From Paludibacteraceae bacterium (GTDB lineage: Bacteria > Bacteroidota > Bacteroidia > Bacteroidales > Paludibacteraceae), in the NCBI GenBank assembly GCA_017478225.1, contig JAFVDX010000002.1:124001-188000 (forward strand): DNA of 64,000 nt, read 5' to 3'. This document shows positions 1 to 64,000 of the stretch, piece by piece. Every line of letters starts with the position of its first letter. Positions within the stretch are counted from its first letter, which is position 1. Made by a program: the position numbers and the translations under genes. The notes beneath the pieces were generated by a model. That model was not told the origin of the DNA. It saw only the letters and a program-made list of their open reading frames with translations, and did not search any database.

Positions 1-170
1 ATCAAGATTTACAAGACGATTTCTTCAAATATGCTACCGCCAAAGGAATGGTCGGCATAAAAGGACATCGTTCTGTTGGTGGCTTTCGCGCTTCTCTTTA
101 TAATGCTATGGATTTAGAGGGAGTTAAAGCATTGGTTGATTGCATCAAATCATACGAAAACCAATTATAA
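1..170 (+). CDS. serC: Phosphoserine aminotransferase, C-terminal end (partial)
   Basis: The reading frame is open from base 3 to the TAA at 168-170 and begins upstream of the window. The visible 55 residues include the [17 protein letters not shown] block, which is the conserved C-terminal signature of SerC, the PLP enzyme that makes 3-phosphoserine from 3-phosphohydroxypyruvate. The next gene on the same strand is serA, the preceding step of serine synthesis, which supports the call. The N-terminal part and the PLP lysine are not in view. Confidence 0.9.
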
Positions 171-261
171 TCTAATAATGGGATATTATACTTATAGAAC
201 TCCGGATTCATATAATAAAACTACGCCTAAAAGCGTTTTTTATACAACACTTGTAGAAAAT

Positions 262-1176
262 ATGAAAATACTTGTAGCAACAGAAAAACCTTTTGCAGCA
301 GTTGCTGTTGAAGGTATTCGCAAAGAAATAGAAGCAGCAGGTTATCAATTACGCTTGCTCGAAAAATACACCGATAAGAAGCAATTGTTAGACGCAATCG
401 CTGATGCTGATGCACTTATTATTCGTTCAGATGTAATAGATAATGAGGTGTTTGAGGCTGCTAAACGCCTAAAAATTGTTGTTCGTGCAGGGGCAGGATA
501 TGATAATATAGATTTACCATCTGCCACAGCACATGGTGTAGTGGCAATGAACACACCCGGACAGAACAGTAATGCCGTGGCTGAATTGGCTTTAGGACTG
601 ATGGTCTTTGCCGTACGAAATTTTTACAATGGCAAAAGCGGAAGCGAATTGAAAGGTAAAACTCTCGGCATTCATGCTTTCGGTAATGTAGGCAGAAATG
701 TAGCGCGAATAGCACAAGGATTCGGGATGAATGTAATTGCTTACGACGCTTACTGCCCAGATGAGGCTATGATTGCCGCCAATGTCCAACCCGTACATTC
801 CGCCGAAGAACTATATCAGAAATCAAACATCGTCTCTCTGCATATTCCCGCTACGGCAGAAACTAAAGAAAGTATCAACTTTAAGTTGTTAAACCAAATG
901 CCACAAGGGGCCATATTGGTTAATACTGCTCGTAAAGAGGTGATAAATGAACCTGAACTCGTCAAGTTAATGCGAGAGCGCGACGATTTCAAATATCTCA
1001 CCGATATCATGCCTGCGGCTGACGAACAACTTAAACAATTTGAAGGAAGATATTTTTCTACTCCTAAAAAGATGGGGGCACAGACTGCTGAAGCAAATAT
1101 CAATGCCGGAATCGCTGCTGCAAAGCAAATCGTGGATTTCTTTACTACCGGTAATACTCGATTCAAAGTGAACTAA
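262..1176 (+). CDS. serA: D-3-phosphoglycerate dehydrogenase, short type
   Basis: This enzyme oxidises 3-phosphoglycerate with NAD+, the first step of serine synthesis. I start it at ATG 262 (304 residues). The frame is open further upstream to TTG 136, but that part overlaps serC and has no family similarity. The fold shows the substrate-domain block RAGAGYDNID and the dinucleotide site in GIHAFGNVGRNVA, where the usual first Gly of GxGxxG is Ala. The catalytic Arg lies in NTARKEV. Near the C-terminus the usual TPHxGAST is replaced by TPKKMGAQT, so Lys takes the place of the catalytic His. This is the type-K form known from short phosphoglycerate dehydrogenases. There is no C-terminal ACT domain, so serine feedback through that domain is not expected. 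It probably shares a transcript with serC. Confidence 0.92.
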   Translation: MKILVATEKPFAAVAVEGIRKEIEAAGYQLRLLEKYTDKKQLLDAIADADALIIRSDVIDNEVFEAAKRLKIVVRAGAGYDNIDLPSATAHGVVAMNTPGQNSNAVAELALGLMVFAVRNFYNGKSGSELKGKTLGIHAFGNVGRNVARIAQGFGMNVIAYDAYCPDEAMIAANVQPVHSAEELYQKSNIVSLHIPATAETKESINFKLLNQMPQGAILVNTARKEVINEPELVKLMRERDDFKYLTDIMPAADEQLKQFEGRYFSTPKKMGAQTAEANINAGIAAAKQIVDFFTTGNTRFKVN

Positions 1177-1212
1177 TACTGCTAGCATATCAGGATTGTA
1201 AACTCAACCAGA

Positions 1213-2571
1213 TTGAAAAGATTATTTTCCATATTGTTTTCACTTGCCTTCGTATTACTATCATACGCCGAGGTTAATATCTCTGTCACTAATGGGAAGT
1301 CAATATTGCTGGATGACCCTTCAGGCGTTGATTATGTGTTTATATTCAGCGATTTGGCTGAGGCCGAGATGACAACTGCTGACAGCAACCCTCAGTGGTG
1401 GAGAATGGAAGGCATGGATTCGGTGATGGTAAGCAATGCTGCTGATTTCTTTCCTAAAGACACCGCGGTAACTACAACATACATTCTTCACACCGACGAG
1501 GGCCGGGTAGTGTTTGCTGTGGTTGATTATGGTAGGCTAAAAGTGGAAATAGATGATATTGAAGTCGATTTGCAATATGAGAATATATGTGAGGAAACCA
1601 AACTCAATATCAAAGGAAAAGTACCGCAGTTGTATTATTTCAATCAATATGGGGCAAAAAAAGAAATTGACCGCAAAGGTGAAATCACTTATTCTTCTTT
1701 AGGTTGGAGCGGAGAACAATGGGAAGATTCTCTGTGTGTAGAATCAATTTATCTGCCTGATATAGACGCTTCCCACCCATCATACATAATTGTGGGAGCA
1801 CCTTTGTGCAATACTCAATTTGCACTTGTCGCCGACCAATATGCCAAACAACTTGACATCGAGACCGACACTGTTTATTCTCTGCTCTTTGAAGCCTGTG
1901 CTTCCGCTGCACACATAACAAGTATTACTACCGTTAGAGGTACTGCTCAAGAAAATCAGATGACCAACGAGGTGGAGAGACCTGTTGATGAGGCGCAACT
2001 AAGTGGTTCAGCGCCGCTTGATATCTTGTTCAAAGCCAATGCTAATAACGCTTCTGTAAATGGACCAACAAAATACTATCAGTGGAGGATCTTGAAAGGT
2101 AACGAACTAATCGCTCAGCGTAACGACGAAGAACAAAGATATGTGTTCGATGATTATGGAGAATACAGAGTCCTGCTATGGGTCTCTTCTGACCGCTGTC
2201 GTCCTGATTCTTTGGAAGTATCTGTTAGTGTGAGCACATCGCAATTGCTTGTACCTAATGTGTTTACACCAAATGGGGATGGACAAAATGATGAATTTAG
2301 AGTGATGTATCGATCTATTATCGAATTCGATTGTTGGGTCTATAATCGTTGGGGTAAGTTGGTCTATCATTGGTCCGACCCTGCTAAAGGTTGGGACGGC
2401 ACTATCAATGGACGCCCTGCTGCTGAAGGAGCCTATTTCTATGTCATTCGGGCTAAAGGGGCTGACGCTGAAGAAGGTAGCAAATATACATCTAAATCTA
2501 AGTATAAGAAAAATCCCCCTATTGGTATTTACCAATTGTCCGGTGATATCAATCTGTTGAGAGGTAAGTAA
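1213..2571 (+). CDS. Secreted protein with T9SS type B (CHU_C) sorting domain
   Basis: This 452-residue exported protein starts at TTG 1213 with a Sec signal peptide (about residues 1-19, ending LSYA). The middle is divergent and beta-rich, with a possible PKD-like segment around residues 265-345. The C-terminal 100 residues carry FTPNGDGQNDEF and NRWGKLVYHW, followed by WDGTINGRPAAEGAYFYVI. That is the gliding-motility-associated CHU_C domain used as a type B signal for the type IX secretion system. PorU and PorV are encoded further along this window, so the export route is present. Function is unknown. The next gene begins 2 bases after the stop, so the two are likely co-transcribed. Confidence 0.85.
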   Translation: MKRLFSILFSLAFVLLSYAEVNISVTNGKSILLDDPSGVDYVFIFSDLAEAEMTTADSNPQWWRMEGMDSVMVSNAADFFPKDTAVTTTYILHTDEGRVVFAVVDYGRLKVEIDDIEVDLQYENICEETKLNIKGKVPQLYYFNQYGAKKEIDRKGEITYSSLGWSGEQWEDSLCVESIYLPDIDASHPSYIIVGAPLCNTQFALVADQYAKQLDIETDTVYSLLFEACASAAHITSITTVRGTAQENQMTNEVERPVDEAQLSGSAPLDILFKANANNASVNGPTKYYQWRILKGNELIAQRNDEEQRYVFDDYGEYRVLLWVSSDRCRPDSLEVSVSVSTSQLLVPNVFTPNGDGQNDEFRVMYRSIIEFDCWVYNRWGKLVYHWSDPAKGWDGTINGRPAAEGAYFYVIRAKGADAEEGSKYTSKSKYKKNPPIGIYQLSGDINLLRGK

Positions 2572-2573
2572 GT

Positions 2574-3035
2574 ATGGCTGTTAAAATCCTGTTTATATGC
2601 CATGGTAATATCTGCCGATCCGTGATGGCTGAGTATATTATGCAGTGGCTCGTAAATAGTAAGGGTAGGGGAGATAACTATCTGATTCGTTCTGCTGCTG
2701 TTTCCCGAGAAGAAATAGGTAATGATATCTATCCACCTGCTAAAAGAAAATTAACAGAAAAACATATCCCTTTTGAAAAACATCAGGCAAGACAAGTTAC
2801 TCCGACAGACTATCAATACTTTGATTACTTGATTTGTATGGACAAAAGTAATATAAGACTATTGAGATATCTGATTGGTGATGACAAATTCGGCAAGGTG
2901 AGTTTACTTATGGAATGGTGTGGTAATGTTAGAGATGTGGCTGATCCGTGGTACACAGGCGATTTTGAGACTACTTACAACGACTTGATTTCAGGCTGCA
3001 AAAGCATATTTGAACAAATAGAAGCAAGGCGATAA
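2574..3035 (+). CDS. Low-molecular-weight protein-tyrosine phosphatase
   Basis: The 153-residue cytoplasmic protein begins with the P-loop CHGNICRS (C-x5-R, Cys9 and Arg15), the phosphate-binding and nucleophile site of LMW phosphatases. The general acid lies in the DPWYTGDFETTY block around residue 122. Length and architecture are normal for the family. It follows the T9SS cargo gene by 2 bases. The substrate cannot be deduced; relatives act on phosphotyrosine or phosphoarginine. Confidence 0.93.
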   Translation: MAVKILFICHGNICRSVMAEYIMQWLVNSKGRGDNYLIRSAAVSREEIGNDIYPPAKRKLTEKHIPFEKHQARQVTPTDYQYFDYLICMDKSNIRLLRYLIGDDKFGKVSLLMEWCGNVRDVADPWYTGDFETTYNDLISGCKSIFEQIEARR

Positions 3036-3055
3036 AACCTTGCTTCTTTCTTTAT
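3021..3055 (+). terminator. Intrinsic terminator after the phosphatase gene
   Basis: AGAAGCAAGG at 3021-3030 pairs perfectly with CCTTGCTTCT at 3039-3048, followed by a T-rich run. The left arm overlaps the phosphatase stop region. It lies between two convergent genes and may also stop gpsA transcription. Confidence 0.8.
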
Positions 3056-3077
3056 TTACAATATCTTATTGATTTGT

Positions 3078-4076
3078 TTAGATAAGTTTCGTAGATAGGT
3101 CTTGTATGGCAATTGCTGGTTGTTTTTGGTTGTAAAGAATATCATACACTGCATCTACTATAGGAATAGAAACATGATATCGTTCGTTGAGTTCATGAAT
3201 ACATTTTGTTCCATAATACCCCTCAGCTATCATTTCCATTTCTATTTGTGCCGCACGAACACTATATCCGATTCCTATCATATTACCAAACTGTCGATTA
3301 CGAGAGAAATGAGAATAGCAAGTAACCAAAAGGTCACCTAAATACGCAGTCTCAGAAATTTCCCTATGCATGGGATTCATTGCATTTGCAAAGCGAGAAA
3401 TTTCTTGTATCGCATTACTAACCAAAACTGAAATGAAATTGTCACCATATTTCAGACCGCTACATATACCTGCTGCTATTGCATATATATTCTTCATAAC
3501 AGAAGAGTACTCAAGCCCTAAAATATCCTCACTAATGGTTGTCTTTACAAAAGTAGTCGAAAATAAATCGGCTAACATCTTTGCTCGCTCTCTGTTTGGG
3601 CAACCAATGGTGATATAACTCAATCGCTCTAAAGCAACTTCTTCCGCATGACAAGGACCCGCTATAACACCCAATTGCTCCATTGGAACAGAGAATTTAT
3701 AATGCATATAGTCGCTTATCACCATGTTCTCTTCAGGCACCATTCCTTTTACCGCAGATATTACTACTTTTTCTTTTAAACTCTTCCGTAACTTCTTGAA
3801 CGACTGCTTAATATATGGCGACGGTATTGCCACAACAAGTATGTCCGATTTCTTGACTATTTCATTGATGTCATCAGTAAAATCTATTCTTGAAGTGTCA
3901 AAGCGAGCCGCAGACAAGTACGATGGATTTTTACCTAATCGTATAAATTCATCTATCTTTTCTTGCCTTCTCATATACCAATTTATACGGTCTGTGTTAC
4001 ACATAACCATTTTGGCAATAGCAGTAGCCCAACTACCGCTTCCGAGTATTGCAACTTTAGGAGTATTATATAGCAT
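3078..4076 (-). CDS. gpsA: NAD(P)-dependent glycerol-3-phosphate dehydrogenase
   Basis: This 332-residue enzyme reduces dihydroxyacetone phosphate to sn-glycerol-3-phosphate for phospholipid synthesis. The N-terminal Rossmann motif ILGSGSWATAIA, the VKGM segment near residue 114 and the SVMKNIYAIAAG block with the catalytic Lys are all present, as is GDLLVTC. Length is typical. It is transcribed alone on the minus strand. Its upstream region contains three AT-rich direct repeats. Confidence 0.95.
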   Translation of the reverse strand: MLYNTPKVAILGSGSWATAIAKMVMCNTDRINWYMRRQEKIDEFIRLGKNPSYLSAARFDTSRIDFTDDINEIVKKSDILVVAIPSPYIKQSFKKLRKSLKEKVVISAVKGMVPEENMVISDYMHYKFSVPMEQLGVIAGPCHAEEVALERLSYITIGCPNRERAKMLADLFSTTFVKTTISEDILGLEYSSVMKNIYAIAAGICSGLKYGDNFISVLVSNAIQEISRFANAMNPMHREISETAYLGDLLVTCYSHFSRNRQFGNMIGIGYSVRAAQIEMEMIAEGYYGTKCIHELNERYHVSIPIVDAVYDILYNQKQPAIAIQDLSTKLI

Positions 4077-4147
4077 AACTCACCATTTTTAAGTCTTTAG
4101 AATATGTGCATATATTTTTGATTTACACTTAAATATTAGAGCACTCA

Positions 4148-4220
4148 AATCTCTGAATTTATAATGTATTCCAATCTCTATAATTAGTATATTTGAATCT
4201 CTATAATTCGTGTATTTATA
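4148..4220. repeat. Three direct repeats upstream of gpsA
   Basis: AATCTCT followed by a related AT-rich stretch begins at 4148, 4173 and 4196, giving units of about 23-25 bp. They lie 70-140 bp upstream of the gpsA start on its promoter side. They could be operator sites or a decayed tandem repeat. Confidence 0.6.
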
Positions 4221-4267
4221 TCAAAACACGCGCAAAGTTACAAATAATATCTGAAATAGCAAAAATG

Positions 4268-4299
4268 TTTGCATTTTGTAAAATAATGTTGTATCTTTG
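4268..4299 (+). promoter_or_regulatory. Bacteroidetes-type promoter
   Basis: TTTG (4268-4271) and TATCTTTG (4292-4299) are separated by 20 bp, matching the -33/-7 consensus of the Bacteroidetes primary sigma factor. Transcription should start near 4305 and run towards lon. Confidence 0.8.
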
Positions 4300-4304
4300 C
4301 AGTG

Positions 4305-4458
4305 TCATTTATAGTGAAACTAGTAAGACCCACTAAGAACGACATAACTAGTAAATATAGTAAAACTTATAAGACTAGTAAGGACAGCATAGATAGTTCC
4401 TCTTTCTAATTTAACTCGAAGTTAAGTATTTTTACTATCCGCTGTCCTTACCTCTTTT
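4305..4458 (+). ncRNA. Small structured transcript or attenuated leader before lon
   Basis: A strong promoter directly upstream and an intrinsic terminator at 4378-4458 define a transcript of about 150 nt. Its 5' half contains imperfect repeats of ACTAGTAAG at 4319, 4347 and 4374. Units at 4347, 4356, 4365 and 4374 are spaced exactly 9 nt apart. A small hairpin (TTAACT 4411-4416, AGTTAA 4420-4425) sits inside the terminator loop. A 31-codon GTG-started frame (4314-4409), rich in Ser, Thr and Lys, also spans the region. It could therefore be a leader peptide with attenuator rather than an sRNA. No known RNA family was recognised. Confidence 0.55.
4378..4458 (+). terminator. Long-looped intrinsic terminator
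   Basis: GTAAGGACAGC (4378-4388) pairs perfectly with GCTGTCCTTAC (4441-4451), followed by CTCTTTTTT. An inner GATAG/CTATC pairing extends the stem. From 4459 to 4661 I see only AT-rich sequence before lon. Confidence 0.75.
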
Positions 4459-4661
4459 TTACATAATTGTTATTATGTAAAATAGCATTTATTGTCTATA
4501 TATACAAATAATACTCTATTTCTTCTCATTCTTTCTCAAATTACCAAAAATATGAAATTTTAATATAAAACACCTGATATAATTTATATTCAATGGTACA
4601 GCGTTTGCAAAAATATATTTATAAGTACAAAAAACAATTAGTATTAACATTTTCTGACATT

Positions 4662-4706
4662 ATGGCAGAAAAAATAAATAAAATTTTAGTTGATGAGTAT
4701 GAATAA
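4662..4706 (+). other. Possible 14-codon upstream ORF overlapping the lon start
   Basis: ATG 4662 opens a frame of 14 codons ending at TAA 4704-4706, overlapping the first codons of lon in another frame. It could tune lon translation by coupling, or be chance. Confidence 0.3.
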
Positions 4707-7131
4707 TTATTTGCTGGATGACGAGAATGATAATGTTCAGATTATTCCGATAAGTGAGAATGAAATAAACAAAACCGGCAGGATTTTGAATGATAATGAT
4801 ATTATCGGTGTACTACCATTAAAAAATATGGTATTGTTTCCTAATGTACTATTGCAGGTAAATGTAAGTCGCCAACAATCCTTAAAGTTAGCCAAACAAG
4901 CATACCAAGAGGACTTGACTATAGCAGTATGTTGTCAAAAAGATTCCGGTAAAACCGATCCACAAAGTGAGGATATTTATGCAATAGGAACTTCAGCTAG
5001 GGTACTTAGAATATTTGACATGCCTGATGGCTCAACAACTATTATTCTTGAAGGTATTCAACCTATAAAAATAGAAGAAATTACTGAGACAACTCCTTAC
5101 TTAAAAGCCAGAATATCAGTGCTTGAAGAGCAAATTCCGGATTTGAGTGATAGTGAGTTTGTGGCGATGGTTAGTAATATAAAGCAGCAAGCATTAAAAT
5201 TGCTTGAGAATGCTGATAATGTGCCACTTGAGGCTCGTTTTTCTTTAAGAAACATAGAGACTCCCCCTACACTAATCAACTATGTATGTGTCAATTTTGG
5301 AATAAAGTTGTCAGATAAGCAAAAATTACTTCAAGAATTGGATCTTGTTAAGCGTGCTTTTGCGTTACTCGAAATGCTTAATAAAGAAGTTGAGATGCTT
5401 GAAATAAGGAAATCGATTCATGAGAAGACCCGTGAGGATATCAACAAAGAGCAGCGTGAGTATTATTTACAGCATCAGATGCGTCAGATTCAGAAGGAAT
5501 TAGGTGACACGACTGCTCAAACGGCTAATGAGATGCGCGAAAAAGCAGGTAAGAAAAAATGGTCAGAGCAAACTGGACAATTTTTTGAAGAAGAGTTGAA
5601 GAAATTAGAGCGTATGTCGATACATTCACCAGAATATAGTACTCAACAAAATTATTTAAATACCCTACTCGATTTGCCTTGGGGAGAATATACCGAAGAT
5701 AATTTTGACATACGACATGCGTTAGAGGTGCTTGATGAAGATCATTATGGAATGGAGAAAGTAAAAGAGAGAATTTTGGAGTATTTATCTGTTTTGAAGA
5801 TGAAGCAAAATAAGACTAAAGGCGATTCTGCAGATTCTCCTGCCTCTTTCAAAGCCCCTATAATTTGTTTGTATGGTCCTCCGGGAGTTGGTAAGACTAG
5901 TTTAGGTAAGTCAATAGCCACAGCATTAGGCAGAAAATATACTCGAATATCATTAGGCGGATTGCATGATGAAGCAGAAATTAGAGGGCACAGACGCACA
6001 TATATTGGTGCCATGCCAGGTAGAATAATGACTAACATACAAAAGGTTAAAACTTCAAATCCCGTATTTGTATTAGATGAAATAGATAAAATAACTGCCG
6101 ATTATCATGGTGACCCCACCTCTGCTTTGCTTGAAGTATTAGATCCAGAGCAAAACACTGCGTTTCATGATAATTATTTAGATGTAGATTTTGACTTGAG
6201 CAAAGTCCTTTTTATTGCAACTGCAAACGATCTTTCAGGCATTCCTCGCCCATTGTTAGATCGTATGGAACTGATAGAAATGAGTGGATATTTACAAGAA
6301 GAAAAGGTTGAGATAGCCAAACGACATCTTATTCCTAAACAATATGAGAATCATGGAATTACGAAAGAAAGTATGTCATTGAACGATGAGGCAATAAATT
6401 TCTTAATAGACAAATATACTCGTGAGTCAGGTGTGAGAGAACTTGATAGGAAAATTGCTTCAATAATGCGTAAGGTGGTTAAAAAGATTGCTCTTAACGA
6501 GGAATATAATCACGATATCACACCTCAAGATATAAAACAGTTTATAGGCAAGCCTCGTTATAACAGGGATATGTATGAAAATAATAATTACATAGGAGTA
6601 GTTACGGGGTTGGCATGGACACAAGTAGGTGGGGAGATTTTATTTATTGAGACATCACTTTCTGAGAGTAAAACCCCTACCCTAACTATAACAGGTAATT
6701 TAGGTGATGTAATGAAAGAGAGTGCTACAATAGCATTAGGTTACATCAAATCTCATGCTTCTGAATTGGGTATTGATAAGAAAAAATTAGACTCATCGTC
6801 GGTTCATTTACATGTACCAGAAGGGGCTATTCCCAAAGATGGTCCTTCGGCAGGAATAACTATGACAACAGCATTAGTATCTGCATTCACAGGTAGAAAA
6901 GTGCGCGAACGACTCGCTATGACTGGCGAAATAACCCTTCGCGGCAAGGTCCTGTCGGTAGGTGGAATAAGAGAAAAGATATTAGCAGCAAAAAGAGCAG
7001 GTATAGAGCATATTATATTGTGCAAGGAAAATAAAAAGGATATTGAAGAAATACCTAAAAAATATATTGATGGACTTACATTCAAATATGTTGATGACAT
7101 TAACGAAGTATTAGATTATGCTTTATTATAA
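4693..7131 (+). CDS. lon: ATP-dependent protease Lon
   Basis: This cytoplasmic quality-control protease of 812 residues starts at ATG 4693; a TTG lies one codon upstream. The domains in order are the N-terminal LON substrate-binding domain (about 35-240), a coiled-coil linker, and the AAA+ module. Walker A is GPPGVGKTS near residue 394 and Walker B is VFVLDEIDKI. The C-terminal protease domain has the catalytic Ser in PKDGPSAGI near 717 and the Lys in REKILAAKRAG near 760. All catalytic residues are present and length is normal. A long AT-rich leader with a terminated small transcript lies upstream. Confidence 0.97.
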   Translation: MSMNNYLLDDENDNVQIIPISENEINKTGRILNDNDIIGVLPLKNMVLFPNVLLQVNVSRQQSLKLAKQAYQEDLTIAVCCQKDSGKTDPQSEDIYAIGTSARVLRIFDMPDGSTTIILEGIQPIKIEEITETTPYLKARISVLEEQIPDLSDSEFVAMVSNIKQQALKLLENADNVPLEARFSLRNIETPPTLINYVCVNFGIKLSDKQKLLQELDLVKRAFALLEMLNKEVEMLEIRKSIHEKTREDINKEQREYYLQHQMRQIQKELGDTTAQTANEMREKAGKKKWSEQTGQFFEEELKKLERMSIHSPEYSTQQNYLNTLLDLPWGEYTEDNFDIRHALEVLDEDHYGMEKVKERILEYLSVLKMKQNKTKGDSADSPASFKAPIICLYGPPGVGKTSLGKSIATALGRKYTRISLGGLHDEAEIRGHRRTYIGAMPGRIMTNIQKVKTSNPVFVLDEIDKITADYHGDPTSALLEVLDPEQNTAFHDNYLDVDFDLSKVLFIATANDLSGIPRPLLDRMELIEMSGYLQEEKVEIAKRHLIPKQYENHGITKESMSLNDEAINFLIDKYTRESGVRELDRKIASIMRKVVKKIALNEEYNHDITPQDIKQFIGKPRYNRDMYENNNYIGVVTGLAWTQVGGEILFIETSLSESKTPTLTITGNLGDVMKESATIALGYIKSHASELGIDKKKLDSSSVHLHVPEGAIPKDGPSAGITMTTALVSAFTGRKVRERLAMTGEITLRGKVLSVGGIREKILAAKRAGIEHIILCKENKKDIEEIPKKYIDGLTFKYVDDINEVLDYALL

Positions 7132-7160
7132 TTAGGACTATTGATGATTAAGTATTAAAC

Positions 7161-7197
7161 AAATGCCTAAACGAGAATGGTTTAGGCATTTGTTTTT
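7161..7197. terminator. Terminator between lon and sufE
   Basis: AAATGCCTAAAC (7161-7172) pairs perfectly with GTTTAGGCATTT (7180-7191), followed by a T run on the plus strand. It overlaps the end of sufE and can serve both convergent genes. Confidence 0.85.
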
Positions 7198-7607
7198 TCT
7201 AATAGAACCGAAGCATATAGTTTCATTTGTTTGAGCATTGCTACAAGTCCATTGCTACGAGTTGGCGAGAGATGCTCTTTGAGATTGATTTTGTCAATAA
7301 AATATAAATCTGCTTCAACTATTTCTTTAGGTGTATGTCCGCTAAGCACTCTGATAAGTAATGCAACTATTCCTTTTACCAAAAGTGCGTCACTATCACC
7401 TTGATATATCACTTTCTGATTTTCCATTTTTGCAGTAAACCATACTTTTGATTGGCAGCCATCAATAAGATTTTGGTCAGTTTTGGCTTCTTGTGGAAAT
7501 TCTGCAAGTTGGTTTCCATAGTCTAATAGAAGTGAGTATTTATCCATCCAATCGTCAAACTGGCTGAATTCTTCTATTATTTCATCTTGAATATTATTGA
7601 TTGTCAT
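7182..7607 (-). CDS. sufE: Cysteine desulfuration protein SufE
   Basis: The 141-residue protein accepts sulfane sulfur from the cysteine desulfurase SufS and passes it to the SUF scaffold. The accepting Cys lies in DGCQSKVW near residue 51, and the SPTRSNGL block typical of SufE is near 120. It is followed closely upstream by aroK with a 3-base gap, so the minus-strand genes from porU to sufE may form one transcript. No suf scaffold genes are nearby. Confidence 0.93.
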   Translation of the reverse strand: MTINNIQDEIIEEFSQFDDWMDKYSLLLDYGNQLAEFPQEAKTDQNLIDGCQSKVWFTAKMENQKVIYQGDSDALLVKGIVALLIRVLSGHTPKEIVEADLYFIDKINLKEHLSPTRSNGLVAMLKQMKLYASVLLEKTNA

Positions 7608-7610
7608 ATA

Positions 7611-8195
7611 TTATATTTTTTCTTGAATTATAATTCCATATAAATGAGCAGCAATATCTTCATCATTTTTTTCTTCGAAGATATTATTGAGCGGCGCACT
7701 AATTATATAATCTGCTTGATTATAAAAAGGCTCTCTTCCTGACATCTGCCACTCAACAAATTCTTCCAATTCTTTTCCTTGTCTTTTGCCTAAGATAGGT
7801 CGATGTTCAATTCCGGAAAGTTCAATTCTTTGGGCAAGATGTTTGTTATTCCATTTTATATAAATTGACGTACCTAATTCTTTAAGACATTCCATATTGT
7901 CTTCCCAGCATGGATAGCCTCCACCGGTAGCATATATAACTTTCTGTATGGGTAATTCAGATAGTGTTTCAACACATCTTTTTTCATTTTTTCTAAATTC
8001 CTCTACCCCATATTTATTAATAAATTCTTGTGGTGTTAGGCCATATATTTCGGCAAAGGCATCGTCTAAATCTACAAAATGCCACCCTAACTTATCAGCA
8101 AGCAGGCGACCTATTGTAGTCTTGCCTGCTCCCATATAGCCTATAAGATAAATAGGTAATTTTATATTATTGTTTAATTTCTTTTCGTTCTTCAT
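7611..8195 (-). CDS. aroK: Shikimate kinase
   Basis: This enzyme phosphorylates shikimate in aromatic amino acid synthesis. The P-loop is LIGYMGAGKTTIGR, the substrate Asp pair lies in VDLDD, the central GGG motif is ATGGGYPC, and the lid Arg is in HRPILG. I choose ATG 8195 (194 residues), because the longer frame up to 8243 adds residues without family similarity. This start overlaps the end of the next upstream gene by 29 bases, suggesting translational coupling. Confidence 0.93.
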   Translation of the reverse strand: MKNEKKLNNNIKLPIYLIGYMGAGKTTIGRLLADKLGWHFVDLDDAFAEIYGLTPQEFINKYGVEEFRKNEKRCVETLSELPIQKVIYATGGGYPCWEDNMECLKELGTSIYIKWNNKHLAQRIELSGIEHRPILGKRQGKELEEFVEWQMSGREPFYNQADYIISAPLNNIFEEKNDEDIAAHLYGIIIQEKI

Positions 8196-8646
8196 CGTCA
8201 CGCAAGAGATATGTTTGGTCTGAATATACGATATTTCCGTCAATTACTTCTGCCTTTACAAATTGCGAATGGATATCAGGTGCTACTTTCTCTCCCCTAT
8301 CCCAACTACCATAGAATCTTCTGACAATTGATGAACATACGGGCGCACAAGCAGTGTTGATGAATAGCCATGTAGAATCCGATTCAATAAGAATTTCGTA
8401 CGATATATCGTCTCCAACCTCTATTCTTACATACATTGGTGTGTGTTCCTTCAGACAAGTAACACCATTAAAGGCATTATTAACACAACAACTCTCTTTC
8501 TCCGGTGAAAAAAGCATGTAATTCCTTTGTTGCATTTCGGCAAAAGGGAAAATTGTGTCTGGAATAGTCCTAAAGCAATGAAACGCATCTATAGAATACG
8601 CTTCGAATGTAAAAAACAATAATAATATTGTGATGGCTTTTCTCAT
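8167..8646 (-). CDS. Small exported protein, possibly DUF3256 family
   Basis: This 159-residue protein has a signal peptide (LLLFFTFEAYS) and a mature part with four to five Cys. A CC pair near residue 54 and the ACAPVCSS segment near 102 could form disulfides in the periplasm. The length, the FRTIPDTIFPFAEMQQRN block and the position next to ispF suggest the Bacteroidales DUF3256 family, but I am judging from memory of the pattern only. It overlaps aroK downstream and ispF upstream by a few bases. Function is unknown. Confidence 0.6.
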   Translation of the reverse strand: MRKAITILLLFFTFEAYSIDAFHCFRTIPDTIFPFAEMQQRNYMLFSPEKESCCVNNAFNGVTCLKEHTPMYVRIEVGDDISYEILIESDSTWLFINTACAPVCSSIVRRFYGSWDRGEKVAPDIHSQFVKAEVIDGNIVYSDQTYLLRDDEERKEIKQ

Positions 8647-9119
8647 TGTTTTTCAATTAGTACGGCAGCATAGGCAGCAATACCTTCTTTCCTGCCAACG
8701 AAACCAAGGTGTTCGGTTGTGGTTGCTTTGATGGAAATATTCTCCTTTCCCGTGCATAACACACTTGCCATACATTCTCTCATCTGTTCTATGTATGGAC
8801 TCAGTTTGGGCTCTTGGGCACAAATAGTACAATCTGCATTTATCAATTCGTAGCCTTTTTGGCGGACTAAGGCAATGGTCTTTTGCAAAAGAATTTTGCT
8901 ATCTATATTTTCATATTCATTACCTTTAGTATCAGGAAAATGATAACCGATATCTCTTAGCGCCGCGGCTCCGAGCAAGGCATCGCAAAGAGCATGAATA
9001 AGCACATCAGCATCCGAGTGACCGAGCAGACCTTTATCAGAAGTAATCAGTATGCCCCCAAGCCACAACTTGCGACCGGAGACATACTGATGAACATCAT
9101 ATCCGAAACCTATTCGCAT
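8643..9119 (-). CDS. ispF: 2-C-methyl-D-erythritol 2,4-cyclodiphosphate synthase
   Basis: This 158-residue MEP-pathway enzyme cyclises CDP-methylerythritol phosphate. The N-terminal RIGFGYDVHQ with Asp8 and His10 forms the metal site, GHSDADVLIHALCDAL follows, and the C-terminal ATTTEHLGFVGRKEGI binds CDP. Its stop overlaps the downstream gene by 4 bases and its start abuts porV, so expression is likely coupled. ispE, another step of the pathway, is encoded at 14609 on the other strand. Confidence 0.96.
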   Translation of the reverse strand: MRIGFGYDVHQYVSGRKLWLGGILITSDKGLLGHSDADVLIHALCDALLGAAALRDIGYHFPDTKGNEYENIDSKILLQKTIALVRQKGYELINADCTICAQEPKLSPYIEQMRECMASVLCTGKENISIKATTTEHLGFVGRKEGIAAYAAVLIEKQ

Positions 9120-10360
9120 TATTTCTTAACCAAGTCTTTGATTCCTGCCAAGTCGAATCCAAGGGTAACTTGGAATGTATTGTCAATAGGACTTGCAGGG
9201 GCAGTAGCAAGATAATATGCTGCGTCCAAAGAGAATATACTCAAATGGAAACCAGCACCAAATGTTACAAACTGACGATTTCCTTTGTATTTGTTTTCAT
9301 GAGAATAACCTACGCGAGCAAAGAACTTGTGGTCATAACTATATTCAATACCTGAACTCCACTGTACTTCTTGAAACTCTTCTTTTGCACCACCTGGAGC
9401 ATCAGCAAATGATTGGAATAAACCTTTCATTGGGTTCAAATCATTATACCAATCCATAGTTTTGGTCTGATATTGTGGGTCATCTACACTTACATTATCT
9501 CCATTGCCATCTACAGCAAATTTCGATTTACGAGATGGAACCATCAGTTTATTAATATCAATTGCGAATGATAAGAAATTATACTGATTGATGGGCAACT
9601 CATATTGCACACCTAAACGCAAGTTAGCAGGAATGAAACTATTGTGAGCATGCTTATCGTATGAAATTTTACCACCAAGATTTGATATATTCAAACCTGC
9701 AGACAGATAACTTGTTCCCATTGGCAAATCGAATGGCTGGCGATAATATATAGCGATATCTGCGGCTCCCATTGGAGCGGGATTCAATTCATTACCATCG
9801 TTTCCAACGGAGGTGTTATGCCCGTTATTCAAATCACTATACATAAATCTAGCAGCAACTGCCATTGATACATACTCATGCAGTTTTCTGCTATAAGCCA
9901 CATCAATTGACCATTCATTAGGTTTCACTTTTTGCAGTGACTGACCGTCATAACCTGTCAGGTCAACTGTACCAAGAGAGAAATATGTGAAAGAAGCAGA
10001 GATTCCTTGAACATCGTCCCATTTGTAGTAACCGGCTATATATGCCAAATCAATATCTGAAACCAATTTTCTCAACCAAGGTGTGTAACTGGCTGTTATC
10101 CCACCATGCGATTCCATAAAGGCGTATTTTGCAGGGTTCCAATGCTGGGAATTCAAATCCGGAGCGGTTGCTACACCTACCCCACCCATACCACCGGACT
10201 TGGCATCTGGAGTTATTGTAAGTGAAGGAAAGGCGGTAATAATCGGATTCAACAACTCATCTGTACCTATTGATGGTACAGAGCCACTTTCTTGTGCTAA
10301 TGCAGGCATGGTAATCATTGCAAAAGCAAGTACACTTAAAAAAGTCTTTTTCATATTCAA
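9119..10360 (-). CDS. porV: Type IX secretion outer-membrane protein PorV
   Basis: This 413-residue protein has a signal peptide ending MPALAQ, followed by a FadL-like beta-barrel. It shows the PorV hallmarks SLTITPDAKSGGMGGVGVA and NPAKYAF near the N-terminus and ends with a barrel strand. In Porphyromonas and Flavobacterium PorV shuttles T9SS cargo from the translocon to the PorU sortase at the cell surface. It lies 103 bases downstream of porU, the same neighbourhood as in Porphyromonas. The start may be either of two Met codons six bases apart. Confidence 0.92.
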   Translation of the reverse strand: MNMKKTFLSVLAFAMITMPALAQESGSVPSIGTDELLNPIITAFPSLTITPDAKSGGMGGVGVATAPDLNSQHWNPAKYAFMESHGGITASYTPWLRKLVSDIDLAYIAGYYKWDDVQGISASFTYFSLGTVDLTGYDGQSLQKVKPNEWSIDVAYSRKLHEYVSMAVAARFMYSDLNNGHNTSVGNDGNELNPAPMGAADIAIYYRQPFDLPMGTSYLSAGLNISNLGGKISYDKHAHNSFIPANLRLGVQYELPINQYNFLSFAIDINKLMVPSRKSKFAVDGNGDNVSVDDPQYQTKTMDWYNDLNPMKGLFQSFADAPGGAKEEFQEVQWSSGIEYSYDHKFFARVGYSHENKYKGNRQFVTFGAGFHLSIFSLDAAYYLATAPASPIDNTFQVTLGFDLAGIKDLVKK

Positions 10361-10463
10361 TCGTTTGTTTTATTTATTTCTTTTTTAATAATTTAGATGT
10401 TTTAACCCTTCATTAAAGATTATTCATAGGCAATAATTTAATTTAGAGATTATTATATTTTAG

Positions 10464-13400
10464 TTATTTTACAATTATCAATTTTCCGGCCTTTCTTGTG
10501 TATGAAGTATCAGCAGTCTTGATTTCTACATTATAAATATATAATCCTGCTGCTAATCCTGCTTGAGGAATGTTTATACTAACATCATCTGCCCCTATTT
10601 GTTCGTGATAATATTTACGATTACCAGCCATATCATATACCGATAATTTCAATTCTAATACGGCATCAGGATGGTCGTGTTCCACTCGAATATATGCCAC
10701 TCCCGATTCACTAACCGGATTAGGATAGGCTGTAACGGAATATACTGTGGCTTTGATATTCTTTTTAACAACAAATGTCAACGATACAGAACTGCTATTA
10801 TTTAACAAATCCCATGCACGGAACATTAGTTCGTGTTCACCCTCTTCAAGTTCTGACAATTTATATGATATGTTTCCTTCGCTATAACTGCCTTTCTTTG
10901 ACACAAAATAATCATTAAGTATATATGTCTGCTTAATATCATTGTCAATAATCAAAAGCAAGTCATGACCTATTCCGTTCCCTATGGTATTTATACCATT
11001 TTCATCGGATATATGAGCATAAAAATGAGGTTGTATGTCAGTCATATCACCATCTTTAAATGCCTCATTATTCAAATAAATTTTCATATCAGGCCCAAGG
11101 GTGTCTGTTGTCAGTTGATTGCTACTTCCACCTACTACAAATTCTTCATTGTACCCCACTCCTTCTGACTCAGTTATTGTATCTTGGGCATAAAACACCA
11201 TCCTACCTGTTCCATAATTGTACTGAATATCTTTTGGAACCATCATTGTAAATTCAAATAGACCATCTTTAACCTCGGTGGTTCCGCTAAATATCATATT
11301 CTTATAATCTATATAGGTCACTTTCTTCTTATCATTATCGTTGTCTAAGGTAGTTATCTGCGCTGCTTTATCATATACTGATACATGCACTACTCCGTTA
11401 AAACTTTTTAGTGTATCTGCGTCTGAACTATGTATATAACCTTCTATCTTATTAACCGATAATGCTTTGAGTGTATCGTTGGCGGATTTGGCAATTACCT
11501 GATAATCGGTTGGATAATGTAGTCGTATAGCAGGATCACCAAGCAAAAGATATGGCAACTTATTTTCATCCTTATGAAGCGACATGTATTTATTTTTAGC
11601 CTTACGGATAGCATCGCCTATCGTATTAGGATAATACAAGTTCTCATCATGCTCAAAAAGCGATTCCATCAAATAATTGTTTAATCTTGTGTTTTGAGTA
11701 GCATATACTGTTCTGCATGAAGCCATTACTGATATTGCACCGCCATTGGGATTTAAAACAGCCTCTTCAGCCGCCGACTGAACACGAGCATCGAACTGGG
11801 CAAAATTACATGTTGCGAGCATCCAAAATCCTTGATTCTGATTACTCATCTCACGAACCTCTTTTGCAGTTAACATAAGTTCGCTCGTTATATTGTTGAA
11901 TCCGGCATGACCACAATAGTCAAATAATAACAAACCATTCTGCATAAAATTATCCAATTGATTCTTAGCAATAGGATAACTCTCGCCCGAAGCATTGGTT
12001 AGTTGTTTATATGCATCTAAATATATTTTGTTTACCACAAAATCAGGATTGTTTTTTCTAACGATCTCGGCACCTTGATCACTTGACTCTGTATGCAAGT
12101 TCCCATCACCATCGTCCGCCAAAAACACTAATTGACGCTTCCAACTACCCGGTTGTTTACTTGATATATAGCGAATAATTTTATCTGCCAATTTATCAGC
12201 CTCTTCGGCAGTATTAACAGTCAATCTACCTACACTCAAATCCATAGTCGCATTAACATCAGATGAGCCTTCGTTGTCATCCAAGAAGGTAAAATAGTCG
12301 TCAGATGAATACGCTTTTACTTCGTTTATTGAGTTTTTGGCTTGATATGTTACTATCCAATTATTACCTGAAGTGCGAAGTAGTTTCCTATTATCAAATG
12401 TTCCATCACCAATTAATAGCAGATATTTAGGTTCCGAACACATACAATTAACCATTTCTACTTTATCCCTAAGCATCTTTAGTATCCAACGGAAGGCTGT
12501 AGCATCGGTCGTACCAGATGAAAACTCATTATATACTTGTTGATCAGTTACTACCTGTGTTTTCAATCCATCAATACGACTATGCGCTTCTGCCAGTTTC
12601 TGTGCTGCTGACGAAAATTCAGAATTAGTTATAATCAACATCTCTACATCTGCCAATGAATGAAGATTTTGATTTGCTACCTTTTCAAATATTTTTCCAC
12701 TACTAAACTCAACTAATCTCTTTGTTGGACATGTAGAAGGGTCAATTATTACATATTCTTGAAGTTGTCTGTTTGACGACAAAAATGTTAACTCTGTTCC
12801 GTTTAGTTTGGTTTCTACTGAATATATACTATCTAATTTCGTTATATTCCATACCTGAGTTGTTGACGTCGCACCAGACACATGGAATCGGCTAGGTCTG
12901 TCAGAACCATAATCATCTCTATTTCTTGCTAACAACAAACCATTTCGCAGGTTCAAACTGCAAGTGGTAACAAGTTCTATATAGTTTAAGTAACCTATTG
13001 CAGAAGCATCCGCACTTTCAAAGCCTATTCTTACTATTGGTGATGCTGTAGATTCCGAATGAATTCTTGTGTTCAAACTGCCTGACATAGCAGAATTCAA
13101 ACCATCTGTTATTTTATTTACTGAAATTGTGTAATCTTCATCAAGCACATTAATATGAAACTCTGACGCTGCATTAAATGATTTTGCGACCACATCTACC
13201 GACAATGTAGCAGGTTCAGAATATACCCTATCCAATGCTTTCATCGGAAAACTCAATACGCTTCCTTTCGTAAATTTCTCGCCATACCACTCTCTGCCGC
13301 CACCATGAGCACCGCTTAAATCTATCAAATTCAATGAATCCAACTCGTGCAATTCATAGTTTTGATAAGTATATACATCAAATGCCTCTACCGATGAATT

Positions 13401-13877
13401 ATCTTTACGAATAACATCCAAAAGTAATTGCTCACCGGCATTGTCACTCAAAAAATAATGACCATATTGTGAATAGGTATTTTGGGTGTGATGAAATCTT
13501 AGACCTGTAAAACTCCATGACACCGGACCTTGAGCATAAAATAGGATGTAATCTCCCTTATTAAATTTACCATCAGAACCTTTGTACATATAGAACGGGA
13601 CTGAAGGCAAATCATCGATCTTACGTTTTGAAAAGTCTTGCTCCAGCATCGCTCCGCCATAGCCTAATATCCTAATATTTTCAGGTTTAAGCCCCATTTG
13701 AGAAATTTCATCGTATGATATCTTGTATATTCCGCTCTCTGACGTTCTAATCTTAACAAAATTTCCCGATGAAAGCACCGACTCTGACGCATAACTATGA
13801 ATTGTAGCCGCATTAATGTATGCAACCACTACTATCGATAATAATATGATTATTATGCGTTTCATTTTATTTTGCAC
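10464..13877 (-). CDS. porU: Type IX secretion sortase PorU
   Basis: This 1137-residue surface protease removes the C-terminal sorting domain of T9SS cargo and attaches the cargo to an anionic lipid. After the signal peptide come a beta-rich N-terminal half and a gingipain-like C25 peptidase domain (about residues 400-790). The catalytic His is in DYCGHAGFN (about 655) and the Cys in LATCNFAQFD (about 690). An Ig-like region follows, then a C-terminal module with AYPNPVSESG and ending in GKLIIV, which resembles a T9SS sorting domain. Translation may begin at ATG 13865, four codons in, directly behind the stop of the preceding gene. Confidence 0.92.
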   Translation of the reverse strand: MQNKMKRIIIILLSIVVVAYINAATIHSYASESVLSSGNFVKIRTSESGIYKISYDEISQMGLKPENIRILGYGGAMLEQDFSKRKIDDLPSVPFYMYKGSDGKFNKGDYILFYAQGPVSWSFTGLRFHHTQNTYSQYGHYFLSDNAGEQLLLDVIRKDNSSVEAFDVYTYQNYELHELDSLNLIDLSGAHGGGREWYGEKFTKGSVLSFPMKALDRVYSEPATLSVDVVAKSFNAASEFHINVLDEDYTISVNKITDGLNSAMSGSLNTRIHSESTASPIVRIGFESADASAIGYLNYIELVTTCSLNLRNGLLLARNRDDYGSDRPSRFHVSGATSTTQVWNITKLDSIYSVETKLNGTELTFLSSNRQLQEYVIIDPSTCPTKRLVEFSSGKIFEKVANQNLHSLADVEMLIITNSEFSSAAQKLAEAHSRIDGLKTQVVTDQQVYNEFSSGTTDATAFRWILKMLRDKVEMVNCMCSEPKYLLLIGDGTFDNRKLLRTSGNNWIVTYQAKNSINEVKAYSSDDYFTFLDDNEGSSDVNATMDLSVGRLTVNTAEEADKLADKIIRYISSKQPGSWKRQLVFLADDGDGNLHTESSDQGAEIVRKNNPDFVVNKIYLDAYKQLTNASGESYPIAKNQLDNFMQNGLLLFDYCGHAGFNNITSELMLTAKEVREMSNQNQGFWMLATCNFAQFDARVQSAAEEAVLNPNGGAISVMASCRTVYATQNTRLNNYLMESLFEHDENLYYPNTIGDAIRKAKNKYMSLHKDENKLPYLLLGDPAIRLHYPTDYQVIAKSANDTLKALSVNKIEGYIHSSDADTLKSFNGVVHVSVYDKAAQITTLDNDNDKKKVTYIDYKNMIFSGTTEVKDGLFEFTMMVPKDIQYNYGTGRMVFYAQDTITESEGVGYNEEFVVGGSSNQLTTDTLGPDMKIYLNNEAFKDGDMTDIQPHFYAHISDENGINTIGNGIGHDLLLIIDNDIKQTYILNDYFVSKKGSYSEGNISYKLSELEEGEHELMFRAWDLLNNSSSVSLTFVVKKNIKATVYSVTAYPNPVSESGVAYIRVEHDHPDAVLELKLSVYDMAGNRKYYHEQIGADDVSINIPQAGLAAGLYIYNVEIKTADTSYTRKAGKLIIVK

Positions 13878-14419
13878 GAGAATACTTGTTCCTTATCTAT
13901 TTCGCCTCTTACTATTGTCTCTTTATTCAAAATGGTGCCTTCATAGCATAAATCAACACCTATCATATCACCATTTCTAAGAGTTATATATTGGCTGATT
14001 TTCTCTATTGCAGATGGTAATGATAATACCAATGCATCCTGACTGACTGCAAGTTGTACACTTGCTAAATCTATATCAAAAGCACTTGACTCATTATATG
14101 GCACAAATTTACCTACAATAAAGGAGTTGTCAAATGCTGTACCTCTAATAGCCCCGTCTATACCTCCAATTGACAACTCATTCGGAGCACTAAGATTAAG
14201 GCCAATAGTATATTCAGAAAAATATCTTTGAGCAAACCTACTTGATATATACCGTCCCATCCTATTTATACGCACAATCACACAAGGCTTGGCTACAATC
14301 AAATCGGTGAAAGCAGGTATAAAAAACGGCTTGTCATTCACAAGAAGTGCAGAATCGGGCTTCAAGTACATTCCCTCACGCCCTAAATCACTATAATATG
14401 AAATACCTGCTATTTTCAT
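13862..14419 (-). CDS. FAH-fold protein lacking the metal ligands
   Basis: This 185-residue protein matches the Bacteroidales fumarylacetoacetate-hydrolase-like family in several blocks: KPDSALLVNDKPFFIP, VIVRINRMGRYI, RFAQRYFSEYTIGLN and FIVGKFVP. In active members the segment before VRINR has a Glu-x-Glu pair that binds the metal. Here it reads IVAKPCVIVRIN, so that pair is gone. The C-terminal TGTPxGVG loop is also not recognisable. I infer a pseudo-enzyme. Its stop overlaps the longest possible porU start by 16 bases, so it is the first gene of the porU-porV-ispF transcript. Confidence 0.7.
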   Translation of the reverse strand: MKIAGISYYSDLGREGMYLKPDSALLVNDKPFFIPAFTDLIVAKPCVIVRINRMGRYISSRFAQRYFSEYTIGLNLSAPNELSIGGIDGAIRGTAFDNSFIVGKFVPYNESSAFDIDLASVQLAVSQDALVLSLPSAIEKISQYITLRNGDMIGVDLCYEGTILNKETIVRGEIDKEQVFSCKIK

Positions 14420-14548
14420 TGTTGACCATATTTTTCCAATATAACGTGCAAAAGTACTATTTATCTTTCATACTGACAAATTTCCGACAATTTGCTACTA
14501 TATTTTCTAAATAAACGACCAATTTTTTAGTATTTTCTTAATAATTTA

Positions 14549-14556
14549 TACCTTTG
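14549..14556 (+). promoter_or_regulatory. Possible -7 element before ispE
   Basis: TACCTTTG matches TAnnTTTG and lies 52 bases before the ispE start. The -33 element is poor (a T run ending near 14530). Confidence 0.5.
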
Positions 14557-14608
14557 TGCCCTCAATGGAAATATCGTTGAAATCGGTCATAAATTAAATA
14601 ATTCTAAT

Positions 14609-15433
14609 ATGCTTCTTTATCCTAATGCAAAAATCAATATCGGACTCAATGTCGTGGCTAAACGTGACGATGGATATCATGATATAGAAACTATTTTTTA
14701 TCCGTTGCAACTATCTGATAAATTGAGTATTGAGAAATCTATTGAAAGTTTTAGTTTTTATCAAAATGGTATTACTCTTGATTGTGATTTGGAGAGCAAT
14801 CTCATCGTAAAAACATATAGACTTTTTCAGAAAAAATATGATATAGGCAATGTCAAGATTCAATTTTTCAAGCAAATCCCATTTGGCGCAGGGTTAGGTG
14901 GTGGAAGTAGTGATGCTGCACATACTGCTATAGCCTTAAATGAACTATTCCATTTGCAACTATCTAAAGAACAACTTATTGAAGATGTAAAACTCATAGG
15001 GGCAGATTGCCCATTCTTTATTCTTAATCAACCTTGTTTGGCGACCGGTATTGGTGACCAATTAAAACCAATCAGCCTTGTGCTCTCTAATCTTAAGATT
15101 GTTCTTGTAAAACCGGATGTTTCTGTAAATACCAAAACTGCATATAAAGGTATTTGCCCCAAAATGCCTGATACAAGTTTGTCTCGATTGATTTCGTTGC
15201 CTGTTGAACAATGGAAAGATAAAGTTATCAACGACTTTGAATCAACTGTTTTTACTGCTTTTCCAAAAATCGCTGAAATTAAAAATGAGTTATATGATTT
15301 AGGGGCAATATATGCCTCTATGTCAGGTAGTGGTGCAAGTGTGTATGCACTATTCAAAAATGACAAAACATTCGATGAAAGCGCTATAAAAAATAAATTT
15401 ATTGATAGTTTTGTTTATGTTCAGACATGTTAA
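14609..15433 (+). CDS. ispE: 4-diphosphocytidyl-2-C-methyl-D-erythritol kinase
   Basis: This 274-residue GHMP kinase phosphorylates CDP-methylerythritol in the MEP pathway. The N-terminal PNAKINIGL motif, the ATP-binding loop PFGAGLGGGSSDAA near residue 93 and the C-terminal SMSGSGASVYALF glycine motif are all present. It supplies the substrate of ispF, encoded on the opposite strand of the same region. It appears to be a single-gene transcript. Confidence 0.96.
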   Translation: MLLYPNAKINIGLNVVAKRDDGYHDIETIFYPLQLSDKLSIEKSIESFSFYQNGITLDCDLESNLIVKTYRLFQKKYDIGNVKIQFFKQIPFGAGLGGGSSDAAHTAIALNELFHLQLSKEQLIEDVKLIGADCPFFILNQPCLATGIGDQLKPISLVLSNLKIVLVKPDVSVNTKTAYKGICPKMPDTSLSRLISLPVEQWKDKVINDFESTVFTAFPKIAEIKNELYDLGAIYASMSGSGASVYALFKNDKTFDESAIKNKFIDSFVYVQTC

Positions 15434-15456
15434 TGGGGAAAATTATCTCAATTATT

Positions 15457-15487
15457 TTTGCAATATGAATAAGTTTTACTAATTTTG
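15457..15487 (+). promoter_or_regulatory. Promoter of rel/spoT
   Basis: TTTG (15457-15460) and TAATTTTG (15480-15487) are separated by 19 bp. The predicted start leaves a leader of about 100 nt that contains the hairpin at 15503. Confidence 0.8.
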
Positions 15488-15502
15488 CGGCAAACTTCAT
15501 GT

Positions 15503-15520
15503 GCAGGTGCTTACACCTGC
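15503..15520 (+). promoter_or_regulatory. Hairpin in the rel/spoT leader
   Basis: GCAGGTG and CACCTGC form a perfect 7-bp stem with a CTTA loop about 10 nt after the predicted transcription start. No T run follows, so it is more likely an RNA-stability or regulatory element than a terminator. Confidence 0.5.
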
Positions 15521-15591
15521 TTATTCATGTTGTGATACTCCAATTAGCAGATTCCTAATTAGTTATATTTACTAAAACACTGATAACAATT

Positions 15592-17850
15592 ATGGGCGAT
15601 ATAGTTTTTACAGATAAGGATGAACAAATGATTCAAAAAGAGTTTGAGTCGTTGCTTGCTGATTATCGTAATACTCATCATAGGCAAAAGGTAGAACTGA
15701 TAACCAAAGCCTTCCATTTTGCTAAAAATGCCCATCAAGGTGTACGGCGAAAAAGCGGAGAACCATATATCATGCATCCGCTTGCTGTTGCTAAAATTGT
15801 TGTTAAAGAAATAGGATTAGGTAGCACGAGTATATGTTGTGCTCTGCTTCATGATGTAGTTGAAGACACTGAATATACTGTTGAAGATATCCAAAATCTT
15901 TTCGGAGATAAAATAGCAAGTATAGTTGATGGACTAACTAAAATCTCAGGTGGAGTTTTCGGAAAACAAGCAAATATACAAGCAGAAAATTTCAGGAAAT
16001 TACTGCTCACTATGTCCGAAGATGTTAGAGTTATTCTTATCAAGATTGCTGATAGACTTCATAATATGCGTACATTGGAGTATCAACCTATTGAAAAACA
16101 ATACAAAATTGCCGGTGAAACCCAATATATTTATGCTCCTCTTGCACATCGATTAGGTCTATTTACAATAAAAACAGAACTTGAAAATCTTAGTTTCAAA
16201 TACGAACATCCGGATACTTACAAAGAAATTAGCGACAAATTAGAAGCCATAAAATCTACACAACTTGCGTTCTTTGAGAAATTTGCAGACCCAATTCGTG
16301 AGCGGCTCAAGCAAATGGGATATGAGTTTGAAATAGCGGCCAGAATCAAGTCGGTGTATAGTATTTGGAATAAAATGCAGGCTAAAGGCATTGCTTTTGA
16401 AGATGTTTATGACTTGCTCGCTGTAAGAATCATTTTCGAGCCTAAACCTGAATTTCAAGAAAACGACCAGTGTTGGATGTTGTATTCTGCTATTACAGCA
16501 ATATATAAACCTCACCCCGAACGCATTAGAGATTGGATTTCCACTCCCAAAGCCAATGGATACGAAGCCTTGCATGTTACTGTAATGGGGCAAAACGGGC
16601 AATGGGTTGAAGTACAAATTCGCTCAAGACGAATGCATGAAATAGCAGAACGAGGATTAGCAGCACATTGGAAATATAAAACAGGGGAAAAAAGCGAATC
16701 GGAATTGGACAAATGGCTCAAGCAACTTAAAGATATTCTGCAAAGTCCTGAACCTAATGCGATGGAGTTCCTTGACACTTTCAAACTTAATTTGTATGCA
16801 TCTGAGATGTTTGTTTTTACACCATCTGGAGACATACATACCATGCCCAAAGGATCTACAGCACTCGATTTTGCATTTATGCTTCATACCGACTTAGGCG
16901 CACATTGTATTGGAGCAAAGGTTAATAGACGATTAGAGCCTCTAAACTATATACTTAAAGCCGGAGACCAAATTGAAATACTTACTGCAGAAGAACAAAC
17001 ACCAAAAGAAGAATGGATTAATATTGTTACAACGGCTAAAGCAAAAGGTAGATTAAAATCATATTTTAGAAGACAAAATAGAGAATTTGCTCGAAAAGGC
17101 GAAGAACTCTTTAATGAAAAACTGAAAGAACTTAATATAACCGACAAATATGATAGTGCACTGTATAAGTTGCAACAACACTATCAAATCTATAATAAAA
17201 CTGAACTCTTTCAACAAATTGGAAATGGAATAATAGTACTCGATGATGTTGAAAAAATCTTTATTCCAAAACAACAAAACAAGTGGTTAAAATATCTCAA
17301 TCCTTTCTCTAATAATAAAAATAAAAACACAGATATTATCACCACTGATTCCCAAAAAGAAAGAATTAAACAAGTCGTTTTAACAGAAGAGAATTTTGGT
17401 AAACAATATCATATAGCACAATGCTGTCACCCTATTCCCGGAGATGAAGTATTGGGATATCAAGATCCAAGCGGAGAAATTACTATTCACAAACGATTCT
17501 GCCCAGTTGCCACAAGACTTAAATCTGTTGATGGAAAACACATTTGTAATGCTATATGGGAAACACATAGAAAAAATACTTTTATTGAGACTATTGAATT
17601 ACAGGGAATCGATAGAGTTGGAGTTATAATCAGTGTTTTGCATATTATTTCAGACCAATTTAAGATAAACATACATGATTTGCATATAACAGCCGAAAAT
17701 GGTATATTTAGTGGCATAATACAACTTCATGTATATGATAAACAAGAAATCATTGAACTTCTTAAAACCATTCGTAAAGTGCCGAATATAGAATCAGTAC
17801 AAAGAATTGACCAAATCGATGGAATCGAAGAAATTGAAGAGTTAGACTGA
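15592..17850 (+). CDS. Bifunctional (p)ppGpp synthetase/hydrolase
   Basis: This 752-residue protein makes and degrades the stringent-response alarmone (p)ppGpp. The hydrolase domain has the intact HD pair in LLHDVVEDT near residue 85, so hydrolysis is expected. The synthetase domain (about 240-370) has the RIKSVYSIWNKM and NGYEALHVTV segments. TGS (about 405-465), a Cys/His zinc-finger segment with AQCCHPIPGD and a C-terminal ACT domain follow. This is the long RelA/SpoT (Rel) layout found in Bacteroidales. It has its own promoter and a 100-nt leader. Confidence 0.95.
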   Translation: MGDIVFTDKDEQMIQKEFESLLADYRNTHHRQKVELITKAFHFAKNAHQGVRRKSGEPYIMHPLAVAKIVVKEIGLGSTSICCALLHDVVEDTEYTVEDIQNLFGDKIASIVDGLTKISGGVFGKQANIQAENFRKLLLTMSEDVRVILIKIADRLHNMRTLEYQPIEKQYKIAGETQYIYAPLAHRLGLFTIKTELENLSFKYEHPDTYKEISDKLEAIKSTQLAFFEKFADPIRERLKQMGYEFEIAARIKSVYSIWNKMQAKGIAFEDVYDLLAVRIIFEPKPEFQENDQCWMLYSAITAIYKPHPERIRDWISTPKANGYEALHVTVMGQNGQWVEVQIRSRRMHEIAERGLAAHWKYKTGEKSESELDKWLKQLKDILQSPEPNAMEFLDTFKLNLYASEMFVFTPSGDIHTMPKGSTALDFAFMLHTDLGAHCIGAKVNRRLEPLNYILKAGDQIEILTAEEQTPKEEWINIVTTAKAKGRLKSYFRRQNREFARKGEELFNEKLKELNITDKYDSALYKLQQHYQIYNKTELFQQIGNGIIVLDDVEKIFIPKQQNKWLKYLNPFSNNKNKNTDIITTDSQKERIKQVVLTEENFGKQYHIAQCCHPIPGDEVLGYQDPSGEITIHKRFCPVATRLKSVDGKHICNAIWETHRKNTFIETIELQGIDRVGVIISVLHIISDQFKINIHDLHITAENGIFSGIIQLHVYDKQEIIELLKTIRKVPNIESVQRIDQIDGIEEIEELD

Positions 17851-17952
17851 TTGGCACAAAGTTTGAAAAATACAATATAAGAGAATAATGGGAACTAAAA
17901 GTAACTAAAATATAAATATAATAACTAACATAATAACTAAACACATATTACA

Positions 17953-19044
17953 ATGAAAAAGAGTATTTTAACGAGTGTATTTATGCTATCTGTAGTGGTA
18001 GCATTTGCACAACAACCGGTAATTACATTTGAAAAAAACGAGCATGATTTTGGTAAGATTAACGAAGGTGATGGTCGTGTAAGTACCGAATTTGTTTTTA
18101 AAAATGAAGGTATGGAACCTCTTGTATTGAATAATGTTCGTGCAAGTTGTGGTTGCACTACCCCATCATGGACTAAAGAGCCTATTGAACCGGGTCAAAC
18201 AGGAAGTATCACTGTTACTTATAATCCCAATGGCCGCCCCGGACATTTCCAGAAGACAGTGACTATTACTTCTAATGCGTCCAACCCCACTGTTAAGGTA
18301 TATATCAAAGGTGAGGTTATTCCCAAGCCAGCACAACCTGTTAACAAATACCCCGTTACTATAGGAGATTTAAGCATGAGCGCAAAGTCAGTTGATTTCG
18401 GCACCGTTACTAATGGTGAAGTAACACGAACAATTGAATACGCCAACTTAACGGACCATGAAATAACGGTTGATGTATTGCTCAATACTAAGGATGCTGC
18501 TTACATGAAAGCGCTACCTTCGTTTACTACCTTACAACCTAAGCAGAGCGGAACACTTACCCTTATTTTCAATGGTGCCACATGCACTACTTGGGGACCA
18601 TTGGCACGCTCAGTTTATATGGTGGTTAATGGTAATGAAGCACGCACAGAAGAAAATCAAATAGTTCTTCACGCTCAACATGATGAAGACTTCTCGGCTC
18701 TTAGTGTTGATGAGCGTCAGAAAGCACCTATCTTTGAAATCAATTCTAATGAACTTAATGTTGGTGTAGTAAAAGTAGGTGGTAATACTCAGAAAAAATT
18801 CAGTTTCAAAAATGTAGGTGTAAATCCTCTTCTCATAAGGGCTATCATCAACAATAATCCTGACTTGTTTACAATTACGGCTGAAAAGACTACCATCAAA
18901 GGCGGTAAACAAGGTGCATTAAAGATTCAAGTAGCGGCTTCTGACACCACAAAACCAGGAGTTTATCGTCGTCAAATAGAAGTTATAACCAACGACCCAA
19001 AAAATCCAAAGATTAAACTACAGATCGTTTGGACAGTTGAATAA
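17953..19044 (+). CDS. Exported DUF1573 protein
   Basis: This 363-residue protein has a signal peptide ending VVAFAQ. The mature part is made of three Ig-like beta-sandwich units. The first has the DUF1573 hallmarks HDFGKI, FKNEG, VRASCGCTTP and TVTYNP. The second (VDFGTV) and third (LNVGVVKVGGNTQ) are diverged copies without the CGCT motif. DUF1573 proteins are common periplasmic proteins of Bacteroidetes with no firm function. It stands 100 bases after rel and is followed by a strong terminator. Confidence 0.88.
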   Translation: MKKSILTSVFMLSVVVAFAQQPVITFEKNEHDFGKINEGDGRVSTEFVFKNEGMEPLVLNNVRASCGCTTPSWTKEPIEPGQTGSITVTYNPNGRPGHFQKTVTITSNASNPTVKVYIKGEVIPKPAQPVNKYPVTIGDLSMSAKSVDFGTVTNGEVTRTIEYANLTDHEITVDVLLNTKDAAYMKALPSFTTLQPKQSGTLTLIFNGATCTTWGPLARSVYMVVNGNEARTEENQIVLHAQHDEDFSALSVDERQKAPIFEINSNELNVGVVKVGGNTQKKFSFKNVGVNPLLIRAIINNNPDLFTITAEKTTIKGGKQGALKIQVAASDTTKPGVYRRQIEVITNDPKNPKIKLQIVWTVE

Positions 19045-19061
19045 AGATATTCACAATAATT

Positions 19062-19110
19062 TGATTTACGATTTATTATCACAATAGGTAATAAATCGTA
19101 AATCAGTTTT
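19062..19110 (+). terminator. Strong hairpin after the DUF1573 gene
   Basis: TGATTTACGATTTATTA (19062-19078) pairs perfectly over 17 bp with its complement at 19089-19105, followed by GTTTTA. The T run is short, so termination strength is uncertain. Confidence 0.7.
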
Positions 19111-19156
19111 ATATAAAACATACAGCATTTATTGACACCTTAAATCCCATTTTATT

Positions 19157-20248
19157 ATGCAACACCCTGAAAATGACGCACAATATAAAGGTTTAACCGT
19201 AAATGAGGGAGTAAGTAATGTCCCCACGGTAAATCCCTATCTTACTTTTAGAAGGAAAAAGCGTGTGCTTCAACCGGACGACTATGTAAAAGGAATATTA
19301 GAAGGTGATGTGTCTATTTTAGGTCAGGCGGTTACACTTGTTGAAAGTAATTTACCTCAGGACCAAGTGATTGCTCAACAAGTTATAACCAAATGTCTGC
19401 CTTATAGTGGTAATTCAATCAGGTTAGGAATAACCGGTGTTCCCGGTGCAGGAAAATCTACTTTTATTGAAGCATTAGGCACAGAATTAGCGCATAATGA
19501 TCGCAAACTTGCTGTACTTGCCATAGACCCGTCTTCAGAAAAAACCAAAGGAAGTATTTTAGGCGATAAAACTCGAATGCAGGAATTATCTGCTACTAAA
19601 AATGCTTTTATTCGTCCTTCTCCTTCAGCCGGTTCACTTGGTGGAGTGGCCCGCAAGACACGCGAAACCATCGTACTTTGTGAGGCAGCGGGATATGATA
19701 CTATCTTTGTAGAAACCGTTGGTGTAGGTCAGTCAGAAACAGCGGCACACTCTATGGTTGATTTTTTCTTATTGCTTCAAGTAACCGGAACGGGAGACGA
19801 ACTACAAGGAATCAAGCGAGGCATAATGGAAATGGCCGATGGAATCGCTATAAATAAATGTGACGGCACCAACAAAGACAAAGCACGAGTTGCAAAGACT
19901 TCGTTCAAAAATGCACTTATGCTCTTTCCGCCATCTGAATCAGGCTGGGTACCGGATGTCTTGACCTGCTCTTCTATAGAAAAAACAGGTATTTCTGATG
20001 TGTGGAATATGGTGCTTGACTATATAGAATTTACCAAAGGAAACGGATATTTTTATCGTAAAAGGACCCAACAAGCCAAGTATTGGATGTATGAAACCAT
20101 CAATGCGCGCTTGCTTGGCAACTTCTATCAAAACGAACAAATAGCACAAGCATTAAAAGAAGCGGAAGATAAAGTGCTTAGAAACGAGAACTCTTCTTTT
20201 ACTGCTGCTAATACATTATTAGATAACTATTTTAATTCTATGAAATAA
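19157..20248 (+). CDS. meaB: Methylmalonyl-CoA mutase-associated GTPase MeaB
   Basis: This 363-residue G3E-type P-loop GTPase protects and loads the B12 enzyme methylmalonyl-CoA mutase. Walker A is GVPGAGKSTFIEA near residue 97, the metal Asp is in AIDPSS, VETVGVGQSE gives the switch region, and NKCDGTNK is the base-recognition motif. Residues 1-50 and the C-terminal dimerisation helix fit the family length. The mutase genes are not in the window. The next gene starts 1 base after the stop. Confidence 0.94.
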   Translation: MQHPENDAQYKGLTVNEGVSNVPTVNPYLTFRRKKRVLQPDDYVKGILEGDVSILGQAVTLVESNLPQDQVIAQQVITKCLPYSGNSIRLGITGVPGAGKSTFIEALGTELAHNDRKLAVLAIDPSSEKTKGSILGDKTRMQELSATKNAFIRPSPSAGSLGGVARKTRETIVLCEAAGYDTIFVETVGVGQSETAAHSMVDFFLLLQVTGTGDELQGIKRGIMEMADGIAINKCDGTNKDKARVAKTSFKNALMLFPPSESGWVPDVLTCSSIEKTGISDVWNMVLDYIEFTKGNGYFYRKRTQQAKYWMYETINARLLGNFYQNEQIAQALKEAEDKVLRNENSSFTAANTLLDNYFNSMK

Positions 20249-20249
20249 T

Positions 20250-20597
20250 ATGAAAGACGAAAAAGAAATAAATGAAATCGATGAAATCGAGTTCAACGAA
20301 GAAGATGCGATTCGATATATTCGCAATTTCATACCGGAGCAAGACCAACAAGGACTGACCGATGATGATATTCAGTATGTTTTAGACGAGATATACGAAT
20401 ATTACGAATCAAAAGGACTTATAGATGACGATACGGCAGAAGAGGCATCTATTGACGAAGAAGAAATGCTCAATTTCATCCTTAAAGACGCCCAAGATGA
20501 CGATATAAAAATCTCCTCCGAACAAATCCAACTCATTGTCGAAGGAGAGTATGAATATGGCGTATCCATTGGAATTTATCAACCACAAGAAGATTGA
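20250..20597 (+). CDS. Very acidic small protein of unknown function
   Basis: This 115-residue, Asp/Glu-rich cytoplasmic protein has two related helical units. One contains YIRNFIPEQDQQGLTDDDIQYVLD and the other FILKDAQDDDIKISSEQIQLIVE, each followed by EYEYG or YEYYESKG-like ends. This suggests an internal duplication. It is coupled to meaB with a 1-base gap. I do not recognise a named family. The regular spacing of acidic residues could suit metal binding or a protein-protein role. Confidence 0.6.
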   Translation: MKDEKEINEIDEIEFNEEDAIRYIRNFIPEQDQQGLTDDDIQYVLDEIYEYYESKGLIDDDTAEEASIDEEEMLNFILKDAQDDDIKISSEQIQLIVEGEYEYGVSIGIYQPQED

Positions 20598-20598
20598 T

Positions 20599-21822
20599 TT
20601 ACAAAGATTCTAAATGAATATCTCGGAAGCCTAAGAAATACAAAATTCCGTCTAACCCTAATGTTGAAAGCGATTGCTTAGCAGTCGCTTTTACTTTTGG
20701 TTTAGCGTGGAAAGCAATACCTAACCCTGCCAATCCGAGCATAGGTAGGTCGTTGGCTCCATCGCCTACTGCTATGACTTGTTCCAAGTCGATATGCTCC
20801 ATTTGGGCTATTAGCCGTAGTAATTCTGCTTTACGCTTGCCATCAACTATATCACCAACATAATTCCCTGTCAGTTTACCATCTTTAATCTCCAGTTCGT
20901 TGGCAAACAAATAGTCAATTCCAAAACGCTCTTGCAATGGTTTACCGGCAAAGGTAAAACCACCGGATAATACGGCTATCTTAAATCCGCACTTCTTGAG
21001 TACTCTCAACAACCTTTCTGCTCCGTCTTGTAAAGGTGTGTTTTTAGCCACCTCTTCAAGCACCTCTGCAGATAGGCCTTTGAGTAATGCCACCCTACGA
21101 GTGAAACTCTCCTTGAAATCTATCTCACCTCGCATTGCCATGGCTGTGATTTTTTTCACTTCTTCCCCTACTCCTGCTTTTTCAGCCAACTCATCTATAC
21201 ATTCTGATTTAGTAAGTGTTGAATCCATATCAAGGCAAATGAGTCGCCTCTGACGGCGATACATATCGTCTTTTTGGAATGATATATCAATGCCTTCAGA
21301 TGCAGATATATTCATAAATTGAGCCGACAACTCTTCTTTGTTATTAATATCGCCCCTTACAGAAAATTCCACACACGAACGCGATTGGTTATCTTCTGTA
21401 GGATTCAAAGGAGGACGACCGGTCAAACGCTTTATGGAATCGATATTTAATCCGCGCTCACTTACCGCTTCGGTAACTAAGGCTATTTGTTTTGCACTTA
21501 AAGTATGTCCAAGCACAGTTACTACATATCTGCTTTTGCCCTGACGCCCAACCCAAGCATTGTAATCATCATCAGAGATAGGAGAAAAACGAACATAAAC
21601 CCCAAGTTCGCTTGTGCGAAAGAGTATCTCCTTAAGCAAATCACCTGTGCGCTCAGGTTCGTCGTTGCGAAACATAATTCCAAGAGATAGTTGATGATGT
21701 AAATTGGCTTGACCAATATCAAGAATAGTTGTATTAAACTTACCTAACACTTGGGTTATTGACGCTGTAACACCAGGACGATCTTCGCCGGATATAGATA
21801 TTAATATGATTTCGTGAGACAT
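20599..21822 (-). CDS. serB: Phosphoserine phosphatase with N-terminal ACT domains
   Basis: This 407-residue enzyme performs the last step of serine synthesis. Residues 1-180 hold two ACT-like regulatory modules, the first starting SISGEDRPGVTASI. The HAD phosphatase domain follows, with the nucleophile Asp in CLDMDSTLTKSE near residue 198, SGGF as motif II and GDGANDLPML as the acidic motif. All catalytic residues are present. The ACT part is the likely site of serine control, which the short SerA in this window lacks. Confidence 0.95.
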   Translation of the reverse strand: MSHEIILISISGEDRPGVTASITQVLGKFNTTILDIGQANLHHQLSLGIMFRNDEPERTGDLLKEILFRTSELGVYVRFSPISDDDYNAWVGRQGKSRYVVTVLGHTLSAKQIALVTEAVSERGLNIDSIKRLTGRPPLNPTEDNQSRSCVEFSVRGDINNKEELSAQFMNISASEGIDISFQKDDMYRRQRRLICLDMDSTLTKSECIDELAEKAGVGEEVKKITAMAMRGEIDFKESFTRRVALLKGLSAEVLEEVAKNTPLQDGAERLLRVLKKCGFKIAVLSGGFTFAGKPLQERFGIDYLFANELEIKDGKLTGNYVGDIVDGKRKAELLRLIAQMEHIDLEQVIAVGDGANDLPMLGLAGLGIAFHAKPKVKATAKQSLSTLGLDGILYFLGFRDIHLESL

Positions 21823-21886
21823 ATTGTTATATAATTATAATTATCACGCAATTATTTTTTTATTATTCTCTCATCTCCATTATGCA

Positions 21887-22759
21887 TCAAGGGTGCAGTT
21901 TAGTAAGTCCTACAAATGCAAGTAGAATCAAATTCATCATTAATGCATAAATGATAGCAGGGACGGCTATTATTTCATTGTTGAATATCAGCGGGCTGCA
22001 TGCAATAGTGATGGCTTGTGCCGCATTCTGCATACCTATCTCAATGACCAATGTGCGTCGTTCTTTTATTGTCATACCAAACAGCCATGCGAGCAGTGCG
22101 CCACATGCGGTGGTTAACAAAATAAGGATAGTCATCATCAGTCCAAGCGAACCAAACTCTGCTACAATAGTTTGCCTATGTTGAATAAAGAAAATAGTTA
22201 CTAACAACACCAACGCAGGCATGGCAATGCGTTTGAGTATAGAGTGAAGTCGTGCTGCCCAATGCGGACGATATATATTTAGGACAAATCCTATAGATAT
22301 AGGTACAACCATTAACACAATATTTTGCACTAACAACTTGCCTATAGGCAAATGAATATTCATAGTTTCGCCTACATGTGATGTTACCCATGCCATGATG
22401 AGTGGTAGAGAAAATAATGTAATGATACTGCTACATGCTGTCAGAGTAACTGATAGGGCAACATCACCCTTTGCTAACATGGAGAATACATTGCTCGAAC
22501 TACCGCCCGGGCTACACGCCACAAGCATAATACCTATAATGAACAATGGCGTTAGTGAGTGAGCAAAGAAAGGAATATGAATAAAAAGACTGATTAGTCC
22601 CCACGCGATCAATGGTAGAAGTATAATTTGTCCGATAAGTCCGATGATGATTGGTTTGGGGCGTTGTGCAATCAACTTAAAGTCGTTAGGTTGAAGGGCC
22701 AAACCTAAGTCAAACATAAGAATGGTTAGTATGGGTAGTACAATAAATATAGTACTCAT
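21887..22759 (-). CDS. Bile acid:sodium symporter family protein
   Basis: This 290-residue integral membrane protein has about nine to ten hydrophobic helices. The loop MLVACSPGGSSSNVFS near residue 85 and the later EIGMQNAAQAI segment match the two sodium-site crossover regions of the BASS family. Actual substrates of bacterial members include bile acids, pantoate and other organic anions, and nothing here decides between them. It ends 22 bases before the neighbouring minus-strand gene. Confidence 0.88.
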   Translation of the reverse strand: MSTIFIVLPILTILMFDLGLALQPNDFKLIAQRPKPIIIGLIGQIILLPLIAWGLISLFIHIPFFAHSLTPLFIIGIMLVACSPGGSSSNVFSMLAKGDVALSVTLTACSSIITLFSLPLIMAWVTSHVGETMNIHLPIGKLLVQNIVLMVVPISIGFVLNIYRPHWAARLHSILKRIAMPALVLLVTIFFIQHRQTIVAEFGSLGLMMTILILLTTACGALLAWLFGMTIKERRTLVIEIGMQNAAQAITIACSPLIFNNEIIAVPAIIYALMMNLILLAFVGLTKLHP

Positions 22760-22781
22760 ATTATTTGTATGTTAGTTTGAT

Positions 22782-24050
22782 TTATCGTTGTATAGATTTA
22801 TCGCGTTTAAGCACTTGGGTCATACAATGTGCTGCTCCATATCCGTCAATAAGGCTCTCTAATGTCACCCACTCTACTTCTACTCCTGCATCTTTGAGTT
22901 TTTGTTGTAAGGCATGACTTTGTCCGCCTACAGCCATAATATGCCGCGGGGCAATGGTCAGGTAATTATTAGCATAATGCATCTCGTCCACCGAGTCAAT
23001 CGGAATTATCTGCATGCCGCGCTCATAAAGGAATGTAACAAATGGTTTGTTTTCGGCTATGAGCATATATTCTTTTTCTCCTTGATGGCGAGCGTATATA
23101 TCGCAAGTAACATATTCAGGTTGGTCAGGTTGCGCTTCTAATCTGCTCCGCACCATAGTACATAGGTCTTGGTCGATGATATTGAAGTAAGTGTCAAGAT
23201 GCATTTGCATTTGCCAGAACTTATGGTCGCACACGACGACCACAGTGTCGTGCCCCAAAGCATCGTTTTCCATTACTTGTCGTATTCCTTCCCTATTAGT
23301 TCTCATGCCACACCCGATAAGTGAGATATTACCTGCGGGAAAATAATCACCACCTTCTAATCTTCCTTCGCCCTCAATGCGCAATATCGGTTGTAAGCCT
23401 AAATGCTGATAGCAGACCTCAATAATATCGGTCTCGGGTGCTCGTTGTGTGGAGTTCATTTGGCAAATTACATGTCCTTTAGGAGTAGTAATACTCTGGT
23501 CGCGAGTAAAATACAAATTCATCAACGGGTTTTGTATATATTGTGCCTCATAACCTGTGTTGTTGTCGGTACGATAGAGTTTAACCGTAGGTTGTAATAA
23601 TATGCAGCGAATCAGGTCCTGACGGCTCATATCTTGTATCACCTTATCTTTGTACGACCGGCTTGCCTGCGGGTCTTCATCGGGCATTGCTGATATATCA
23701 TATTTTAGCACTTTTATGGCTAAGAGCCTTAATGTATCTATTCCTATTTCATCTAAAATATTCTCGACCGTATATATGCGAATGCCGTTCTTTTTTAATA
23801 AATTGATATACTCGCGGTGTTCCGATGCAGCCTTATTTACATCAAAGTAGTTCTCGAACAATCCAGCTGATGGGTGTATCACTCCGTTGAAGAGTTCTAC
23901 TCCGGGGGTATGCATCAGTATCTCCCCTGCTCTACTCCACTCTGCTTTTGGGTATGCCATTTCGCCATGATGGTAGGATTTATTAAAACCAATGTAACCA
24001 AGTGAGCATAGAAATGCTACTAAAACGAACAAAAATATATACTTTTTCAT
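22782..24050 (-). CDS. Exported arginine-deiminase-like hydrolase
   Basis: This 422-residue protein starts at the Met of MKKYIFLFVLVAF (24050), which gives a clean signal peptide or membrane anchor. A longer frame begins at 24086. The rest is the guanidine-modifying fold of arginine deiminase. NLYFTRDQS, EGEGRLEGGDYFPAG, GMRTNREGI, MHLDTYFNIID with the catalytic His, and GAAHCMTQ with the nucleophile Cys are all in order. All the catalytic residues appear intact. Classical arginine deiminase is cytoplasmic, so an exported form is unusual. The substrate could be free arginine, agmatine or protein arginine. No arcB or arcC genes are nearby. Confidence 0.8.
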   Translation of the reverse strand: MKKYIFLFVLVAFLCSLGYIGFNKSYHHGEMAYPKAEWSRAGEILMHTPGVELFNGVIHPSAGLFENYFDVNKAASEHREYINLLKKNGIRIYTVENILDEIGIDTLRLLAIKVLKYDISAMPDEDPQASRSYKDKVIQDMSRQDLIRCILLQPTVKLYRTDNNTGYEAQYIQNPLMNLYFTRDQSITTPKGHVICQMNSTQRAPETDIIEVCYQHLGLQPILRIEGEGRLEGGDYFPAGNISLIGCGMRTNREGIRQVMENDALGHDTVVVVCDHKFWQMQMHLDTYFNIIDQDLCTMVRSRLEAQPDQPEYVTCDIYARHQGEKEYMLIAENKPFVTFLYERGMQIIPIDSVDEMHYANNYLTIAPRHIMAVGGQSHALQQKLKDAGVEVEWVTLESLIDGYGAAHCMTQVLKRDKSIQR

Positions 24051-24324
24051 AACTGTATTTATAGTTATCATGAATATAATGAGCAATGCAAATAGAAAGA
24101 AAACTGAATCTAATTATTTGGCGTATATTGCTTTTGTGAGAGAAGATAATGTCTTTCGATAAACATTGCAAAATTACCAAAAAGATATGAAATAAAAAAA
24201 TATATCTAACAAAAAGCCTAAATTGTATAGTGAAAATACTCACGGAATAGAAAAAGAAAAGTTGATAGAATATTAAATATTGAATATTGCATATTTTGCA
24301 ACACTGAAAAGCATTTTCTTTGTT

Positions 24325-24356
24325 TTTGTTTAGTTGGTAGAAAAGTAGTAATTTTG
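24325..24356 (+). promoter_or_regulatory. Promoter of the FAD/Fe-S oxidoreductase
   Basis: TTTG (24325-24328) and TAATTTTG (24349-24356) are 20 bp apart, about 110 bases before the start codon. The rest of the 414-bp gap back to 24051 is AT-rich with no other clear feature. Confidence 0.75.
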
Positions 24357-24464
24357 CAAGCAGAAGTTATTGTGTTTTCGTTGTAGAATGTAGTAGTTAT
24401 ATTCATAAACATATATGGCATATATGGTTTTGCTAATGGGGGCGTTAATTAATAAGAAAGACAA

Positions 24465-27401
24465 ATGATTAAAGAAAATATAAAATTATATACTGACTCA
24501 TTGCATCGAATGGCATACGCCACAGATGCAAGTGCCTATCGTGAGATTCCTAAGGCTGTGGCGTACCCCAAATCGGAAGATGACATAAGAGAATTGATTG
24601 CGGAGGCTCGTCGTAGGCATACACATCTCATTCCTCGTGCCGGAGGAACAAGTATCGCAGGTCAGGTGGTAGGCGATGGAATTGTTGTTGATGTAAGTAG
24701 GTATATGAATCGCATACTATCCATTGACCCTGTTAATCGTACAGCACGAGTACAGCCGGGTGTTGTTAGAGACGAACTCAATATAGCCCTGCGTCCATAC
24801 GGACTTTTTTTCTCACCTGAGACTTCCACCTCAAACCGCTGTTGTATAGGAGGTATGGTAGGAAACAACTCATGCGGCACACATAGTTTAATATATGGTT
24901 CTACACGACATCATGTATTAGGGCTTAGGGTAATGCTTGCTGATGGCTCTGTTCATGAATTCAGTCGAGACAAACATAATTGTGTTTCTACCACTCGGTC
25001 ACCTTTATTTGAGAATATAAAAGAACAACTCAGTCAGTGGCAACGCGACAATCAAACGATGCAAAGCCTACGAGAGGCGTTCCCAGACAAATCCATTCGT
25101 CGCCGCTCATGCGGATATGCTTTAGATGAGTGCTTGAATGTATATATTGATAAAAAAGAAGTTGATTATAAGTATGATGATATTAACTTGCCAGCCTTAA
25201 TTACCGGCTCAGAAGGAACACTGTGCTTTGTAACTGAGATAACTGTTTCATTAGATCCGTTACCGCCGTCTGAGCAGATGGTGGTATGCGTTCAATTGCA
25301 TCAGATGGAAGATAGTTGGACAACCAATCTTATTGCTCTCGGTTGCAGCCCTACAGCAGTGGAATTGATTGACGGGAAAATCATTGATCTTGCAAGAACT
25401 AATATAGAAGCCCGCAAGAATCTCTTTTTTGTTGATGGTAATCCTGTTGCCATTGTAGTAGCGGAATTTATGGCGGAAAATCGAGATGAGTTATTAAAGC
25501 AATCAGATGCTTTCATACAAGCGATGCGGCAGTCGGGTATTGCTCATACTATAACAACTGCGTATGGCGCTGATGTAAGTCGAGTATGGGCGTTACGCAA
25601 AGCCGGATTAGGAGTACTCTCTTCTATGTCAGGAAACGCCAAACCGGTTGGTGTGGTTGAAGATACTGCAGTGGCACCTGAGAGATTAGGTGATTATATC
25701 CATGATTTCCAGGATATGATGAATCAATTGGGTTTAGATTGTGTGTATTATGGGCATATATCTACAGGCGAACTGCATCTGCGACCGGTGCTTGACTTGC
25801 ATAGGCAGCATGATAGAGAACTCTTCAGACAGGTGGCAGAGCAAACGGCTGCTTTGGTAAAGAAACACCATGGCTGTCTCTCCGGAGAGCATGGGGACGG
25901 AAGACTAAGAGGTGAGTTTATACCTTTGATGTATGGAAATGAGGTATATCAGATGATGTGCCAACTGAAAAAGACTTGGGACCCTGACGGGATATTTAAT
26001 CTGGGAAAGATTGTCAACACCCCACCTATGGACAAATATCTCAGATACCAAGTAGAAGTGGTACCATCCAACCAAAGAAACATAAAACAAACTGCTAATC
26101 TACTCTCACTCATAGAGCAATGCAATGGCTCCGGTGATTGTCGCAAGTCTGCATTAATAGGCGGCACTATGTGTCCTGCATATAAGGCCACAGGAGATGA
26201 ACTCTTTGCTACTCGCGCACGAGCCAATGTATTAAGAGAAATGATTACAAATAAGCCAGATGGCATATTCTCAGAAGAAGTAGAAACAATGCTAAACTCA
26301 TGTTTGGCATGTAAAGCATGTCATAGCGAATGTCCAAGTAATGTAGATATGACGAGGCTGAAAAGCGAGATAATGCAACAACGCTATCAGCACTCACACA
26401 TACCTTTCCGCACTTGGCTTGTTTCGCACATGGCTGATATTGAGGATATTGGCGCACTGATGCCACATATCTATAATTTCTTTGCCACTAATAGTTGGAC
26501 ATCAACTCTTATAAAGAACATAGTTGGATTTTCTACTCGAAGGCATATTCCAACATTGAATCGTCATTCGATGAGATGGCTCGTGGATAAGTACATGCAG
26601 ACGAAGCAAAGAAATGCCCAACCACAAAAACATGAAGATATAACGCAGCGTATTGTATATCTTTTTGCAGACGAGTTTACTAATCACGAAGATGCTCAAT
26701 TAGGATTGAAATTTGCTCAGTTGCTAACACGATATGGATACAAGGTGATTATACCAAGACATACACAAAGTGGAAGAGCGGCTATCAGCAAAGGTTGTCT
26801 GCGTCAAGCAGCGCATTATGCTCAAAAAAACATCCGTTTGCTAAGTGATATAATTACCTCTGATTCACCTCTTGTTGGAATTGAGCCTTCATGCATACTC
26901 ACTTTTAGAGACGAATATCCGAGGTTAGTTCCTGCAAATCTGCGTGACGAGGCACTCATATTAGCCCAAAACTGCCTACTTTACGATGAGTTCTTAATGA
27001 GAGAAATAGATGCAGGGCGACTAAGAAAAGAGGCATTAGGTGAGTTGCAAGGGGAAGTGTGGCTACATGGGCATTGTCATCAGAAAGCGTTAGTGGGTAT
27101 AGAGAAGACAGCCTCGTTGTTACGGCTCATCAAAGGATTAGAAGTAAATGTGATTCCTTCAGGGTGTTGTGGAATGGCAGGGTCGTTCGGTTATGAGGCA
27201 AAGCACTACGAGGAATCAATGCGAGTGGCTAATACTACATTGGTGCCAACATTAAATAAAGCCAAAAATAACAACCCTAACATATATGTTGCTGCTCCTG
27301 GGACTTCGTGCCGCACACAGATATTTGATACAACTCAAATCAAAGCATACCACCCTATTGAGATTCTGCTAAAAGCAATTGATAACAAATACAATAACTA
27401 A
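24465..27401 (+). CDS. FAD-binding and Fe-S-binding oxidoreductase (GlcD-GlcF fusion type)
   Basis: This 978-residue cytoplasmic or membrane-associated enzyme resembles D-2-hydroxyacid or D-lactate dehydrogenases of the YdiJ/Dld-II type. The FAD-binding domain is at about 20-250, with PRAGGTSIAGQ and GGMVGNNSCGTHS. The FAD-oxidase C domain follows, with HGDGRLRGEF near 475. A ferredoxin-like domain near 545-630 holds NGSGDCRKS and CLACKACHSECPSNVD. The C-terminal part is a CCG/heterodisulfide-reductase domain with HGHCHQKA and GCCGMAGSFGYE. The substrate cannot be decided from sequence. It has its own promoter and is followed immediately by a palindromic element. Confidence 0.92.
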   Translation: MIKENIKLYTDSLHRMAYATDASAYREIPKAVAYPKSEDDIRELIAEARRRHTHLIPRAGGTSIAGQVVGDGIVVDVSRYMNRILSIDPVNRTARVQPGVVRDELNIALRPYGLFFSPETSTSNRCCIGGMVGNNSCGTHSLIYGSTRHHVLGLRVMLADGSVHEFSRDKHNCVSTTRSPLFENIKEQLSQWQRDNQTMQSLREAFPDKSIRRRSCGYALDECLNVYIDKKEVDYKYDDINLPALITGSEGTLCFVTEITVSLDPLPPSEQMVVCVQLHQMEDSWTTNLIALGCSPTAVELIDGKIIDLARTNIEARKNLFFVDGNPVAIVVAEFMAENRDELLKQSDAFIQAMRQSGIAHTITTAYGADVSRVWALRKAGLGVLSSMSGNAKPVGVVEDTAVAPERLGDYIHDFQDMMNQLGLDCVYYGHISTGELHLRPVLDLHRQHDRELFRQVAEQTAALVKKHHGCLSGEHGDGRLRGEFIPLMYGNEVYQMMCQLKKTWDPDGIFNLGKIVNTPPMDKYLRYQVEVVPSNQRNIKQTANLLSLIEQCNGSGDCRKSALIGGTMCPAYKATGDELFATRARANVLREMITNKPDGIFSEEVETMLNSCLACKACHSECPSNVDMTRLKSEIMQQRYQHSHIPFRTWLVSHMADIEDIGALMPHIYNFFATNSWTSTLIKNIVGFSTRRHIPTLNRHSMRWLVDKYMQTKQRNAQPQKHEDITQRIVYLFADEFTNHEDAQLGLKFAQLLTRYGYKVIIPRHTQSGRAAISKGCLRQAAHYAQKNIRLLSDIITSDSPLVGIEPSCILTFRDEYPRLVPANLRDEALILAQNCLLYDEFLMREIDAGRLRKEALGELQGEVWLHGHCHQKALVGIEKTASLLRLIKGLEVNVIPSGCCGMAGSFGYEAKHYEESMRVANTTLVPTLNKAKNNNPNIYVAAPGTSCRTQIFDTTQIKAYHPIEILLKAIDNKYNN

Positions 27402-27568
27402 CTAAAGTTTCCTACATCAGAAAATCCACGAATTGCATTTATTGGGCATCTACGAATTATACTAATTAAACGAAAAACTATGTTTTTCTCTATTATTAAG
27501 TTGTCAAAAATTATCCAAAATTACCCCAAAAAATGAATTTTATTATTTCTTGTGTTGGATACTTTAAT
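27402..27568. mobile_element. Palindromic (MITE-like) intergenic element, copy 1
   Basis: It begins one base after the upstream stop codon with CTAAAGTTTCCTACATCAGA. It ends near 27568 with an imperfect inverted copy (TGTTGGATACTTTAAT). Its interior has the family motif TTGTCAAAAATTATCC followed by AAAATTACCCC (27501-27528). The same motif and similar ends recur at 60370 and, inverted, at 62207; the ends alone recur at 30127. Confidence 0.7.
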
Positions 27569-27578
27569 AACTAATTTG

Positions 27579-27636
27579 ATTTCCCCACATTAGATTATCT
27601 GTACTTATATTTGTCGATTATCTAATGTGTGGAAAT
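27579..27636. repeat. Long inverted repeat before the DUF5131 gene
   Basis: Arms at 27579-27599 and 27616-27636 match at 19 of 21 positions and are separated by 16 bases. It sits 24 bases before the start codon, so it could act as an operator, an RNA hairpin or the terminator of the upstream gene. Confidence 0.7.
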
Positions 27637-27659
27637 AAGAATAAACAAGCATAATCATC

Positions 27660-28400
27660 ATGTCTCTTACGCTTTGGAATTGTTGGCACGGATGCCATAA
27701 GAAAAGTGAAGGTTGTCGGAATTGTTATGTCTTTCGTCGCGACAGCGAACATGATATAGATAGTAATGTCATTCGCAAGACTGCATCGTTTCGTCTGCCT
27801 ATTCAGCGCAACAGACAACATGAATATAAAATACCTTTCGGCACGACAGTATTTACTTGTTTCTCTTCTGATTTCTTTATCGAAGAAGCCGATATATGGC
27901 GAGAGGATGCGTGGCAAATGATGCGTTTAAGGAATGACCTGATTTTTTATATTGTCACCAAACGCCCTGAGCGAATATCCGTTTGCCTACCGGACGATTG
28001 GGGTGATGGATGGGAACATGTAATCATTTGTTGCACAATGGAGAATCAGCAGCGTACAGACGAGCGCATGCCGATTTTCAAAGCCTTACCACTAAAACAT
28101 AAGCACCTTATCTGCGAACCACTGCTGACATATATTGACTTTGGTCAGTGGTTAAAAGGCGGATGGCTGGAGCAGATGACTGTAGGTGGAGAATCGGGTA
28201 TGGAAGCCAGGGAATGTTACTACGAATGGGTATTGCATATCCGAGAACAGTGTGTTGCCAACAATATTGCTTTTATGTTTAAGCAAACAGGAAGACGCTT
28301 TGTAAAAGACGGACGCACATACCTACTTGACCACAACACCGCTATTCGACAAGCACACAAAGCAGCCATCAACTTCCTCACGCACGGATATGTGCCTTAA
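27660..28400 (+). CDS. DUF5131 (phage Gp37/Gp68-like) protein
   Basis: This 246-residue protein has an N-terminal WNCWHGCHKKSEGCRNCYV segment with four closely spaced Cys, TKRPER near residue 103, GGESGMEAREC near 178 and FKQTGRRF near 225. These blocks match the Gp37/Gp68 (DUF5131) family found in phages and accessory regions. Some family members pair with three-Cys-motif TcmP genes. No such partner is next to it here. The Cys cluster suggests metal or Fe-S binding. Activity is unknown. Confidence 0.8.
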   Translation: MSLTLWNCWHGCHKKSEGCRNCYVFRRDSEHDIDSNVIRKTASFRLPIQRNRQHEYKIPFGTTVFTCFSSDFFIEEADIWREDAWQMMRLRNDLIFYIVTKRPERISVCLPDDWGDGWEHVIICCTMENQQRTDERMPIFKALPLKHKHLICEPLLTYIDFGQWLKGGWLEQMTVGGESGMEARECYYEWVLHIREQCVANNIAFMFKQTGRRFVKDGRTYLLDHNTAIRQAHKAAINFLTHGYVP

Positions 28401-28473
28401 GCAAAATAATGCCATACATAACAAATGAGCATGCGGAACAAAGGTGTGTACTATTATTTTTCAACCTATTTGC

Positions 28474-28510
28474 TAATATCTTATTTATGTGTTAGCAACT
28501 TAAGATATTA
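28474..28510. repeat. Inverted repeat in the 28.4-28.9 kb gap
   Basis: TAATATCTTA (28474-28483) and TAAGATATTA (28501-28510) are perfect complements with a 17-base loop. No T run follows on either strand. Confidence 0.5.
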
Positions 28511-28609
28511 AAAAAATAACTCAATAATTATAGATATAGAAAATGAGAACTATCAATCTTTGGATTATTTCCATTACAACATATTGCGCAATGCATAATT
28601 ATTGTTTGA

Positions 28610-28801
28610 GTAATAAGACTTATAAAAACCCTTGCATTTATGCTGATTGCAGATGATGAAGTCCGCGATCATGCTAACTCGGAGAAAGCACTGAAACTCA
28701 GCAAACAATGGCAAGAGAATGGATATATAGTCATTTCTATGAAAGACGATTTTAAGACCATATACGGAGACAGCGTAAAGAAGACAGATTTTAACTTTTA
28801 G
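28610..28801 (+). pseudogene. C-terminal fragment of a decayed gene
   Basis: The frame is open from 28610 and has an ATG at 28640. It encodes about 53-63 residues with VRDHANSEKALKLSKQW, SMKDDFKTIYGDSVKK and a terminal KTDFNF. It reads like the coherent end of a larger protein, possibly a HAD-type phosphatase, though I cannot confirm this. No start-proximal part is found upstream; only AT-rich sequence lies between 28401 and 28609. I call it a remnant. Confidence 0.55.
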
Positions 28802-28871
28802 AACAAAAGACATGGATTTTTAGATGGCTTAGAATACTTAGAGGCTTTAGATATGATGGAAAAGAAAATAT

Positions 28872-28902
28872 TTTGTAAAGTGATAAAAATGATATAATTT
28901 TG
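28872..28902 (+). promoter_or_regulatory. Promoter of the flavodoxin gene
   Basis: TTTG (28872-28875) and TAATTTTG (28895-28902) are 19 bp apart. The predicted start lies after 28900, which rules out the ATG at 28900 as the gene start. Confidence 0.8.
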
Positions 28903-28992
28903 CTGCATCAAAGAGCAAATGTTCTATTTGTAGATTATACCAATCTATTACAAAATTTTCCATCTTGCACTATAAAAACAAAATATATTGAT

Positions 28993-29589
28993 ATGAGAAA
29001 AATCTTTTTAACTATTCTTACATGTATAATAGCGATGATGAGTAGTAATGCACAAAACACTGAAAACAAAATGAATATGAGTAAAAAAGTATTGGTAGTT
29101 TTTTTCTCCCATGCAGGAGATAACTACTCGGTAGGAAACGTCAAAGTGGGCAACACAAAGATTGTTGCCGATTATATCAGTTCCTTGACGGGTGCTGACC
29201 AATTTGAGATTGTAACCCATAAGTACGATGGAATGGCATATAAGCCTCTTTGCGATTTGGCACAAGAAGAGCAGATACAAGATGCTCGTCCTGCATTTGA
29301 AGGAAAGTTGTCAAACCCTGACCAATATGATGTTGTTTTCATCGGTGGTCCTGTTTGGTGGGGTACTTATCCGCAAGTGATGTTCACTTTCTTCGACACC
29401 TATGACCTTAACGGCAAGACCATCTATCCTTTTACCACCCATGAGGGCAGCGGACTTGGCAGTTGTGTGAGTGACTTGCGCAAAGTATATCCTAAAGCCG
29501 ATATAAAGAAAGGCTTTTCAATTTATGGTCATGAGGTACGAACTAATAAATCAAAAGTAGAAAATTGGATTAAAAATATAGAATTATAA
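28993..29589 (+). CDS. Exported flavodoxin-family protein
   Basis: This 198-residue protein begins with a signal peptide ([21 protein letters not shown]). The flavodoxin fold that follows has [15 protein letters not shown] as the phosphate loop and [15 protein letters not shown] and [10 protein letters not shown] as FMN loops. Exported flavodoxins of this type are seen in gut Bacteroidales; their redox partners are not known. The start at 28993 is set by the promoter just upstream. The acetyltransferase gene follows after 2 bases, so the two form an operon. Confidence 0.85.
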
Positions 29590-29591
29590 TT

Positions 29592-30119
29592 ATGGAGGCA
29601 TTTCGTGTAGATCCTCGAGTAACAACACCCGAGGCGCAAGCCAAGTATATTGAGCAGGGGCGCAAATTGTTTGCTTTCAACCAAACTATACCCTTCACGC
29701 CTGAGAATATTGATGCTACAAAAGCCCTCTTTGGTGATAACCTTGGCGAAGGAGCAATTGTTCAACCGCCTTTGAAAGGTGTGTGCTTTGATATGGTGCA
29801 CATAGGTAAAGGAGTGATGATTATGCCTGATTGTTTGATGATGTCTCGTGGAGGTATCATTATTGAAGATGGTGCGATGATCGCAGCCAATGTGCAACTT
29901 ATCTCCAATAACCATGATCTCTACGAACGTCATATACTACTCTGCAAACCTGTGCATATCTGCAAGAACGCGTGGGTGGGTGCGGGGGCTACTATCCTGC
30001 CGGGTGTGACTGTTGGCGAAAACGCCGTAGTGGCTGCTGCTGCAGTGGTTACCAAGGATGTACCGGATAACACTATCGTTGCTGGCAACCCCGCCAAAAT
30101 AATCAAATACATTGAGTAA
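29592..30119 (+). CDS. Hexapeptide-repeat acetyltransferase
   Basis: This 175-residue member of the maltose/galactoside O-acetyltransferase class has left-handed beta-helix repeats from about residue 75. The acceptor-site segment is SNNHDLYER, and [25 protein letters not shown] is followed by VAGNPAKII at the C-terminus. Acetyl-CoA is the expected donor; the acceptor sugar is unknown. It is the second gene of a two-gene unit with the flavodoxin and is followed by a short palindromic element. Confidence 0.87.
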
Positions 30120-30126
30120 TAATACG

Positions 30127-30192
30127 CTAAAGTTTTCTATATCAGATAGTAAGCCAATTTATTTATTTAATATCACCAACGGAAAACTTTAG
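30127..30192. mobile_element. Palindromic intergenic element, short copy
   Basis: CTAAAGTTTTC (30127-30137) and GAAAACTTTAG (30182-30192) are perfect terminal inverted repeats of a 66-bp element that starts 7 bases after a stop codon. Its left end matches the element at 27402 nearly base for base (CTAAAGTTTyCTAyATCAGA). The interior of the longer copies is missing. Confidence 0.65.
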
Positions 30193-30260
30193 TATTTTAT
30201 TACCTATGCACTTGATATATAAGTTTCTCAACATTTTTTTTGAAAAAGAGGATATAGGCT

Positions 30261-31697
30261 ATGAAGATTCATTATTTCACCTTGTTATTTATTGCATTTG
30301 TCTGCGTATTTTCTGCCTGCTCAGGCGGTGACAATTATCGTGAACCTAAGTCGGAGGAAGACCTCTCTGGACTTGTTTTATCAGTCACCAATGGTAGTTT
30401 TTACCAACAGAAATATGAGAATCGCGCCGATGTACAACTTTTCCTCACTTCCAACGAAGCGGATGGAGTGCAGGCTGTGCGGCAAGGTCACGCCGATGTC
30501 TATGTGAGCGACGAAGTGATGCTCACCAAGGCAGATTTGAGACGTTTAGGGATGAAAAAGGCTTTTGTAGGCGATGAGGTTTTCGATGTGGCATTTGCAA
30601 TAAAGAAAGGTAACACTGAATTAGCCAGCCAACTCAACGCTTTCCTTGCCTCTGCCCCTTTGGGTGACATTATCAATCATTGGATTAACGAAGGCCCTTA
30701 TGTAGATGAACCTGCTTATACTATTCCTGAAGGTGCCAAACCATTTCGCTGTGTGTGTGGCGTAAATATAGCCCCAATCAGTTATGTGGGCGAAGGCGGC
30801 AAGTGGCAGGGGTTGGATGCCGATATCTTACGGCGTTTTGCGCACTCAATAGGCAGACCCTTTGAAATGCAGTTTATGGATGTCGGCTCGTCTATCATGG
30901 CTATCAACACCGGCAAGGCAGATATATTCTCAGGCTCTCTCTTTATAACGGAAGAACGCCTGAAATCAGTGGATTTTTCCGTTCCATACTATAAATGTCA
31001 CCCAGGCTATTTTATTGTGGACAGGTCGGGAGAAGCACGCATGAGTTTGGGTGAGCGCATTCAAATGAATTTTATTAAGGAGAACCGCTTCAAACTTATC
31101 CTTGATGGTCTTGTCGAGACTATCAAGATAACGCTCTTCTCTATCCTCTTAGGCACCGTCCTTGGTATAGGTGTATGCGTCTGTCGTCGTTCAAAGCGCA
31201 GATGGGTTCGCGGAATGGCTGACCTCTACGGAGATTTTATCAACGGTATCCCAACGCTCGTCTTACTGCTTATTTTGTTCTATGTGGTCTTTGCCAACAG
31301 CGGCATGAGTGCTTCGTTGGTTGCCATCGTAGCATTTGCTATGTGCTTTGCATCCTCGGCGGGAAATATCTTTGACACCTCAATATCGTCTGTACCCCAA
31401 GGACAGACCGAAGCCGGTCTGAGTCTTGGTTTCACGCCCTTCAAGACCTTCATGGGCATCGTATTCCCTCAGGCGTTGCGCAAAGGGCTGCCGCTCTACA
31501 CGGGCGAATGTATCTCACTGCTGAAGAACACCTCTATCGTGGGGTATATCGCTATCGCCGACCTGACGCGTGCCAGTGACCTCATCCGTTCCCGTACGTT
31601 CGATGCACTCATCCCGTTGCTTGTCATCACGATCATCTATTTCATCCTCGCTTGGCTCATTCGCAAAACCCTCAGCCTGTGCCTGCTGCGTAAATAA
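30261..31697 (+). CDS. Polar amino acid ABC transporter, substrate-binding/permease fusion
   Basis: This 478-residue lipoprotein-anchored membrane protein has the lipobox VFSACSGG near residue 20. A periplasmic solute-binding region (SBP_bac_3 type) occupies about 25-265; its two halves suggest a partial duplicated receptor. The BPD_transp_1 permease domain follows from about 280, with EAGLSLGFTPFKTF as the ATPase-coupling EAA loop near 385. It would import glutamine, histidine or a similar amino acid. The matching ATPase gene is at 37355, after a 5.6-kb insertion. Confidence 0.9.
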   Translation: MKIHYFTLLFIAFVCVFSACSGGDNYREPKSEEDLSGLVLSVTNGSFYQQKYENRADVQLFLTSNEADGVQAVRQGHADVYVSDEVMLTKADLRRLGMKKAFVGDEVFDVAFAIKKGNTELASQLNAFLASAPLGDIINHWINEGPYVDEPAYTIPEGAKPFRCVCGVNIAPISYVGEGGKWQGLDADILRRFAHSIGRPFEMQFMDVGSSIMAINTGKADIFSGSLFITEERLKSVDFSVPYYKCHPGYFIVDRSGEARMSLGERIQMNFIKENRFKLILDGLVETIKITLFSILLGTVLGIGVCVCRRSKRRWVRGMADLYGDFINGIPTLVLLLILFYVVFANSGMSASLVAIVAFAMCFASSAGNIFDTSISSVPQGQTEAGLSLGFTPFKTFMGIVFPQALRKGLPLYTGECISLLKNTSIVGYIAIADLTRASDLIRSRTFDALIPLLVITIIYFILAWLIRKTLSLCLLRK

Positions 31698-31740
31698 ATG
31701 CCACACCACAAATACCAAAACGCCCTAACAATCGCCCACA

Positions 31741-31768
31741 CGAAAACGATTTTCGCAAATATATTTGC
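31741..31768. repeat. Two small palindromes at the left edge of island 1
   Basis: CGAAAACGATTTTCG (31741-31755) and GCAAATATATTTGC (31755-31768) are adjacent perfect palindromes between the transporter gene and the first island promoter. The second overlaps the -33 element. Confidence 0.5.
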
Positions 31769-31795
31769 ATAAATCAAAGAAAAGCAGTAACTTTG
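31764..31795 (+). promoter_or_regulatory. Promoter of the KilA-N gene
   Basis: TTTG (31764-31767) and TAACTTTG (31788-31795) are 20 bp apart. The transcript would begin at the start of the repeated leader. Confidence 0.8.
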
Positions 31796-31799
31796 CAGC

Positions 31800-31873
31800 G
31801 ATTATTTGGAACGCGGTCGTCCTCGCCCGCAACCAAAACAAAAACATGTAATAACAGATTTGTTATATAGAAG
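31800..31873 (+). repeat. Mobile promoter-leader cassette, copy 1
   Basis: This leader carries a GC-rich half-palindrome (31808-31830), an AACCAAAACAAAAACATG stretch and the hairpin ATAACA-GATT-TGTTAT, and it ends in ATATAGAAG. Near-identical leaders lie at 36043-36126 and 60616-60688, each directly behind a TAnnTTTG promoter. The GC-rich half (26 bases from 31808) is identical to the left arm of the palindrome inside the nuclease gene at 34935. Confidence 0.7.
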
Positions 31874-31895
31874 CAGAAAGTTGCAAAGATAAAAT

Positions 31896-32736
31896 ATGGC
31901 CAATACGCTGAACGTACAAAGAACCGAGATAACAATTATTAAAGTTCATGCAGAAGACTACATCTGTCTGACAGACATGTTAAAAGCAAAGGACGGTGAT
32001 TTCTTTGTGACTGACTGGCTGCGTAACCGAAACACATTGGAATACATTGGTATTTGGGAGAAAGTTAATAACCCCGATTTTAATTATGGCGAATTCGCCA
32101 CAATTAGAAATAACGCAGGTCTCAATAACTTCAAAATCAGTGTCAAAGAGTTTGTTGAGCGCACGGGTGCGATCTGCTTGCAAGCAAAAGCTGGTCGTTA
32201 TGGCGGAACTTACGCGCATAAGGACATTGCTTTTGAGTTTGCCATGTGGATTAGTCCTACATTCAAATTCTATATCGTACGCGACTACCAGCAACTCAAG
32301 GAGAAAGAGCAAATATCATTAAATTGGTCTGTTAAACGCGAGTTGGCAAAGATTAAATTGGTCTGTTAAACGCGAGTTGGCAAAGATTAATTATCATATC
32401 CATACGGACGCTATCAAGGAGCACCTTGTGCCGCAGGAGATTGACACATACCATCGTTCGCTCATCTATGCCAACGAAGCCGATGTGCTCAATGTAGCGT
32501 TATTCGGAATGACCGCCAAAGAATGGCGTAACGCCCACCCGGAGGACAAAGGTAATATACGCGACTACGCAACGATTAACTAGTTGATTTGTTTGAGCAA
32601 CATGGAGAACCTGAATGCGGTCTTTATACATGAAGGCATGCCGCAAGGCGAACGCCTCCAGAAACTCATCCAGATAGCCATCCAGCAAATGACCGTGTTA
32701 GAGAATGTAGAAAGCAAGCATATTTTGAAAGGATGA
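31896..32736 (+). pseudogene. KilA-N domain protein, broken by a 34-bp duplication and a stop
   Basis: The intact gene would encode about 270 residues: an N-terminal KilA-N domain (ITDM-like LTDMLKA, RNRNTLEYIGIWE, YAHKDIAFEFAMWISP) and a C-terminal part with KEHLVPQEI and LFGMTAKEWR. Two lesions are visible. A perfect 34-bp tandem duplication (32321-32388) shifts the frame. TAG at 32581-32583 interrupts a frame that continues coherently (CLSNMENLNAVFIHEG) to TGA 32734-32736. KilA-N proteins are DNA-binding proteins of phages and mobile elements. Removal of one repeat unit would restore the first junction. Confidence 0.85.
32321..32388 (+). repeat. Perfect 34-bp tandem duplication in the KilA-N gene
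   Basis: Bases 32321-32354 and 32355-32388 are identical. 34 is not a multiple of 3, so the second copy puts the downstream part out of frame. Loss of one copy by slippage would reverse it. Confidence 0.95.
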
Positions 32737-32739
32737 TTC

Positions 32740-32871
32740 CTTGTCATTTATAATTCGGCCACTGACGGTGGACGATTGATGGGTATCGCCACGTACCATA
32801 GCAGTAGCGAACTACCGGAAGCATACAAAAATATCTTACCCTCTGCCGAGGAATTAAGAAAACTCTTATAA
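32740..32871 (+). pseudogene. C-terminal remnant of a DUF1016 (YhcG-type) nuclease
   Basis: An open frame of 43 codons without a start reads GRLMGIATYHSSSELPEAYK followed by ILPSAEELRKLL. This resembles the C-terminal end of PDDEXK nucleases of the DUF1016/YhcG family, where a PIGVAxY...LP...LPS...EE pattern closes the protein. The catalytic core is absent. It follows the KilA-N pseudogene by 3 bases. The match is by pattern only. Confidence 0.5.
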
Positions 32872-32911
32872 GACATCGTCCCTCTCCAAAGACGTTAAAT
32901 TGGAGAAAGAC

Positions 32912-32929
32912 AGCGCAAAGCGTTGCGCT
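32912..32929. repeat. Hairpin at the left edge of RNA/nuclease unit A
   Basis: AGCGCAA-AGCG-TTGCGCT is a perfect hairpin. Almost the same sequence, AGCGCAAAGCGTTGC, occurs at 39615-39629 in front of unit B. It marks the left limit of sequence shared by the two units. Confidence 0.65.
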
Positions 32930-32947
32930 AATTAAATAAAAATAAAG

Positions 32948-33199
32948 CATTACTATTATTTCGTGTCAACCGAAAACCGCTGCAAACTGTTAAGGAATAA
33001 GACGCAGAAATAATAAGCGATAAGTGTACCTGCAATAGGTATGCCTATTAGCCTTTGATAATAGATGCTCACTCATGGTGAGTTTCTTAAAAGGCTAATC
33101 AGGTTCCTTTGCAGCGGTGCCTTGGTGACACGATAAGAAACTCACTTTTCTTATTGTGTATGTACGGATTGATAGTTTTGCGTTAAACAACTATCAATC
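32948..33199 (+). ncRNA. Structured RNA element, copy A
   Basis: Helices seen are: P1 32961-32971 with 33124-33133; P2 32976-32986 with 33108-33118 (11 bp perfect); P3 33047-33056 with 33090-33099 (10 bp perfect); and a long-range pairing GTGAGTTTCTTA (33078-33089) with TAAGAAACTCAC (33134-33145), which makes a pseudoknot. The 3' strand can instead pair downstream (33128-33140 with 33147-33159), a mutually exclusive terminator-like hairpin. A final 11-bp hairpin (33167-33177 with 33189-33199) ends one base before the methylase ATG. Copy B at 39652 keeps every helix with changed bases. Role unknown: riboswitch-like leader, guide or self-regulating RNA are all possible. No TAnnTTTG promoter lies directly upstream. 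Confidence 0.75.
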
Positions 33200-33200
33200 T

Positions 33201-34322
33201 ATGGCAAAAGCAGACCTTAAACAAGCAAAAGTAGCTAAGCAAGACGAGTTCTACACGCAATTAGTGGATATAGAAAAGGAACTCAAATACTACAAGCAAC
33301 ACTTTCAAGGAAAAGTGGTATTATGTAATTGTGACGACCCGTACGAAAGTAATTTCTTCAAGTACTTTGCCTTGAACTTTAACGCACTCGGTTTGAAAAA
33401 ACTGATTGCTACTTGTTATAATGGTTCTCCTGTTTCCGGCAATGAGTTGTTACTGGATTTTGGCGATACAGTAGATGATCCCAAGAAAATTGCTTATAAA
33501 GTAGAAATAACAGAAGTTACAGATGTAAATGGAGATGGAGCAATTAATCTTGCTGATGTAAAGTACCTCATGCAAAATGATAGGAACGTTATTTCCATAC
33601 TAAAAGGAAATGGCGATTTTCGTTCTCAAGAATGTATTGAATTATTGAAAGAAGCAGATATAGTAGTTACTAATCCTCCATTTTCTTTGTTCCGGGAATA
33701 TATCGCGCAACTTGTAAAATACGATAAGAAATTCATTATTATTGGCAATCAAAATGCTATTACATATAAAGAGTGTTTCCAGTTAATTAAAGAAAATAAA
33801 ATGTGGTTAGGGGCAAGTGTACATAGCGGGGATAGAGAGTTTAAAATACCTCCAACATACGAAGTCCGTTCAAAATCCTTACGTGTTGATGAAAATGGGA
33901 ATAGATATATTCGAGTAGTGGGTATAAGATGGTTTACTAATTTAGACTATCCTCAACGCCACGAGGAGTTAGTTTTATATAAACATTACAGCCCAGAAGA
34001 ATATCCTAAATATGATAATTATGATGCAATAAATATTAATAAATCAAGCGACATTCCATGTGATTACGATGGATATATGGGCGTACCTATTACTTTTATG
34101 GACAAATATAACCCAGACCAATTTGAAATAATAGGTCAAGGACAAGGAAATTTATATAGAGAACTTACCCCATATGGTTTAAAACAAGATTTTGTAGATA
34201 ATTATTATGCTAATGGAGGAAAGGGATCAATTAAAGCAGACCATCCTGTTTTGGGATACTATAACAATAAAGGAATTGCAACAATCCCATATATGAGAAT
34301 AATTATCCGTCGCAAAAAATAG
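33201..34322 (+). CDS. EcoRI-type adenine-specific DNA methyltransferase
   Basis: This 373-residue enzyme starts at ATG 33201, right after the RNA hairpin; the longer frame from 33156 runs through that structure. It matches the M.EcoRI-type N6-adenine methylase family. QDEFYTQLVDIEKEL opens the protein, CDDPYESNFFKYF lies near residue 45, the catalytic NPPF is in VVTNPPFSLF near 156, and FTNLDYPQRHEEL is near 250. A DVNGDGAINLADV segment near 107-119 looks like an EF-hand/dockerin calcium loop inserted in the methylase. The DUF262-HNH gene follows after 6 bases and is the likely nuclease partner. Confidence 0.88.
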   Translation: MAKADLKQAKVAKQDEFYTQLVDIEKELKYYKQHFQGKVVLCNCDDPYESNFFKYFALNFNALGLKKLIATCYNGSPVSGNELLLDFGDTVDDPKKIAYKVEITEVTDVNGDGAINLADVKYLMQNDRNVISILKGNGDFRSQECIELLKEADIVVTNPPFSLFREYIAQLVKYDKKFIIIGNQNAITYKECFQLIKENKMWLGASVHSGDREFKIPPTYEVRSKSLRVDENGNRYIRVVGIRWFTNLDYPQRHEELVLYKHYSPEEYPKYDNYDAININKSSDIPCDYDGYMGVPITFMDKYNPDQFEIIGQGQGNLYRELTPYGLKQDFVDNYYANGGKGSIKADHPVLGYYNNKGIATIPYMRIIIRRKK

Positions 34323-34328
34323 AAAGCC

Positions 34329-35480
34329 ATGAAAATAGAATTACATAAAATTACCGTTCGCGAGCTTACAGAAGACTACGTGGACAATCAGGAAGCGGGC
34401 GTGAAAGCCTATGGTGGTAAGTTAGACGTGCGTCCGCCGTTTCAGCGAGAGTTCGTCTATAGCGACAAGGAGCGTGACGCGGTAATTGACACCATTACGC
34501 AAGATTTTCCGCTCAATGTGATGTATTGGTCGGTAAACGATGACGGTACTTTTGAAATCATAGACGGTCAGCAACGCACGGTTTCTATTTGTCAATATGT
34601 AAATGGCGACTTTGCGCACTTGTTCCGATATTTCGACAATCTCACCAAAGAGGAGAAAGAACAGATTCTCAACTACGAACTCTATATCTACCGCTGCACG
34701 GGAACGGACACGGAGAAACTCAAGTGGTTCAAGACCATCAATATTGCCGGCAAGAAACTCACCAACCAAGAGTTGCTAAATGCCGTCTATGCTTCGCCGT
34801 GGCTGAGTGATGCCAAGCGGTATTTCTCCAAATCCAACTGCGGCGCATATCTTATGGGCAATAAATACCTTACCGGTTCGCCTATTCAGCAGGATTATTT
34901 GGAGACCGTGCTGCGTTGGGCTGCCGACTGCTCTGGAACGCGGTCGTCCTCGCCCGCAACAAACAACGGCATGCGGACGGGGACGTCCGCGTTCCCAATA
35001 ACTATTGAGCAATATATGGCTCAACACTCCATCAAAGATACTGACGCTACGGCTCTTTGGCTCTATTTCCAACAAGTCATCAATTGGGTGCAAGCCAAAT
35101 TCAAATACCGCTCTGTGATGAAAGGCGTGGATTGGGGTGCTATCTACAATAAATATGGGCAGGAACACATTAACATCGAGGAAATGGAGCATCGCATCTC
35201 TGCACTAATCCAAGACTCCGATGTCGGCAATCAGAAAGGCATTTATTGGTATGTGTTTGATGCCGATGAGCGGCACTTGCAAATCCGCGCGTTTGACGGA
35301 AACACCAAGCGTCGCCAGTATGAGAAACAGAAGGGTATCTGTCCTATTTGCGGCAAGCATTTCGAGATAGAGCAGATGGAAGCCGACCACATAACCCCAT
35401 GGTCGCAGGGCGGTCACACCACGCCGGATAACTGCCAGATGTTATGCCGCGATTGTAACAGGCGCAAAAGCAGCAAGTAA
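34329..35480 (+). CDS. DUF262-HNH nuclease A
   Basis: This 383-residue protein has an N-terminal DUF262 (GmrSD/ParB-like) domain with RPPFQREFVYSDKERDAVI near residue 37 and EIIDGQQRTVSI near 76. This domain hydrolyses NTP or DNA in characterised relatives. The C-terminal HNH domain (about 337-383) has CPICGKHF, ADHITPWSQGG and CQMLCRDCNRRK, so both zinc Cys pairs and the catalytic His are present. With the adjacent methylase it forms a plausible restriction-modification pair. Residues about 202-223 are encoded by a palindromic repeat inserted in frame. A homologue without the methylase is at 39959. Confidence 0.87.
   Translation: MKIELHKITVRELTEDYVDNQEAGVKAYGGKLDVRPPFQREFVYSDKERDAVIDTITQDFPLNVMYWSVNDDGTFEIIDGQQRTVSICQYVNGDFAHLFRYFDNLTKEEKEQILNYELYIYRCTGTDTEKLKWFKTINIAGKKLTNQELLNAVYASPWLSDAKRYFSKSNCGAYLMGNKYLTGSPIQQDYLETVLRWAADCSGTRSSSPATNNGMRTGTSAFPITIEQYMAQHSIKDTDATALWLYFQQVINWVQAKFKYRSVMKGVDWGAIYNKYGQEHINIEEMEHRISALIQDSDVGNQKGIYWYVFDADERHLQIRAFDGNTKRRQYEKQKGICPICGKHFEIEQMEADHITPWSQGGHTTPDNCQMLCRDCNRRKSSK
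34935..34995 (+). repeat. Palindromic element inserted in frame in nuclease A
   Basis: Arms at 34935-34957 and 34973-34995 (23 bases each, 20 of 23 complementary) enclose a 15-base loop. The insert is GC-rich compared with the gene and is translated as GTRSSSPA...MRTGTSAFP. The left arm is identical to bases of the leader cassette at 31808. The same insertion is present at the matching place in nuclease B (40571-40631). Confidence 0.85.
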
Positions 35481-36007
35481 GTTTTGATTTTAATAATAGG
35501 ACAAACGGGTGTTAAAAGCCCGCTTGTTTTTATGTCTGGGAGTGGCGCGAGAGTGGCTAATTGACCGCTACAATTTGGTCGGTTGCCATATTTGCCCGAA
35601 TCTTAATAATCGTACATTTTCCCGCTTACCTGCCGTGTACGAGAGACTTACGGGACGCTGACGAGAGGATAGACCACAGGATACTGACGAGATACCGTGC
35701 TGAAATCTTAATAATCGTACATTTTTCGGGGCGGAAATGGGCTTTTTTTGAGTTGGTCATGTCTCGGTCATCTCCCTGTCTTCTCGGCTTAAAGGAGTTC
35801 TATGTTTGCCCTGCGAACTCGCGCGGCGCACTTACTCCTTGAATGTCCACAGGACACTCCTGCGGTGCGCCTTAATCGCTTCATGCTCATCGCTCGGTTG
35901 AGAGCCTTGTTTGCCATAATCTTAATAATTGGATACTTTTACGATGCCTAAATTTAGCCCCTAAATCAAGTAATTTTACAATTAGTAACAATTTTATTAC
36001 TAATTTT
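35481..36007. other. Repeat-rich non-coding stretch between island genes
   Basis: No convincing gene is present. TCTTAATAAT occurs at 35601, 35706 and 35920, twice followed by CGTACATTTT. The same word lies 111 bases after nuclease B (41230), as the first lies 121 bases after nuclease A, so it may mark the right edge of the RNA/nuclease unit. The middle part (35620-35900) is much richer in GC than its surroundings and contains a palindrome. Confidence 0.6.
35823..35869. repeat. Nested palindrome
   Basis: GGCGCAC (35823-35829) pairs with GTGCGCC (35863-35869), and inside it TGTCC-ACA-GGACA (35842-35854) forms a second hairpin. It resembles a REP-type element. Confidence 0.55.
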
Positions 36008-36038
36008 CTTGTTAGTTTCATTTTTTTTCGTACCTTTG
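36008..36038 (+). promoter_or_regulatory. Promoter of the STAND-like ATPase gene
   Basis: CTTG (36008-36011) and TACCTTTG (36031-36038) are 19 bp apart, directly ahead of leader cassette copy 2. Confidence 0.75.
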
Positions 36039-36042
36039 CAGC

Positions 36043-36126
36043 CATCATTTGAAACGCGGTAGGCTTGCCGGTCCTCGCCCGCAACCAAAACAAAAACATG
36101 TAATAACAGAATTTGTTATATAGAAG
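36043..36126 (+). repeat. Mobile promoter-leader cassette, copy 2
   Basis: From TCCTCGCCCGCAACC onward it matches copy 1 (31800-31873) almost base for base, including the ATAACA/TGTTAT hairpin and the ATATAGAAG end. The GC-rich half has about 10 extra bases (AGGCTTGCCG). The gene starts 22 bases later. Confidence 0.7.
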
Positions 36127-36147
36127 CGGATTTTGAAATAAAGCCTT

Positions 36148-37281
36148 ATGAATACACCTTTTGTATATGGCGTAGCAGCGGAGGGAATGTACTTCACAGA
36201 CCGCGAGAAAGAGACCTTCCGGCTGACCATGAATTTTGAGAACGGGCTCAATACCATCATCATTTCTCCGCGCCGATGGGGCAAGACTTCGCTGGTTAAC
36301 AAAGTGGCAGAGCAAATGAAGAACCATTCCGAAATTCGCATTGTACGGATGGATGCTTTCTCTGTACGCACACCGGAGGATTTCTACCGGATGTTTGCTA
36401 CGGAAATCATCAAACAGACTGCTACACGTGTTGAGGAATGGATGGAGAATGCCAAACGCTTTCTCAGTTCATTAGTTCCTGTCGTAACGATGTCGGCTGA
36501 CCCGCTTAACCCCGTCTCGTTCAGTCTCAAAAGCGTGGTTTCCAACTACGGTGAAGAGGCACTTACACTTCCGGAACGGATTGCCAAAGAGAAAAACATC
36601 CATATCATCATCTGTATTGATGAGTTCCAGCAAATAGGTGAACTGAACGATTCCGTTACGTTCCAAAAGAAACTGCGCTCTGTTTGGCAACACCAACACT
36701 CTGTCTCTTATTGTCTTTATGGCAGTAAACGTCATCTACTGATGAACATGTTCGGTAGCCGCAGTTATCCGTTTTATAAGTTCGGCGATATGATCTTTCT
36801 GGAGCGAATACCCATTCAGTATTGGTACGAATATATCCAGAAGCGTTTCGAGCAAGCCGGCAAAAACATCTCATCTGAAATAATAGATCAGATTTACGCC
36901 TATGTAGATGGCAACTCTTCGTATGTGCAGCAACTGAGTTGGCTGGTATGGGCACGCACGACCAACGAAGTAAATGAGGAGATATTAGCCGATGCCCAAC
37001 AGGATCTGCTTAACCAAAACCATGCTTTGTTTATGGAGCAGATGAACGGACTTACCCAATACCAAATACGTTTTGTGCGGGCTGTCATGGATGGGAAGGC
37101 ACTTGAGATAAACCGCAAAGACACCATTGAGGAGTACGAATTAGGCAGTTCCGCCAACATTGCAACCATCAAAAAAGCCTTGCAAAAGAAGGAACTGGTT
37201 GAAATCGAAGGGAAAGACATTCATTTCTCAGACCCGATTTTTATTCATTGGCTCCACAGAAATTCGCATTTTTTGTCCTGA
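36148..37281 (+). CDS. Archaeal-type/STAND-like P-loop ATPase
   Basis: This 377-residue protein has a Walker A of the ISPRRWGKTSLV form near residue 40 and Walker B IIICIDEFQQI near 150. A sensor-type segment CLYGSKRHLL near 190 and a C-terminal winged-helix-like part from about 300 (QIRFVRAVMDGK, SSANIATIKKALQKKELVE) follow. These are features of the archaeal ATPase family, common in Bacteroidetes mobile regions. No target or effector domain is visible. It carries the same leader as the KilA-N gene, so the two were probably distributed with a shared mobile 5' cassette. Confidence 0.82.
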   Translation: MNTPFVYGVAAEGMYFTDREKETFRLTMNFENGLNTIIISPRRWGKTSLVNKVAEQMKNHSEIRIVRMDAFSVRTPEDFYRMFATEIIKQTATRVEEWMENAKRFLSSLVPVVTMSADPLNPVSFSLKSVVSNYGEEALTLPERIAKEKNIHIIICIDEFQQIGELNDSVTFQKKLRSVWQHQHSVSYCLYGSKRHLLMNMFGSRSYPFYKFGDMIFLERIPIQYWYEYIQKRFEQAGKNISSEIIDQIYAYVDGNSSYVQQLSWLVWARTTNEVNEEILADAQQDLLNQNHALFMEQMNGLTQYQIRFVRAVMDGKALEINRKDTIEEYELGSSANIATIKKALQKKELVEIEGKDIHFSDPIFIHWLHRNSHFLS

Positions 37282-37354
37282 TGCACTTCTAAATAACAAA
37301 ATGCCTAAATAAATCATACATCGCACACTCGTACATTCGTAATTCGTAAATCCT

Positions 37355-38425
37355 ATGATAACCATCAATCATCTCAGCAAGACCTTCATCAATCCTGACG
37401 GCTCAAAACTGACCGTCCTCAAGGATGTAAACTGCACCATAGAAAAAGGCGAAGTAATCTCAATCATCGGTCCTTCGGGCACCGGCAAGAGTACGCTTCT
37501 AAGGGCAATCAACATGCTCGAACCGCCCACATCCGGCGAGATCATCGTCAACGGCGAGGATATCACCGCCCGCGGCTATCCGCTGGACAAATTGCGCCGT
37601 AAGATGGGCATGGTCTTCCAGTCATTCAATCTCTTCGAACATAAGACGGTGCTGGAGAATATCACCTACGCCCCGATGCGGCTGCTGAAAATGCCTGAGG
37701 CACAAGCCAAAGAGGAAGCAATGGAACTGCTCAAGAAAGTAGGCATGGCGCAGAAAGCCGATGTCTATCCGTCCTCCCTCTCCGGCGGACAGAAACAGCG
37801 CGTGGCTATCGCCCGTTCGCTTGCCATGCACCCTGATGTAATTCTCTTCGACGAACCCACCTCGGCGCTCGACCCGACGATGGTAGGTGAAGTGCTCTCC
37901 GTCATCCGCCAGTTGGCAAAAAGCGGTTTGACGATGCTGATAGTCACCCACGAGATGCGTTTCGCACGCGATGTGAGTACACGCATATTCTTTATGAATG
38001 AGGGTGTTATTTATGAGGACGGAACTCCCGAACAGATTTTCGAACACCCTGTGCATAGTGCCACAAAAGCATTTGTCAACCGGATTCAGAAACTCGTTTA
38101 TGAAATTGATAGCGACAACTATGATTTCCTGCAAATTCATACCGACATCAACCGTTTTTGTATCAAATATAATATCACAGGCAAAGAAGACCTTGCTTAT
38201 TCGCTACTCAAAGAAATGCTCTTCAACCACTTGCTCACATATCGCCCGCTTACACTGCGTTTGACGCACACCGAACTATCGGGCGTTACGGCATTGGATT
38301 TCATGGTAGAAGGGTTGAACAAATCACCGCTGACAGATGCTGCTCGCGAGTCTATCCGTCCGCAGGTGAAGGAACTCATTGAAGAAACAACAACTCGAGG
38401 TTTTAGAATAAAATTGATATTATAA
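37355..38425 (+). CDS. Amino acid ABC transporter ATPase with RsbW-like C-terminal extension
   Basis: Residues 1-245 are a polar-amino-acid ABC ATPase of the GlnQ type. Walker A is [11 protein letters not shown], the signature is [11 protein letters not shown], Walker B is [13 protein letters not shown], and the H-loop is IVTHEM. It should power the receptor/permease at 30261. About 110 extra residues follow. They include [18 protein letters not shown], which resembles the N-box region of the RsbW-type HATPase in the neighbouring phosphatase (LALEEIVCN). I infer a degenerate kinase-like regulatory domain. It is flanked by two insertion islands. Confidence 0.88.
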
Positions 38426-38427
38426 AT

Positions 38428-38757
38428 AAATACAAGACAATAGATATCAACGAATGGACGCAAGTCGGCGAAGATGAACAGCGCAGACTTATATTGACAT
38501 GAGCGGCACGAGACTTGCCAAACTTTACAATGTGTCCTTTGAGGCAGAAAGGGCTAAAGATTAGTTTTTACAGCCCGAACTATATTTGAGTTAGGAATTC
38601 CCACGCAAAAACTGTATTGTCAGATAACAGATGGCATACGCACCAGTAGTAAGTATGAACTTATTAAAAACAAACACTTCTTCACTCGCATCATTGCAGA
38701 CGAGCCATATCGGCTTCAGGAAAAACAGCCACTACCGAGACAATTTTGCTCAAGGAC
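38428..38757 (+). pseudogene. Decayed phosphotransferase (TIGR02172-like) gene
   Basis: Directly after the ABC ATPase stop, three short blocks in different frames read YKTIDINEWTQVGED, then TRLAKLYNVSFEAERAKD, then FELGIPTQKLYCQITDG followed by FFTRIIADEPYRLQE. Together, in order, they resemble the N-terminal third of a choline-kinase-like phosphotransferase family seen in Bacteroidales. Stops and frameshifts separate them and the C-terminal part is absent. From 38758 to 38908 I see a TAACTTTG box (38780-38787) but no other gene. Confidence 0.6.
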
Positions 38758-38908
38758 CACTCACAATTCAAAAAAAACAGTAACTTTGCGGCCGAAAGTT
38801 GCAAAAACATGCGAACTATAAATGATTACCGCTTCATAAACATCAATCATAAACCGACCTAAGAACAATAAGACATAGAAATGCCAACGCCACAACTACA
38901 ATATAATA

Positions 38909-39610
38909 ATGACGGCACACCAAGCGTTCTTCGAAAAAAAGGTGGTTTATACCGACCTGAATTTTTATAAACGAAGCGATGTGCTTTATCAACTGACTGC
39001 CGTTTTTTGCGGTCGTTTCCTGCCACAATACGGCGATCGAACAGTTGATCAGATGGTGCAGGCGGCACGCTCAACAAAGCAGAATATTGTAGAAGGTAGC
39101 ACCGACGGACAAACTTCTGTTGAGGTTGAATTGAAATTGCTCGGTATTGCACGAGGTTCTAATCAGGAATTGCTTGAAGATTATACCGATTACCTCAAGA
39201 AACACGGAAAACAGGAGTGGTGGAAAACGATCCCTCGTTTTGAGGCATTACACAAATTCTGCAAAGAACATACGGCGGTGGAAGATTATCAGCCTTTTTT
39301 CAACCGATGGACAGACGAAGAAATGGCTAATTGTGCTATTTGTCTTTGCCACATGGTGGACAAGGCTATGGAGACCTACATACGCCGAAAAGACTATGAA
39401 TTTGTTACAGAAGACGGAATTCGTGAGCGCATGACAGCAGCACGCCTCTGCTATCGCAACAACCAAAAAGAAATAATCGAAAACCTCGCGCACGAGAACG
39501 AGACACTAAAGAAAGAGATAGTCCGCCTGCAAAGCATTATCCGCTTCCTCGGAGGCAACTGCGGACAGACCGGCATCTCCGGTAAGCCCGGAAAAACCGA
39601 CACAACATAA
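38909..39610 (+). CDS. Four-helix-bundle protein with suffix domain
   Basis: This 233-residue protein has an N-terminal part with LNFYKRSDVLYQLT, MVQAARSTKQNIVEGS and ELKLLGIARGSNQELLEDY. These match the S23/Avd-like four-helix-bundle family, best known from 23S rRNA intervening sequences and retroelement accessory proteins. The C-terminal part, with CAICLCHMVDKAMETYI, GIRERMTAARL and a Gly-rich tail, fits the suffix domain of the longer variety. Molecular function is unknown; nucleic-acid binding is suspected from the family. No reverse transcriptase is present. It stands directly upstream of structured RNA copy B. Confidence 0.85.
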   Translation: MTAHQAFFEKKVVYTDLNFYKRSDVLYQLTAVFCGRFLPQYGDRTVDQMVQAARSTKQNIVEGSTDGQTSVEVELKLLGIARGSNQELLEDYTDYLKKHGKQEWWKTIPRFEALHKFCKEHTAVEDYQPFFNRWTDEEMANCAICLCHMVDKAMETYIRRKDYEFVTEDGIRERMTAARLCYRNNQKEIIENLAHENETLKKEIVRLQSIIRFLGGNCGQTGISGKPGKTDTT

Positions 39611-39651
39611 AACCAGCGCAAAGCGTTGCTCAATAACATATTAAAATAATA

Positions 39652-39980
39652 AGCATTACTATTATTTCGCGTTTACCGAAAAGCCCGTCAAAGTTTAAGG
39701 AGATAAATAGCAAATAATCAGTAAAGGTTTCTGTGTATAGGATGCCTTAATCCAACTAATATAGATGTTTACGTTCTGTGTGAGTTTCTTAAGTTGGATG
39801 AGGTTTCCGTGACGGGCTGCCTTGGTACGCGATAAGAAACTCGCACTTTTTCTTATCGCATCTGCCGAAAATTTGTCAACAGAGAAAACTGAAGAAACTG
39901 AGAAAATACTCAGAGTTCTCCATATCTCTGTTGAAACAAGCAGAAGCCGATTGATAGTATGCGTAAAACCACTATCAATC
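39652..39980 (+). ncRNA. Structured RNA element, copy B
   Basis: It begins with the same 18 bases as copy A (AGCATTACTATTATTTCG). P1 pairs 39667-39677 with 39824-39832. P2 is AGCCCGTCA (39682-39690) with TGACGGGCT (39810-39818). P3 is ATCCAACT (39750-39757) with AGTTGGAT (39792-39799). The long-range pairing is 39778-39791 with 39833-39846 (14 pairs, one G-U). The competing 3' hairpin pairs GCGATAAGAAA (39829-39839) with TTTCTTATCGC (39849-39859). P1-P3 differ in sequence from copy A yet still pair, while the long-range strand is nearly unchanged. A hairpin GATTGATAGT/ACTATCAATC (39949-39980) again ends the element, here with the start codon in its loop. Confidence 0.75.
39876..39934. repeat. 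Inverted repeat inserted in RNA copy B
   Basis: TCAACAGAGA (39876-39885) pairs perfectly with TCTCTGTTGA (39925-39934). Copy A lacks these roughly 90 bases, so this is a later insertion of a palindromic repeat between the RNA and the gene. Confidence 0.6.
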
Positions 39981-41119
39981 TATATGGCATTCGCCCGAAA
40001 TACCAGTGGGAGTTCGTTTATGATGAAAAACAGCGCAATGCCGTAATGGACACTGTTTGGCAGAATTTTCCGCTGAATGTCATGTATTGGGTCAAAACAG
40101 AAGCATCCACAGATTTATCAGATTTAACAGAACAGAAATCTGGTTCATCTGTTCAATCTGTGGACAATATACAATACGAACTTTTGGATGGTCAGCAACG
40201 AACTATCTCCATCTGCTCGTTTATTGCAGGCGAGTACATGATGAACTTTGACGGAAACTTGCTCGGTTTCAATAATATGACCATTGAGCAGCAAAATCGC
40301 ATATTGGATTACAAACTACAAGTCTATATCTGCGAGGGAACGGATGAGGAAAAACTGCGTTGGTTTCAGCGCATCAACATTGCCGGCGAGAAACTCAAAG
40401 AGCAAGAGATTCGCAACGCTATCTATTCCGGTTCTTGGGTGACACAAGCCAAACGCCGTTTCTCCAAGACAGGCTGCGTGGCATACAAGATAGGTTCAGA
40501 CTTCATGGCTGGTTCGCCTATTCGGCAGGATTATTTTGAGACTGCTCTCCGTTGGATTGCCGACTATTATGGAACGCGGTCGTCTTCGCCTGCATCAGAA
40601 GATAATATGCGGACGGGGACGTCCGCGCTCCCAGTTACCATTGAGCAATATATGGCGCAACAGCAGCATGACACGGATGCTGACGAACTATGGCAGTACT
40701 ACCAAGACGTCATCCATTGGATAGAGAAACTCTTCGGGCATAAGTACAAAAAAGAGATGAAAGGTGTGCAGTGGGGACTGCTCTATAACAAGCATAAAGA
40801 AACCCCTTTAACCGCTACGGCTATCGGTGAGCAGATGGCTAAACTGATGGCGGACAGCGATTTACAGAAGAAAAGCGGTATTTTTACCTATATACTTGAC
40901 GGCGACATTCATCATCTGGGTATCCGTGCCTTTGATGCGAATACACGCCGTGAGGTCTATGAGCGGCAAGGCGATAAATGCGCAATCTGCGACAAGCATT
41001 TCGAGATAGAGGTTATGGAAGCCGATCATATCACACCGTGGGTGGAAGGCGGACGAACGATTGCTTCCAACTGCCAGATGCTCTGCCGCGCTTGCAATAG
41101 ACGGAAAAGCAGCAAATAG
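39959..41119 (+). CDS. DUF262-HNH nuclease B, methylase-less and N-terminally altered
   Basis: This 386-residue homologue of nuclease A has DGQQRTISI near residue 78, NIAGEKLKEQEIRNAIY and a C-terminal HNH domain with CAICDKHF, ADHITPWVEGG and CRACNRRK. The catalytic residues are intact. The first 28 or so residues of nuclease A have no counterpart, because similarity begins at GIRPKYQWEFVYDE. It has no adjacent methylase. Two palindromic inserts are read in frame (40107-40163 and 40571-40631). ATG 39959 lies in the loop of the upstream hairpin. It could use the methylase of unit A for protection, or be inactive. Confidence 0.8.
   Translation: MRKTTINLYGIRPKYQWEFVYDEKQRNAVMDTVWQNFPLNVMYWVKTEASTDLSDLTEQKSGSSVQSVDNIQYELLDGQQRTISICSFIAGEYMMNFDGNLLGFNNMTIEQQNRILDYKLQVYICEGTDEEKLRWFQRINIAGEKLKEQEIRNAIYSGSWVTQAKRRFSKTGCVAYKIGSDFMAGSPIRQDYFETALRWIADYYGTRSSSPASEDNMRTGTSALPVTIEQYMAQQQHDTDADELWQYYQDVIHWIEKLFGHKYKKEMKGVQWGLLYNKHKETPLTATAIGEQMAKLMADSDLQKKSGIFTYILDGDIHHLGIRAFDANTRREVYERQGDKCAICDKHFEIEVMEADHITPWVEGGRTIASNCQMLCRACNRRKSSK
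40107..40163 (+). repeat. Second in-frame palindrome, nuclease B only
   Basis: CCACAGATT (40107-40115) pairs with AATCTGTGG (40155-40163), and CAGATTT (40119-40125) with AAATCTG (40136-40142). The insert encodes a Ser/Thr-rich peptide between the YWV and YELLDGQQR segments that nuclease A lacks. Confidence 0.75.
40571..40631 (+). repeat. Palindromic element inserted in frame in nuclease B
   Basis: Arms at 40571-40593 and 40609-40631 correspond to those at 34935-34995 in nuclease A. The translation is GTRSSSPA...MRTGTSALP at the equivalent protein position (about residue 204). Confidence 0.85.
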
Positions 41120-41148
41120 CGCGGAAAATAAAAACTGACAATTAATGC

Positions 41149-41178
41149 AAAAGAGGTGATAGATTTCGCCTCTTTTTT
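41149..41178 (+). terminator. Intrinsic terminator after nuclease B
   Basis: AAAAGAGG (41149-41156) pairs with CCTCTTTT (41169-41176), followed by T residues. Beyond it, up to 41338, only the TCTTAATAAT motif (41230) stands out. Confidence 0.7.
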
Positions 41179-41338
41179 GATTATACAGAAAGGAGATATT
41201 TGAAAAATGAGGAGTGTAATAAACCTAAATCTTAATAATAGGGAATGCCCATTCGCTGCGTAATAAGAAAAAAGTATACTTTATATTTTCGAATAAAATG
41301 TGCATAATACTAAATATACTATATTTATGAATGTATAA

Positions 41339-41371
41339 TTTGTATATATTCGAAAGAAAGTTGTACCTTTG
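41339..41371 (+). promoter_or_regulatory. Promoter of the SpoIIE-type phosphatase gene
   Basis: TTTG (41339-41342) and TACCTTTG (41364-41371) are 21 bp apart, about 50 bases ahead of the start codon. Confidence 0.75.
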
Positions 41372-41420
41372 TAGCCGAGTTTGACAAAAACTATATGAAG
41401 CATAAAAAACGATACCAACT

Positions 41421-43490
41421 ATGAACCTGAAAGAAAAACTCTCAAAACATTCCTTAAAAACGCATGCTGGACTGTGGCTGATGCTCGTTGCCATACTGGC
41501 GATGGAGTCGATAGCCTGTGTACAGTATTTCTATACTCGTGCCACTATCAAAGCAGACGCCGTCTATCGTGCCAAATCGGAGTTGAGGTTGGCGGAACAA
41601 GAGATCAATACCGCCGCAGTGGAATTGGAAGCCGCTGCCAAGATGCTTGCCAAGATGGCGGAGTTCTGCTTGAACGACCCAGATGCCATGCCGGGATGCG
41701 TGAACATGCTGTTCGAGACATTGGAAAATGTGGAAGGGGCCGGTATTGCTTTCGTGCCGGATTATTTTCCGCAGAAAGGGCACTGGTACGAAGTCTATGG
41801 TACCCGTAACGACCAGACTGAGAAAAGGGTTGCCATCCGTCAGATAGGTGGAGCCGACCATGACTACACGCAGTTGGAGTGGTTTAACAATGGTCTGACA
41901 AAAGACCATGCCTATTGGTCGAACCCATACGCAGACAATGAGGGGGCGCATACTGTTGTCGTCACTTGTTCCTATCCCGTACGCGACGCCGACAAGCGTG
42001 TCGTGGGAGTTGTTTGTATCGACATATCGCTCAGCAAACTGAAGTTTATCTTCGACCACCTGCAAGTCTATCCGGATAGTTATTATTCTATCTACACGGC
42101 TTCGGGTAAGGATATCGTCACGCCGGATACCATACCCGGACGCAAGTACCTCGTTTTTGATGAGGAAATTGACGCAACAGGTTGGAAGTTGTCTATCATC
42201 ATTCCTGAGGATATTCTTTTTGTCGAACTCAAGCGCGTCGGGTTGATAGTAAATATCCTAATGTTGCTCAGTCTCGCTCTGCTGGTGTTTATCATGTACC
42301 GCAGTACAAAAAACGCCATTAAGATGATAGATATCAACAACCAAAAAGAGCGCATGGAAGGCGAGTTGGAGATAGCACAAACCATTCAGAGTGCCATGCT
42401 ACCTAAGGTGTTTCCTCCATTTGCTGACCGTCCGGATCTGAATATATATGGTGTGGTATATCCTGCCAAAGAGGTGGGTGGCGACTTATATGACTTTTAT
42501 GTTCGCCATGATAAACTTTTCTTCTGTGTGGGGGATGTGAGCGGTAAAGGTGTGCCTGCATCACTTGTGATGGCTATGATTCGCTCGCTTTTCCGTAGCG
42601 TATCATCTCATGAAGAAGAGGCAAACCAAATTATGCAACAAATGAACAACCCGCTCACCGAACAAAACGAGCAGGATATGTTTGTAACCCTCTTTGTTGG
42701 TGTGTTGGACATGGAGACAGGTGTACTAAATTATTGTAACGGAGGTCATAATGCACCTGTATTGGTTCATAAACAAGAAACCACTAAATTAGATGTACTC
42801 CCCAACCTACCTATAGGCATAATGGAAGGATTTGAATATATAGGTCAGAAAGCACAAATTCAACGAGGCGATACTATATTCCTTTACACAGATGGTCTTA
42901 CTGAGGCTGAAGACAAGAATCACACTCAATATGGTGAAGAACGCATGTTAAATTTGCTAACTAAAGCCAATGGTATGTCGCCGAGAGATATAGTGGAAAC
43001 AATTCAAAAAGATGTAGATACATTTGTCAATGACGCTCCACAAAGCGATGACCTTACGATGCTTGCAATTCGATATCAGATATCTGCTATTGTGATGCGT
43101 AATGATATACAGCAGATACCTACCCTCGCAGAATGGATAGAAGGCTTGCAGGTGCCTACAGAACTGAGTATGCCTATAAACCTTGCATTGGAAGAGATAG
43201 TATGCAATGTGATGCTCTATGCTTACCCTCAACGCAAAGATGGTAAGGTCTTTGTTGAGTATTCAGAAAAAGAAGATAATCAAGGCAAACAACTTATATT
43301 TACCATTTCAGATACAGGTATTGCTTTCGACCCTACACAACAAAAAGAAGTAGATACCTCATTATCTGCTGAAGACAGAGAAATAGGTGGTTTAGGAATA
43401 CACCTTGTGCGTCAACTTATGGATGAAATTCGATATGAACGCGTTGATAATAAAAATATCCTCACCTTGATTAAAAAGATAAATTATTAA
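41421..43490 (+). CDS. Membrane sensor with SpoIIE phosphatase and RsbW-like kinase domains
   Basis: This 689-residue inner-membrane protein has TM1 at about residues 17-40 and a periplasmic double-Cache sensor at about 45-270. TM2 lies at about 272-294, a short coiled linker follows, and the PP2C/SpoIIE phosphatase spans about 310-545. Phosphatase motifs are GGDLYDFY, VGDVSGKGVPASL, CNGGHNAPVL and FLYTDGLTEAED. The C-terminal HATPase_c domain (about 560-689) has NLALEEIVCNVMLYAY, SDTGIAFDP and GGLGIHLV. Phosphatase and kinase in one chain would act in opposite ways on the STAS protein encoded next. The sensor suggests control by an external ligand. Confidence 0.9.
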   Translation: MNLKEKLSKHSLKTHAGLWLMLVAILAMESIACVQYFYTRATIKADAVYRAKSELRLAEQEINTAAVELEAAAKMLAKMAEFCLNDPDAMPGCVNMLFETLENVEGAGIAFVPDYFPQKGHWYEVYGTRNDQTEKRVAIRQIGGADHDYTQLEWFNNGLTKDHAYWSNPYADNEGAHTVVVTCSYPVRDADKRVVGVVCIDISLSKLKFIFDHLQVYPDSYYSIYTASGKDIVTPDTIPGRKYLVFDEEIDATGWKLSIIIPEDILFVELKRVGLIVNILMLLSLALLVFIMYRSTKNAIKMIDINNQKERMEGELEIAQTIQSAMLPKVFPPFADRPDLNIYGVVYPAKEVGGDLYDFYVRHDKLFFCVGDVSGKGVPASLVMAMIRSLFRSVSSHEEEANQIMQQMNNPLTEQNEQDMFVTLFVGVLDMETGVLNYCNGGHNAPVLVHKQETTKLDVLPNLPIGIMEGFEYIGQKAQIQRGDTIFLYTDGLTEAEDKNHTQYGEERMLNLLTKANGMSPRDIVETIQKDVDTFVNDAPQSDDLTMLAIRYQISAIVMRNDIQQIPTLAEWIEGLQVPTELSMPINLALEEIVCNVMLYAYPQRKDGKVFVEYSEKEDNQGKQLIFTISDTGIAFDPTQQKEVDTSLSAEDREIGGLGIHLVRQLMDEIRYERVDNKNILTLIKKINY

Positions 43491-43515
43491 TAATCCAATT
43501 AAAACAATAATACTT

Positions 43516-43818
43516 ATGACTACCACCATTCAAGACAATGGCAAACAACTGGTTGCATTTTTCGAAGGTCGTTTAGACACTGCCGCGGCTATTGCAACAG
43601 CAGAGGCAGTTAAACCACTTTTGGAAGCAGAAGGCAAAGATATCATACTTGATTGCTCCAAGTTGGAATATATTTCCTCATCCGGTTTGCGTATTTTCCT
43701 TTCCATTAGAAAAGATGCTTCAGCACATGGTTCAAAAGTAGTTGTGCGCTCGATAAATGCTGACATACGCCAAGTTTTTGCTATGACAGGATTTATAAGT
43801 CTTTTTGAGATACAATAA
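43516..43818 (+). CDS. STAS-domain anti-sigma factor antagonist
   Basis: This 100-residue single-domain protein has LDCSKLEYISSSGLRIFL near residues 40-60, where the conserved Ser before GLR is the phosphorylation site in SpoIIAA/RsbV proteins. It lies 25 bases after the phosphatase/kinase gene, its likely regulator. The final target (an anti-sigma factor or another output) is not encoded in the window. Confidence 0.9.
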   Translation: MTTTIQDNGKQLVAFFEGRLDTAAAIATAEAVKPLLEAEGKDIILDCSKLEYISSSGLRIFLSIRKDASAHGSKVVVRSINADIRQVFAMTGFISLFEIQ

Positions 43819-43874
43819 AATAGATTTGTCATAAAGTTCTATGGCAGATATATGTTTGCATTTTGAAAATATGT

Positions 43875-44837
43875 ATGACTAATTCAGGCAGGATTACAAA
43901 TATAGAATGGTTGCGTATTGTTGCGATGCTGGCTGTTGTGTTGATTCATATTGATGCATGCTATACATATACCATTCTACCTGCTACCCGTTTTGCTGTT
44001 CCATTCTTTTTTATGGTGGCAGGATATTTTCTGGGCGAACAAAATAAAAAGAAAAACTGGAAAAAATACATTATTCGTTCATTGATATTGTTGCTGAGTG
44101 CTACCTTGCTATATGCAGCCGTAGATTTTGTAGGTAGTTGGCATAGCGGAAGAAATATCTGTGACCGCTCATGGGGACAAATTCTAATGACATGGATAGT
44201 ATTCAACAAAAATCCGTTTCATTATCATCTTTGGTTCTTAGGTGCTTATTTATATGTGATAATTATAGGCGCATTAATAGATAAGTTCAATGCATGGAAA
44301 CAAATATATTGGTTGATAGTCCCTTTACTAATAGCGCGATTCGGCATTCAATTATTAGATTTTCCTCCATACATAACTCGTAATTTCTTATTTATAGGTT
44401 TACTATGTTTTTTATTAGGGAGTTGGTTTAGAAGTAAACAAAACATATTTTCATCACATCTGTTACAAAAGGGCATAGTGTGGATATGTTGCTTTATTTC
44501 AATTCTTCCCTTTGTAGAAGATTATTTGCTACAAAATGCATTTGGGATACAATATGGCGATTTATTTACATCATATATTTTTGCTTTTTGTCTATTGCTT
44601 GCTGCAGTTTATTTACCACAAGTACTACAACAATATCTACCACACCAAACGCGTGATTTGGTATTAGGAATTTATATTATTCACCCGTTGGTTCAACTGA
44701 TTTATCTACATGTATTATCTTCCAGAGCACTTATTATTTATAATACATGGTTCGCCCCAATAATTGTGTTTATAACCTCATGGCTTATATGTCGTGCTGT
44801 TTTTCTGCTATATGAAATACTAAAAAAGAAACAATAA
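43875..44837 (+). CDS. Membrane acyltransferase (acyltransferase 3 family)
   Basis: The protein is 320 residues from ATG 43875; an in-frame TTG lies four codons earlier. It has about ten hydrophobic helices. The N-terminal EWLRIVAMLAVVLIHI with its His, and FHYHLWFLGAYLYVIIIGAL later, match family 3 acyltransferases that O-acetylate surface polysaccharides or peptidoglycan. The acceptor cannot be inferred. No polysaccharide genes are adjacent. Confidence 0.83.
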   Translation: MTNSGRITNIEWLRIVAMLAVVLIHIDACYTYTILPATRFAVPFFFMVAGYFLGEQNKKKNWKKYIIRSLILLLSATLLYAAVDFVGSWHSGRNICDRSWGQILMTWIVFNKNPFHYHLWFLGAYLYVIIIGALIDKFNAWKQIYWLIVPLLIARFGIQLLDFPPYITRNFLFIGLLCFLLGSWFRSKQNIFSSHLLQKGIVWICCFISILPFVEDYLLQNAFGIQYGDLFTSYIFAFCLLLAAVYLPQVLQQYLPHQTRDLVLGIYIIHPLVQLIYLHVLSSRALIIYNTWFAPIIVFITSWLICRAVFLLYEILKKKQ

Positions 44838-44881
44838 TCTACTTTTACTATACAACTATAACTACATAACTTTATAATACA

Positions 44882-46019
44882 ATGAAAAAGATCACTTTTC
44901 TATCATTTATCACGATGTCCGTGATTGTACTGTTGCTCAATGGTTGTTCAAAAACCAATGCGAGCACACCAACACTCACCAACGACCCCTCTTTGGTATA
45001 TATGACCGAGGAAATAACTCCTGAGTCACTTGTTAAAATATTTAATGCATTAGGCTTGGAGATTTCAGATACAGCCCGCGTTGCAATAAAGATTTCAACC
45101 GGTGAGAGCAAGCACTCGAACCACTTGCGCCCTGAGTTTATTGCTCCTTTGCAAAAAGCAACCGGCGGCAGACTTGTGGAGTGTAACACAGCCTATGGCG
45201 GCAACCGCTCAACCACAGCCAGCCACAAGAAGGCTATAGCCGAGCGCGGGTACGGTGATGTTGATAATGGATGAAGACGGGTCTATCAACCTGCCTGTAA
45301 CCGATACCAAATGGATAAAATACGATATCGTAGGCAGTCATATTCAAAACTACGATTTTATGATCAATCTCGCTCACTTCAAAGGACATGCTATGGGTGG
45401 TTTTGGCGGTGTATTGAAAAATCAATCCATAGGTTTTGCATCTAAAGAAGGCAAAGCATACATACATTCTGCAGGTAAAAGCACCACCAATCCGTGGGGT
45501 AACAATAATCAGGATTCGTTTCTTGAGTCGATGGCAGCCGCTGCACAAGCAGTGCATAACTACTTTAAGCAAGACGGTAAAGATATAGTCTATATCAATG
45601 TGATGAATAATATGTCGGTTGACTGCGACTGCAATGCCCACCCCGCTACTCCACAACTCAAAGATATGGGTATATTGGCGTCCACCGACCCTGTGGCACT
45701 TGACAAGGCGTGTCTTGATTTGATTTTTAACCATCAATCCACATCAGGCGACAATGCCGATCCGCTTATCAAGCGTATCGAGAAACTGCATGGAACGCAC
45801 ACTGTAGAATATGCAGAGCAACTTGGTCTTGGTAGTCAGATGTATAGAATTATTAATATCGATGAAAACACATCCGACATAGAAAATATAACCAATCAAG
45901 GCGAGAGATACAATGTTTTCAGTACTGATGGTAAAAAAATCTTAACCAACGCAATCTCATTGGAAGGTCTGACTGCCGGAGCATATATCGTTAATGGGAA
46001 AAAAGTTGTAATACAATAA
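44882..46019 (+). pseudogene. DUF362 lipoprotein, frameshifted
   Basis: The first part (44882-45274) encodes a lipoprotein signal (LLLNGCSK) and the start of a DUF362 domain up to ERGYGDV. The rest continues in another frame (45255-46019) from IMDEDGSINLPV. The shift lies near 45263 and needs one extra or two missing bases to explain. The C-terminal domain contains DFMINLAHFKGHAMGGFGG and DPVALDKACLD. The end (YNVFSTDGKK...LTAGAYIVNGKKVVIQ) looks like a type A T9SS sorting domain. A real mutation and a sequencing error cannot be told apart here. Confidence 0.8.
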
Positions 46020-46055
46020 AATGATGTTACTGAACTGATAATTATCTTTTGAATT

Positions 46056-46598
46056 ATGATAGATCAAATTATAGAATATAATCGTTCATTTGTAGAGCAG
46101 AAATGCTACGAGCCATATATAACCGATAAGTATCCAAATAAAAAACTTGCAGTATTGACATGTATGGATACGCGTCTGACAGAATTGCTGCCTGCCGCAC
46201 TCGGACTGAAAAACGGCGATGCTAAAATCATTAAAAACGCAGGTGGAATAATACTTTCGCCTTTCGATTCGGCCATGCGCAGTCTAATTGTGGCTATTTA
46301 TGAATTGGGAGTAGAAGAAATCATGGTGGTAGCACATTCCCAATGCGGTGCTTGTAACATGAGTTACAGCCACTTTTATCAAGTGATGAAAGCAAGAGGT
46401 ATAAAAGACGATACTTTAGATACAATTCAAGAGTGTGGTATTGACTTAAACCAATGGTTAGACGGGTTTCATGACACCGAATCATCTGTCTTAAAAACTG
46501 TCAAAACAATACGAATACACCCGCTTATCCCTAAAGATATCATTATTCGCGGCTTTATTATTAACTCTGTCACAGGCGCTTTGCAAGAAGTAAAATAA
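46056..46598 (+). CDS. Beta-class carbonic anhydrase
   Basis: This 180-residue enzyme interconverts CO2 and bicarbonate. Zinc ligands and the catalytic pair are visible: LTCMDTR (Cys, Asp-Arg dyad) near residue 38 and AHSQCGAC (His, Cys) near 92. NAGG follows the first motif as usual. It has no signal peptide, so it is cytoplasmic. It lies 36 bases after the DUF362 pseudogene. Confidence 0.93.
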   Translation: MIDQIIEYNRSFVEQKCYEPYITDKYPNKKLAVLTCMDTRLTELLPAALGLKNGDAKIIKNAGGIILSPFDSAMRSLIVAIYELGVEEIMVVAHSQCGACNMSYSHFYQVMKARGIKDDTLDTIQECGIDLNQWLDGFHDTESSVLKTVKTIRIHPLIPKDIIIRGFIINSVTGALQEVK

Positions 46599-46734
46599 TC
46601 AATTTCAGGTATATATATGCCGTTTTATGAATATCATGATTTCAGAATAAAAAGATTACACAAAGTATACTTAAAGATTTGCAATAAAAGTTGTTCTATC
46701 ATTGTTAAAAAAAACTCTTCACTTGATGTTATCC

Positions 46735-46765
46735 TTTGTGTATTTATAGAAAAAGCGTATCTTTG
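46735..46765 (+). promoter_or_regulatory. Promoter of the RND efflux operon
   Basis: TTTG (46735-46738) and TATCTTTG (46758-46765) are 19 bp apart. The transcript would have an AT-rich leader of about 230 nt before the adaptor gene. Nothing else is recognised between 46599 and 47001. Confidence 0.75.
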
Positions 46766-47001
46766 CACAAAATTTCGGAATAATCACCCATAAACCTAAA
46801 CTAATTTTACTTAACAAACTTCTTATATTCAGAGGTTTGAGATGTTTAGTAACATATACATTGATACTTTGTGTGTTTATTTTGTTAAAGAAGTAATCGG
46901 CATAACATAAAGTTCATTTTATGCGTAGGTATCATTTTTCAGATTGTGGTATGCTCCGAAATCAAATATAATGATGAAAAATACTTATTTACTTAAACAA
47001 T

Positions 47002-48117
47002 ATGAAAAATATGATTGTATCCAAAACAAATCTGCATGAACTACTTTTTTGTACATTGTCATTTGTGTTATGTACATTAGTTGGTTGTATTAAGTTGCCT
47101 CAAGAGCAGCACACAAGTTATGACACTATTCAGTTGACTCGCCAGACCGTAACTGCTCCTCTAACATGGAGTGCTGCTATCCGCGGCACAGGGGATGTAT
47201 CTATTGTATCCCGTTGCACCGGTACACTAAAAGAGATTAAAGTGAAGGATGGTCAGAGTGTAAAAAAAGGTGACATACTTTTTCTTATTGACAGTCGCAG
47301 TGCTGAGAACGCCTTAGCACATGCGCGCGCTGATTTGCAGACTGCTATTGCCAATCGTGACAATGCACAATTGGAAGCAGATAGCAACAAAGAGTTGGCT
47401 GACCAAGGTATCATCAGCGATTATTTGCTTCGCATGAGTTTGAATATGCTTCAGTCGGCAGAGGCTCAAGTGTCTCAGGCTGAGGCAGCAGTGCGTGACG
47501 CTGAACTCCGTTTGGATTATTGCACTATCAAAAGTCCTGTTGATGGATTAGTGGGTAATATCATTCCTCATGTAGGCGATGTAATTGCTGAAGCAGATAT
47601 GCTTACGCGTATTGCAGGAGTGAAAGAGATGGAGGCAAGTTTCTCGCTTACTGAAAGTCAGATACATGCGCTTGTAAGCGAATTTGGCAACCTTGATAAA
47701 GTCATCAAAATCGCTCCCGCTCTTACATTGCGATTCAAAGAAGGTACAGAATACACAGAAAAAGGACATATAACTAGTTTTTCAGGTTTGATAGACCAGC
47801 GCACAGGTAGCATAACATGTTATGTAACCTTTCCTAATCCTAAGGGCGAATTGTTTTCAGGTATGCAAGGTACTGTGGTGATGCCTATTGAATGGGAGAA
47901 TGTTATTTTGGTTCCTCTGACATCAATAGTTCGTATTCAAGACAAAGCATTGGTGTATAAAGTTGGCGCTGATAGTTTAGCCACAAGTGCCATTGTCGAG
48001 ATTGAAGACTTGGGTGATGGTGAAAGGGCTGTCATACTCTCAGGTGCAGAAGTAGGCGAGACCATAGTTGCCAAAGGTGCTGCCAATGTGCACGAAAAGG
48101 ACAAAGTGATATATTAA
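47002..48117 (+). CDS. RND efflux periplasmic adaptor lipoprotein
   Basis: This 371-residue membrane-fusion protein of the AcrA type has its lipobox at LCTLVGC (Cys near residue 29). The first biotinyl-lipoyl half is GTLKEIKVKDGQSVKKGDILFLID, a coiled-coil hairpin lies at about 105-160, and the second lipoyl half is CTIKSPVDGLVGNI. Beta-barrel and membrane-proximal domains follow. It would link the inner-membrane pump to the outer-membrane factor. Its stop codon is the first of a chain of overlapping TAATG junctions that lead to the pump gene. Confidence 0.93.
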   Translation: MKNMIVSKTNLHELLFCTLSFVLCTLVGCIKLPQEQHTSYDTIQLTRQTVTAPLTWSAAIRGTGDVSIVSRCTGTLKEIKVKDGQSVKKGDILFLIDSRSAENALAHARADLQTAIANRDNAQLEADSNKELADQGIISDYLLRMSLNMLQSAEAQVSQAEAAVRDAELRLDYCTIKSPVDGLVGNIIPHVGDVIAEADMLTRIAGVKEMEASFSLTESQIHALVSEFGNLDKVIKIAPALTLRFKEGTEYTEKGHITSFSGLIDQRTGSITCYVTFPNPKGELFSGMQGTVVMPIEWENVILVPLTSIVRIQDKALVYKVGADSLATSAIVEIEDLGDGERAVILSGAEVGETIVAKGAANVHEKDKVIY

Positions 48118-48182
48118 TGGTGAAAGGTTAATGGTGAAAGGTTAATGGTGAAAGGTTAATGGTGAAAGGTTGATGGTGAAGT
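48114..48182 (+). repeat. 14-bp tandem repeat forming overlapping mini-ORFs
   Basis: TTAATGGTGAAAGG is repeated four times exactly (48114-48169), with a fifth altered copy (48170-48182). Each unit contains ATGGTGAAAGGTTAA, a five-codon frame whose stop overlaps the next start by one base (TAATG). The first overlaps the adaptor stop. The last reads ATGGTGAAGTAA. This gives five linked mini-ORFs before the pump gene. Confidence 0.9.
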
Positions 48183-48224
48183 AAATTAATCCTTTCGACT
48201 TTCAATTCGCAATTTTCAATTTTT

Positions 48225-51200
48225 ATGAAAGGTAATATATTTGTAGATAGAAAAGTGATGGCAGTTTGTATCTCTCTGCTTATTGCTTTAGTTGGCTTTA
48301 TTTGCCTAAAGACTCTGCCTATAGAGCAGTATCCTGATATTGCACCTCCTACCGTTATGATTTCCACTTCTTATACAGGAGCGGATGCCAATACGGTGAT
48401 GAAATCTGTTGTTATGCCAATAGAAGAGGCTGTTAATGGTGTGGAGAATATGGCATATATGACATCCGAAGCCAGTGCAACGGGTGAAGTAAGTATCAAT
48501 GTGTTTTTCAAGCAAGGCACCGACCCTGATATGGCGGCTGTCAATGTTCAGAACCGCGTGTCAGCGGCTTTAGGACTATTGCCGCAAGAGGTTACTCGTG
48601 TGGGTGTGAAGGTTGAGAAAAGACAAAATAACATATTGCAGATTGCAGCCTTGGTAAGCCGTGATGGTAAGTTCGACAATGACTTTATTGCTAACTATAT
48701 TGATATCAATGTTAAACCTCGATTGTTGCGTGTAACCGGTGTAGGTGCAGTTCAGAATTTGGGTAACACCTATTCACTGCGTATTTGGATGAAGCCTGAT
48801 GTGATGGCTCGTTATGGTCTTGACCCTCAGGATATATTTGCAGCCATCGGCAACCAGAATATGGTTGCAGCCACAGGTGCGCTTGGCGAGCAGAGCGGCA
48901 ACACTTATCAATATAACCTTGAGTACAAAGGACGCTTGCAGTCAATAGAAGAGTTCGAGTCAATAGTACTACGCACATCAAACGGCAATGTACTGCACCT
49001 AAGAGATGTAGCCGATGTGGAATTAGGTGCGCTCAGTTATAGTTTTTCATCCCGTGTGGATGGTCAGCCCGGTGTGGCATTTATTATCAATCAAGCCCCG
49101 GGAGCCAATGCAACACAAGTCAATGCCGCAATCAACGAACTTTATTCCTCGTTGCAAACCACAATGCCGGCTGGTCTGGAATTTACAATTCTTCAGACAA
49201 GTGACGACTTTTTGTATGCCGCTATACATAATGTGGTTGAAACCCTTATAATCGCTATTCTGCTTGTGATTTTGGTGGTTTATTTCTTCTTACAGAATTT
49301 CAAGGCTACCCTGATACCATCAATATCTATCATTGTTTCTTTACTGGGTACTTTTGCAGTGGTGAAAGTAGCAGGATTTTCACTTAATATCCTTACTCTC
49401 TTTGCATTGGTACTGGCTATAGGTACTGTGGTTGATGATGCCATTGTGGTTGTAGAAGCCGTAATGGCAAAGATGGAATCGGGTTACACCTCGGCTTATA
49501 AAGCGACCAAAGATGCGATGAGCGAAGTGACGGTAGCCGTGATTAGTTGTACCTTAGTGTTTATGGCTGTGTTTATCCCTGTAACCTTTATGCCCGGGAC
49601 AAGTGGTACTTTCTTCACTCAATTTGGTATTACGATTGCAAGTTCGGTAGGACTGAGTTGTATTTCTGCACTAACTCTATGTCCGGCATTGACGGCGGTG
49701 CTTTTCCGCCCGAAAAACGAATCGGAAGAAAAGAAAGGCAAGGGGCTGAACTATTGGGTTAAGACAGCATACGATGCAGCATATAATGCTATTCTTGGTA
49801 AATATAAGAATGGTGTATCTCGTTTTTTGCAAAAACCTCGTCGTGCATGGCTGTGGCTTTTGGCTGCTGTGGTAGCAATGGTACTCGCTATGCGTGCCCT
49901 TCCTGCCGGACTTGTACCGCAAGAAGACCAAGGAGTGATTATGGTGGATGTAACAGCACCCGCCGGTTCGCCGCTTGTTGAAACGGATAAGATAATGGCT
50001 GAGGTGGAAGAACATGTGCTTCGTTTAGAAGAAGTGGAGAGTTATGCTAAAATCTCCGGTTTCGGACTATTGTCGGGTACAGGCGTTAGTTATGGTACGC
50101 TTGTTATTCGTCTCAAACCATGGGATAAGCGTAAGGGATATGAGCACTATATTGATTATGTGATGGCCAAACTTTACTATTCATGTGAAGATATAAAAGA
50201 TGCTCAGATTATACCTTTCCAGATGCCGCAAATACCGGGATATGGTAATAGTGATGGTATAGACCTTCAGATGGAAGACTTGCAGGGTGGCGATATGTCT
50301 AAGTTCAACGAGGTGGTTAATAATTTCCTTGCTGAACTGCAGAAACGCCCCGAAGTGCAAATGGCGATGTCGCTCTACTCGGAGTCGTTCCCTAAATACA
50401 AAGTGGATGTCAATGCCACTCAATGTGATCGTGCAGGTATTTCGCCTGATGTGGTTCTCAATACTTTGGGTGCATATTGCGGTAGTGCTTATATCAGCAA
50501 TTTTAACCAATATGGCAAAGTATATCGCGTGATGGCCGGTGCTGCGCCGGAGTATCGTCTTGACCCTAACTCACTCAATAATATTTTTGTTCGTATAGGC
50601 GATGAGATGGCTCCTATATCTCAATTCATTACTCTCACACCTGCTGTTGGTTCTGCAACTCAAAAGCGATTCAACCTCTATCAGTCAATTGCATGCTCGG
50701 TTAAACCTAATAACGGCTTCAGCGAGGGGGATGTACAACGCATTATTGCCGAGGTTGCAAAAGACCATTTACCAACAGGCTATGGATATGAGTATGGTGG
50801 TATGAGTCGTGAGTTGGAAGCAAATAGTAAATCTAACCTGACAGGTATTATATATCTTGTTTGTATATTACTCATATATATGATTCTTGCTTCACTCTAC
50901 GAGTCTTTCTTTATCCCATTTGCAGTGCTACTATCTGTTCCTTTCGGTCTGATGGGCTCATTCGCATTCTCATGGCTTTGTGGACAACAGAATAACATAT
51001 ATCTGCAAACAGGTGTGATTATGCTTATTGGTCTGTTGGCTAAGACGGCTATATTGATTACAGAATTTGCAGTTGAAAAACGCAAACAAGGTATGCCTAT
51101 ACTTCAAGCGGCACTTGGCGCATGTGAAGATCGTCTGCGTCCTATCTTGATGACTGTAGTAACAATGATTGCCGGTATGATTCCGCTTATCATCGAAGGT

Positions 51201-52724
51201 GGCGCAGGAGCCAATGGTAACCGCGCGCTTGCTATCGGTGTAACTGGTGGTATGGCTGTAGGCACGCTTGCTCTTGTATTTGTAGTGCCGGCATTCTATA
51301 TCATATTCCAAAAACTACACGAGCGCTTCCAATCTGCACCGGAATTTCCGAATAATCAGAATATTCAGAATACTCCGATAGTTTTAGTTCTTGTATTATG
51401 TACTTTGATGCTCAGCAGTTGTGGGGTATTTAAGAAATACACACCTGCTCAGCAAGCTGCGCAGGACAGCATAGTATCAACTGTCAGTGAAGCAGATTGG
51501 CAATCGTATATACAAGACCCGCAGTTGCAGGGATATATCCAGAAAGCATTAGAAAACAATGTCGATTATCTTTCTCGTCAGTTGGCTATCAAAGAGGCCG
51601 ATGCTCGGCTTCGTGCTGCTCGGCTCGGTTATCTGCCTACCCTCGCCCTTAGTCCTGCAAGTGTTGGGGTGTCGGGTAGTATAACACCGGGCAGTGGTTC
51701 GTCGGGTGCAGTGCTTACCTATCAGGTACCTCTCTCGCTCAACTGGGGTGGTGAAGGCTTTGGTACAATCACCAATCGTAAACGACAAGCACAAGAATTG
51801 CGACTGCAAGCAGAAGACAATTTAGCAGCAGCACATGCTAATCTTGTGGCTACTATGGCAAGAGTTTATACACAACTGCAACTGCTCGACTACCAAGCCA
51901 TAATTCTTGATTCTACAGAAGTTATTTGGCAACGAGTATTAGAAGTACAAAATGTGTTGGTTAAGAATGGTCAGGCATATTCGCCTTCAATAGGACAGAT
52001 GGAAGCCTCACTTATCAATGTGCAAATACAACGCAAGCAACTCTTGGAGCAGATTCATTCCTTGGAACTGACAATGTGTCGTCTTATGAACGAGGAACCA
52101 CATGAGTTGTCGCGCTCACCATGGACCAGTTATTCGTTTGACACATGGACCATAGAGCCCATTCCTGCCGCTCAACTTAGTAATCGCGCAGATGTCAGAG
52201 CCGCAGAAAGAAATGTGGCTGTTGCATTCTATCAGACCAATATGGCAAAAGCCGCCTTCTGCCCTGCCCTATCGCTCTCAGGACTTATTGGATGGACAAA
52301 TAACGCCGGTGTCGTTGCCAATCCCGGTCAACTGCTGATGAATGCTGCATTGGGATTAGCACAGCCTATCTTTGCAGGAGGAAAACTGAAAGCAAATCTC
52401 AATATCGCCAAATTAGAACAAGAAGAAGCGGCAAATAGATATGTTGAGACAATGCTGCGTGCAGGTAGTGAAGTGAACGACGCTATCTTTCGTTGCAAAA
52501 ACGCACAAGAACAAGACGAACTTTATCAACGACTTCTCACCACTCAGCGTGAAGCATACAATGGAACATGCGAACTCATGAAGAAAGGCAAAGCATCATA
52601 TTTAGAGGTGCTCACTTCGCAAGAAAATTATCTCAAAGCACAACTTGCCGATGTAACTAACAGATATAATGGTCTTATAAGTCTCATAGACCTCTATGTG
52701 GCACTTGGTGGCGGAACAAGATAG
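48225..52724 (+). CDS. RND efflux pump fused to an outer-membrane factor
   Basis: Residues 1 to about 1030 are a complete HAE1/AcrB-type RND permease, with LKTLPIEQYPDIAPP, LAIGTVVDDAIVVVEAV (proton-relay Asp pair in TM4) and ILMTVVTMIAGMIPL. A short linker and a hydrophobic segment (VLVLVLCTLMLSSCG) follow. This is a full lipoprotein signal with Cys1066. Residues 1067-1499 are a TolC/OprM-type outer-membrane factor with two OEP repeats (YLSRQLAIKEADARLRAAR and later QPIFAGGKLKANL). No stop codon separates the parts. Usually these are two genes. I infer that signal peptidase II frees the factor after synthesis. Confidence 0.9.
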   Translation: MKGNIFVDRKVMAVCISLLIALVGFICLKTLPIEQYPDIAPPTVMISTSYTGADANTVMKSVVMPIEEAVNGVENMAYMTSEASATGEVSINVFFKQGTDPDMAAVNVQNRVSAALGLLPQEVTRVGVKVEKRQNNILQIAALVSRDGKFDNDFIANYIDINVKPRLLRVTGVGAVQNLGNTYSLRIWMKPDVMARYGLDPQDIFAAIGNQNMVAATGALGEQSGNTYQYNLEYKGRLQSIEEFESIVLRTSNGNVLHLRDVADVELGALSYSFSSRVDGQPGVAFIINQAPGANATQVNAAINELYSSLQTTMPAGLEFTILQTSDDFLYAAIHNVVETLIIAILLVILVVYFFLQNFKATLIPSISIIVSLLGTFAVVKVAGFSLNILTLFALVLAIGTVVDDAIVVVEAVMAKMESGYTSAYKATKDAMSEVTVAVISCTLVFMAVFIPVTFMPGTSGTFFTQFGITIASSVGLSCISALTLCPALTAVLFRPKNESEEKKGKGLNYWVKTAYDAAYNAILGKYKNGVSRFLQKPRRAWLWLLAAVVAMVLAMRALPAGLVPQEDQGVIMVDVTAPAGSPLVETDKIMAEVEEHVLRLEEVESYAKISGFGLLSGTGVSYGTLVIRLKPWDKRKGYEHYIDYVMAKLYYSCEDIKDAQIIPFQMPQIPGYGNSDGIDLQMEDLQGGDMSKFNEVVNNFLAELQKRPEVQMAMSLYSESFPKYKVDVNATQCDRAGISPDVVLNTLGAYCGSAYISNFNQYGKVYRVMAGAAPEYRLDPNSLNNIFVRIGDEMAPISQFITLTPAVGSATQKRFNLYQSIACSVKPNNGFSEGDVQRIIAEVAKDHLPTGYGYEYGGMSRELEANSKSNLTGIIYLVCILLIYMILASLYESFFIPFAVLLSVPFGLMGSFAFSWLCGQQNNIYLQTGVIMLIGLLAKTAILITEFAVEKRKQGMPILQAALGACEDRLRPILMTVVTMIAGMIPLIIEGGAGANGNRALAIGVTGGMAVGTLALVFVVPAFYIIFQKLHERFQSAPEFPNNQNIQNTPIVLVLVLCTLMLSSCGVFKKYTPAQQAAQDSIVSTVSEADWQSYIQDPQLQGYIQKALENNVDYLSRQLAIKEADARLRAARLGYLPTLALSPASVGVSGSITPGSGSSGAVLTYQVPLSLNWGGEGFGTITNRKRQAQELRLQAEDNLAAAHANLVATMARVYTQLQLLDYQAIILDSTEVIWQRVLEVQNVLVKNGQAYSPSIGQMEASLINVQIQRKQLLEQIHSLELTMCRLMNEEPHELSRSPWTSYSFDTWTIEPIPAAQLSNRADVRAAERNVAVAFYQTNMAKAAFCPALSLSGLIGWTNNAGVVANPGQLLMNAALGLAQPIFAGGKLKANLNIAKLEQEEAANRYVETMLRAGSEVNDAIFRCKNAQEQDELYQRLLTTQREAYNGTCELMKKGKASYLEVLTSQENYLKAQLADVTNRYNGLISLIDLYVALGGGTR

Positions 52725-52766
52725 GTACAGAATTCACAATATAACCAAAGAAAAAACAAAACACTT

Positions 52767-53600
52767 ATGATAAGAAAGTATTTGCTTATTGCCATAGCGG
52801 TATTTATCACAACTTCCCTAATGGCACAGGAAAATCATATTGCAGAAGGTCTGGCCTCTGTTGCCGCTATCGCCGGCGAAACCAAAACGGCTGACTCGCC
52901 GCAAGATTCTGCCACAGTGGCAGCACCCAACATTCAACTGCCCAAATGGAAACAGAAACTCTATTTTGGCTATAATTTCGATATCTACTATCACAACGAC
53001 TCGCGTTCCAATCGCACAGAAAACGGATGGTCTATTTCATTAACACCGGAAGTAGGATGGAAAATAAATGAAAAGGTATATATAGGTATGCGTTTTGGTG
53101 GGACTTATTCAAATACAACCACCAATTACTCCATATCTGTTCTTGACACCTCCGTATATACCAACCTGCGAATCCACAATGGTTCTTGGGAAATAACTCC
53201 CTATGCACGCTATCGCCTCAAGACGCTCTTTAATGATAAGGTAGGTATATGGCTCGAAGCGCACCTATATACAGGAATGGAATTCCCTCGTGTAACTGAT
53301 GGTGATATAAAAGGAACTGATTATGATGGACTAAGACATAGCATCACCTATGGTGCTCAGGTCTCACCTGTGATTACATACCGCTTCAACCGCAAAAGCA
53401 CATTCCAGGTATTCTTCTCTATTCTCAGTTTTGGATATAGCGGAACTACTTTCTGCTATAAAGACCCTGATACGGGACAGCGCTACAACGAATACACTAA
53501 CGATGTGATTATATTCTCTGGTAAACTACGCAACTTACTTGCTAACCAATTTACGCCCGGTCTGTATGGCCTGAAATTCGGAGTCCAGAAAAATTTCTAA
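52767..53600 (+). CDS. Probable outer-membrane beta-barrel protein
   Basis: This 277-residue protein has a signal peptide ending TTSLMAQ and a low-complexity spacer rich in Ala, Thr and Asp to about residue 60. About eight to ten amphipathic strands follow, and the chain ends in a terminal Phe (GVQKNF), typical of outer-membrane barrels. I do not recognise the family. It lies 42 bases after the efflux gene and directly abuts the TamB-type gene, so it may be a client or partner of either. Confidence 0.65.
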   Translation: MIRKYLLIAIAVFITTSLMAQENHIAEGLASVAAIAGETKTADSPQDSATVAAPNIQLPKWKQKLYFGYNFDIYYHNDSRSNRTENGWSISLTPEVGWKINEKVYIGMRFGGTYSNTTTNYSISVLDTSVYTNLRIHNGSWEITPYARYRLKTLFNDKVGIWLEAHLYTGMEFPRVTDGDIKGTDYDGLRHSITYGAQVSPVITYRFNRKSTFQVFFSILSFGYSGTTFCYKDPDTGQRYNEYTNDVIIFSGKLRNLLANQFTPGLYGLKFGVQKNF

Positions 53601-56600
53601 ATGAGTAAAAGGAGCCTTTGGTGGAAAATGCCTCTTGCCATATTTGGTGTGGCAGTCGGGCTCGTTCTGCTTCTGTTAATAGCAGTAGCAGCGGTCGTTT
53701 CAACGCCATCAGCACGCATTGCCGTATTAGAAAAGGGAGTGGAGATAGCAAACAAAAAGACCGACTTTGACATAGACTTAGGCAAACTATATATCTCCCC
53801 TTTTCACCATTCTCCTATGGTGCTTTATCGCGCATGGAAAGGCACCGGTGACCTGCCTCTGCAAGTGGAGATTGACAGCCTTTTTGTAGGTCATCGAGGA
53901 CAAGACACATTGATTTATGTTCATGCACTACGACTTAGTGCCAAGGCGCTAACCGACAAAGCACAACCAACAATACAAGACGCCATTAATAACGGCAATT
54001 TCGCCGAACTCATGGGCTTGCCCATAGTGGTTGAACAACTCATGCTCAATAAGGCTACTTTCCACTCTGATAGTTTAATCGCCACAGTGGGAGTTGATGT
54101 ATTAGTTAATAATTTAGACTTATCAAGCCCCCAACTCAATATTCTCAAAGGACAATATCCTTTGAATGATTTGAAATTATCGGATGTGTTTGTTGGTATT
54201 GACTTGCGTGAGACTCCACCTGATACTACTGCTCAAAAAGAGCCTGCTCCACTACTCCTCTCATTCGATGTGCCTAATGGAGAACTGAGCAACATTCATT
54301 TCCAACTCACACCTATAGGACTCGACATTCAAACACGCCGTTTGTCTGTAGATGCTTTAGTGGATGTAGGAGGCAACCATTACGATGTCAACCGCATCAA
54401 CCTCGGCGGTGCTTCGATTGCAATAGGCTCGCTCCTCATACCTATTGACACTGTCCACGGCGGTGCCAATATTGACCTTGAAAAACAAATGATAACCTCA
54501 AAAGGTCTGTATGCACAATCCGACTCGTTTGGAGCCAAAGCAGATGTAACTGCTACTGCGCTTGATCTTCAAACCATGCGAATAGATGTAAAAGCAAATG
54601 CCAATTTCCGTGGCAGCATGGCACAAGTGCGTGGATACTACGATATCGATGACGAAGCATACGATGCTGTTGTTAATATTGAAAAAGTTGATCTAAGTCC
54701 CTTCCTCACAAACAATAAGCCAATAATAATTGCAGGCGAAATCAATGCTCAAGGCAAAGGCATTGACCCTCATTCCCGTGCAATGAAGAGCAATGTGAAA
54801 ATCCACATGACCGATTGCATATATGACAATATCAATGTTTCAGGAATAAAACTTGATGCCACACTCGCCGACAAAACCATTGATGGTAATTTACATCTGC
54901 CTATTGCCATCAACGATTCTTCTCTTCGTATTAAGGCTCTAACCAAACATCGTTTCCGAGTGTCCGACTTTCTTACACCCAAAAACATCGGCGTTGATTA
55001 TCATACAGATATGCACAACATCAATGCATCTGTAGCGGGCGAGAATTTTTCTGCTGAACATCTGACTCTGAATTTTACAACCGACAGCACAACCACACTC
55101 GACTTGGCTACTAAAGGATTAAATGTTGATATCAAAAGTCCTATGCATGTGCTCAAGTTAGTTGATGACATTCAGCCCTTTATAAAAGCAGTTGGAGACT
55201 CTACTCTTATCAATTCCATCGTAACGCTTCAAGACCTGACAATAATCGACACTCTTAGGCATCATTTACCTGATTTTGCCGCTAATATAAAACTCACCAA
55301 AGGAAGTCCCGCTCAACATATCATTCAGCGAATAGGACTTGATATCAACCAGATAGCATTGTCCGTATCTTCCGACTCAGTTGAAACCAATTTGGCATTA
55401 GACGCCTCAATACCCGAAATCAACCATCCTCAGGACAGCACTGCCCTGCGCCTGCCTGCCGCCAATGCTGACATTCAACTAAGGTTAAACGAAGGTACCA
55501 CCAATCTTTCTCTTGCGGCGCACTCTCGTCTTACCGATGGAGCAATGACATTGCACGACCTGAAAACGGACGCTTTATTACATTTCGATTTAGAGCGTAA
55601 CAACAACATAATCAATGGTAAAGGACGGCTCACTTTAGACAGTATTGTATTAGACACAACTAATATAGGTAACCGTTTTGTAGATATATCCGTTGCTCCA
55701 TCAAAACGTTATGCCAATACCATACGGGCAGATGTGAGTTTAGACGACATTCCGCTCGACATTGTAGATAGCATCATTCATGTGGCTGACCTTGACTTGA
55801 GCGGTTTGGTAAGAGCAAAAGCAAGTGCCGACGGACTGCCAAACAAATTTGACTTGTCTGCCAATGTATTGCCAATAGGTGTAGCGGCACAATACAAACC
55901 ATTCGAGGTAGGGCTGAGTCTTGGCCAAACACCTATTATCATGGAGCATAACCAATTAGACTTCAACGGATTGCCTATTTATGGTGCCGACAGCACATTT
56001 ATTGCTCTCACCGGAGGCCTGAATCTGGATAGCATGCGGCTCAATATTGCAATCCAAGCAGATAGTTTTGCACCGGTCAAATTGGTTAAAAACGGACCAA
56101 TACCGGTATATGGCGATTTGGCAACTGACATACACGGGACTGTAACCGGACCTCTCGATGATATTGTCGCTGATGTAGATGTTGACATATTACCTACTAC
56201 TGATATCACTTATCCTATTGATAAGAAAAACCTTGCACAAGTAAAGCCTTACGGAAAAGTCAATGTGCAATACAAAGTGGCCAATTCTGAACTCAACTTA
56301 GGCGGACAAGTTAATGTTGATGATGGATTTATTAGATATTCGCCCAAAGCCTACCCTATTATGCCTTTCCATGTAGATTCAGGTAGTAATATCTCTTTCC
56401 ATGGACCAATAGGCAAAACTAAACTCAATGTATCGGCATCTCAAAAAGTAAAAGCCGATGTTGAGTCCAAAGATGAGGAAACGCGTCGTGTGGATTTCAC
56501 AACTGGTGTACGCGTTAAAGGTGAAGTAGATTCGATAGGAATCAAATCCATCGGGTTCTTTCTTGAAGCACCAAACGACGAAACTGTTTCTCGAGAATTG

Positions 56601-58436
56601 GCTTCAGTAGATGAAGACACACGCGAAGGATTGGCTGCCACCCTGCTTGCTACAGGCATGTATGTAGGGGAAAGTAATGTGGCAGCACAACGCGATGGAT
56701 ATGCTCTCTCATCTATAATCAATAGCCGTATCAATGCCGCCATGGCAAATTCTAAATTAGGCAAGTTTATTGATATGGATATCAGTAGCGGACAAACCAA
56801 CCACGCTACAGGTAAAACTAACGACATGAATATCGCTATCAGCAAGTCGTTCTTCAAAGACAAACTACGGGTAACAGTAGGCTCTACTATATCCGACAAC
56901 CCCGAAATAAACAAGACCAACGGCCTTTTCACCAACCTCACAGCCGACTACAAACTAACCAAAGACGGCTCCGTTTTACTACGACTATTCTCACAACGCG
57001 ACTACAATAATATCCTTGAGGGTGAACTATATAAATCCGGTCTGAGCGTACTCGCTACCAAAGAATGGCGCCACCAAGAGTATTTCAGAGGGGACACTAT
57101 CTTCCGCACCTACGGATTAACAGCAGACGCTGGAGTGGCATATCGCTCCAATAATAGTATCGGACCTAACCTCACCATCAAATCATCTGTCAAAAACCTA
57201 CTTGGACGAGGTGAAACATTTACCATCAAAGGCAATGGCGCATACTATTGGGCACTAAGAAACAGACACCCGGGCGACCCAAAGAAAACAGATACTTACA
57301 AACTTGGTGTCAATACCGCTCTTGTGTTTCCTTATCTACATTGGAAAGGAAATAACAACCCTGACGGAGACACACGCTACTCTGTTGGCTATCAGTATGA
57401 AAATATAGCAGGAGGATATGGTCTGCATAAGATATCCGGGTCTTTAACCTATTTCATTCGCTCACCATTTAGCCCTTATATCGTTCATTCCTTCACACCT
57501 CTCTCTCTTACTGTGGTGCGCATGAAAGCCGAAGCAACCGACCTCTTGGATAAAGCAGCAGAATACCCACAACTAATCAATCTCTTGGCAGGTGATGAGT
57601 TCTCACCCGCAATTGGCTATACCTTTACATACAACAACTACCGATCCAATCGACCGGTTAACTCTATGATTGAATTAGGATTCAAAGAGTCAGGTAACCT
57701 CGTCAATGCAATCTATTGTGCATTCGGTCATAAATGGAATGAACAAAACAAACCATTAGGTGCTATCACCTACAATCAGTATGTTAAACTCACTGCCGAA
57801 CTGCGTAATAAATTCAATCTAACCGACAAAGTGAGTATCGCCACACGACTATACGCAGGAGCAAATATGCCGGTTGGTAACTCAGCCTTCTCCCCGCTTT
57901 CAGAGGCATTCTACACCGGTGGTCCCAACAGTCTGCGTGCATCTTCACCTTATGCCTACGGACCCGGCAATTTCTACTCCGCTAAATACAACCAAAACTT
58001 CTTCCATGCAGGTGATGTCAAGTTAGAAGCCAACTTCGAACTCCGATTCCCAATCGTATGGAAACTCTTTGGCGCTGTATTCGTGGACGCAGGTAATGTA
58101 TGGAACTGGCAAAGCCTCACAGATATACTGAAATCACACGGATTCGAAGATTATATCGAGAAATTAGAACTGCCCGAGGACCTAAACGATGGCATTATCA
58201 ATAATCCTAATTTTGCCAAACAAATAGCACTTGGTACAGGTGCTGGTCTGCGACTTGACCTCGACGGACTCGTTATTCGACTTGACATCGGTATTGGTAT
58301 CCACTCGCCTTATCAAACCTTCAAATATGATAAGTCCGGTAACCCCGACAAGACAAAACCTATAAACACTTATTTCAATATCCCTTCCGCTCTTGATGCC
58401 TTCCGCTTTAATTTCGGTATAGGATATCCATTCTGA
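53601..58436 (+). CDS. TamB protein fused to a TamA/BamA-type outer-membrane barrel
   Basis: This 1611-residue protein starts with an inner-membrane anchor (residues 10-32). About 1100 residues of AsmA/TamB-like beta-taco repeats follow, and then the DUF490 region with LASVDEDTREGLAATLLATGMY and NTxLGKFI-like segments near 1000-1090. From about 1170 the sequence changes to a barrel: DAGVAYRSNNSIGPNLTIKS, SLRASSPYAYGPGNF and, near the end, GDVKLEANFELRFPIVWKL with AVFVDAGNVWNW. These match the barrel of TamA/TamL-type Omp85 proteins. No POTRA domain is seen. TamB and TamL are normally separate proteins that meet across the periplasm, and here one chain would span both membranes. The ATG follows the preceding stop with no gap. 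Confidence 0.8.
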   Translation: MSKRSLWWKMPLAIFGVAVGLVLLLLIAVAAVVSTPSARIAVLEKGVEIANKKTDFDIDLGKLYISPFHHSPMVLYRAWKGTGDLPLQVEIDSLFVGHRGQDTLIYVHALRLSAKALTDKAQPTIQDAINNGNFAELMGLPIVVEQLMLNKATFHSDSLIATVGVDVLVNNLDLSSPQLNILKGQYPLNDLKLSDVFVGIDLRETPPDTTAQKEPAPLLLSFDVPNGELSNIHFQLTPIGLDIQTRRLSVDALVDVGGNHYDVNRINLGGASIAIGSLLIPIDTVHGGANIDLEKQMITSKGLYAQSDSFGAKADVTATALDLQTMRIDVKANANFRGSMAQVRGYYDIDDEAYDAVVNIEKVDLSPFLTNNKPIIIAGEINAQGKGIDPHSRAMKSNVKIHMTDCIYDNINVSGIKLDATLADKTIDGNLHLPIAINDSSLRIKALTKHRFRVSDFLTPKNIGVDYHTDMHNINASVAGENFSAEHLTLNFTTDSTTTLDLATKGLNVDIKSPMHVLKLVDDIQPFIKAVGDSTLINSIVTLQDLTIIDTLRHHLPDFAANIKLTKGSPAQHIIQRIGLDINQIALSVSSDSVETNLALDASIPEINHPQDSTALRLPAANADIQLRLNEGTTNLSLAAHSRLTDGAMTLHDLKTDALLHFDLERNNNIINGKGRLTLDSIVLDTTNIGNRFVDISVAPSKRYANTIRADVSLDDIPLDIVDSIIHVADLDLSGLVRAKASADGLPNKFDLSANVLPIGVAAQYKPFEVGLSLGQTPIIMEHNQLDFNGLPIYGADSTFIALTGGLNLDSMRLNIAIQADSFAPVKLVKNGPIPVYGDLATDIHGTVTGPLDDIVADVDVDILPTTDITYPIDKKNLAQVKPYGKVNVQYKVANSELNLGGQVNVDDGFIRYSPKAYPIMPFHVDSGSNISFHGPIGKTKLNVSASQKVKADVESKDEETRRVDFTTGVRVKGEVDSIGIKSIGFFLEAPNDETVSRELASVDEDTREGLAATLLATGMYVGESNVAAQRDGYALSSIINSRINAAMANSKLGKFIDMDISSGQTNHATGKTNDMNIAISKSFFKDKLRVTVGSTISDNPEINKTNGLFTNLTADYKLTKDGSVLLRLFSQRDYNNILEGELYKSGLSVLATKEWRHQEYFRGDTIFRTYGLTADAGVAYRSNNSIGPNLTIKSSVKNLLGRGETFTIKGNGAYYWALRNRHPGDPKKTDTYKLGVNTALVFPYLHWKGNNNPDGDTRYSVGYQYENIAGGYGLHKISGSLTYFIRSPFSPYIVHSFTPLSLTVVRMKAEATDLLDKAAEYPQLINLLAGDEFSPAIGYTFTYNNYRSNRPVNSMIELGFKESGNLVNAIYCAFGHKWNEQNKPLGAITYNQYVKLTAELRNKFNLTDKVSIATRLYAGANMPVGNSAFSPLSEAFYTGGPNSLRASSPYAYGPGNFYSAKYNQNFFHAGDVKLEANFELRFPIVWKLFGAVFVDAGNVWNWQSLTDILKSHGFEDYIEKLELPEDLNDGIINNPNFAKQIALGTGAGLRLDLDGLVIRLDIGIGIHSPYQTFKYDKSGNPDKTKPINTYFNIPSALDAFRFNFGIGYPF

Positions 58437-58459
58437 CAATAATATAATAAATATATAAT

Positions 58460-59824
58460 ATGGTACATGATTTATACATTTTAATGATTACGGCAGGCGT
58501 TGTAAGTCTGCTCTTTAAGTTGCTCAAGCAACCGGTTGTGTTAGGTTATATTGTAGCCGGTATTTTGGTCGGTCCAAACTTGTTTGGAGAAAATTGGGTA
58601 AATCCTGAAAATGTTGAGGCATGGGGAAATATCGGAGTGCTGTTTGTACTTTTCTGTATTGGTCTTGAGTTCCGTATTAAAAATCTGTTTGAAAGCGGTA
58701 AAGTAGCACTTATAGGTGCTGCAACCATTATCTTGGGCATGCTGTTGTTAGGCTTTGGCGTTGGGCGTTCCGCTGAATTGGATACTATGAACTCTCTCTT
58801 TTTGGCGGCCATGCTATGTATGTCTTCCACAACCATCGTAATGAAGGCAGTTGACGAAGCAGGGCTCAGTAAGGAACGCTTTGTGAAAGGTGCCACGGGT
58901 ATTCTTATTTTAGAAGATATTGTGGCAGTTGTGTTGATGGTCCTGCTTTCAAGTATTGCAGTCAAAAATAGTTTAGATGGCGTAGAACTACTAAAAAAAG
59001 TGGGAATACTTGCTCTCACACTTGTAATATGGTTTGTTTGCGGCATACTTATTATTCCCACACTGCTCAGAAAAGTACGCCCATATCTCAACGATGAACT
59101 ATTGATTATTCTTGCACTCGGTCTGTGTCTTGGTATGGTACTAACAGCCGAAGAAGCCGGGTTCAGCAGCGCACTTGGTGCTTTTGTTATGGGTATGATA
59201 CTTGCCGAAACACTTGAATCACATCGTATTGAACACCTTATGGCCCCGCTTAAAAATGTTTTCGCCGCTATTTTCTTTGTGTCGGTTGGTATGATGATCA
59301 ATCCATCGTCTTTAGTAACATATTGGTCCTCGATACTTTATGTTTCTGTTGTTGTCATCGTTGGCATGATTATCTTTGGTACTCTCGGCTGCTGGTGGGG
59401 AGGCGCTACGCTCAAAGACTCTATGCTCACCGGTTTCTCATTTGTGCAAATAGGAGAGTTCTCATTCATCATCGCAGCCTTAGGTGGCAAATTAGGAGTT
59501 ACCGACCCCGTCATCTACCCTATCATCGTCGCAGCCAGCGTACTCACTACTTTCCTCACTCCATATATCATGAAGGCTGCTGTACCATGTTATGATTTCA
59601 TCTACAAGCACTCGTCACCACGCATTCGCGAAAAAATCGACAAACGCGAACAAAAGGTGCTACAAGCAGAGCAAGCAGCATCAATCAATGACGACAACAC
59701 CAATCCGTCTTCTGCTGACAAAGTGCGTCATGCCGTTCGCCGCACTATTGTAACTAAACGGCTCGTGGACCTGTTCTTCAAGAATATGAGTGAAAACGAT
59801 AGACCTAAAGATAAAAACAATTAA
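58460..59824 (+). CDS. CPA2-family cation:proton antiporter (KefB-like)
   Basis: This 454-residue membrane protein has about 12 transmembrane helices. Family signatures are QPVVLGYIVAGILVGP near residue 24, VLFVLFCIGLEF near 60, LEDIVAVVLMVLL near 150 and AEEAGFSSALGAFVMGMILAET near 232. The cytoplasmic tail of about 65 residues has no RCK/TrkA-N domain. Potassium or sodium exchange is possible. It lies 24 bases after the TamB fusion gene, with no evident functional link. Confidence 0.92.
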   Translation: MVHDLYILMITAGVVSLLFKLLKQPVVLGYIVAGILVGPNLFGENWVNPENVEAWGNIGVLFVLFCIGLEFRIKNLFESGKVALIGAATIILGMLLLGFGVGRSAELDTMNSLFLAAMLCMSSTTIVMKAVDEAGLSKERFVKGATGILILEDIVAVVLMVLLSSIAVKNSLDGVELLKKVGILALTLVIWFVCGILIIPTLLRKVRPYLNDELLIILALGLCLGMVLTAEEAGFSSALGAFVMGMILAETLESHRIEHLMAPLKNVFAAIFFVSVGMMINPSSLVTYWSSILYVSVVVIVGMIIFGTLGCWWGGATLKDSMLTGFSFVQIGEFSFIIAALGGKLGVTDPVIYPIIVAASVLTTFLTPYIMKAAVPCYDFIYKHSSPRIREKIDKREQKVLQAEQAASINDDNTNPSSADKVRHAVRRTIVTKRLVDLFFKNMSENDRPKDKNN

Positions 59825-59825
59825 T

Positions 59826-59847
59826 GTTTTACATATTCGTGTAAAAC
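59826..59847 (+). terminator. Possible terminator after the antiporter
   Basis: GTTTTACA (59826-59833) and TGTAAAAC (59840-59847) form a perfect 8-bp stem with a 6-base loop. The T run is weak. Confidence 0.5.
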
Positions 59848-59905
59848 TATTGATTGGATATATCTTTTGGTAGGTTTTGTCAATAATAAATCCATTAATA
59901 CAACA

Positions 59906-60364
59906 ATGATAGACTATATAAAAACATCAGATGGCTTATATGCTTATCGTTATCCTCGGGCATCGATAACAGCCGATAGTGTACTCTTTGCTGAGCAAGA
60001 CGGACAGATATTCGTGTTGCTTATTCAGCGTGGCAACGAGCCATACAAAGGCTGTTGGGCGTTTCCGGGCGGATTTCTCAATATGGATGAGACAGTAGCG
60101 CGTTGTGCCGAGCGTGAATTAGAGGAGGAGACAGGTATCGTCATGAGTGGTATGCAGTTGGTGGGAATTTATTCCAATGTTGAGCGCGACCCGCGTGGAC
60201 GCGTCATCACCGCTGCATATACAGCCATTACCACTATGCCTCAAGCCACCGCCGCAGACGACGCTGCTGACGCCAAATGGTGGCCAATAAACGACCTACC
60301 CCATCTCGCTTTCGACCACGAGACAATCCTCAACGACGCTATTAAGTTAATGAAAATTAAATAA
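59906..60364 (+). CDS. Nudix hydrolase
   Basis: The Nudix box is complete: Gly-x5-Glu-x7-Arg-Glu-x-x-Glu-Glu within GFLNMDETVARCAERELEEE. AFPGG precedes it. The protein is 152 residues from ATG 59906; the upstream 13 codons look non-coding. Size and layout fit ADP-ribose or (deoxy)nucleotide pyrophosphatases; the substrate is unknown. A palindromic element begins 5 bases after its stop. Confidence 0.9.
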   Translation: MIDYIKTSDGLYAYRYPRASITADSVLFAEQDGQIFVLLIQRGNEPYKGCWAFPGGFLNMDETVARCAERELEEETGIVMSGMQLVGIYSNVERDPRGRVITAAYTAITTMPQATAADDAADAKWWPINDLPHLAFDHETILNDAIKLMKIK

Positions 60365-60369
60365 TATAA

Positions 60370-60521
60370 CTATAGTTTCCCACTCAGATGAGAATAAAAT
60401 TAGATTTGGGGTAATTTAAGATAATTTTGGACTAACAAGTTTTTTCCTTTATAAGTTGTCAAAAATTACCCAAAATTATCCAAAAATATAAATTCATGTT
60501 TCCTGAAGTGGAAAACTATAG
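60370..60521. mobile_element. Palindromic (MITE-like) intergenic element, copy 3
   Basis: CTATAGTTTCCCACT (60370-60384) and AGTGGAAAACTATAG (60507-60521) are terminal inverted repeats matching at 14 of 15 positions. The interior carries the shared TTGTCAAAAATTACCC motif, then AAAATTATCCAAAAA (60456-60486). Confidence 0.75.
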
Positions 60522-60580
60522 TCTAATAATAAAGTGCCTGCCTAAAATCTCGTATCTCTGTACGATTTTTACCCTAATCG

Positions 60581-60611
60581 TTTGTATAATTCAGAAAAAA
60601 TCGTACCTTTG
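60581..60611 (+). promoter_or_regulatory. Promoter of the orphan leader
   Basis: TTTG (60581-60584) and TACCTTTG (60604-60611) are 19 bp apart. Confidence 0.7.
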
Positions 60612-60615
60612 CAGA

Positions 60616-60688
60616 CATCATTTGAAGCGCCGCACTCCTCACTCGCAACCAATACAAAAAAAAGTAACAACGATTTGTTATATAGAAG
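60616..60688 (+). repeat. Mobile promoter-leader cassette, copy 3 (orphan)
   Basis: CATCATTTGAA, a changed GC-rich half, CGCAACCAATACAAAAA and GATTTGTTATATAGAAG follow the same order as copies 1 and 2. No plausible start codon or gene follows within 300 bases, so the downstream gene seems to have been lost. Confidence 0.65.
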
Positions 60689-60844
60689 TTGCTGATTGAT
60701 AGAATAAAGGCACTATATCTAAATCAATAATCTTCATTTTTCCGCACGCTTAAAGCCCACCTCATTAGTAATATAAATTCTTTTGGAGCCATTCTTTCGC
60801 AAAGGGATACAAAAAACAACCGAAATAGCGAAAATAATCAGGAA

Positions 60845-60927
60845 TCGACGCTCCAACAGCGGATAAACAGCCATAGTTCGATGTTCTAGCGGTTAAAATA
60901 CATATAAAAATCGACGCTCTGACGGTG
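60845..60927. repeat. Three direct repeats spaced exactly 33 bp
   Basis: TCGACGCTC-, TCGATGTTC- and TCGACGCTC-type units begin at 60845, 60878 and 60911, each followed by an AGCGG/ACGG-like core. The last ends 16 bases before the -33 box of the ATPase promoter. The spacing equals about three helical turns, which suits an operator array. Confidence 0.7.
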
Positions 60928-60943
60928 ATTTATAACAAAAACT

Positions 60944-60975
60944 CTTGTATGTATCAAAAATATATTGTATCTTTG
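60944..60975 (+). promoter_or_regulatory. Promoter of the DUF4143-type ATPase
   Basis: CTTG (60944-60947) and TATCTTTG (60968-60975) are 20 bp apart. The predicted start leaves a leader of about 20 nt before ATG 61001 and excludes the ATG at 60965. Confidence 0.75.
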
Positions 60976-61000
60976 CGGCGAATTTGTTATATGTAAAATT

Positions 61001-62206
61001 ATGGTAGAGGATATTTCTGTTTTGCGCCAAGCCATGTCCAACCGCTTGCAGATGGTAACAACTACATTCCATCGGTATTTGTTTTCACAAATCAATTGGA
61101 ATAATCGCCTCATCGGCATTTGTGGTTATCGAGGTGTGGGTAAGACAACACTGATCTTGCAGCACATAAAAGAGGACTTTGCTGACCGACAATCCGTGTT
61201 ATATGCTAGTGTTGACCATGGATGGTTTCTAACGCACACGCTGTATGATCTTGCCGAGTATCACCAGCAACACGGAGGAACGCATTTGTTTTTAGACGAA
61301 GTGCACTACTATCATAATTGGCAGTCAGAGATAAAAAATATCTATGACGATTTTCCATCTCTTCACATCATTTTTACAGGTAGTAGTATGCTCCATCTCA
61401 ATACACAAGCAGGAGATCTGTCTCGGCGGTTGCGTATGTACACGCTGCAAGTTATGTCTCTCAGAGAATATATTGCTATTGAGAGAGGTATTGAGATGCC
61501 TATTTATTCTATGGAAGACATATTAAATGATTCTATCAATATTGCATCCCTCATAGCCGAACAAATAACCATACAGCCATATTTTGAAACATATATTCAA
61601 CACGGCTGCTATCCATTCTATAAAGAAGAAGGTGATGGCTTCGAGCAGCGGTTACAAGAAACCATTTGGCTCGTTCTGGAGCGTGACTGGCCAGCCGTAG
61701 AAGAAGTCAATTATGCAACTATTCAAAAGACTAAGCGCTTATTGATGGTGCTGGCGGAAGCGGTTCCATTAGCCCCAAATATGACTGAACTCTTCGCTGC
61801 CGTGGAAACGAATAGAGAGGGTGGCCTTAGAATGCTTTATACTCTTGAGAAAGCCGGACTATTGTCGTTGCTCTCGCGCCAACCGCGGTCAATAGGAGCG
61901 TTGCGAAAGCCGGATAAAATCTATTTGGGAAATGCCAATTTGATGAATGTCCTTAGTCCGAATCCTAATATCGGTACACTTCGTGAGACATTCTTCTATA
62001 ATCAATTGAATGCGGCAGGAAACGAAGTACTTCTTTCGCCCAAAGGAGACTTTATGGTCAATAGAAAATACACAGTGGAAGTTGGTGGACCATCAAAGAC
62101 TTTTAAACAAATCAAGGATATAGAGCATAGTTATCTTGCAGTGGATAACACTCCTATTGGGGATGTTAATCGTATACCTCTTTGGTTGTTCGGATTTATT
62201 TACTAA
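61001..62206 (+). CDS. AAA ATPase of the AAA_14/DUF4143 class
   Basis: This protein is 401 residues from ATG 61001, a start set by the promoter. Walker A is GYRGVGKTTLI near residue 40, Walker B is HLFLDEVHYY near 96, the sensor is FTGSSML near 126, and the arginine region is SRRLRMYTLQVMSLREY. The C-terminal part (from about 215) is a winged-helix plus nuclease-like DUF4143 region ending in FFYNQLNAAGNEVLL, DFMVNRKYTVEVGG and RIPLWLFGF. Such ATPases are abundant in Bacteroidetes accessory regions; their function is unknown. Three 33-bp-spaced repeats precede it. Confidence 0.87.
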   Translation: MVEDISVLRQAMSNRLQMVTTTFHRYLFSQINWNNRLIGICGYRGVGKTTLILQHIKEDFADRQSVLYASVDHGWFLTHTLYDLAEYHQQHGGTHLFLDEVHYYHNWQSEIKNIYDDFPSLHIIFTGSSMLHLNTQAGDLSRRLRMYTLQVMSLREYIAIERGIEMPIYSMEDILNDSINIASLIAEQITIQPYFETYIQHGCYPFYKEEGDGFEQRLQETIWLVLERDWPAVEEVNYATIQKTKRLLMVLAEAVPLAPNMTELFAAVETNREGGLRMLYTLEKAGLLSLLSRQPRSIGALRKPDKIYLGNANLMNVLSPNPNIGTLRETFFYNQLNAAGNEVLLSPKGDFMVNRKYTVEVGGPSKTFKQIKDIEHSYLAVDNTPIGDVNRIPLWLFGFIY

Positions 62207-62378
62207 CTTAGATTTACTACATAAAAGGGAATATAATTCAATTTTAGGTATTTTTGGATAATTTTGGGTGATTTTTGAAAACTTTTAAATGAGAAAAACA
62301 TAGTTTATAATTAAATTAGTATAATTCATAGATAACCAATAAATATAATCAGTTGATTATCGTTGTAGGAAACTTAAG
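62207..62378. mobile_element. Palindromic (MITE-like) intergenic element, copy 4, inverted
   Basis: It begins directly after the ATPase stop codon with CTTAGATTTACTACAT and ends with TTGTAGGAAACTTAAG (62363-62378). Its reverse complement aligns with copy 1 (27402-27568) over the whole length. Shared stretches include AACTATGTTTTTCTC, GAATTATACTAATT and the CCAAAATTATCC motif. Confidence 0.7.
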
Positions 62379-62449
62379 TGATTAAATAAAATAGCGCTAT
62401 TATCAACAATCAAATACCAATATTCCTTGCATGATGATAGTTCTTGAAA

Positions 62450-62800
62450 ATGCGTAGAAAACTAATATATTGTTTGTCTGCATGGGTGACATTGGTTGCC
62501 TTTGGCTTTATGATGGTGGTTAAAGCAACCCACCATCAAGAAGTGCATCACTCTCATGAAACTGAGTGCGTGCTTGACCATCTTCCTTTGTCGCAATGCG
62601 GACACACATATTTTTCAAATCAGCAGACAGATGACGATGATTGTGCAATATGTCATTTCTCAATCGTCAAAATCCTACAACCGCATTATGCATATTATCA
62701 CTTTGCGACAACATTTATATGCAGTCTGCAACGACCAGATTATTATTTTCTTTCTTACACTTTCCTTGCCCATTGTCCAGGGCGTGCCCCGCCGTGTTAA
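62450..62800 (+). CDS. Small Cys/His-rich membrane-anchored protein
   Basis: The protein is 116 residues from ATG 62450. One hydrophobic N-terminal segment (YCLSAWVTLVAFGFMMVV) is followed by THHQEVHHSHETEC, CGHTYF and DDDCAICHFS. The His-rich stretch and Cys-x-x-Cys suggest metal binding in the periplasm. Small proteins of this kind often precede TonB-dependent receptors, and one follows 73 bases downstream. A role in metal sensing or delivery is my inference. Confidence 0.65.
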   Translation: MRRKLIYCLSAWVTLVAFGFMMVVKATHHQEVHHSHETECVLDHLPLSQCGHTYFSNQQTDDDDCAICHFSIVKILQPHYAYYHFATTFICSLQRPDYYFLSYTFLAHCPGRAPPC

Positions 62801-62873
62801 ATAACAAGGGACCAAGTACAAGGACATGTACCAAGTCTCATGATTTCAGTATTTAACCATTAAACGGCACAAA

Positions 62874-64000
62874 ATGAATTTACTTACAATTACATGCGCC
62901 GTATTGTTGTCTATTCCTGCGTCCGTAGAAACGGATACAACGGATTTACAAATAGAAGAAGTAACTGTGACTGCTCCACATCGGCATGTTAGTTACATTG
63001 TTTCACAGAGCAGCGTGGAGGTGGATGCAGACTATGTAACCACACAGATGCAAGGTTCGTTGGCAAAGAGCCTGGAGTCAATAGCCGGTGTGCAGGCTTC
63101 TTCGATCGGTTCGGGACTATCAAGACCCGCCATCCGTGGCTTAGGATTCAACCGTCTGGCTATCATCCACGACGGAATCCGACATGAAGGACAACAATGG
63201 GGCGATGACCACGGACTGGAGATTGACCAGTTCGCTATAGATAATATCGAGATTATCAAAGGGGCTTCTGCTCTTTTGTACGGCTCTGACGCAGTTGGTG
63301 GAGCCATATTATTAAGCTCAAAGTCCAAAAGTTCGATATGCGAAGAGAAATCTATCAGCGGTTCGACTCATATATTCGCACGAAGCAACAACACGCTTAT
63401 TGGAGTCTCTACACAAGTAGAAGGAACGAGAAAATCTCTCCATTCAACATCATCACCTCATACTTTTTATTGGCGTCTAAATGCCACTTATCAAGATTAC
63501 GGCGATTATAGTGTTCCAACAGATAGTTTTGAGTACTACTCTTATCGCATACCTCTATATAAACGCACCTTGCGCAACACGGCAGGTCGTGAGGCTGACG
63601 GTTCGCTTATGCTGGGCTATAATACGCGCCATTGGCACACTTGTTTGCGTGTCTATGAGACATGGTCTCAGAGCGGCTTCTTTGCCAATGCTCATGGGCT
63701 GGAGGTGCGCTTGTCAGATATAGACTACGACCATAGTCAGCGGGATATAGACCTGCCCAAACAATCTGTCAATCATCTTAAAATGCTCTGGCATACGGCG
63801 TATATTCATGACAATTGGGGCATGGAGGTAGATGCCGCATGGCAGCATAACCTGCGTCGCGAGGAGTCAGAACCTGTATCGCACGGCTATATGCCCACCC
63901 CACCTAATAGCATGGAGCGGCAGTTTAGCAAACATACTGCCACAATAAATGCTTCTGCCCGGTGGAATGTAGCAGCAAAACACACCTTACGGTTTGGGTT
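62874..64000 (+). CDS. TonB-dependent outer-membrane receptor (partial)
   Basis: The frame opens at ATG 62874 and runs off the window (375 codons visible). A short signal peptide (LLTITCAVLLSIPASV) is followed by a TonB-box-like segment EEVTVTAP. The plug domain has SLAKSLESIAGVQ, RPAIRGLGFNRLAIIHDGIR, IDNIEIIKGASALLYGSDAVGG and the first barrel strands. GQQWGDDHGLEID in the plug is typical of receptors annotated for metal or heme uptake. The His/Cys-rich small protein upstream supports a metal-related substrate, but this is not decisive. Confidence 0.9.
   Translation, partial: MNLLTITCAVLLSIPASVETDTTDLQIEEVTVTAPHRHVSYIVSQSSVEVDADYVTTQMQGSLAKSLESIAGVQASSIGSGLSRPAIRGLGFNRLAIIHDGIRHEGQQWGDDHGLEIDQFAIDNIEIIKGASALLYGSDAVGGAILLSSKSKSSICEEKSISGSTHIFARSNNTLIGVSTQVEGTRKSLHSTSSPHTFYWRLNATYQDYGDYSVPTDSFEYYSYRIPLYKRTLRNTAGREADGSLMLGYNTRHWHTCLRVYETWSQSGFFANAHGLEVRLSDIDYDHSQRDIDLPKQSVNHLKMLWHTAYIHDNWGMEVDAAWQHNLRREESEPVSHGYMPTPPNSMERQFSKHTATINASARWNVAAKHTLRFG

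Follow-up and report, generated by a model that had tools for sequence, protein, structure and literature searches.

Small bacterial repeats are usually regarded as scattered extragenic passengers. REP and REPIN sequences are short, GC-rich imperfect palindromes found in tens of copies and amplified in lineage-specific bursts; they occur together with RAYT (TnpA-REP) genes, which they flank. Nonautonomous elements of the IS200/IS605 type (PATEs) are moved in trans by a TnpA; they insert 3' of a tetranucleotide without duplication, carry a hairpin near both ends, and bear, at the feet of the hairpins, guide sequences pairing with the sites of cleavage. The end anatomy of IS200/IS605 elements used for comparison was taken from PMC6006769. 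Bacterial MITEs (Correia, ERIC, and others) are small nonautonomous repeats that appear in transcripts as hairpins (PMC2229807). Rickettsia palindromic elements (RPE) are palindromic repeats lying in frame inside genes. Among eukaryotic elements, the yeast LTR retrotransposon Ty3 is guided by Pol III factors and inserts precisely at transcription starts. In a literature search that misses most subscription papers, no bacterial element aimed at the transcription start, small repeats included, was found; the repeat described here lies nearly always at the predicted start, in front of dozens of unrelated genes of rumen bacteria.

The DNA analyzed (the window) is a stretch of 64,000 nucleotides from a Paludibacteraceae genome (positions 124,001 to 188,000 of contig JAFVDX010000002.1). 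The initial annotation had described a promoter-leader cassette at three loci, 31764-31873, 36008-36126, and 60581-60688. All three loci proved real, with the repeated unit present at each, and were resolved into the following features.

31764..31767, + strand: -33 box (TTTG) of the promoter before copy 1, outside the putative mobile unit (sequence; TTTG enrichment over the copies)
31788..31798, + strand: -7 box plus CAG (TAACTTTGCAG), proposed insertion target of copy 1 (sequence)
31799..31873, + strand: copy 1, 75-bp form (sequence, BLAST)
31896, + strand: start of the KilA-N gene, 22 nt 3' of copy 1 (sequence)
36031..36041, + strand: -7 box plus CAG (TACCTTTGCAG), proposed target of copy 2 (sequence)
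36042..36126, + strand: copy 2, 84-bp form with one additional A in hairpin 2 (85 bp) (sequence, BLAST)
36148, + strand: start of the AAA/ATPase_2 gene downstream of copy 2 (sequence, Pfam)
60581..60584, + strand: -33 box (TTTG) before copy 3 (sequence)
60604..60614, + strand: -7 box plus CAG (TACCTTTGCAG), proposed target of copy 3 (sequence)
60615..60688, + strand: copy 3, 74 bp, old and decayed, with 14 differences from the consensus (sequence, BLAST)
61001, + strand: start of an AAA_14 ORF, 312 nt 3' of copy 3 (sequence, Pfam)

The third copy had been thought to lead into nothing, but is thus followed by the AAA_14 ORF, which has a promoter-like site of its own. The TAnnTTTG promoter had been counted as part of the cassette and had to be removed from it: the sequences upstream of the copies were unrelated, with only the generic -33 and -7 boxes and TTTGCAG recurring, and the bases between and around these boxes varied from copy to copy. 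Within the unit, the ATG of the sequence ATGTAA was confined to the young subfamily of this genome, and since other subfamilies have AGGTAA or TGATAA, it is not a conserved start codon. An upstream ORF or start-stop function for ATGTAA was considered and rejected because the sequence is not conserved.

A BLAST search with 31700-31900 identified approximately 37 clear copies in the genome (2,191,219 bases, 46 contigs), with E values of 1e-10 to 1e-39, so the similarity is not due to chance. The unit is 74 to 85 bp long, and its 75-bp and 84-bp forms are distinguished by a 9-bp insert in the GC-rich hairpin. On its 5' side it has a hairpin (H1) with TTTGG/CCAAA, or an equivalent, closing the stem; an A-rich spacer connects this to a second hairpin (H2; ATAAC..GTTAT) on the 3' side, and ATAGAAG ends the unit. 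The sequences at the 5' foot, where guides would lie, vary (CCATC, CCGTC, and CGTCC). Seven copies matched the consensus of their length class exactly and 25 had three differences or fewer, with up to 16 in the oldest; judged from the sequences, the many identical copies are a recent burst. Tandem copies were found in two families, in this genome (C21:95650) and in the congener G177, joined exactly between GAAG and the C that follows, and the unit was therefore taken to run from the base after CAG through GAAG. Folding of single sequences was uninformative, as the fold statistic was unremarkable (z of -0.13 and -1.65). One copy (C44:101140), located between convergent genes, lies at the center of a perfect palindrome (AAGAGTCATTTTGCAG / CTGCAAAATGACTCTT) that is perhaps a terminator.

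The flank directly 5' of the unit was tabulated for 37 copies. All 37 had A at -2 and G at -1, and C at -3 and G at -4 were each present in 35; T was found at -5 in 36, at -6 in 36, and at -7 in 34, A at -10 in 32, and T at -11 in 36. CAG directly preceded 35/37 copies, and the exact sequence TAnnTTTGCAG, in the sense orientation, directly preceded 29. The primary sigma factor of Bacteroidetes has TAnnTTTG as its -7 box; in B. thetaiotaomicron this box is centered at -7 from mapped starts, and its partner is TTTG near -33 (PMC7366714). A -33 TTTG box, 19 to 29 nt upstream of TAnn, was present in 16 of the 32 promoter copies tested, compared with 2.2 expected from shuffles. Together, the TAnnTTTG sequences and the enriched -33 TTTG make the upstream regions look like real promoters, and because the Bacteroidetes -7 box is centered at -7 (PMC7366714), the insertion point coincides with the predicted transcription start. 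Each copy would accordingly form the first ∼80 nt of the transcript of its gene.

A clean empty site was found at one locus only, and promoters of other species have diverged in sequence. This was an emrA-like locus, where this genome has TAATTTTGCAG, the element, and then TCGATTTCGG, while congener G100, which carries the element at other sites, has TACTTTTGCAG joined directly to CCGATTTTC (TTTGCAG followed by CCGATTT; also given as TACTTTTGCAG followed by CCGATTTTCAAC). Another congener was also empty at this locus (TTTGCAGCCGATTTCG). The two arrangements are as expected if the element was inserted after CAG and no base was lost or duplicated. At C45:55904 and C29:56664, the orthologous flanks were too diverged to define empty sites, and in other congeners the secG, feoB, and korA promoters had -7 boxes and lacked the element. 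The initial annotation had proposed looking for target site duplications; none were clear, the borders sharing an ambiguous AG that was lost in several copies. Nor were there terminal inverted repeats, as the ends CCATC.. and ..AGAAG are not inverted repeats of each other. An emrA-like gene is preceded by a tandem duplication of a ∼260-bp segment that includes a leader copy (C45:45616 and 45879). This gene shares 93 to 97% identity with its counterparts in certain congeners, compared with ∼77% for the other genes of these congeners, which suggests recent transfer.

The identical copies at unrelated loci, the empty site, the species-specific families, and the tandem junctions argue for a mobile element. 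The explanation that we favor, with somewhat better than even confidence, is a small nonautonomous element that enters immediately 3' of TTTGCAG, a position that is the predicted +1, and would be mobilized by a Y1 (HUH) enzyme, rather than a conserved regulon leader. Within this explanation, mobility and start-site targeting are likely, the Y1 enzyme is a lead, and targeting of the open complex is offered as a hypothesis.

By its anatomy, the element resembles single-stranded DNA elements of the IS200/IS605 type. H1 and H2 provide a structurally conserved hairpin near each end, a fixed tetranucleotide lies 5' of the left end (G and C in 35/37, AG in 37/37) with no duplication at the one empty site, the final tetranucleotide is similar to the target, insertion has a single orientation, and tandem copies are joined at the end tag. 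The element differs from PATEs in being only 75 to 85 bp long and in having a core promoter as its target. The likeness to REPs and REPINs lies in the short GC-rich imperfect palindromes, the tens of copies, the lineage-specific bursts, and the presence of RAYT genes, and also in the occurrence of the GC-rich half alone and as an inverted pair. Unlike REPs and REPINs, however, the element is longer and has two hairpins, carries the tags GCAG (left) and GAAG (right) where REPs have GTAG (or GT[AG]G / CGTC) at the foot of the palindrome, and occupies one fixed site and orientation at promoters, whereas REPs are scattered extragenically. MITEs differ in having terminal inverted repeats and usually a TA duplication, neither of which is found here. 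We know of no MITE that aims at a -7 box. The resemblance to RPEs concerns the GC-rich half, which occurs in frame inside genes; complete leader units, by contrast, were seen in intergenic positions alone, most of them at predicted starts. The precise start-site insertion of Ty3 is an analogy only. In the window, the GC-rich half forms a REPIN-like inverted pair at 34931-34996 and 40569-40631, in frame within each of two GmrSD_N-HNH paralogs (ORFs 34329-35480 and 39959-41119), which have the insert GTRSSSPA..MRTGTSA in common. For an MmeI-type restriction-modification gene (C18:59837, C18:60956), the leader precedes the gene and a solo GC-rich half lies inside the coding sequence.

In the mechanism that we propose, a Y1 (HUH) transposase of the IS200/IS605-RAYT type, specific for single strands, would recognize both hairpins as well as the tags GCAG in the left flank and GAAG at the right end, and would insert the top strand 3' of GCAG. 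In an open promoter complex, the exposed non-template strand would offer a natural target, which would explain both the position and the orientation of the copies. The host could tolerate insertion at +1, as this would disrupt neither the promoter nor the coding sequence, and the A-rich sequence of the element may provide a translation start region of the Bacteroidetes kind. The start codon of several genes is located 6 to 22 nt 3' of the element, so the 3' end of the element probably serves translation initiation there. It is possible, as a tentative extension, that these features define a new class for which the open promoter complex is the landing site: single-stranded DNA would insert 3' of the -7 box, every copy would be placed at +1 in sense and always transcribed with the coding sequence unharmed, and dozens of mRNAs and a tRNA would have had their 5' ends rewired in one burst.

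For the candidate enzyme, two RAYT-like proteins with HxH and Tyr motifs were found (C14:97-1089 and C16:219281-220030). They matched NF047646 REP_Tyr_transpos with E values of 1.8e-11 and 1.6e-7, both below the curated cutoff, and Y1_Tnp (PF01797) had no match over the cutoff in the genome. RAYT homologs were present in 6/6 element-bearing genomes with at least 90% completeness; the incomplete genomes G016 and G074 had elements and no RAYT match. RAYTs were widespread among congeners, occurring in 123/178, and their presence did not track the element (12/18 carriers versus 111/160 others; P = 0.8). The close clade of the C14 RAYT was overrepresented among carriers (P = 3e-6 for a narrow set and 5e-4 for a broad set, values that ignore shared ancestry). 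REPs flank RAYT genes, but the RAYTs of this genome and nine congeners were mostly flanked by palindromes of the TCAGCCA..TGGCTGA type and not by the element; these palindromes are probably the true REPs of these RAYTs. Three similar palindromes lie in tandem (ATCAGCCATGTATGGCTGAT) upstream of the RAYT gene on C14. A RAYT was not accepted as the proven mobilizer, because another palindrome flanks the RAYT genes and RAYT presence does not track the element.

The weak link to RAYTs leaves some room for a miniature element that is moved by another transposase or recombinase and targeted by sequence alone, with transcription irrelevant and intergenic TTTGCAG lying mostly in promoters anyway. TTTGCAG by itself nearly defines the target, and sites without TA were also used. 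Four copies without a consensus -7 box and without a co-oriented gene, the one at C44:101140 among them, were still 3' of (G/A)CAG, so that the target may be plain sequence and not the open complex. Against this, promoter sites were favored: of 204 TAnnTTTGCAG sites in the genome, 29 were occupied, compared with ∼3/98 other intergenic TTTGCAG sites (P = 0.002), the latter figure being extrapolated from 368 kb of sequence chosen around copies. Terminal inverted repeats and clear target duplications, moreover, are lacking, and BLAST of the genome revealed no larger parent with the same ends. Such an element appears rather unlikely, though it is the best of the competing explanations.

Relatives of the favored mobile element were sought in other genomes. 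An exact scan for the right end over 84,980 species genomes returned only a few metagenome-assembled genomes, including the goat-rumen Paludibacteraceae RGIG3448 and RGIG3453; within the genus, the right end was present in 9/178 genomes. A covariance model matched 15/178 congeners, and 19/178 when rebuilt on diverged members, the weakest matches being doubtful. Of the matches, 14 came from G187, 8 from G100, 7 from each of G019 and G177, and 5 from G016, while a search of 393 genomes across the order with strict filters matched this genome alone. Most relatives were also located 3' of TAnnTTTGCAG or a close variant. G177 has a family of its own, with seven copies that share another H1 (TTTGAG..CTCAAA) and mostly follow TTTGCAG, and a third H1 type (TTTTCGG/CCGAAAA) occurs in other genomes with the same two-hairpin architecture. 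Searches of plasmids, phages, and viral contigs found no element, so carriage by phages or plasmids is without support. In four congeners (G177, G137, G162, and G016; loci L220, L187, L195, and L189), the element has nearly the same flanks, which suggests that the locus was transferred between species. On contig C10 of G019, three tandem GC-rich modules directly follow a TAATTTTGCA promoter and end in AACAAAAAAATGTTATATATTAG; this array may represent an intermediate or a relative of the leader.

The initial annotation had further proposed a common regulatory leader giving one control signal to the genes of an island. A conserved cis-regulatory RNA (thermosensor, ligand binding, or protein binding) could have been selected into many 5' untranslated regions, with near-identity reflecting recent recruitment or gene conversion and the +1 position reflecting selection for function. 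The sense orientation at promoters is as expected for such an RNA, and its structure is kept across species by compensated changes, mainly in H1: both sides changed in 8/15 stem pairs of alignment A2 (covariation of 0.168 versus a shuffled mean of 0.069) and in 9/15 of alignment A3 (0.318 versus 0.118), although both alignments were fitted to the structure, which inflates these counts; the H1 replacements are visible by eye. The first alignment, mostly of copies from this genome, lacked a covariation signal because its copies varied too little. In old copies, H2 and the tail changed slowest (14/276 sites versus 89/696 elsewhere; some of the differences counted may stem from old subfamilies), which is compatible with constraint on transposition or on RNA function.

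The genes themselves speak against a regulon. The 30 downstream proteins scanned with Pfam belong to unrelated families, with no common function and no restriction to the island: KilA-N, SecG, PspC, HlyD, FeoAB, CdsA, PIN, epimerase, DUF4421, Gfo/Idh, NAD kinase, 2-oxoacid:ferredoxin oxidoreductase (korA), MmeI restriction-modification, DUF4143/AAA_14, S49 peptidase, ATPase_2, pyridine nucleotide oxidoreductase, SBF symporter, OGG-like, M13 peptidase, CCA-adding enzyme, subtilase, ABC, PnuC, TPR, DUF1295, and others. One copy precedes a tRNA-Pro, and four or five face convergent genes or no co-oriented protein gene. Copies are spread genome-wide, many before housekeeping genes, and neither the service to island genes nor the single control signal is borne out, although a regulatory effect on individual genes is possible. 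What did hold is that the 5' region spreads independently of the genes: the genome-wide listing tied it to no single family, with ∼30 genes of unrelated families and one tRNA behind it and the same promoters lacking it in congeners. Furthermore, the loops and spacers of young copies are as identical as the stems, unlike in an old regulatory RNA, the exact single-base positioning exceeds what selection should need, and an Rfam search with the window and divergent relatives gave chance-level scores with no match at gathering level. A selected regulatory leader is thus improbable.

Spread through RNA, with the 5' leader reverse-transcribed and inserted at start sites, would account for the sense orientation at promoters and for the coincidence of the unit boundary with the predicted transcript 5' end, but the 3' boundary is equally sharp with no known transcript end there, and non-promoter copies exist, making this route very unlikely. 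Assembly artefact or chance similarity, which a draft of 46 contigs might invite, is refuted by the unique flanks that differ at each copy and by the independent families in other assemblies and the goat-rumen genomes, and its probability is negligible.

If the element does land at the predicted start of unrelated genes, each would acquire the same 5' leader, and mRNA 5' ends could change across the genome in a short evolutionary time. It would offer a testable case of promoter-directed transposition in bacteria and a natural means to map or tag start sites, and it may serve as a substrate of RAYT-like HUH enzymes, which form a large orphan group in Bacteroidetes.

Follow-up and report, generated by a model that had tools for sequence, protein, structure and literature searches.

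The gene at positions 53601–58436 (+) of the window, the 64 000-nucleotide stretch of a Paludibacteraceae genome analysed here, encodes TamB and an Omp85 barrel in one polypeptide of 1611 amino acids, as the initial annotation had proposed. It is a conserved fusion of single origin, and it lacks both the POTRA domains and the segment of TamB that holds the loop on which they dock. Taken as a whole, the evidence is likely to be best explained by a one-chain TAM derived from tamB2–tamL2, which would adopt the hybrid-barrel state and carry lipid or another hydrophobic cargo.

The single reading frame extends from the ATG at 53601 to the stop codon at 58436. An anchor-like hydrophobic stretch of 24 residues (about 10–33; 53628–53699, +) can be read in the sequence, in keeping with the N-terminal membrane anchor of the initial annotation, and the N-terminus of TamB2 aligns from residue 20. 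It is followed by the TamB2-type periplasmic part (beta-taco/DUF490, residues 34–1004; 53700–56612, +), defined by hhalign comparison with TamB2 and, from residue 700 on, by strands of an AF2 model. The model then places helices (306–319, 328–331 and 335–351 in its own numbering; 56613–56750, +) and six TamB C-terminal strands, A–F (residues 1057–1159; 56769–57077, +), which are homologous to the final TamB2 strands. Unlike a standalone TamB, which ends there, the chain runs past these pseudosubstrate strands. A junction turn (residues 1160–1167; 57078–57101, +), recognized from the model, the junction alignment and conservation, connects TamB strand F with strand 1 of the barrel. The rest is a 16-strand Omp85 barrel of the TamL2 type (residues 1168–1611; 57102–58433, +), identified by Pfam, NCBIfam, AF2, structure alignment and a tree. 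It contains the motif GGPNSLRAS (residues 1440–1448; 57918–57944, +), comparable to GGANSIRAF in 14 of 19 TamL2 proteins. We take this motif to be of the Omp85 loop-6 type.

The DUF490 label of the initial annotation is right in substance, although the Pfam TamB/DUF490 model (PF04357) gives no match to the protein of the window, not even at E ≤ 10. The label can be kept because the same model matches two divergent fusion orthologues (G433, 64.8 bits; G621, 66.9 bits; cut-off 22.4) and because the profile–profile match to TamB2 is unambiguous. When five fusions were aligned with six TamB2 proteins by hhalign, residues 20–1146 matched TamB2 residues 17–1514 (P 100, E 5.7e-62). With 82 fusions against nine TamB2 proteins the E-value is 9.1e-78; these 82 are the window protein, 78 of 80 loci (at least 1450 amino acids, ending in GYPF) and the orthologues G433, G621 and G631. 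Barrel strands and taco strands could not be told apart by their amphipathicity; as proof that strands A–F are inserted in the membrane this measure is uninformative, since taco strands score the same.

In the barrel half, the Pfam Omp85 model (PF01103) matches residues 1199–1611 (E 5.6e-18). The NCBIfam model lipo_TamL (NF052279) aligns with residues 1171–1611 through its positions 336–747 of 747, that is, through its barrel half only, and the score of 308 bits lies below the whole-protein cut-off of 400. No POTRA model matches the fusion protein at E ≤ 1, whereas POTRA domains were matched in the unfused TamL1 of the same genome and in a TamL2 of another genome; the absence of POTRA domains, already remarked in the initial annotation, is thus borne out. 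Neither the lipo_TamL profile nor the junction alignment revealed a lipoprotein signal of the TamL type.

Residues 700–1611 were modelled with AF2 from an alignment of 80 rows, which used 79 of the 80 loci (L083, whose frame ends early, was omitted). The model (pLDDT 74.3, pTM 0.52, with confidence falling below 50 at the extreme C-terminus and in several loops) shows, in order, taco strands, helices, six strands (1057–1159), an eight-residue turn (1160–1167) and 16 barrel strands (1168–1607). A single-sequence AF2 prediction of residues 901–1611 reached a pLDDT of 30 and was set aside. In a VIA-align comparison, BamA and TamA made up most of the best 50 PDB entries, which also included FhaC and chains of mitochondrial SAM (Z 15.3–17.0). 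The barrel-only crystal structure of TamA aligned with model residues 473–912, and barrel-only rows start at model residue 458–474 or so. The 16 strands and the structural match to TamA and BamA barrels (Z 15–17) confirm the predicted Omp85 barrel and exclude the possibility, raised with the initial annotation, that the last 440 residues are something else.

Searching the GTDB genome collection yielded 136 relatives; the 80 best were analysed. A single open reading frame covers the TamB part and the barrel in all 80 loci; the frame of L083 stops early, at the position corresponding to residue 1550, and a few loci are short at the N-terminus owing to contig ends or start choice. Four further orthologues, compared over their full length, are also in a single frame. 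In seven close pairs, dN/dS is 0.03–0.20 across the TamB part, the junction and the barrel where computable (the TamB part is saturated in one pair), with 0.03–0.17 at the junction. Conservation is lowest in the junction turn (mean majority-residue fraction 0.67 versus 0.78–0.88 elsewhere), whose flanks contain residues invariant in all 80 rows: E1140, G1141, L1143, K1145, G1147, W1156, R1182 and N1184. The record titles of the 80 loci name uncultured Bacteroidales, Paludibacteraceae and other Bacteroidota, nearly all of them MAGs or isolates of metagenome bins; the sampling sites, where given, are mostly ruminant stomachs.

Outside the fusion genomes, a TamB-like frame of about 1490–1630 amino acids is followed by a TamL of about 770–820 amino acids, often with overlapping ends. 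These gene pairs are the TamB2–TamL2 operon of PMC12045153, which, in the excerpted text of that study, is reported from 20 of 30 species surveyed. In a barrel tree of 60 rows (L018, L185 and L206–L208 were omitted because of a cut frame or because they were already represented), 10 fusions are monophyletic (100/100) within a clade that includes 19 TamL2 proteins (100/100), separate from the TamL1 of the window's genome. Since the fusions form one clade inside the TamL2 clade, a single origin from TamB2–TamL2 is most likely. In the junction alignment, TamB2 chains stop shortly beyond the strand whose last residue is 1159, homology to TamL2 begins at barrel strand 1, and the signal, lipobox and POTRA domains of TamL2 have been dropped. 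The genome of the window also carries an ordinary separate tamB, an ordinary tamL of 755 amino acids with a lipobox, and BamA. A second tamL, which the initial annotation had left to be checked, is therefore present in full length, and the fusion is an additional TAM of the TamB2/TamL2 type, not the only TAM of this genome.

As to distribution, which the initial annotation had also singled out, 5 of 295 Bacteroidales genomes contain the fusion among the matches listed; elsewhere TamB2 and TamL2 are separate. In the family of the window (f1), 11 of 150 genomes have it as one frame over the TamB C-terminus and the barrel. There are 21 such genomes among 99 in family f2, two of them with the fusion in shorter frames of 781 and 1139 amino acids, and two further f2 genomes contain a frame-split or contig-edge copy. 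Family f101 has four in 100 genomes, plus one contig-edge copy. The fusion is thus spread over three Bacteroidales families and is patchy within genera. Some genomes contain two different copies (L062 and L117 in UBA1180; L169 and L170 in G529). No independent fusion was detected in 395 Bacteroidia genomes at E ≤ 1e-60 or in 296 genomes of the phylum at E ≤ 1e-25, searches in which the window's own genome alone has a fusion and which fusions diverged beyond these thresholds would escape. Nor is there another long barrel frame among the matches listed for the 295 Bacteroidales genomes and families f1, f2 and f101.

In a tree of 29 fusions, G101 and G286 of family f101 are nested within the f2 fusions (100/99); the placement of the long branches G621 and G433 is unsure. 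The fusion is more alike than RpoB in 12 of 52 f101–f2 pairs (the RpoB of G425 was left out of the comparison). Phylogeny and pairwise similarity together demonstrate cross-family transfer between f2 and f101 only, because RpoB is always the more alike in the f1–f2 (130) and f1–f101 (40) pairs. The case of G101/G286, on contigs of 299–325 kb, is firmer than that of G488, a weak one with an 8 kb contig from a MAG with 4 per cent contamination.

The joint can be compared with the cryo-EM structure of E. coli TamAB, as described in the excerpted text of PMC12800296. There the C-terminal domain of TamB consists of two helices and six strands. In about half of the particles the last of these strands is paired with strand 1 of TamA, in what is called a hybrid-barrel state; a semi-closed, non-hybrid state likewise accounts for about half. 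The fusion has the same order of helices and six strands, followed by the short turn and barrel strand 1, with TamB strand F covalently adjacent to strand 1. According to the model, strand 1 of the fusion is thus continuous with the strand that is its pairing partner in E. coli. An AF-Multimer prediction for TamL–TamB of F. johnsoniae, as presented in PMC12045153, is a hybrid barrel of 22 strands (16 + 6) with pairing to the last TamL strand.

The fusion has also lost part of TamB. Between conserved anchors at residues 870 and 885 there are 14 residues in 82 of 82 fusions (residues 871–884; 56211–56252, +), compared with 72–79 in nine of nine TamB2 proteins and 74 in the TamB1 of the same genome. 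About 60 TamB residues are therefore missing, and they hold the docking loop for POTRA1 and POTRA2: the E. coli coupling loop 998–1012, which PMC12800296 reports to be bound by these two domains, aligns inside the missing segment (hhalign of E. coli TamB with TamB2, P 95.6, E 1.2e-8; MAFFT). The mapping was made through TamB2 because hhalign gave no significant match between E. coli TamB and either the TamB1 of this genome or the fusion; a PDB sequence search with this TamB1 found nothing. As a counterpoint, 11 gaps of at least 10 residues were counted (388 residues missing overall), of which this is one; it is, however, the largest, and it alone is situated that far into the C-terminal domain, the other ten being nearer the N-terminus. 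Alignment and length comparison make it evident that the POTRA domains and the TamB segment with their docking loop have both been lost. The suggestion of the initial annotation that the fusion makes the POTRA contact unnecessary gains support, since the TamB side of this contact is missing too.

Several known systems share features with the fusion. The overlapping F. johnsoniae genes for TamB2 and TamL2 (Fjoh_1899/Fjoh_1900), as far as described in PMC12045153, represent the same families in the same order, TamB then TamL. They differ in encoding two proteins, a TamL2 with lipoprotein signal and POTRA domains and a TamB2 of about 1490–1627 amino acids with the coupling-loop segment, whereas the fusion is one gene and one chain with no lipobox, POTRA or coupling-loop segment. 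E. coli TamAB, in the account of PMC12800296, has a similar anchor, taco, C-terminal helices and six strands, the last beside strand 1, but the complex is non-covalent, has two states and binds TamB through three POTRA domains, POTRA1 and POTRA2 via the coupling loop. In the Borrelia BamA–TamB hybrid, an AF3 model presented in PMC13382580, the six C-terminal strands of TamB are likewise predicted to join BamA strand 1, but the proteins are separate and BamA has five POTRA domains. Type Vd autotransporters (PlpD) are described as having an N-terminal partner naturally fused to a 16-strand Omp85-type barrel; unlike the fusion, they secrete a passenger and keep a POTRA domain. We know of no inner-membrane anchor in these autotransporters.

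The neighbourhood was compared in the 80 loci and the window. An antiporter cluster occurs in 34 of 81 neighbourhoods and an RND cluster in 10 of 81; at these frequencies neither is a constant neighbour, and neither defines the function of the fusion. Directly upstream in the window is Bar277, a small secreted barrel-like protein (52767–53600, +) whose stop codon abuts the ATG of the fusion. Of the 73 loci whose upstream sequence extends over 900 bp or more, 40 have it in this position, on the same strand, and it is commoner than both clusters. In family f1, strong Bar277 hits were found in 7 of 11 fusion genomes versus none of 139 others (Fisher p 1.1e-9; 8.8e-9 when a weak hit, E 3.7e-12, in an f1 genome without the fusion is counted). 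Family f2 has Bar277 in one of 99 genomes, G488, directly upstream of its fusion. Bar277 may be a partner or client of the fusion in family f1. It is not required by the fusion, since f2 fusion genomes apart from G488 are without it, and, absent from nearly all f2 genomes, it does not define the function either.

The following mechanism can be proposed. A tamB2–tamL2 operon would have become one gene, in which TamB2 ran from its end straight into barrel strand 1 of TamL2, the lipoprotein signal and POTRA domains being dropped and the POTRA-docking loop of TamB lost as well. The N-terminal helix would anchor the protein in the inner membrane, the hydrophobic groove of the taco would span the periplasm and the chain would end in the outer-membrane barrel; its sequence features suggest anchoring in both membranes. 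Because strand 1 is tied to the last TamB strand by a short turn, the fusion would be held in the hybrid-barrel state that E. coli TamAB visits transiently, and phospholipid or another hydrophobic cargo would be delivered along the groove to the barrel seam. It would work alongside the ordinary TamB/TamL pair kept by the cell. The hybrid-barrel geometry is somewhat probable; a closed barrel of 22 strands has against it that in E. coli, according to PMC12800296, TamA strand 16 makes no contact with TamB and TamB strands 3–6 lie in the lumen. A lipid cargo is possible rather than probable. The E. coli authors associate phospholipid transport with the hybrid state and OMP insertion with the non-hybrid one, and describe a lipid-like density in the groove of TamAB (PMC12800296). 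If TamB cannot be released from strand 1, the fusion should be biased towards the hybrid, phospholipid-transporting state. The counter-evidence comes from F. johnsoniae, where the authors, in the text of PMC12045153 consulted, argue against a lipid role and find no support for TamL in lipid transport.

The alternatives concern the gene, its product and its function. An error of sequencing or assembly that joined two genes, a concern raised with the initial annotation, or a decaying fusion is extremely improbable. All loci are from MAG or draft contigs, and one copy (G534) is split between frames, but the 80 loci and 36 genomes of the three surveyed families carry the fusion, and a simple frame error could not remove a signal peptide and POTRA domains. 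The 80 single frames together with the low dN/dS rule out a frame error or assembly join, and dN/dS of 0.03–0.20 rules out a degenerate gene. It is very unlikely that the protein is made as a polyprotein and cut near the joint into an ordinary TamB and a barrel devoid of POTRA domains. The poor conservation of the junction turn would fit such a cut; the linker, however, is short, there is no second signal sequence, the flanks contain residues invariant in all rows, dN/dS at the junction is 0.03–0.17, and the loss of the POTRA-docking segment suggests that the fusion relies on the covalent link.

For an intact chain, the barrel might close as a 16-strand Omp85, with the six TamB strands as a periplasmic extension of the taco and the joint as a tether only, with no hybrid barrel. 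The semi-closed, non-hybrid half of the solved TamAB particles (PMC12800296) is compatible with this, and amphipathicity does not tell the two strand kinds apart; nevertheless, we regard it as rather unlikely, given how short the turn is and that it joins exactly the two strands found paired in the hybrid structure of TamAB. Still less likely is a machine for OMP assembly, made in one piece and having its own client or partner, which would insert Bar277 and perhaps other barrels as TAM does with Ag43. It would account for Bar277 directly upstream in 40 of 73 loci, for the confinement of strong f1 hits to fusion genomes and for the only f2 copy adjoining the G488 fusion, but not for the lack of Bar277 in the other f2 fusion genomes or for the disappearance of the POTRA domains and docking loop; moreover, strand 1, if occupied by TamB strand F, would offer no free edge to the beta-signal of a client. 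The specific proposal that we favour, tentatively, is a single-chain TAM locked in the hybrid-barrel state, in which, with the last TamB strand running on into barrel strand 1, the POTRA domains and the docking loop became dispensable and were lost together. A TAM devoid of POTRA domains is unexpected, because in the E. coli strain used in PMC12800296 deletion of POTRA2 was reported to be lethal and that of POTRA1 or POTRA3 to impair growth. If this proposal is correct, the state visited by E. coli TAM about half of the time suffices alone for a useful function, most probably the delivery of lipid and not the insertion of OMPs, and the gene encodes an accessory bridge across the envelope that is spreading among Bacteroidales of the rumen.

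No description of a TamB–Omp85 fusion was found in the open-access literature (PMC), a scope outside which most subscription papers and preprints fall; the words 'fused' and 'fusion' are absent from PMC4494059, PMC12800296, PMC13382580 and PMC12045153. The handover of cargo from TamB to the outer membrane, and whether this cargo is lipid or protein, are disputed; a review (PMC11014939, in the part consulted) presents as debated the way in which lipids pass the POTRA domains. In the fusion, evolution has removed the POTRA domains and the docking-loop segment and fixed TamB to barrel strand 1. It lends independent support to the hybrid barrel as a functional state, and constitutes a natural test of the docking of the TamB bridge and of its cargo. 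For structural studies, and for telling apart the two functions proposed for TAM, it provides a single protein.

The window contains a second fusion of envelope proteins. An open reading frame of 1499 amino acids (48225–52724, +) combines an RND permease of the AcrB type (residues 4–1028) with an OMF of the OEP/NodT type (from about residue 1060), with a stretch resembling a lipoprotein signal at the joint. Two inner–outer membrane fusions are thus found in one gene cluster, which consists, on the forward strand, of an adaptor (47002–48117), the RND–OMF fusion, Bar277, the TamB–TamL fusion and a cation:proton antiporter (58460–59824). RND–OMF frames of 1504–1512 amino acids (88–90 per cent identity) lie near or adjoining the TamB–TamL fusion in L055, L056, L070, L109 and L212, and copies cut by the contig or region end are present in L093 and L214. 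The members of the cluster recur in shuffled order in related genomes, for example as antiporter, Bar277, adaptor, RND–OMF and TamB–TamL fusion in L212. Elsewhere in the window, two proteins similar to each other are encoded at 34329–35480 and 39959–41119 (+); their C-terminal part is presumably HNH-like.
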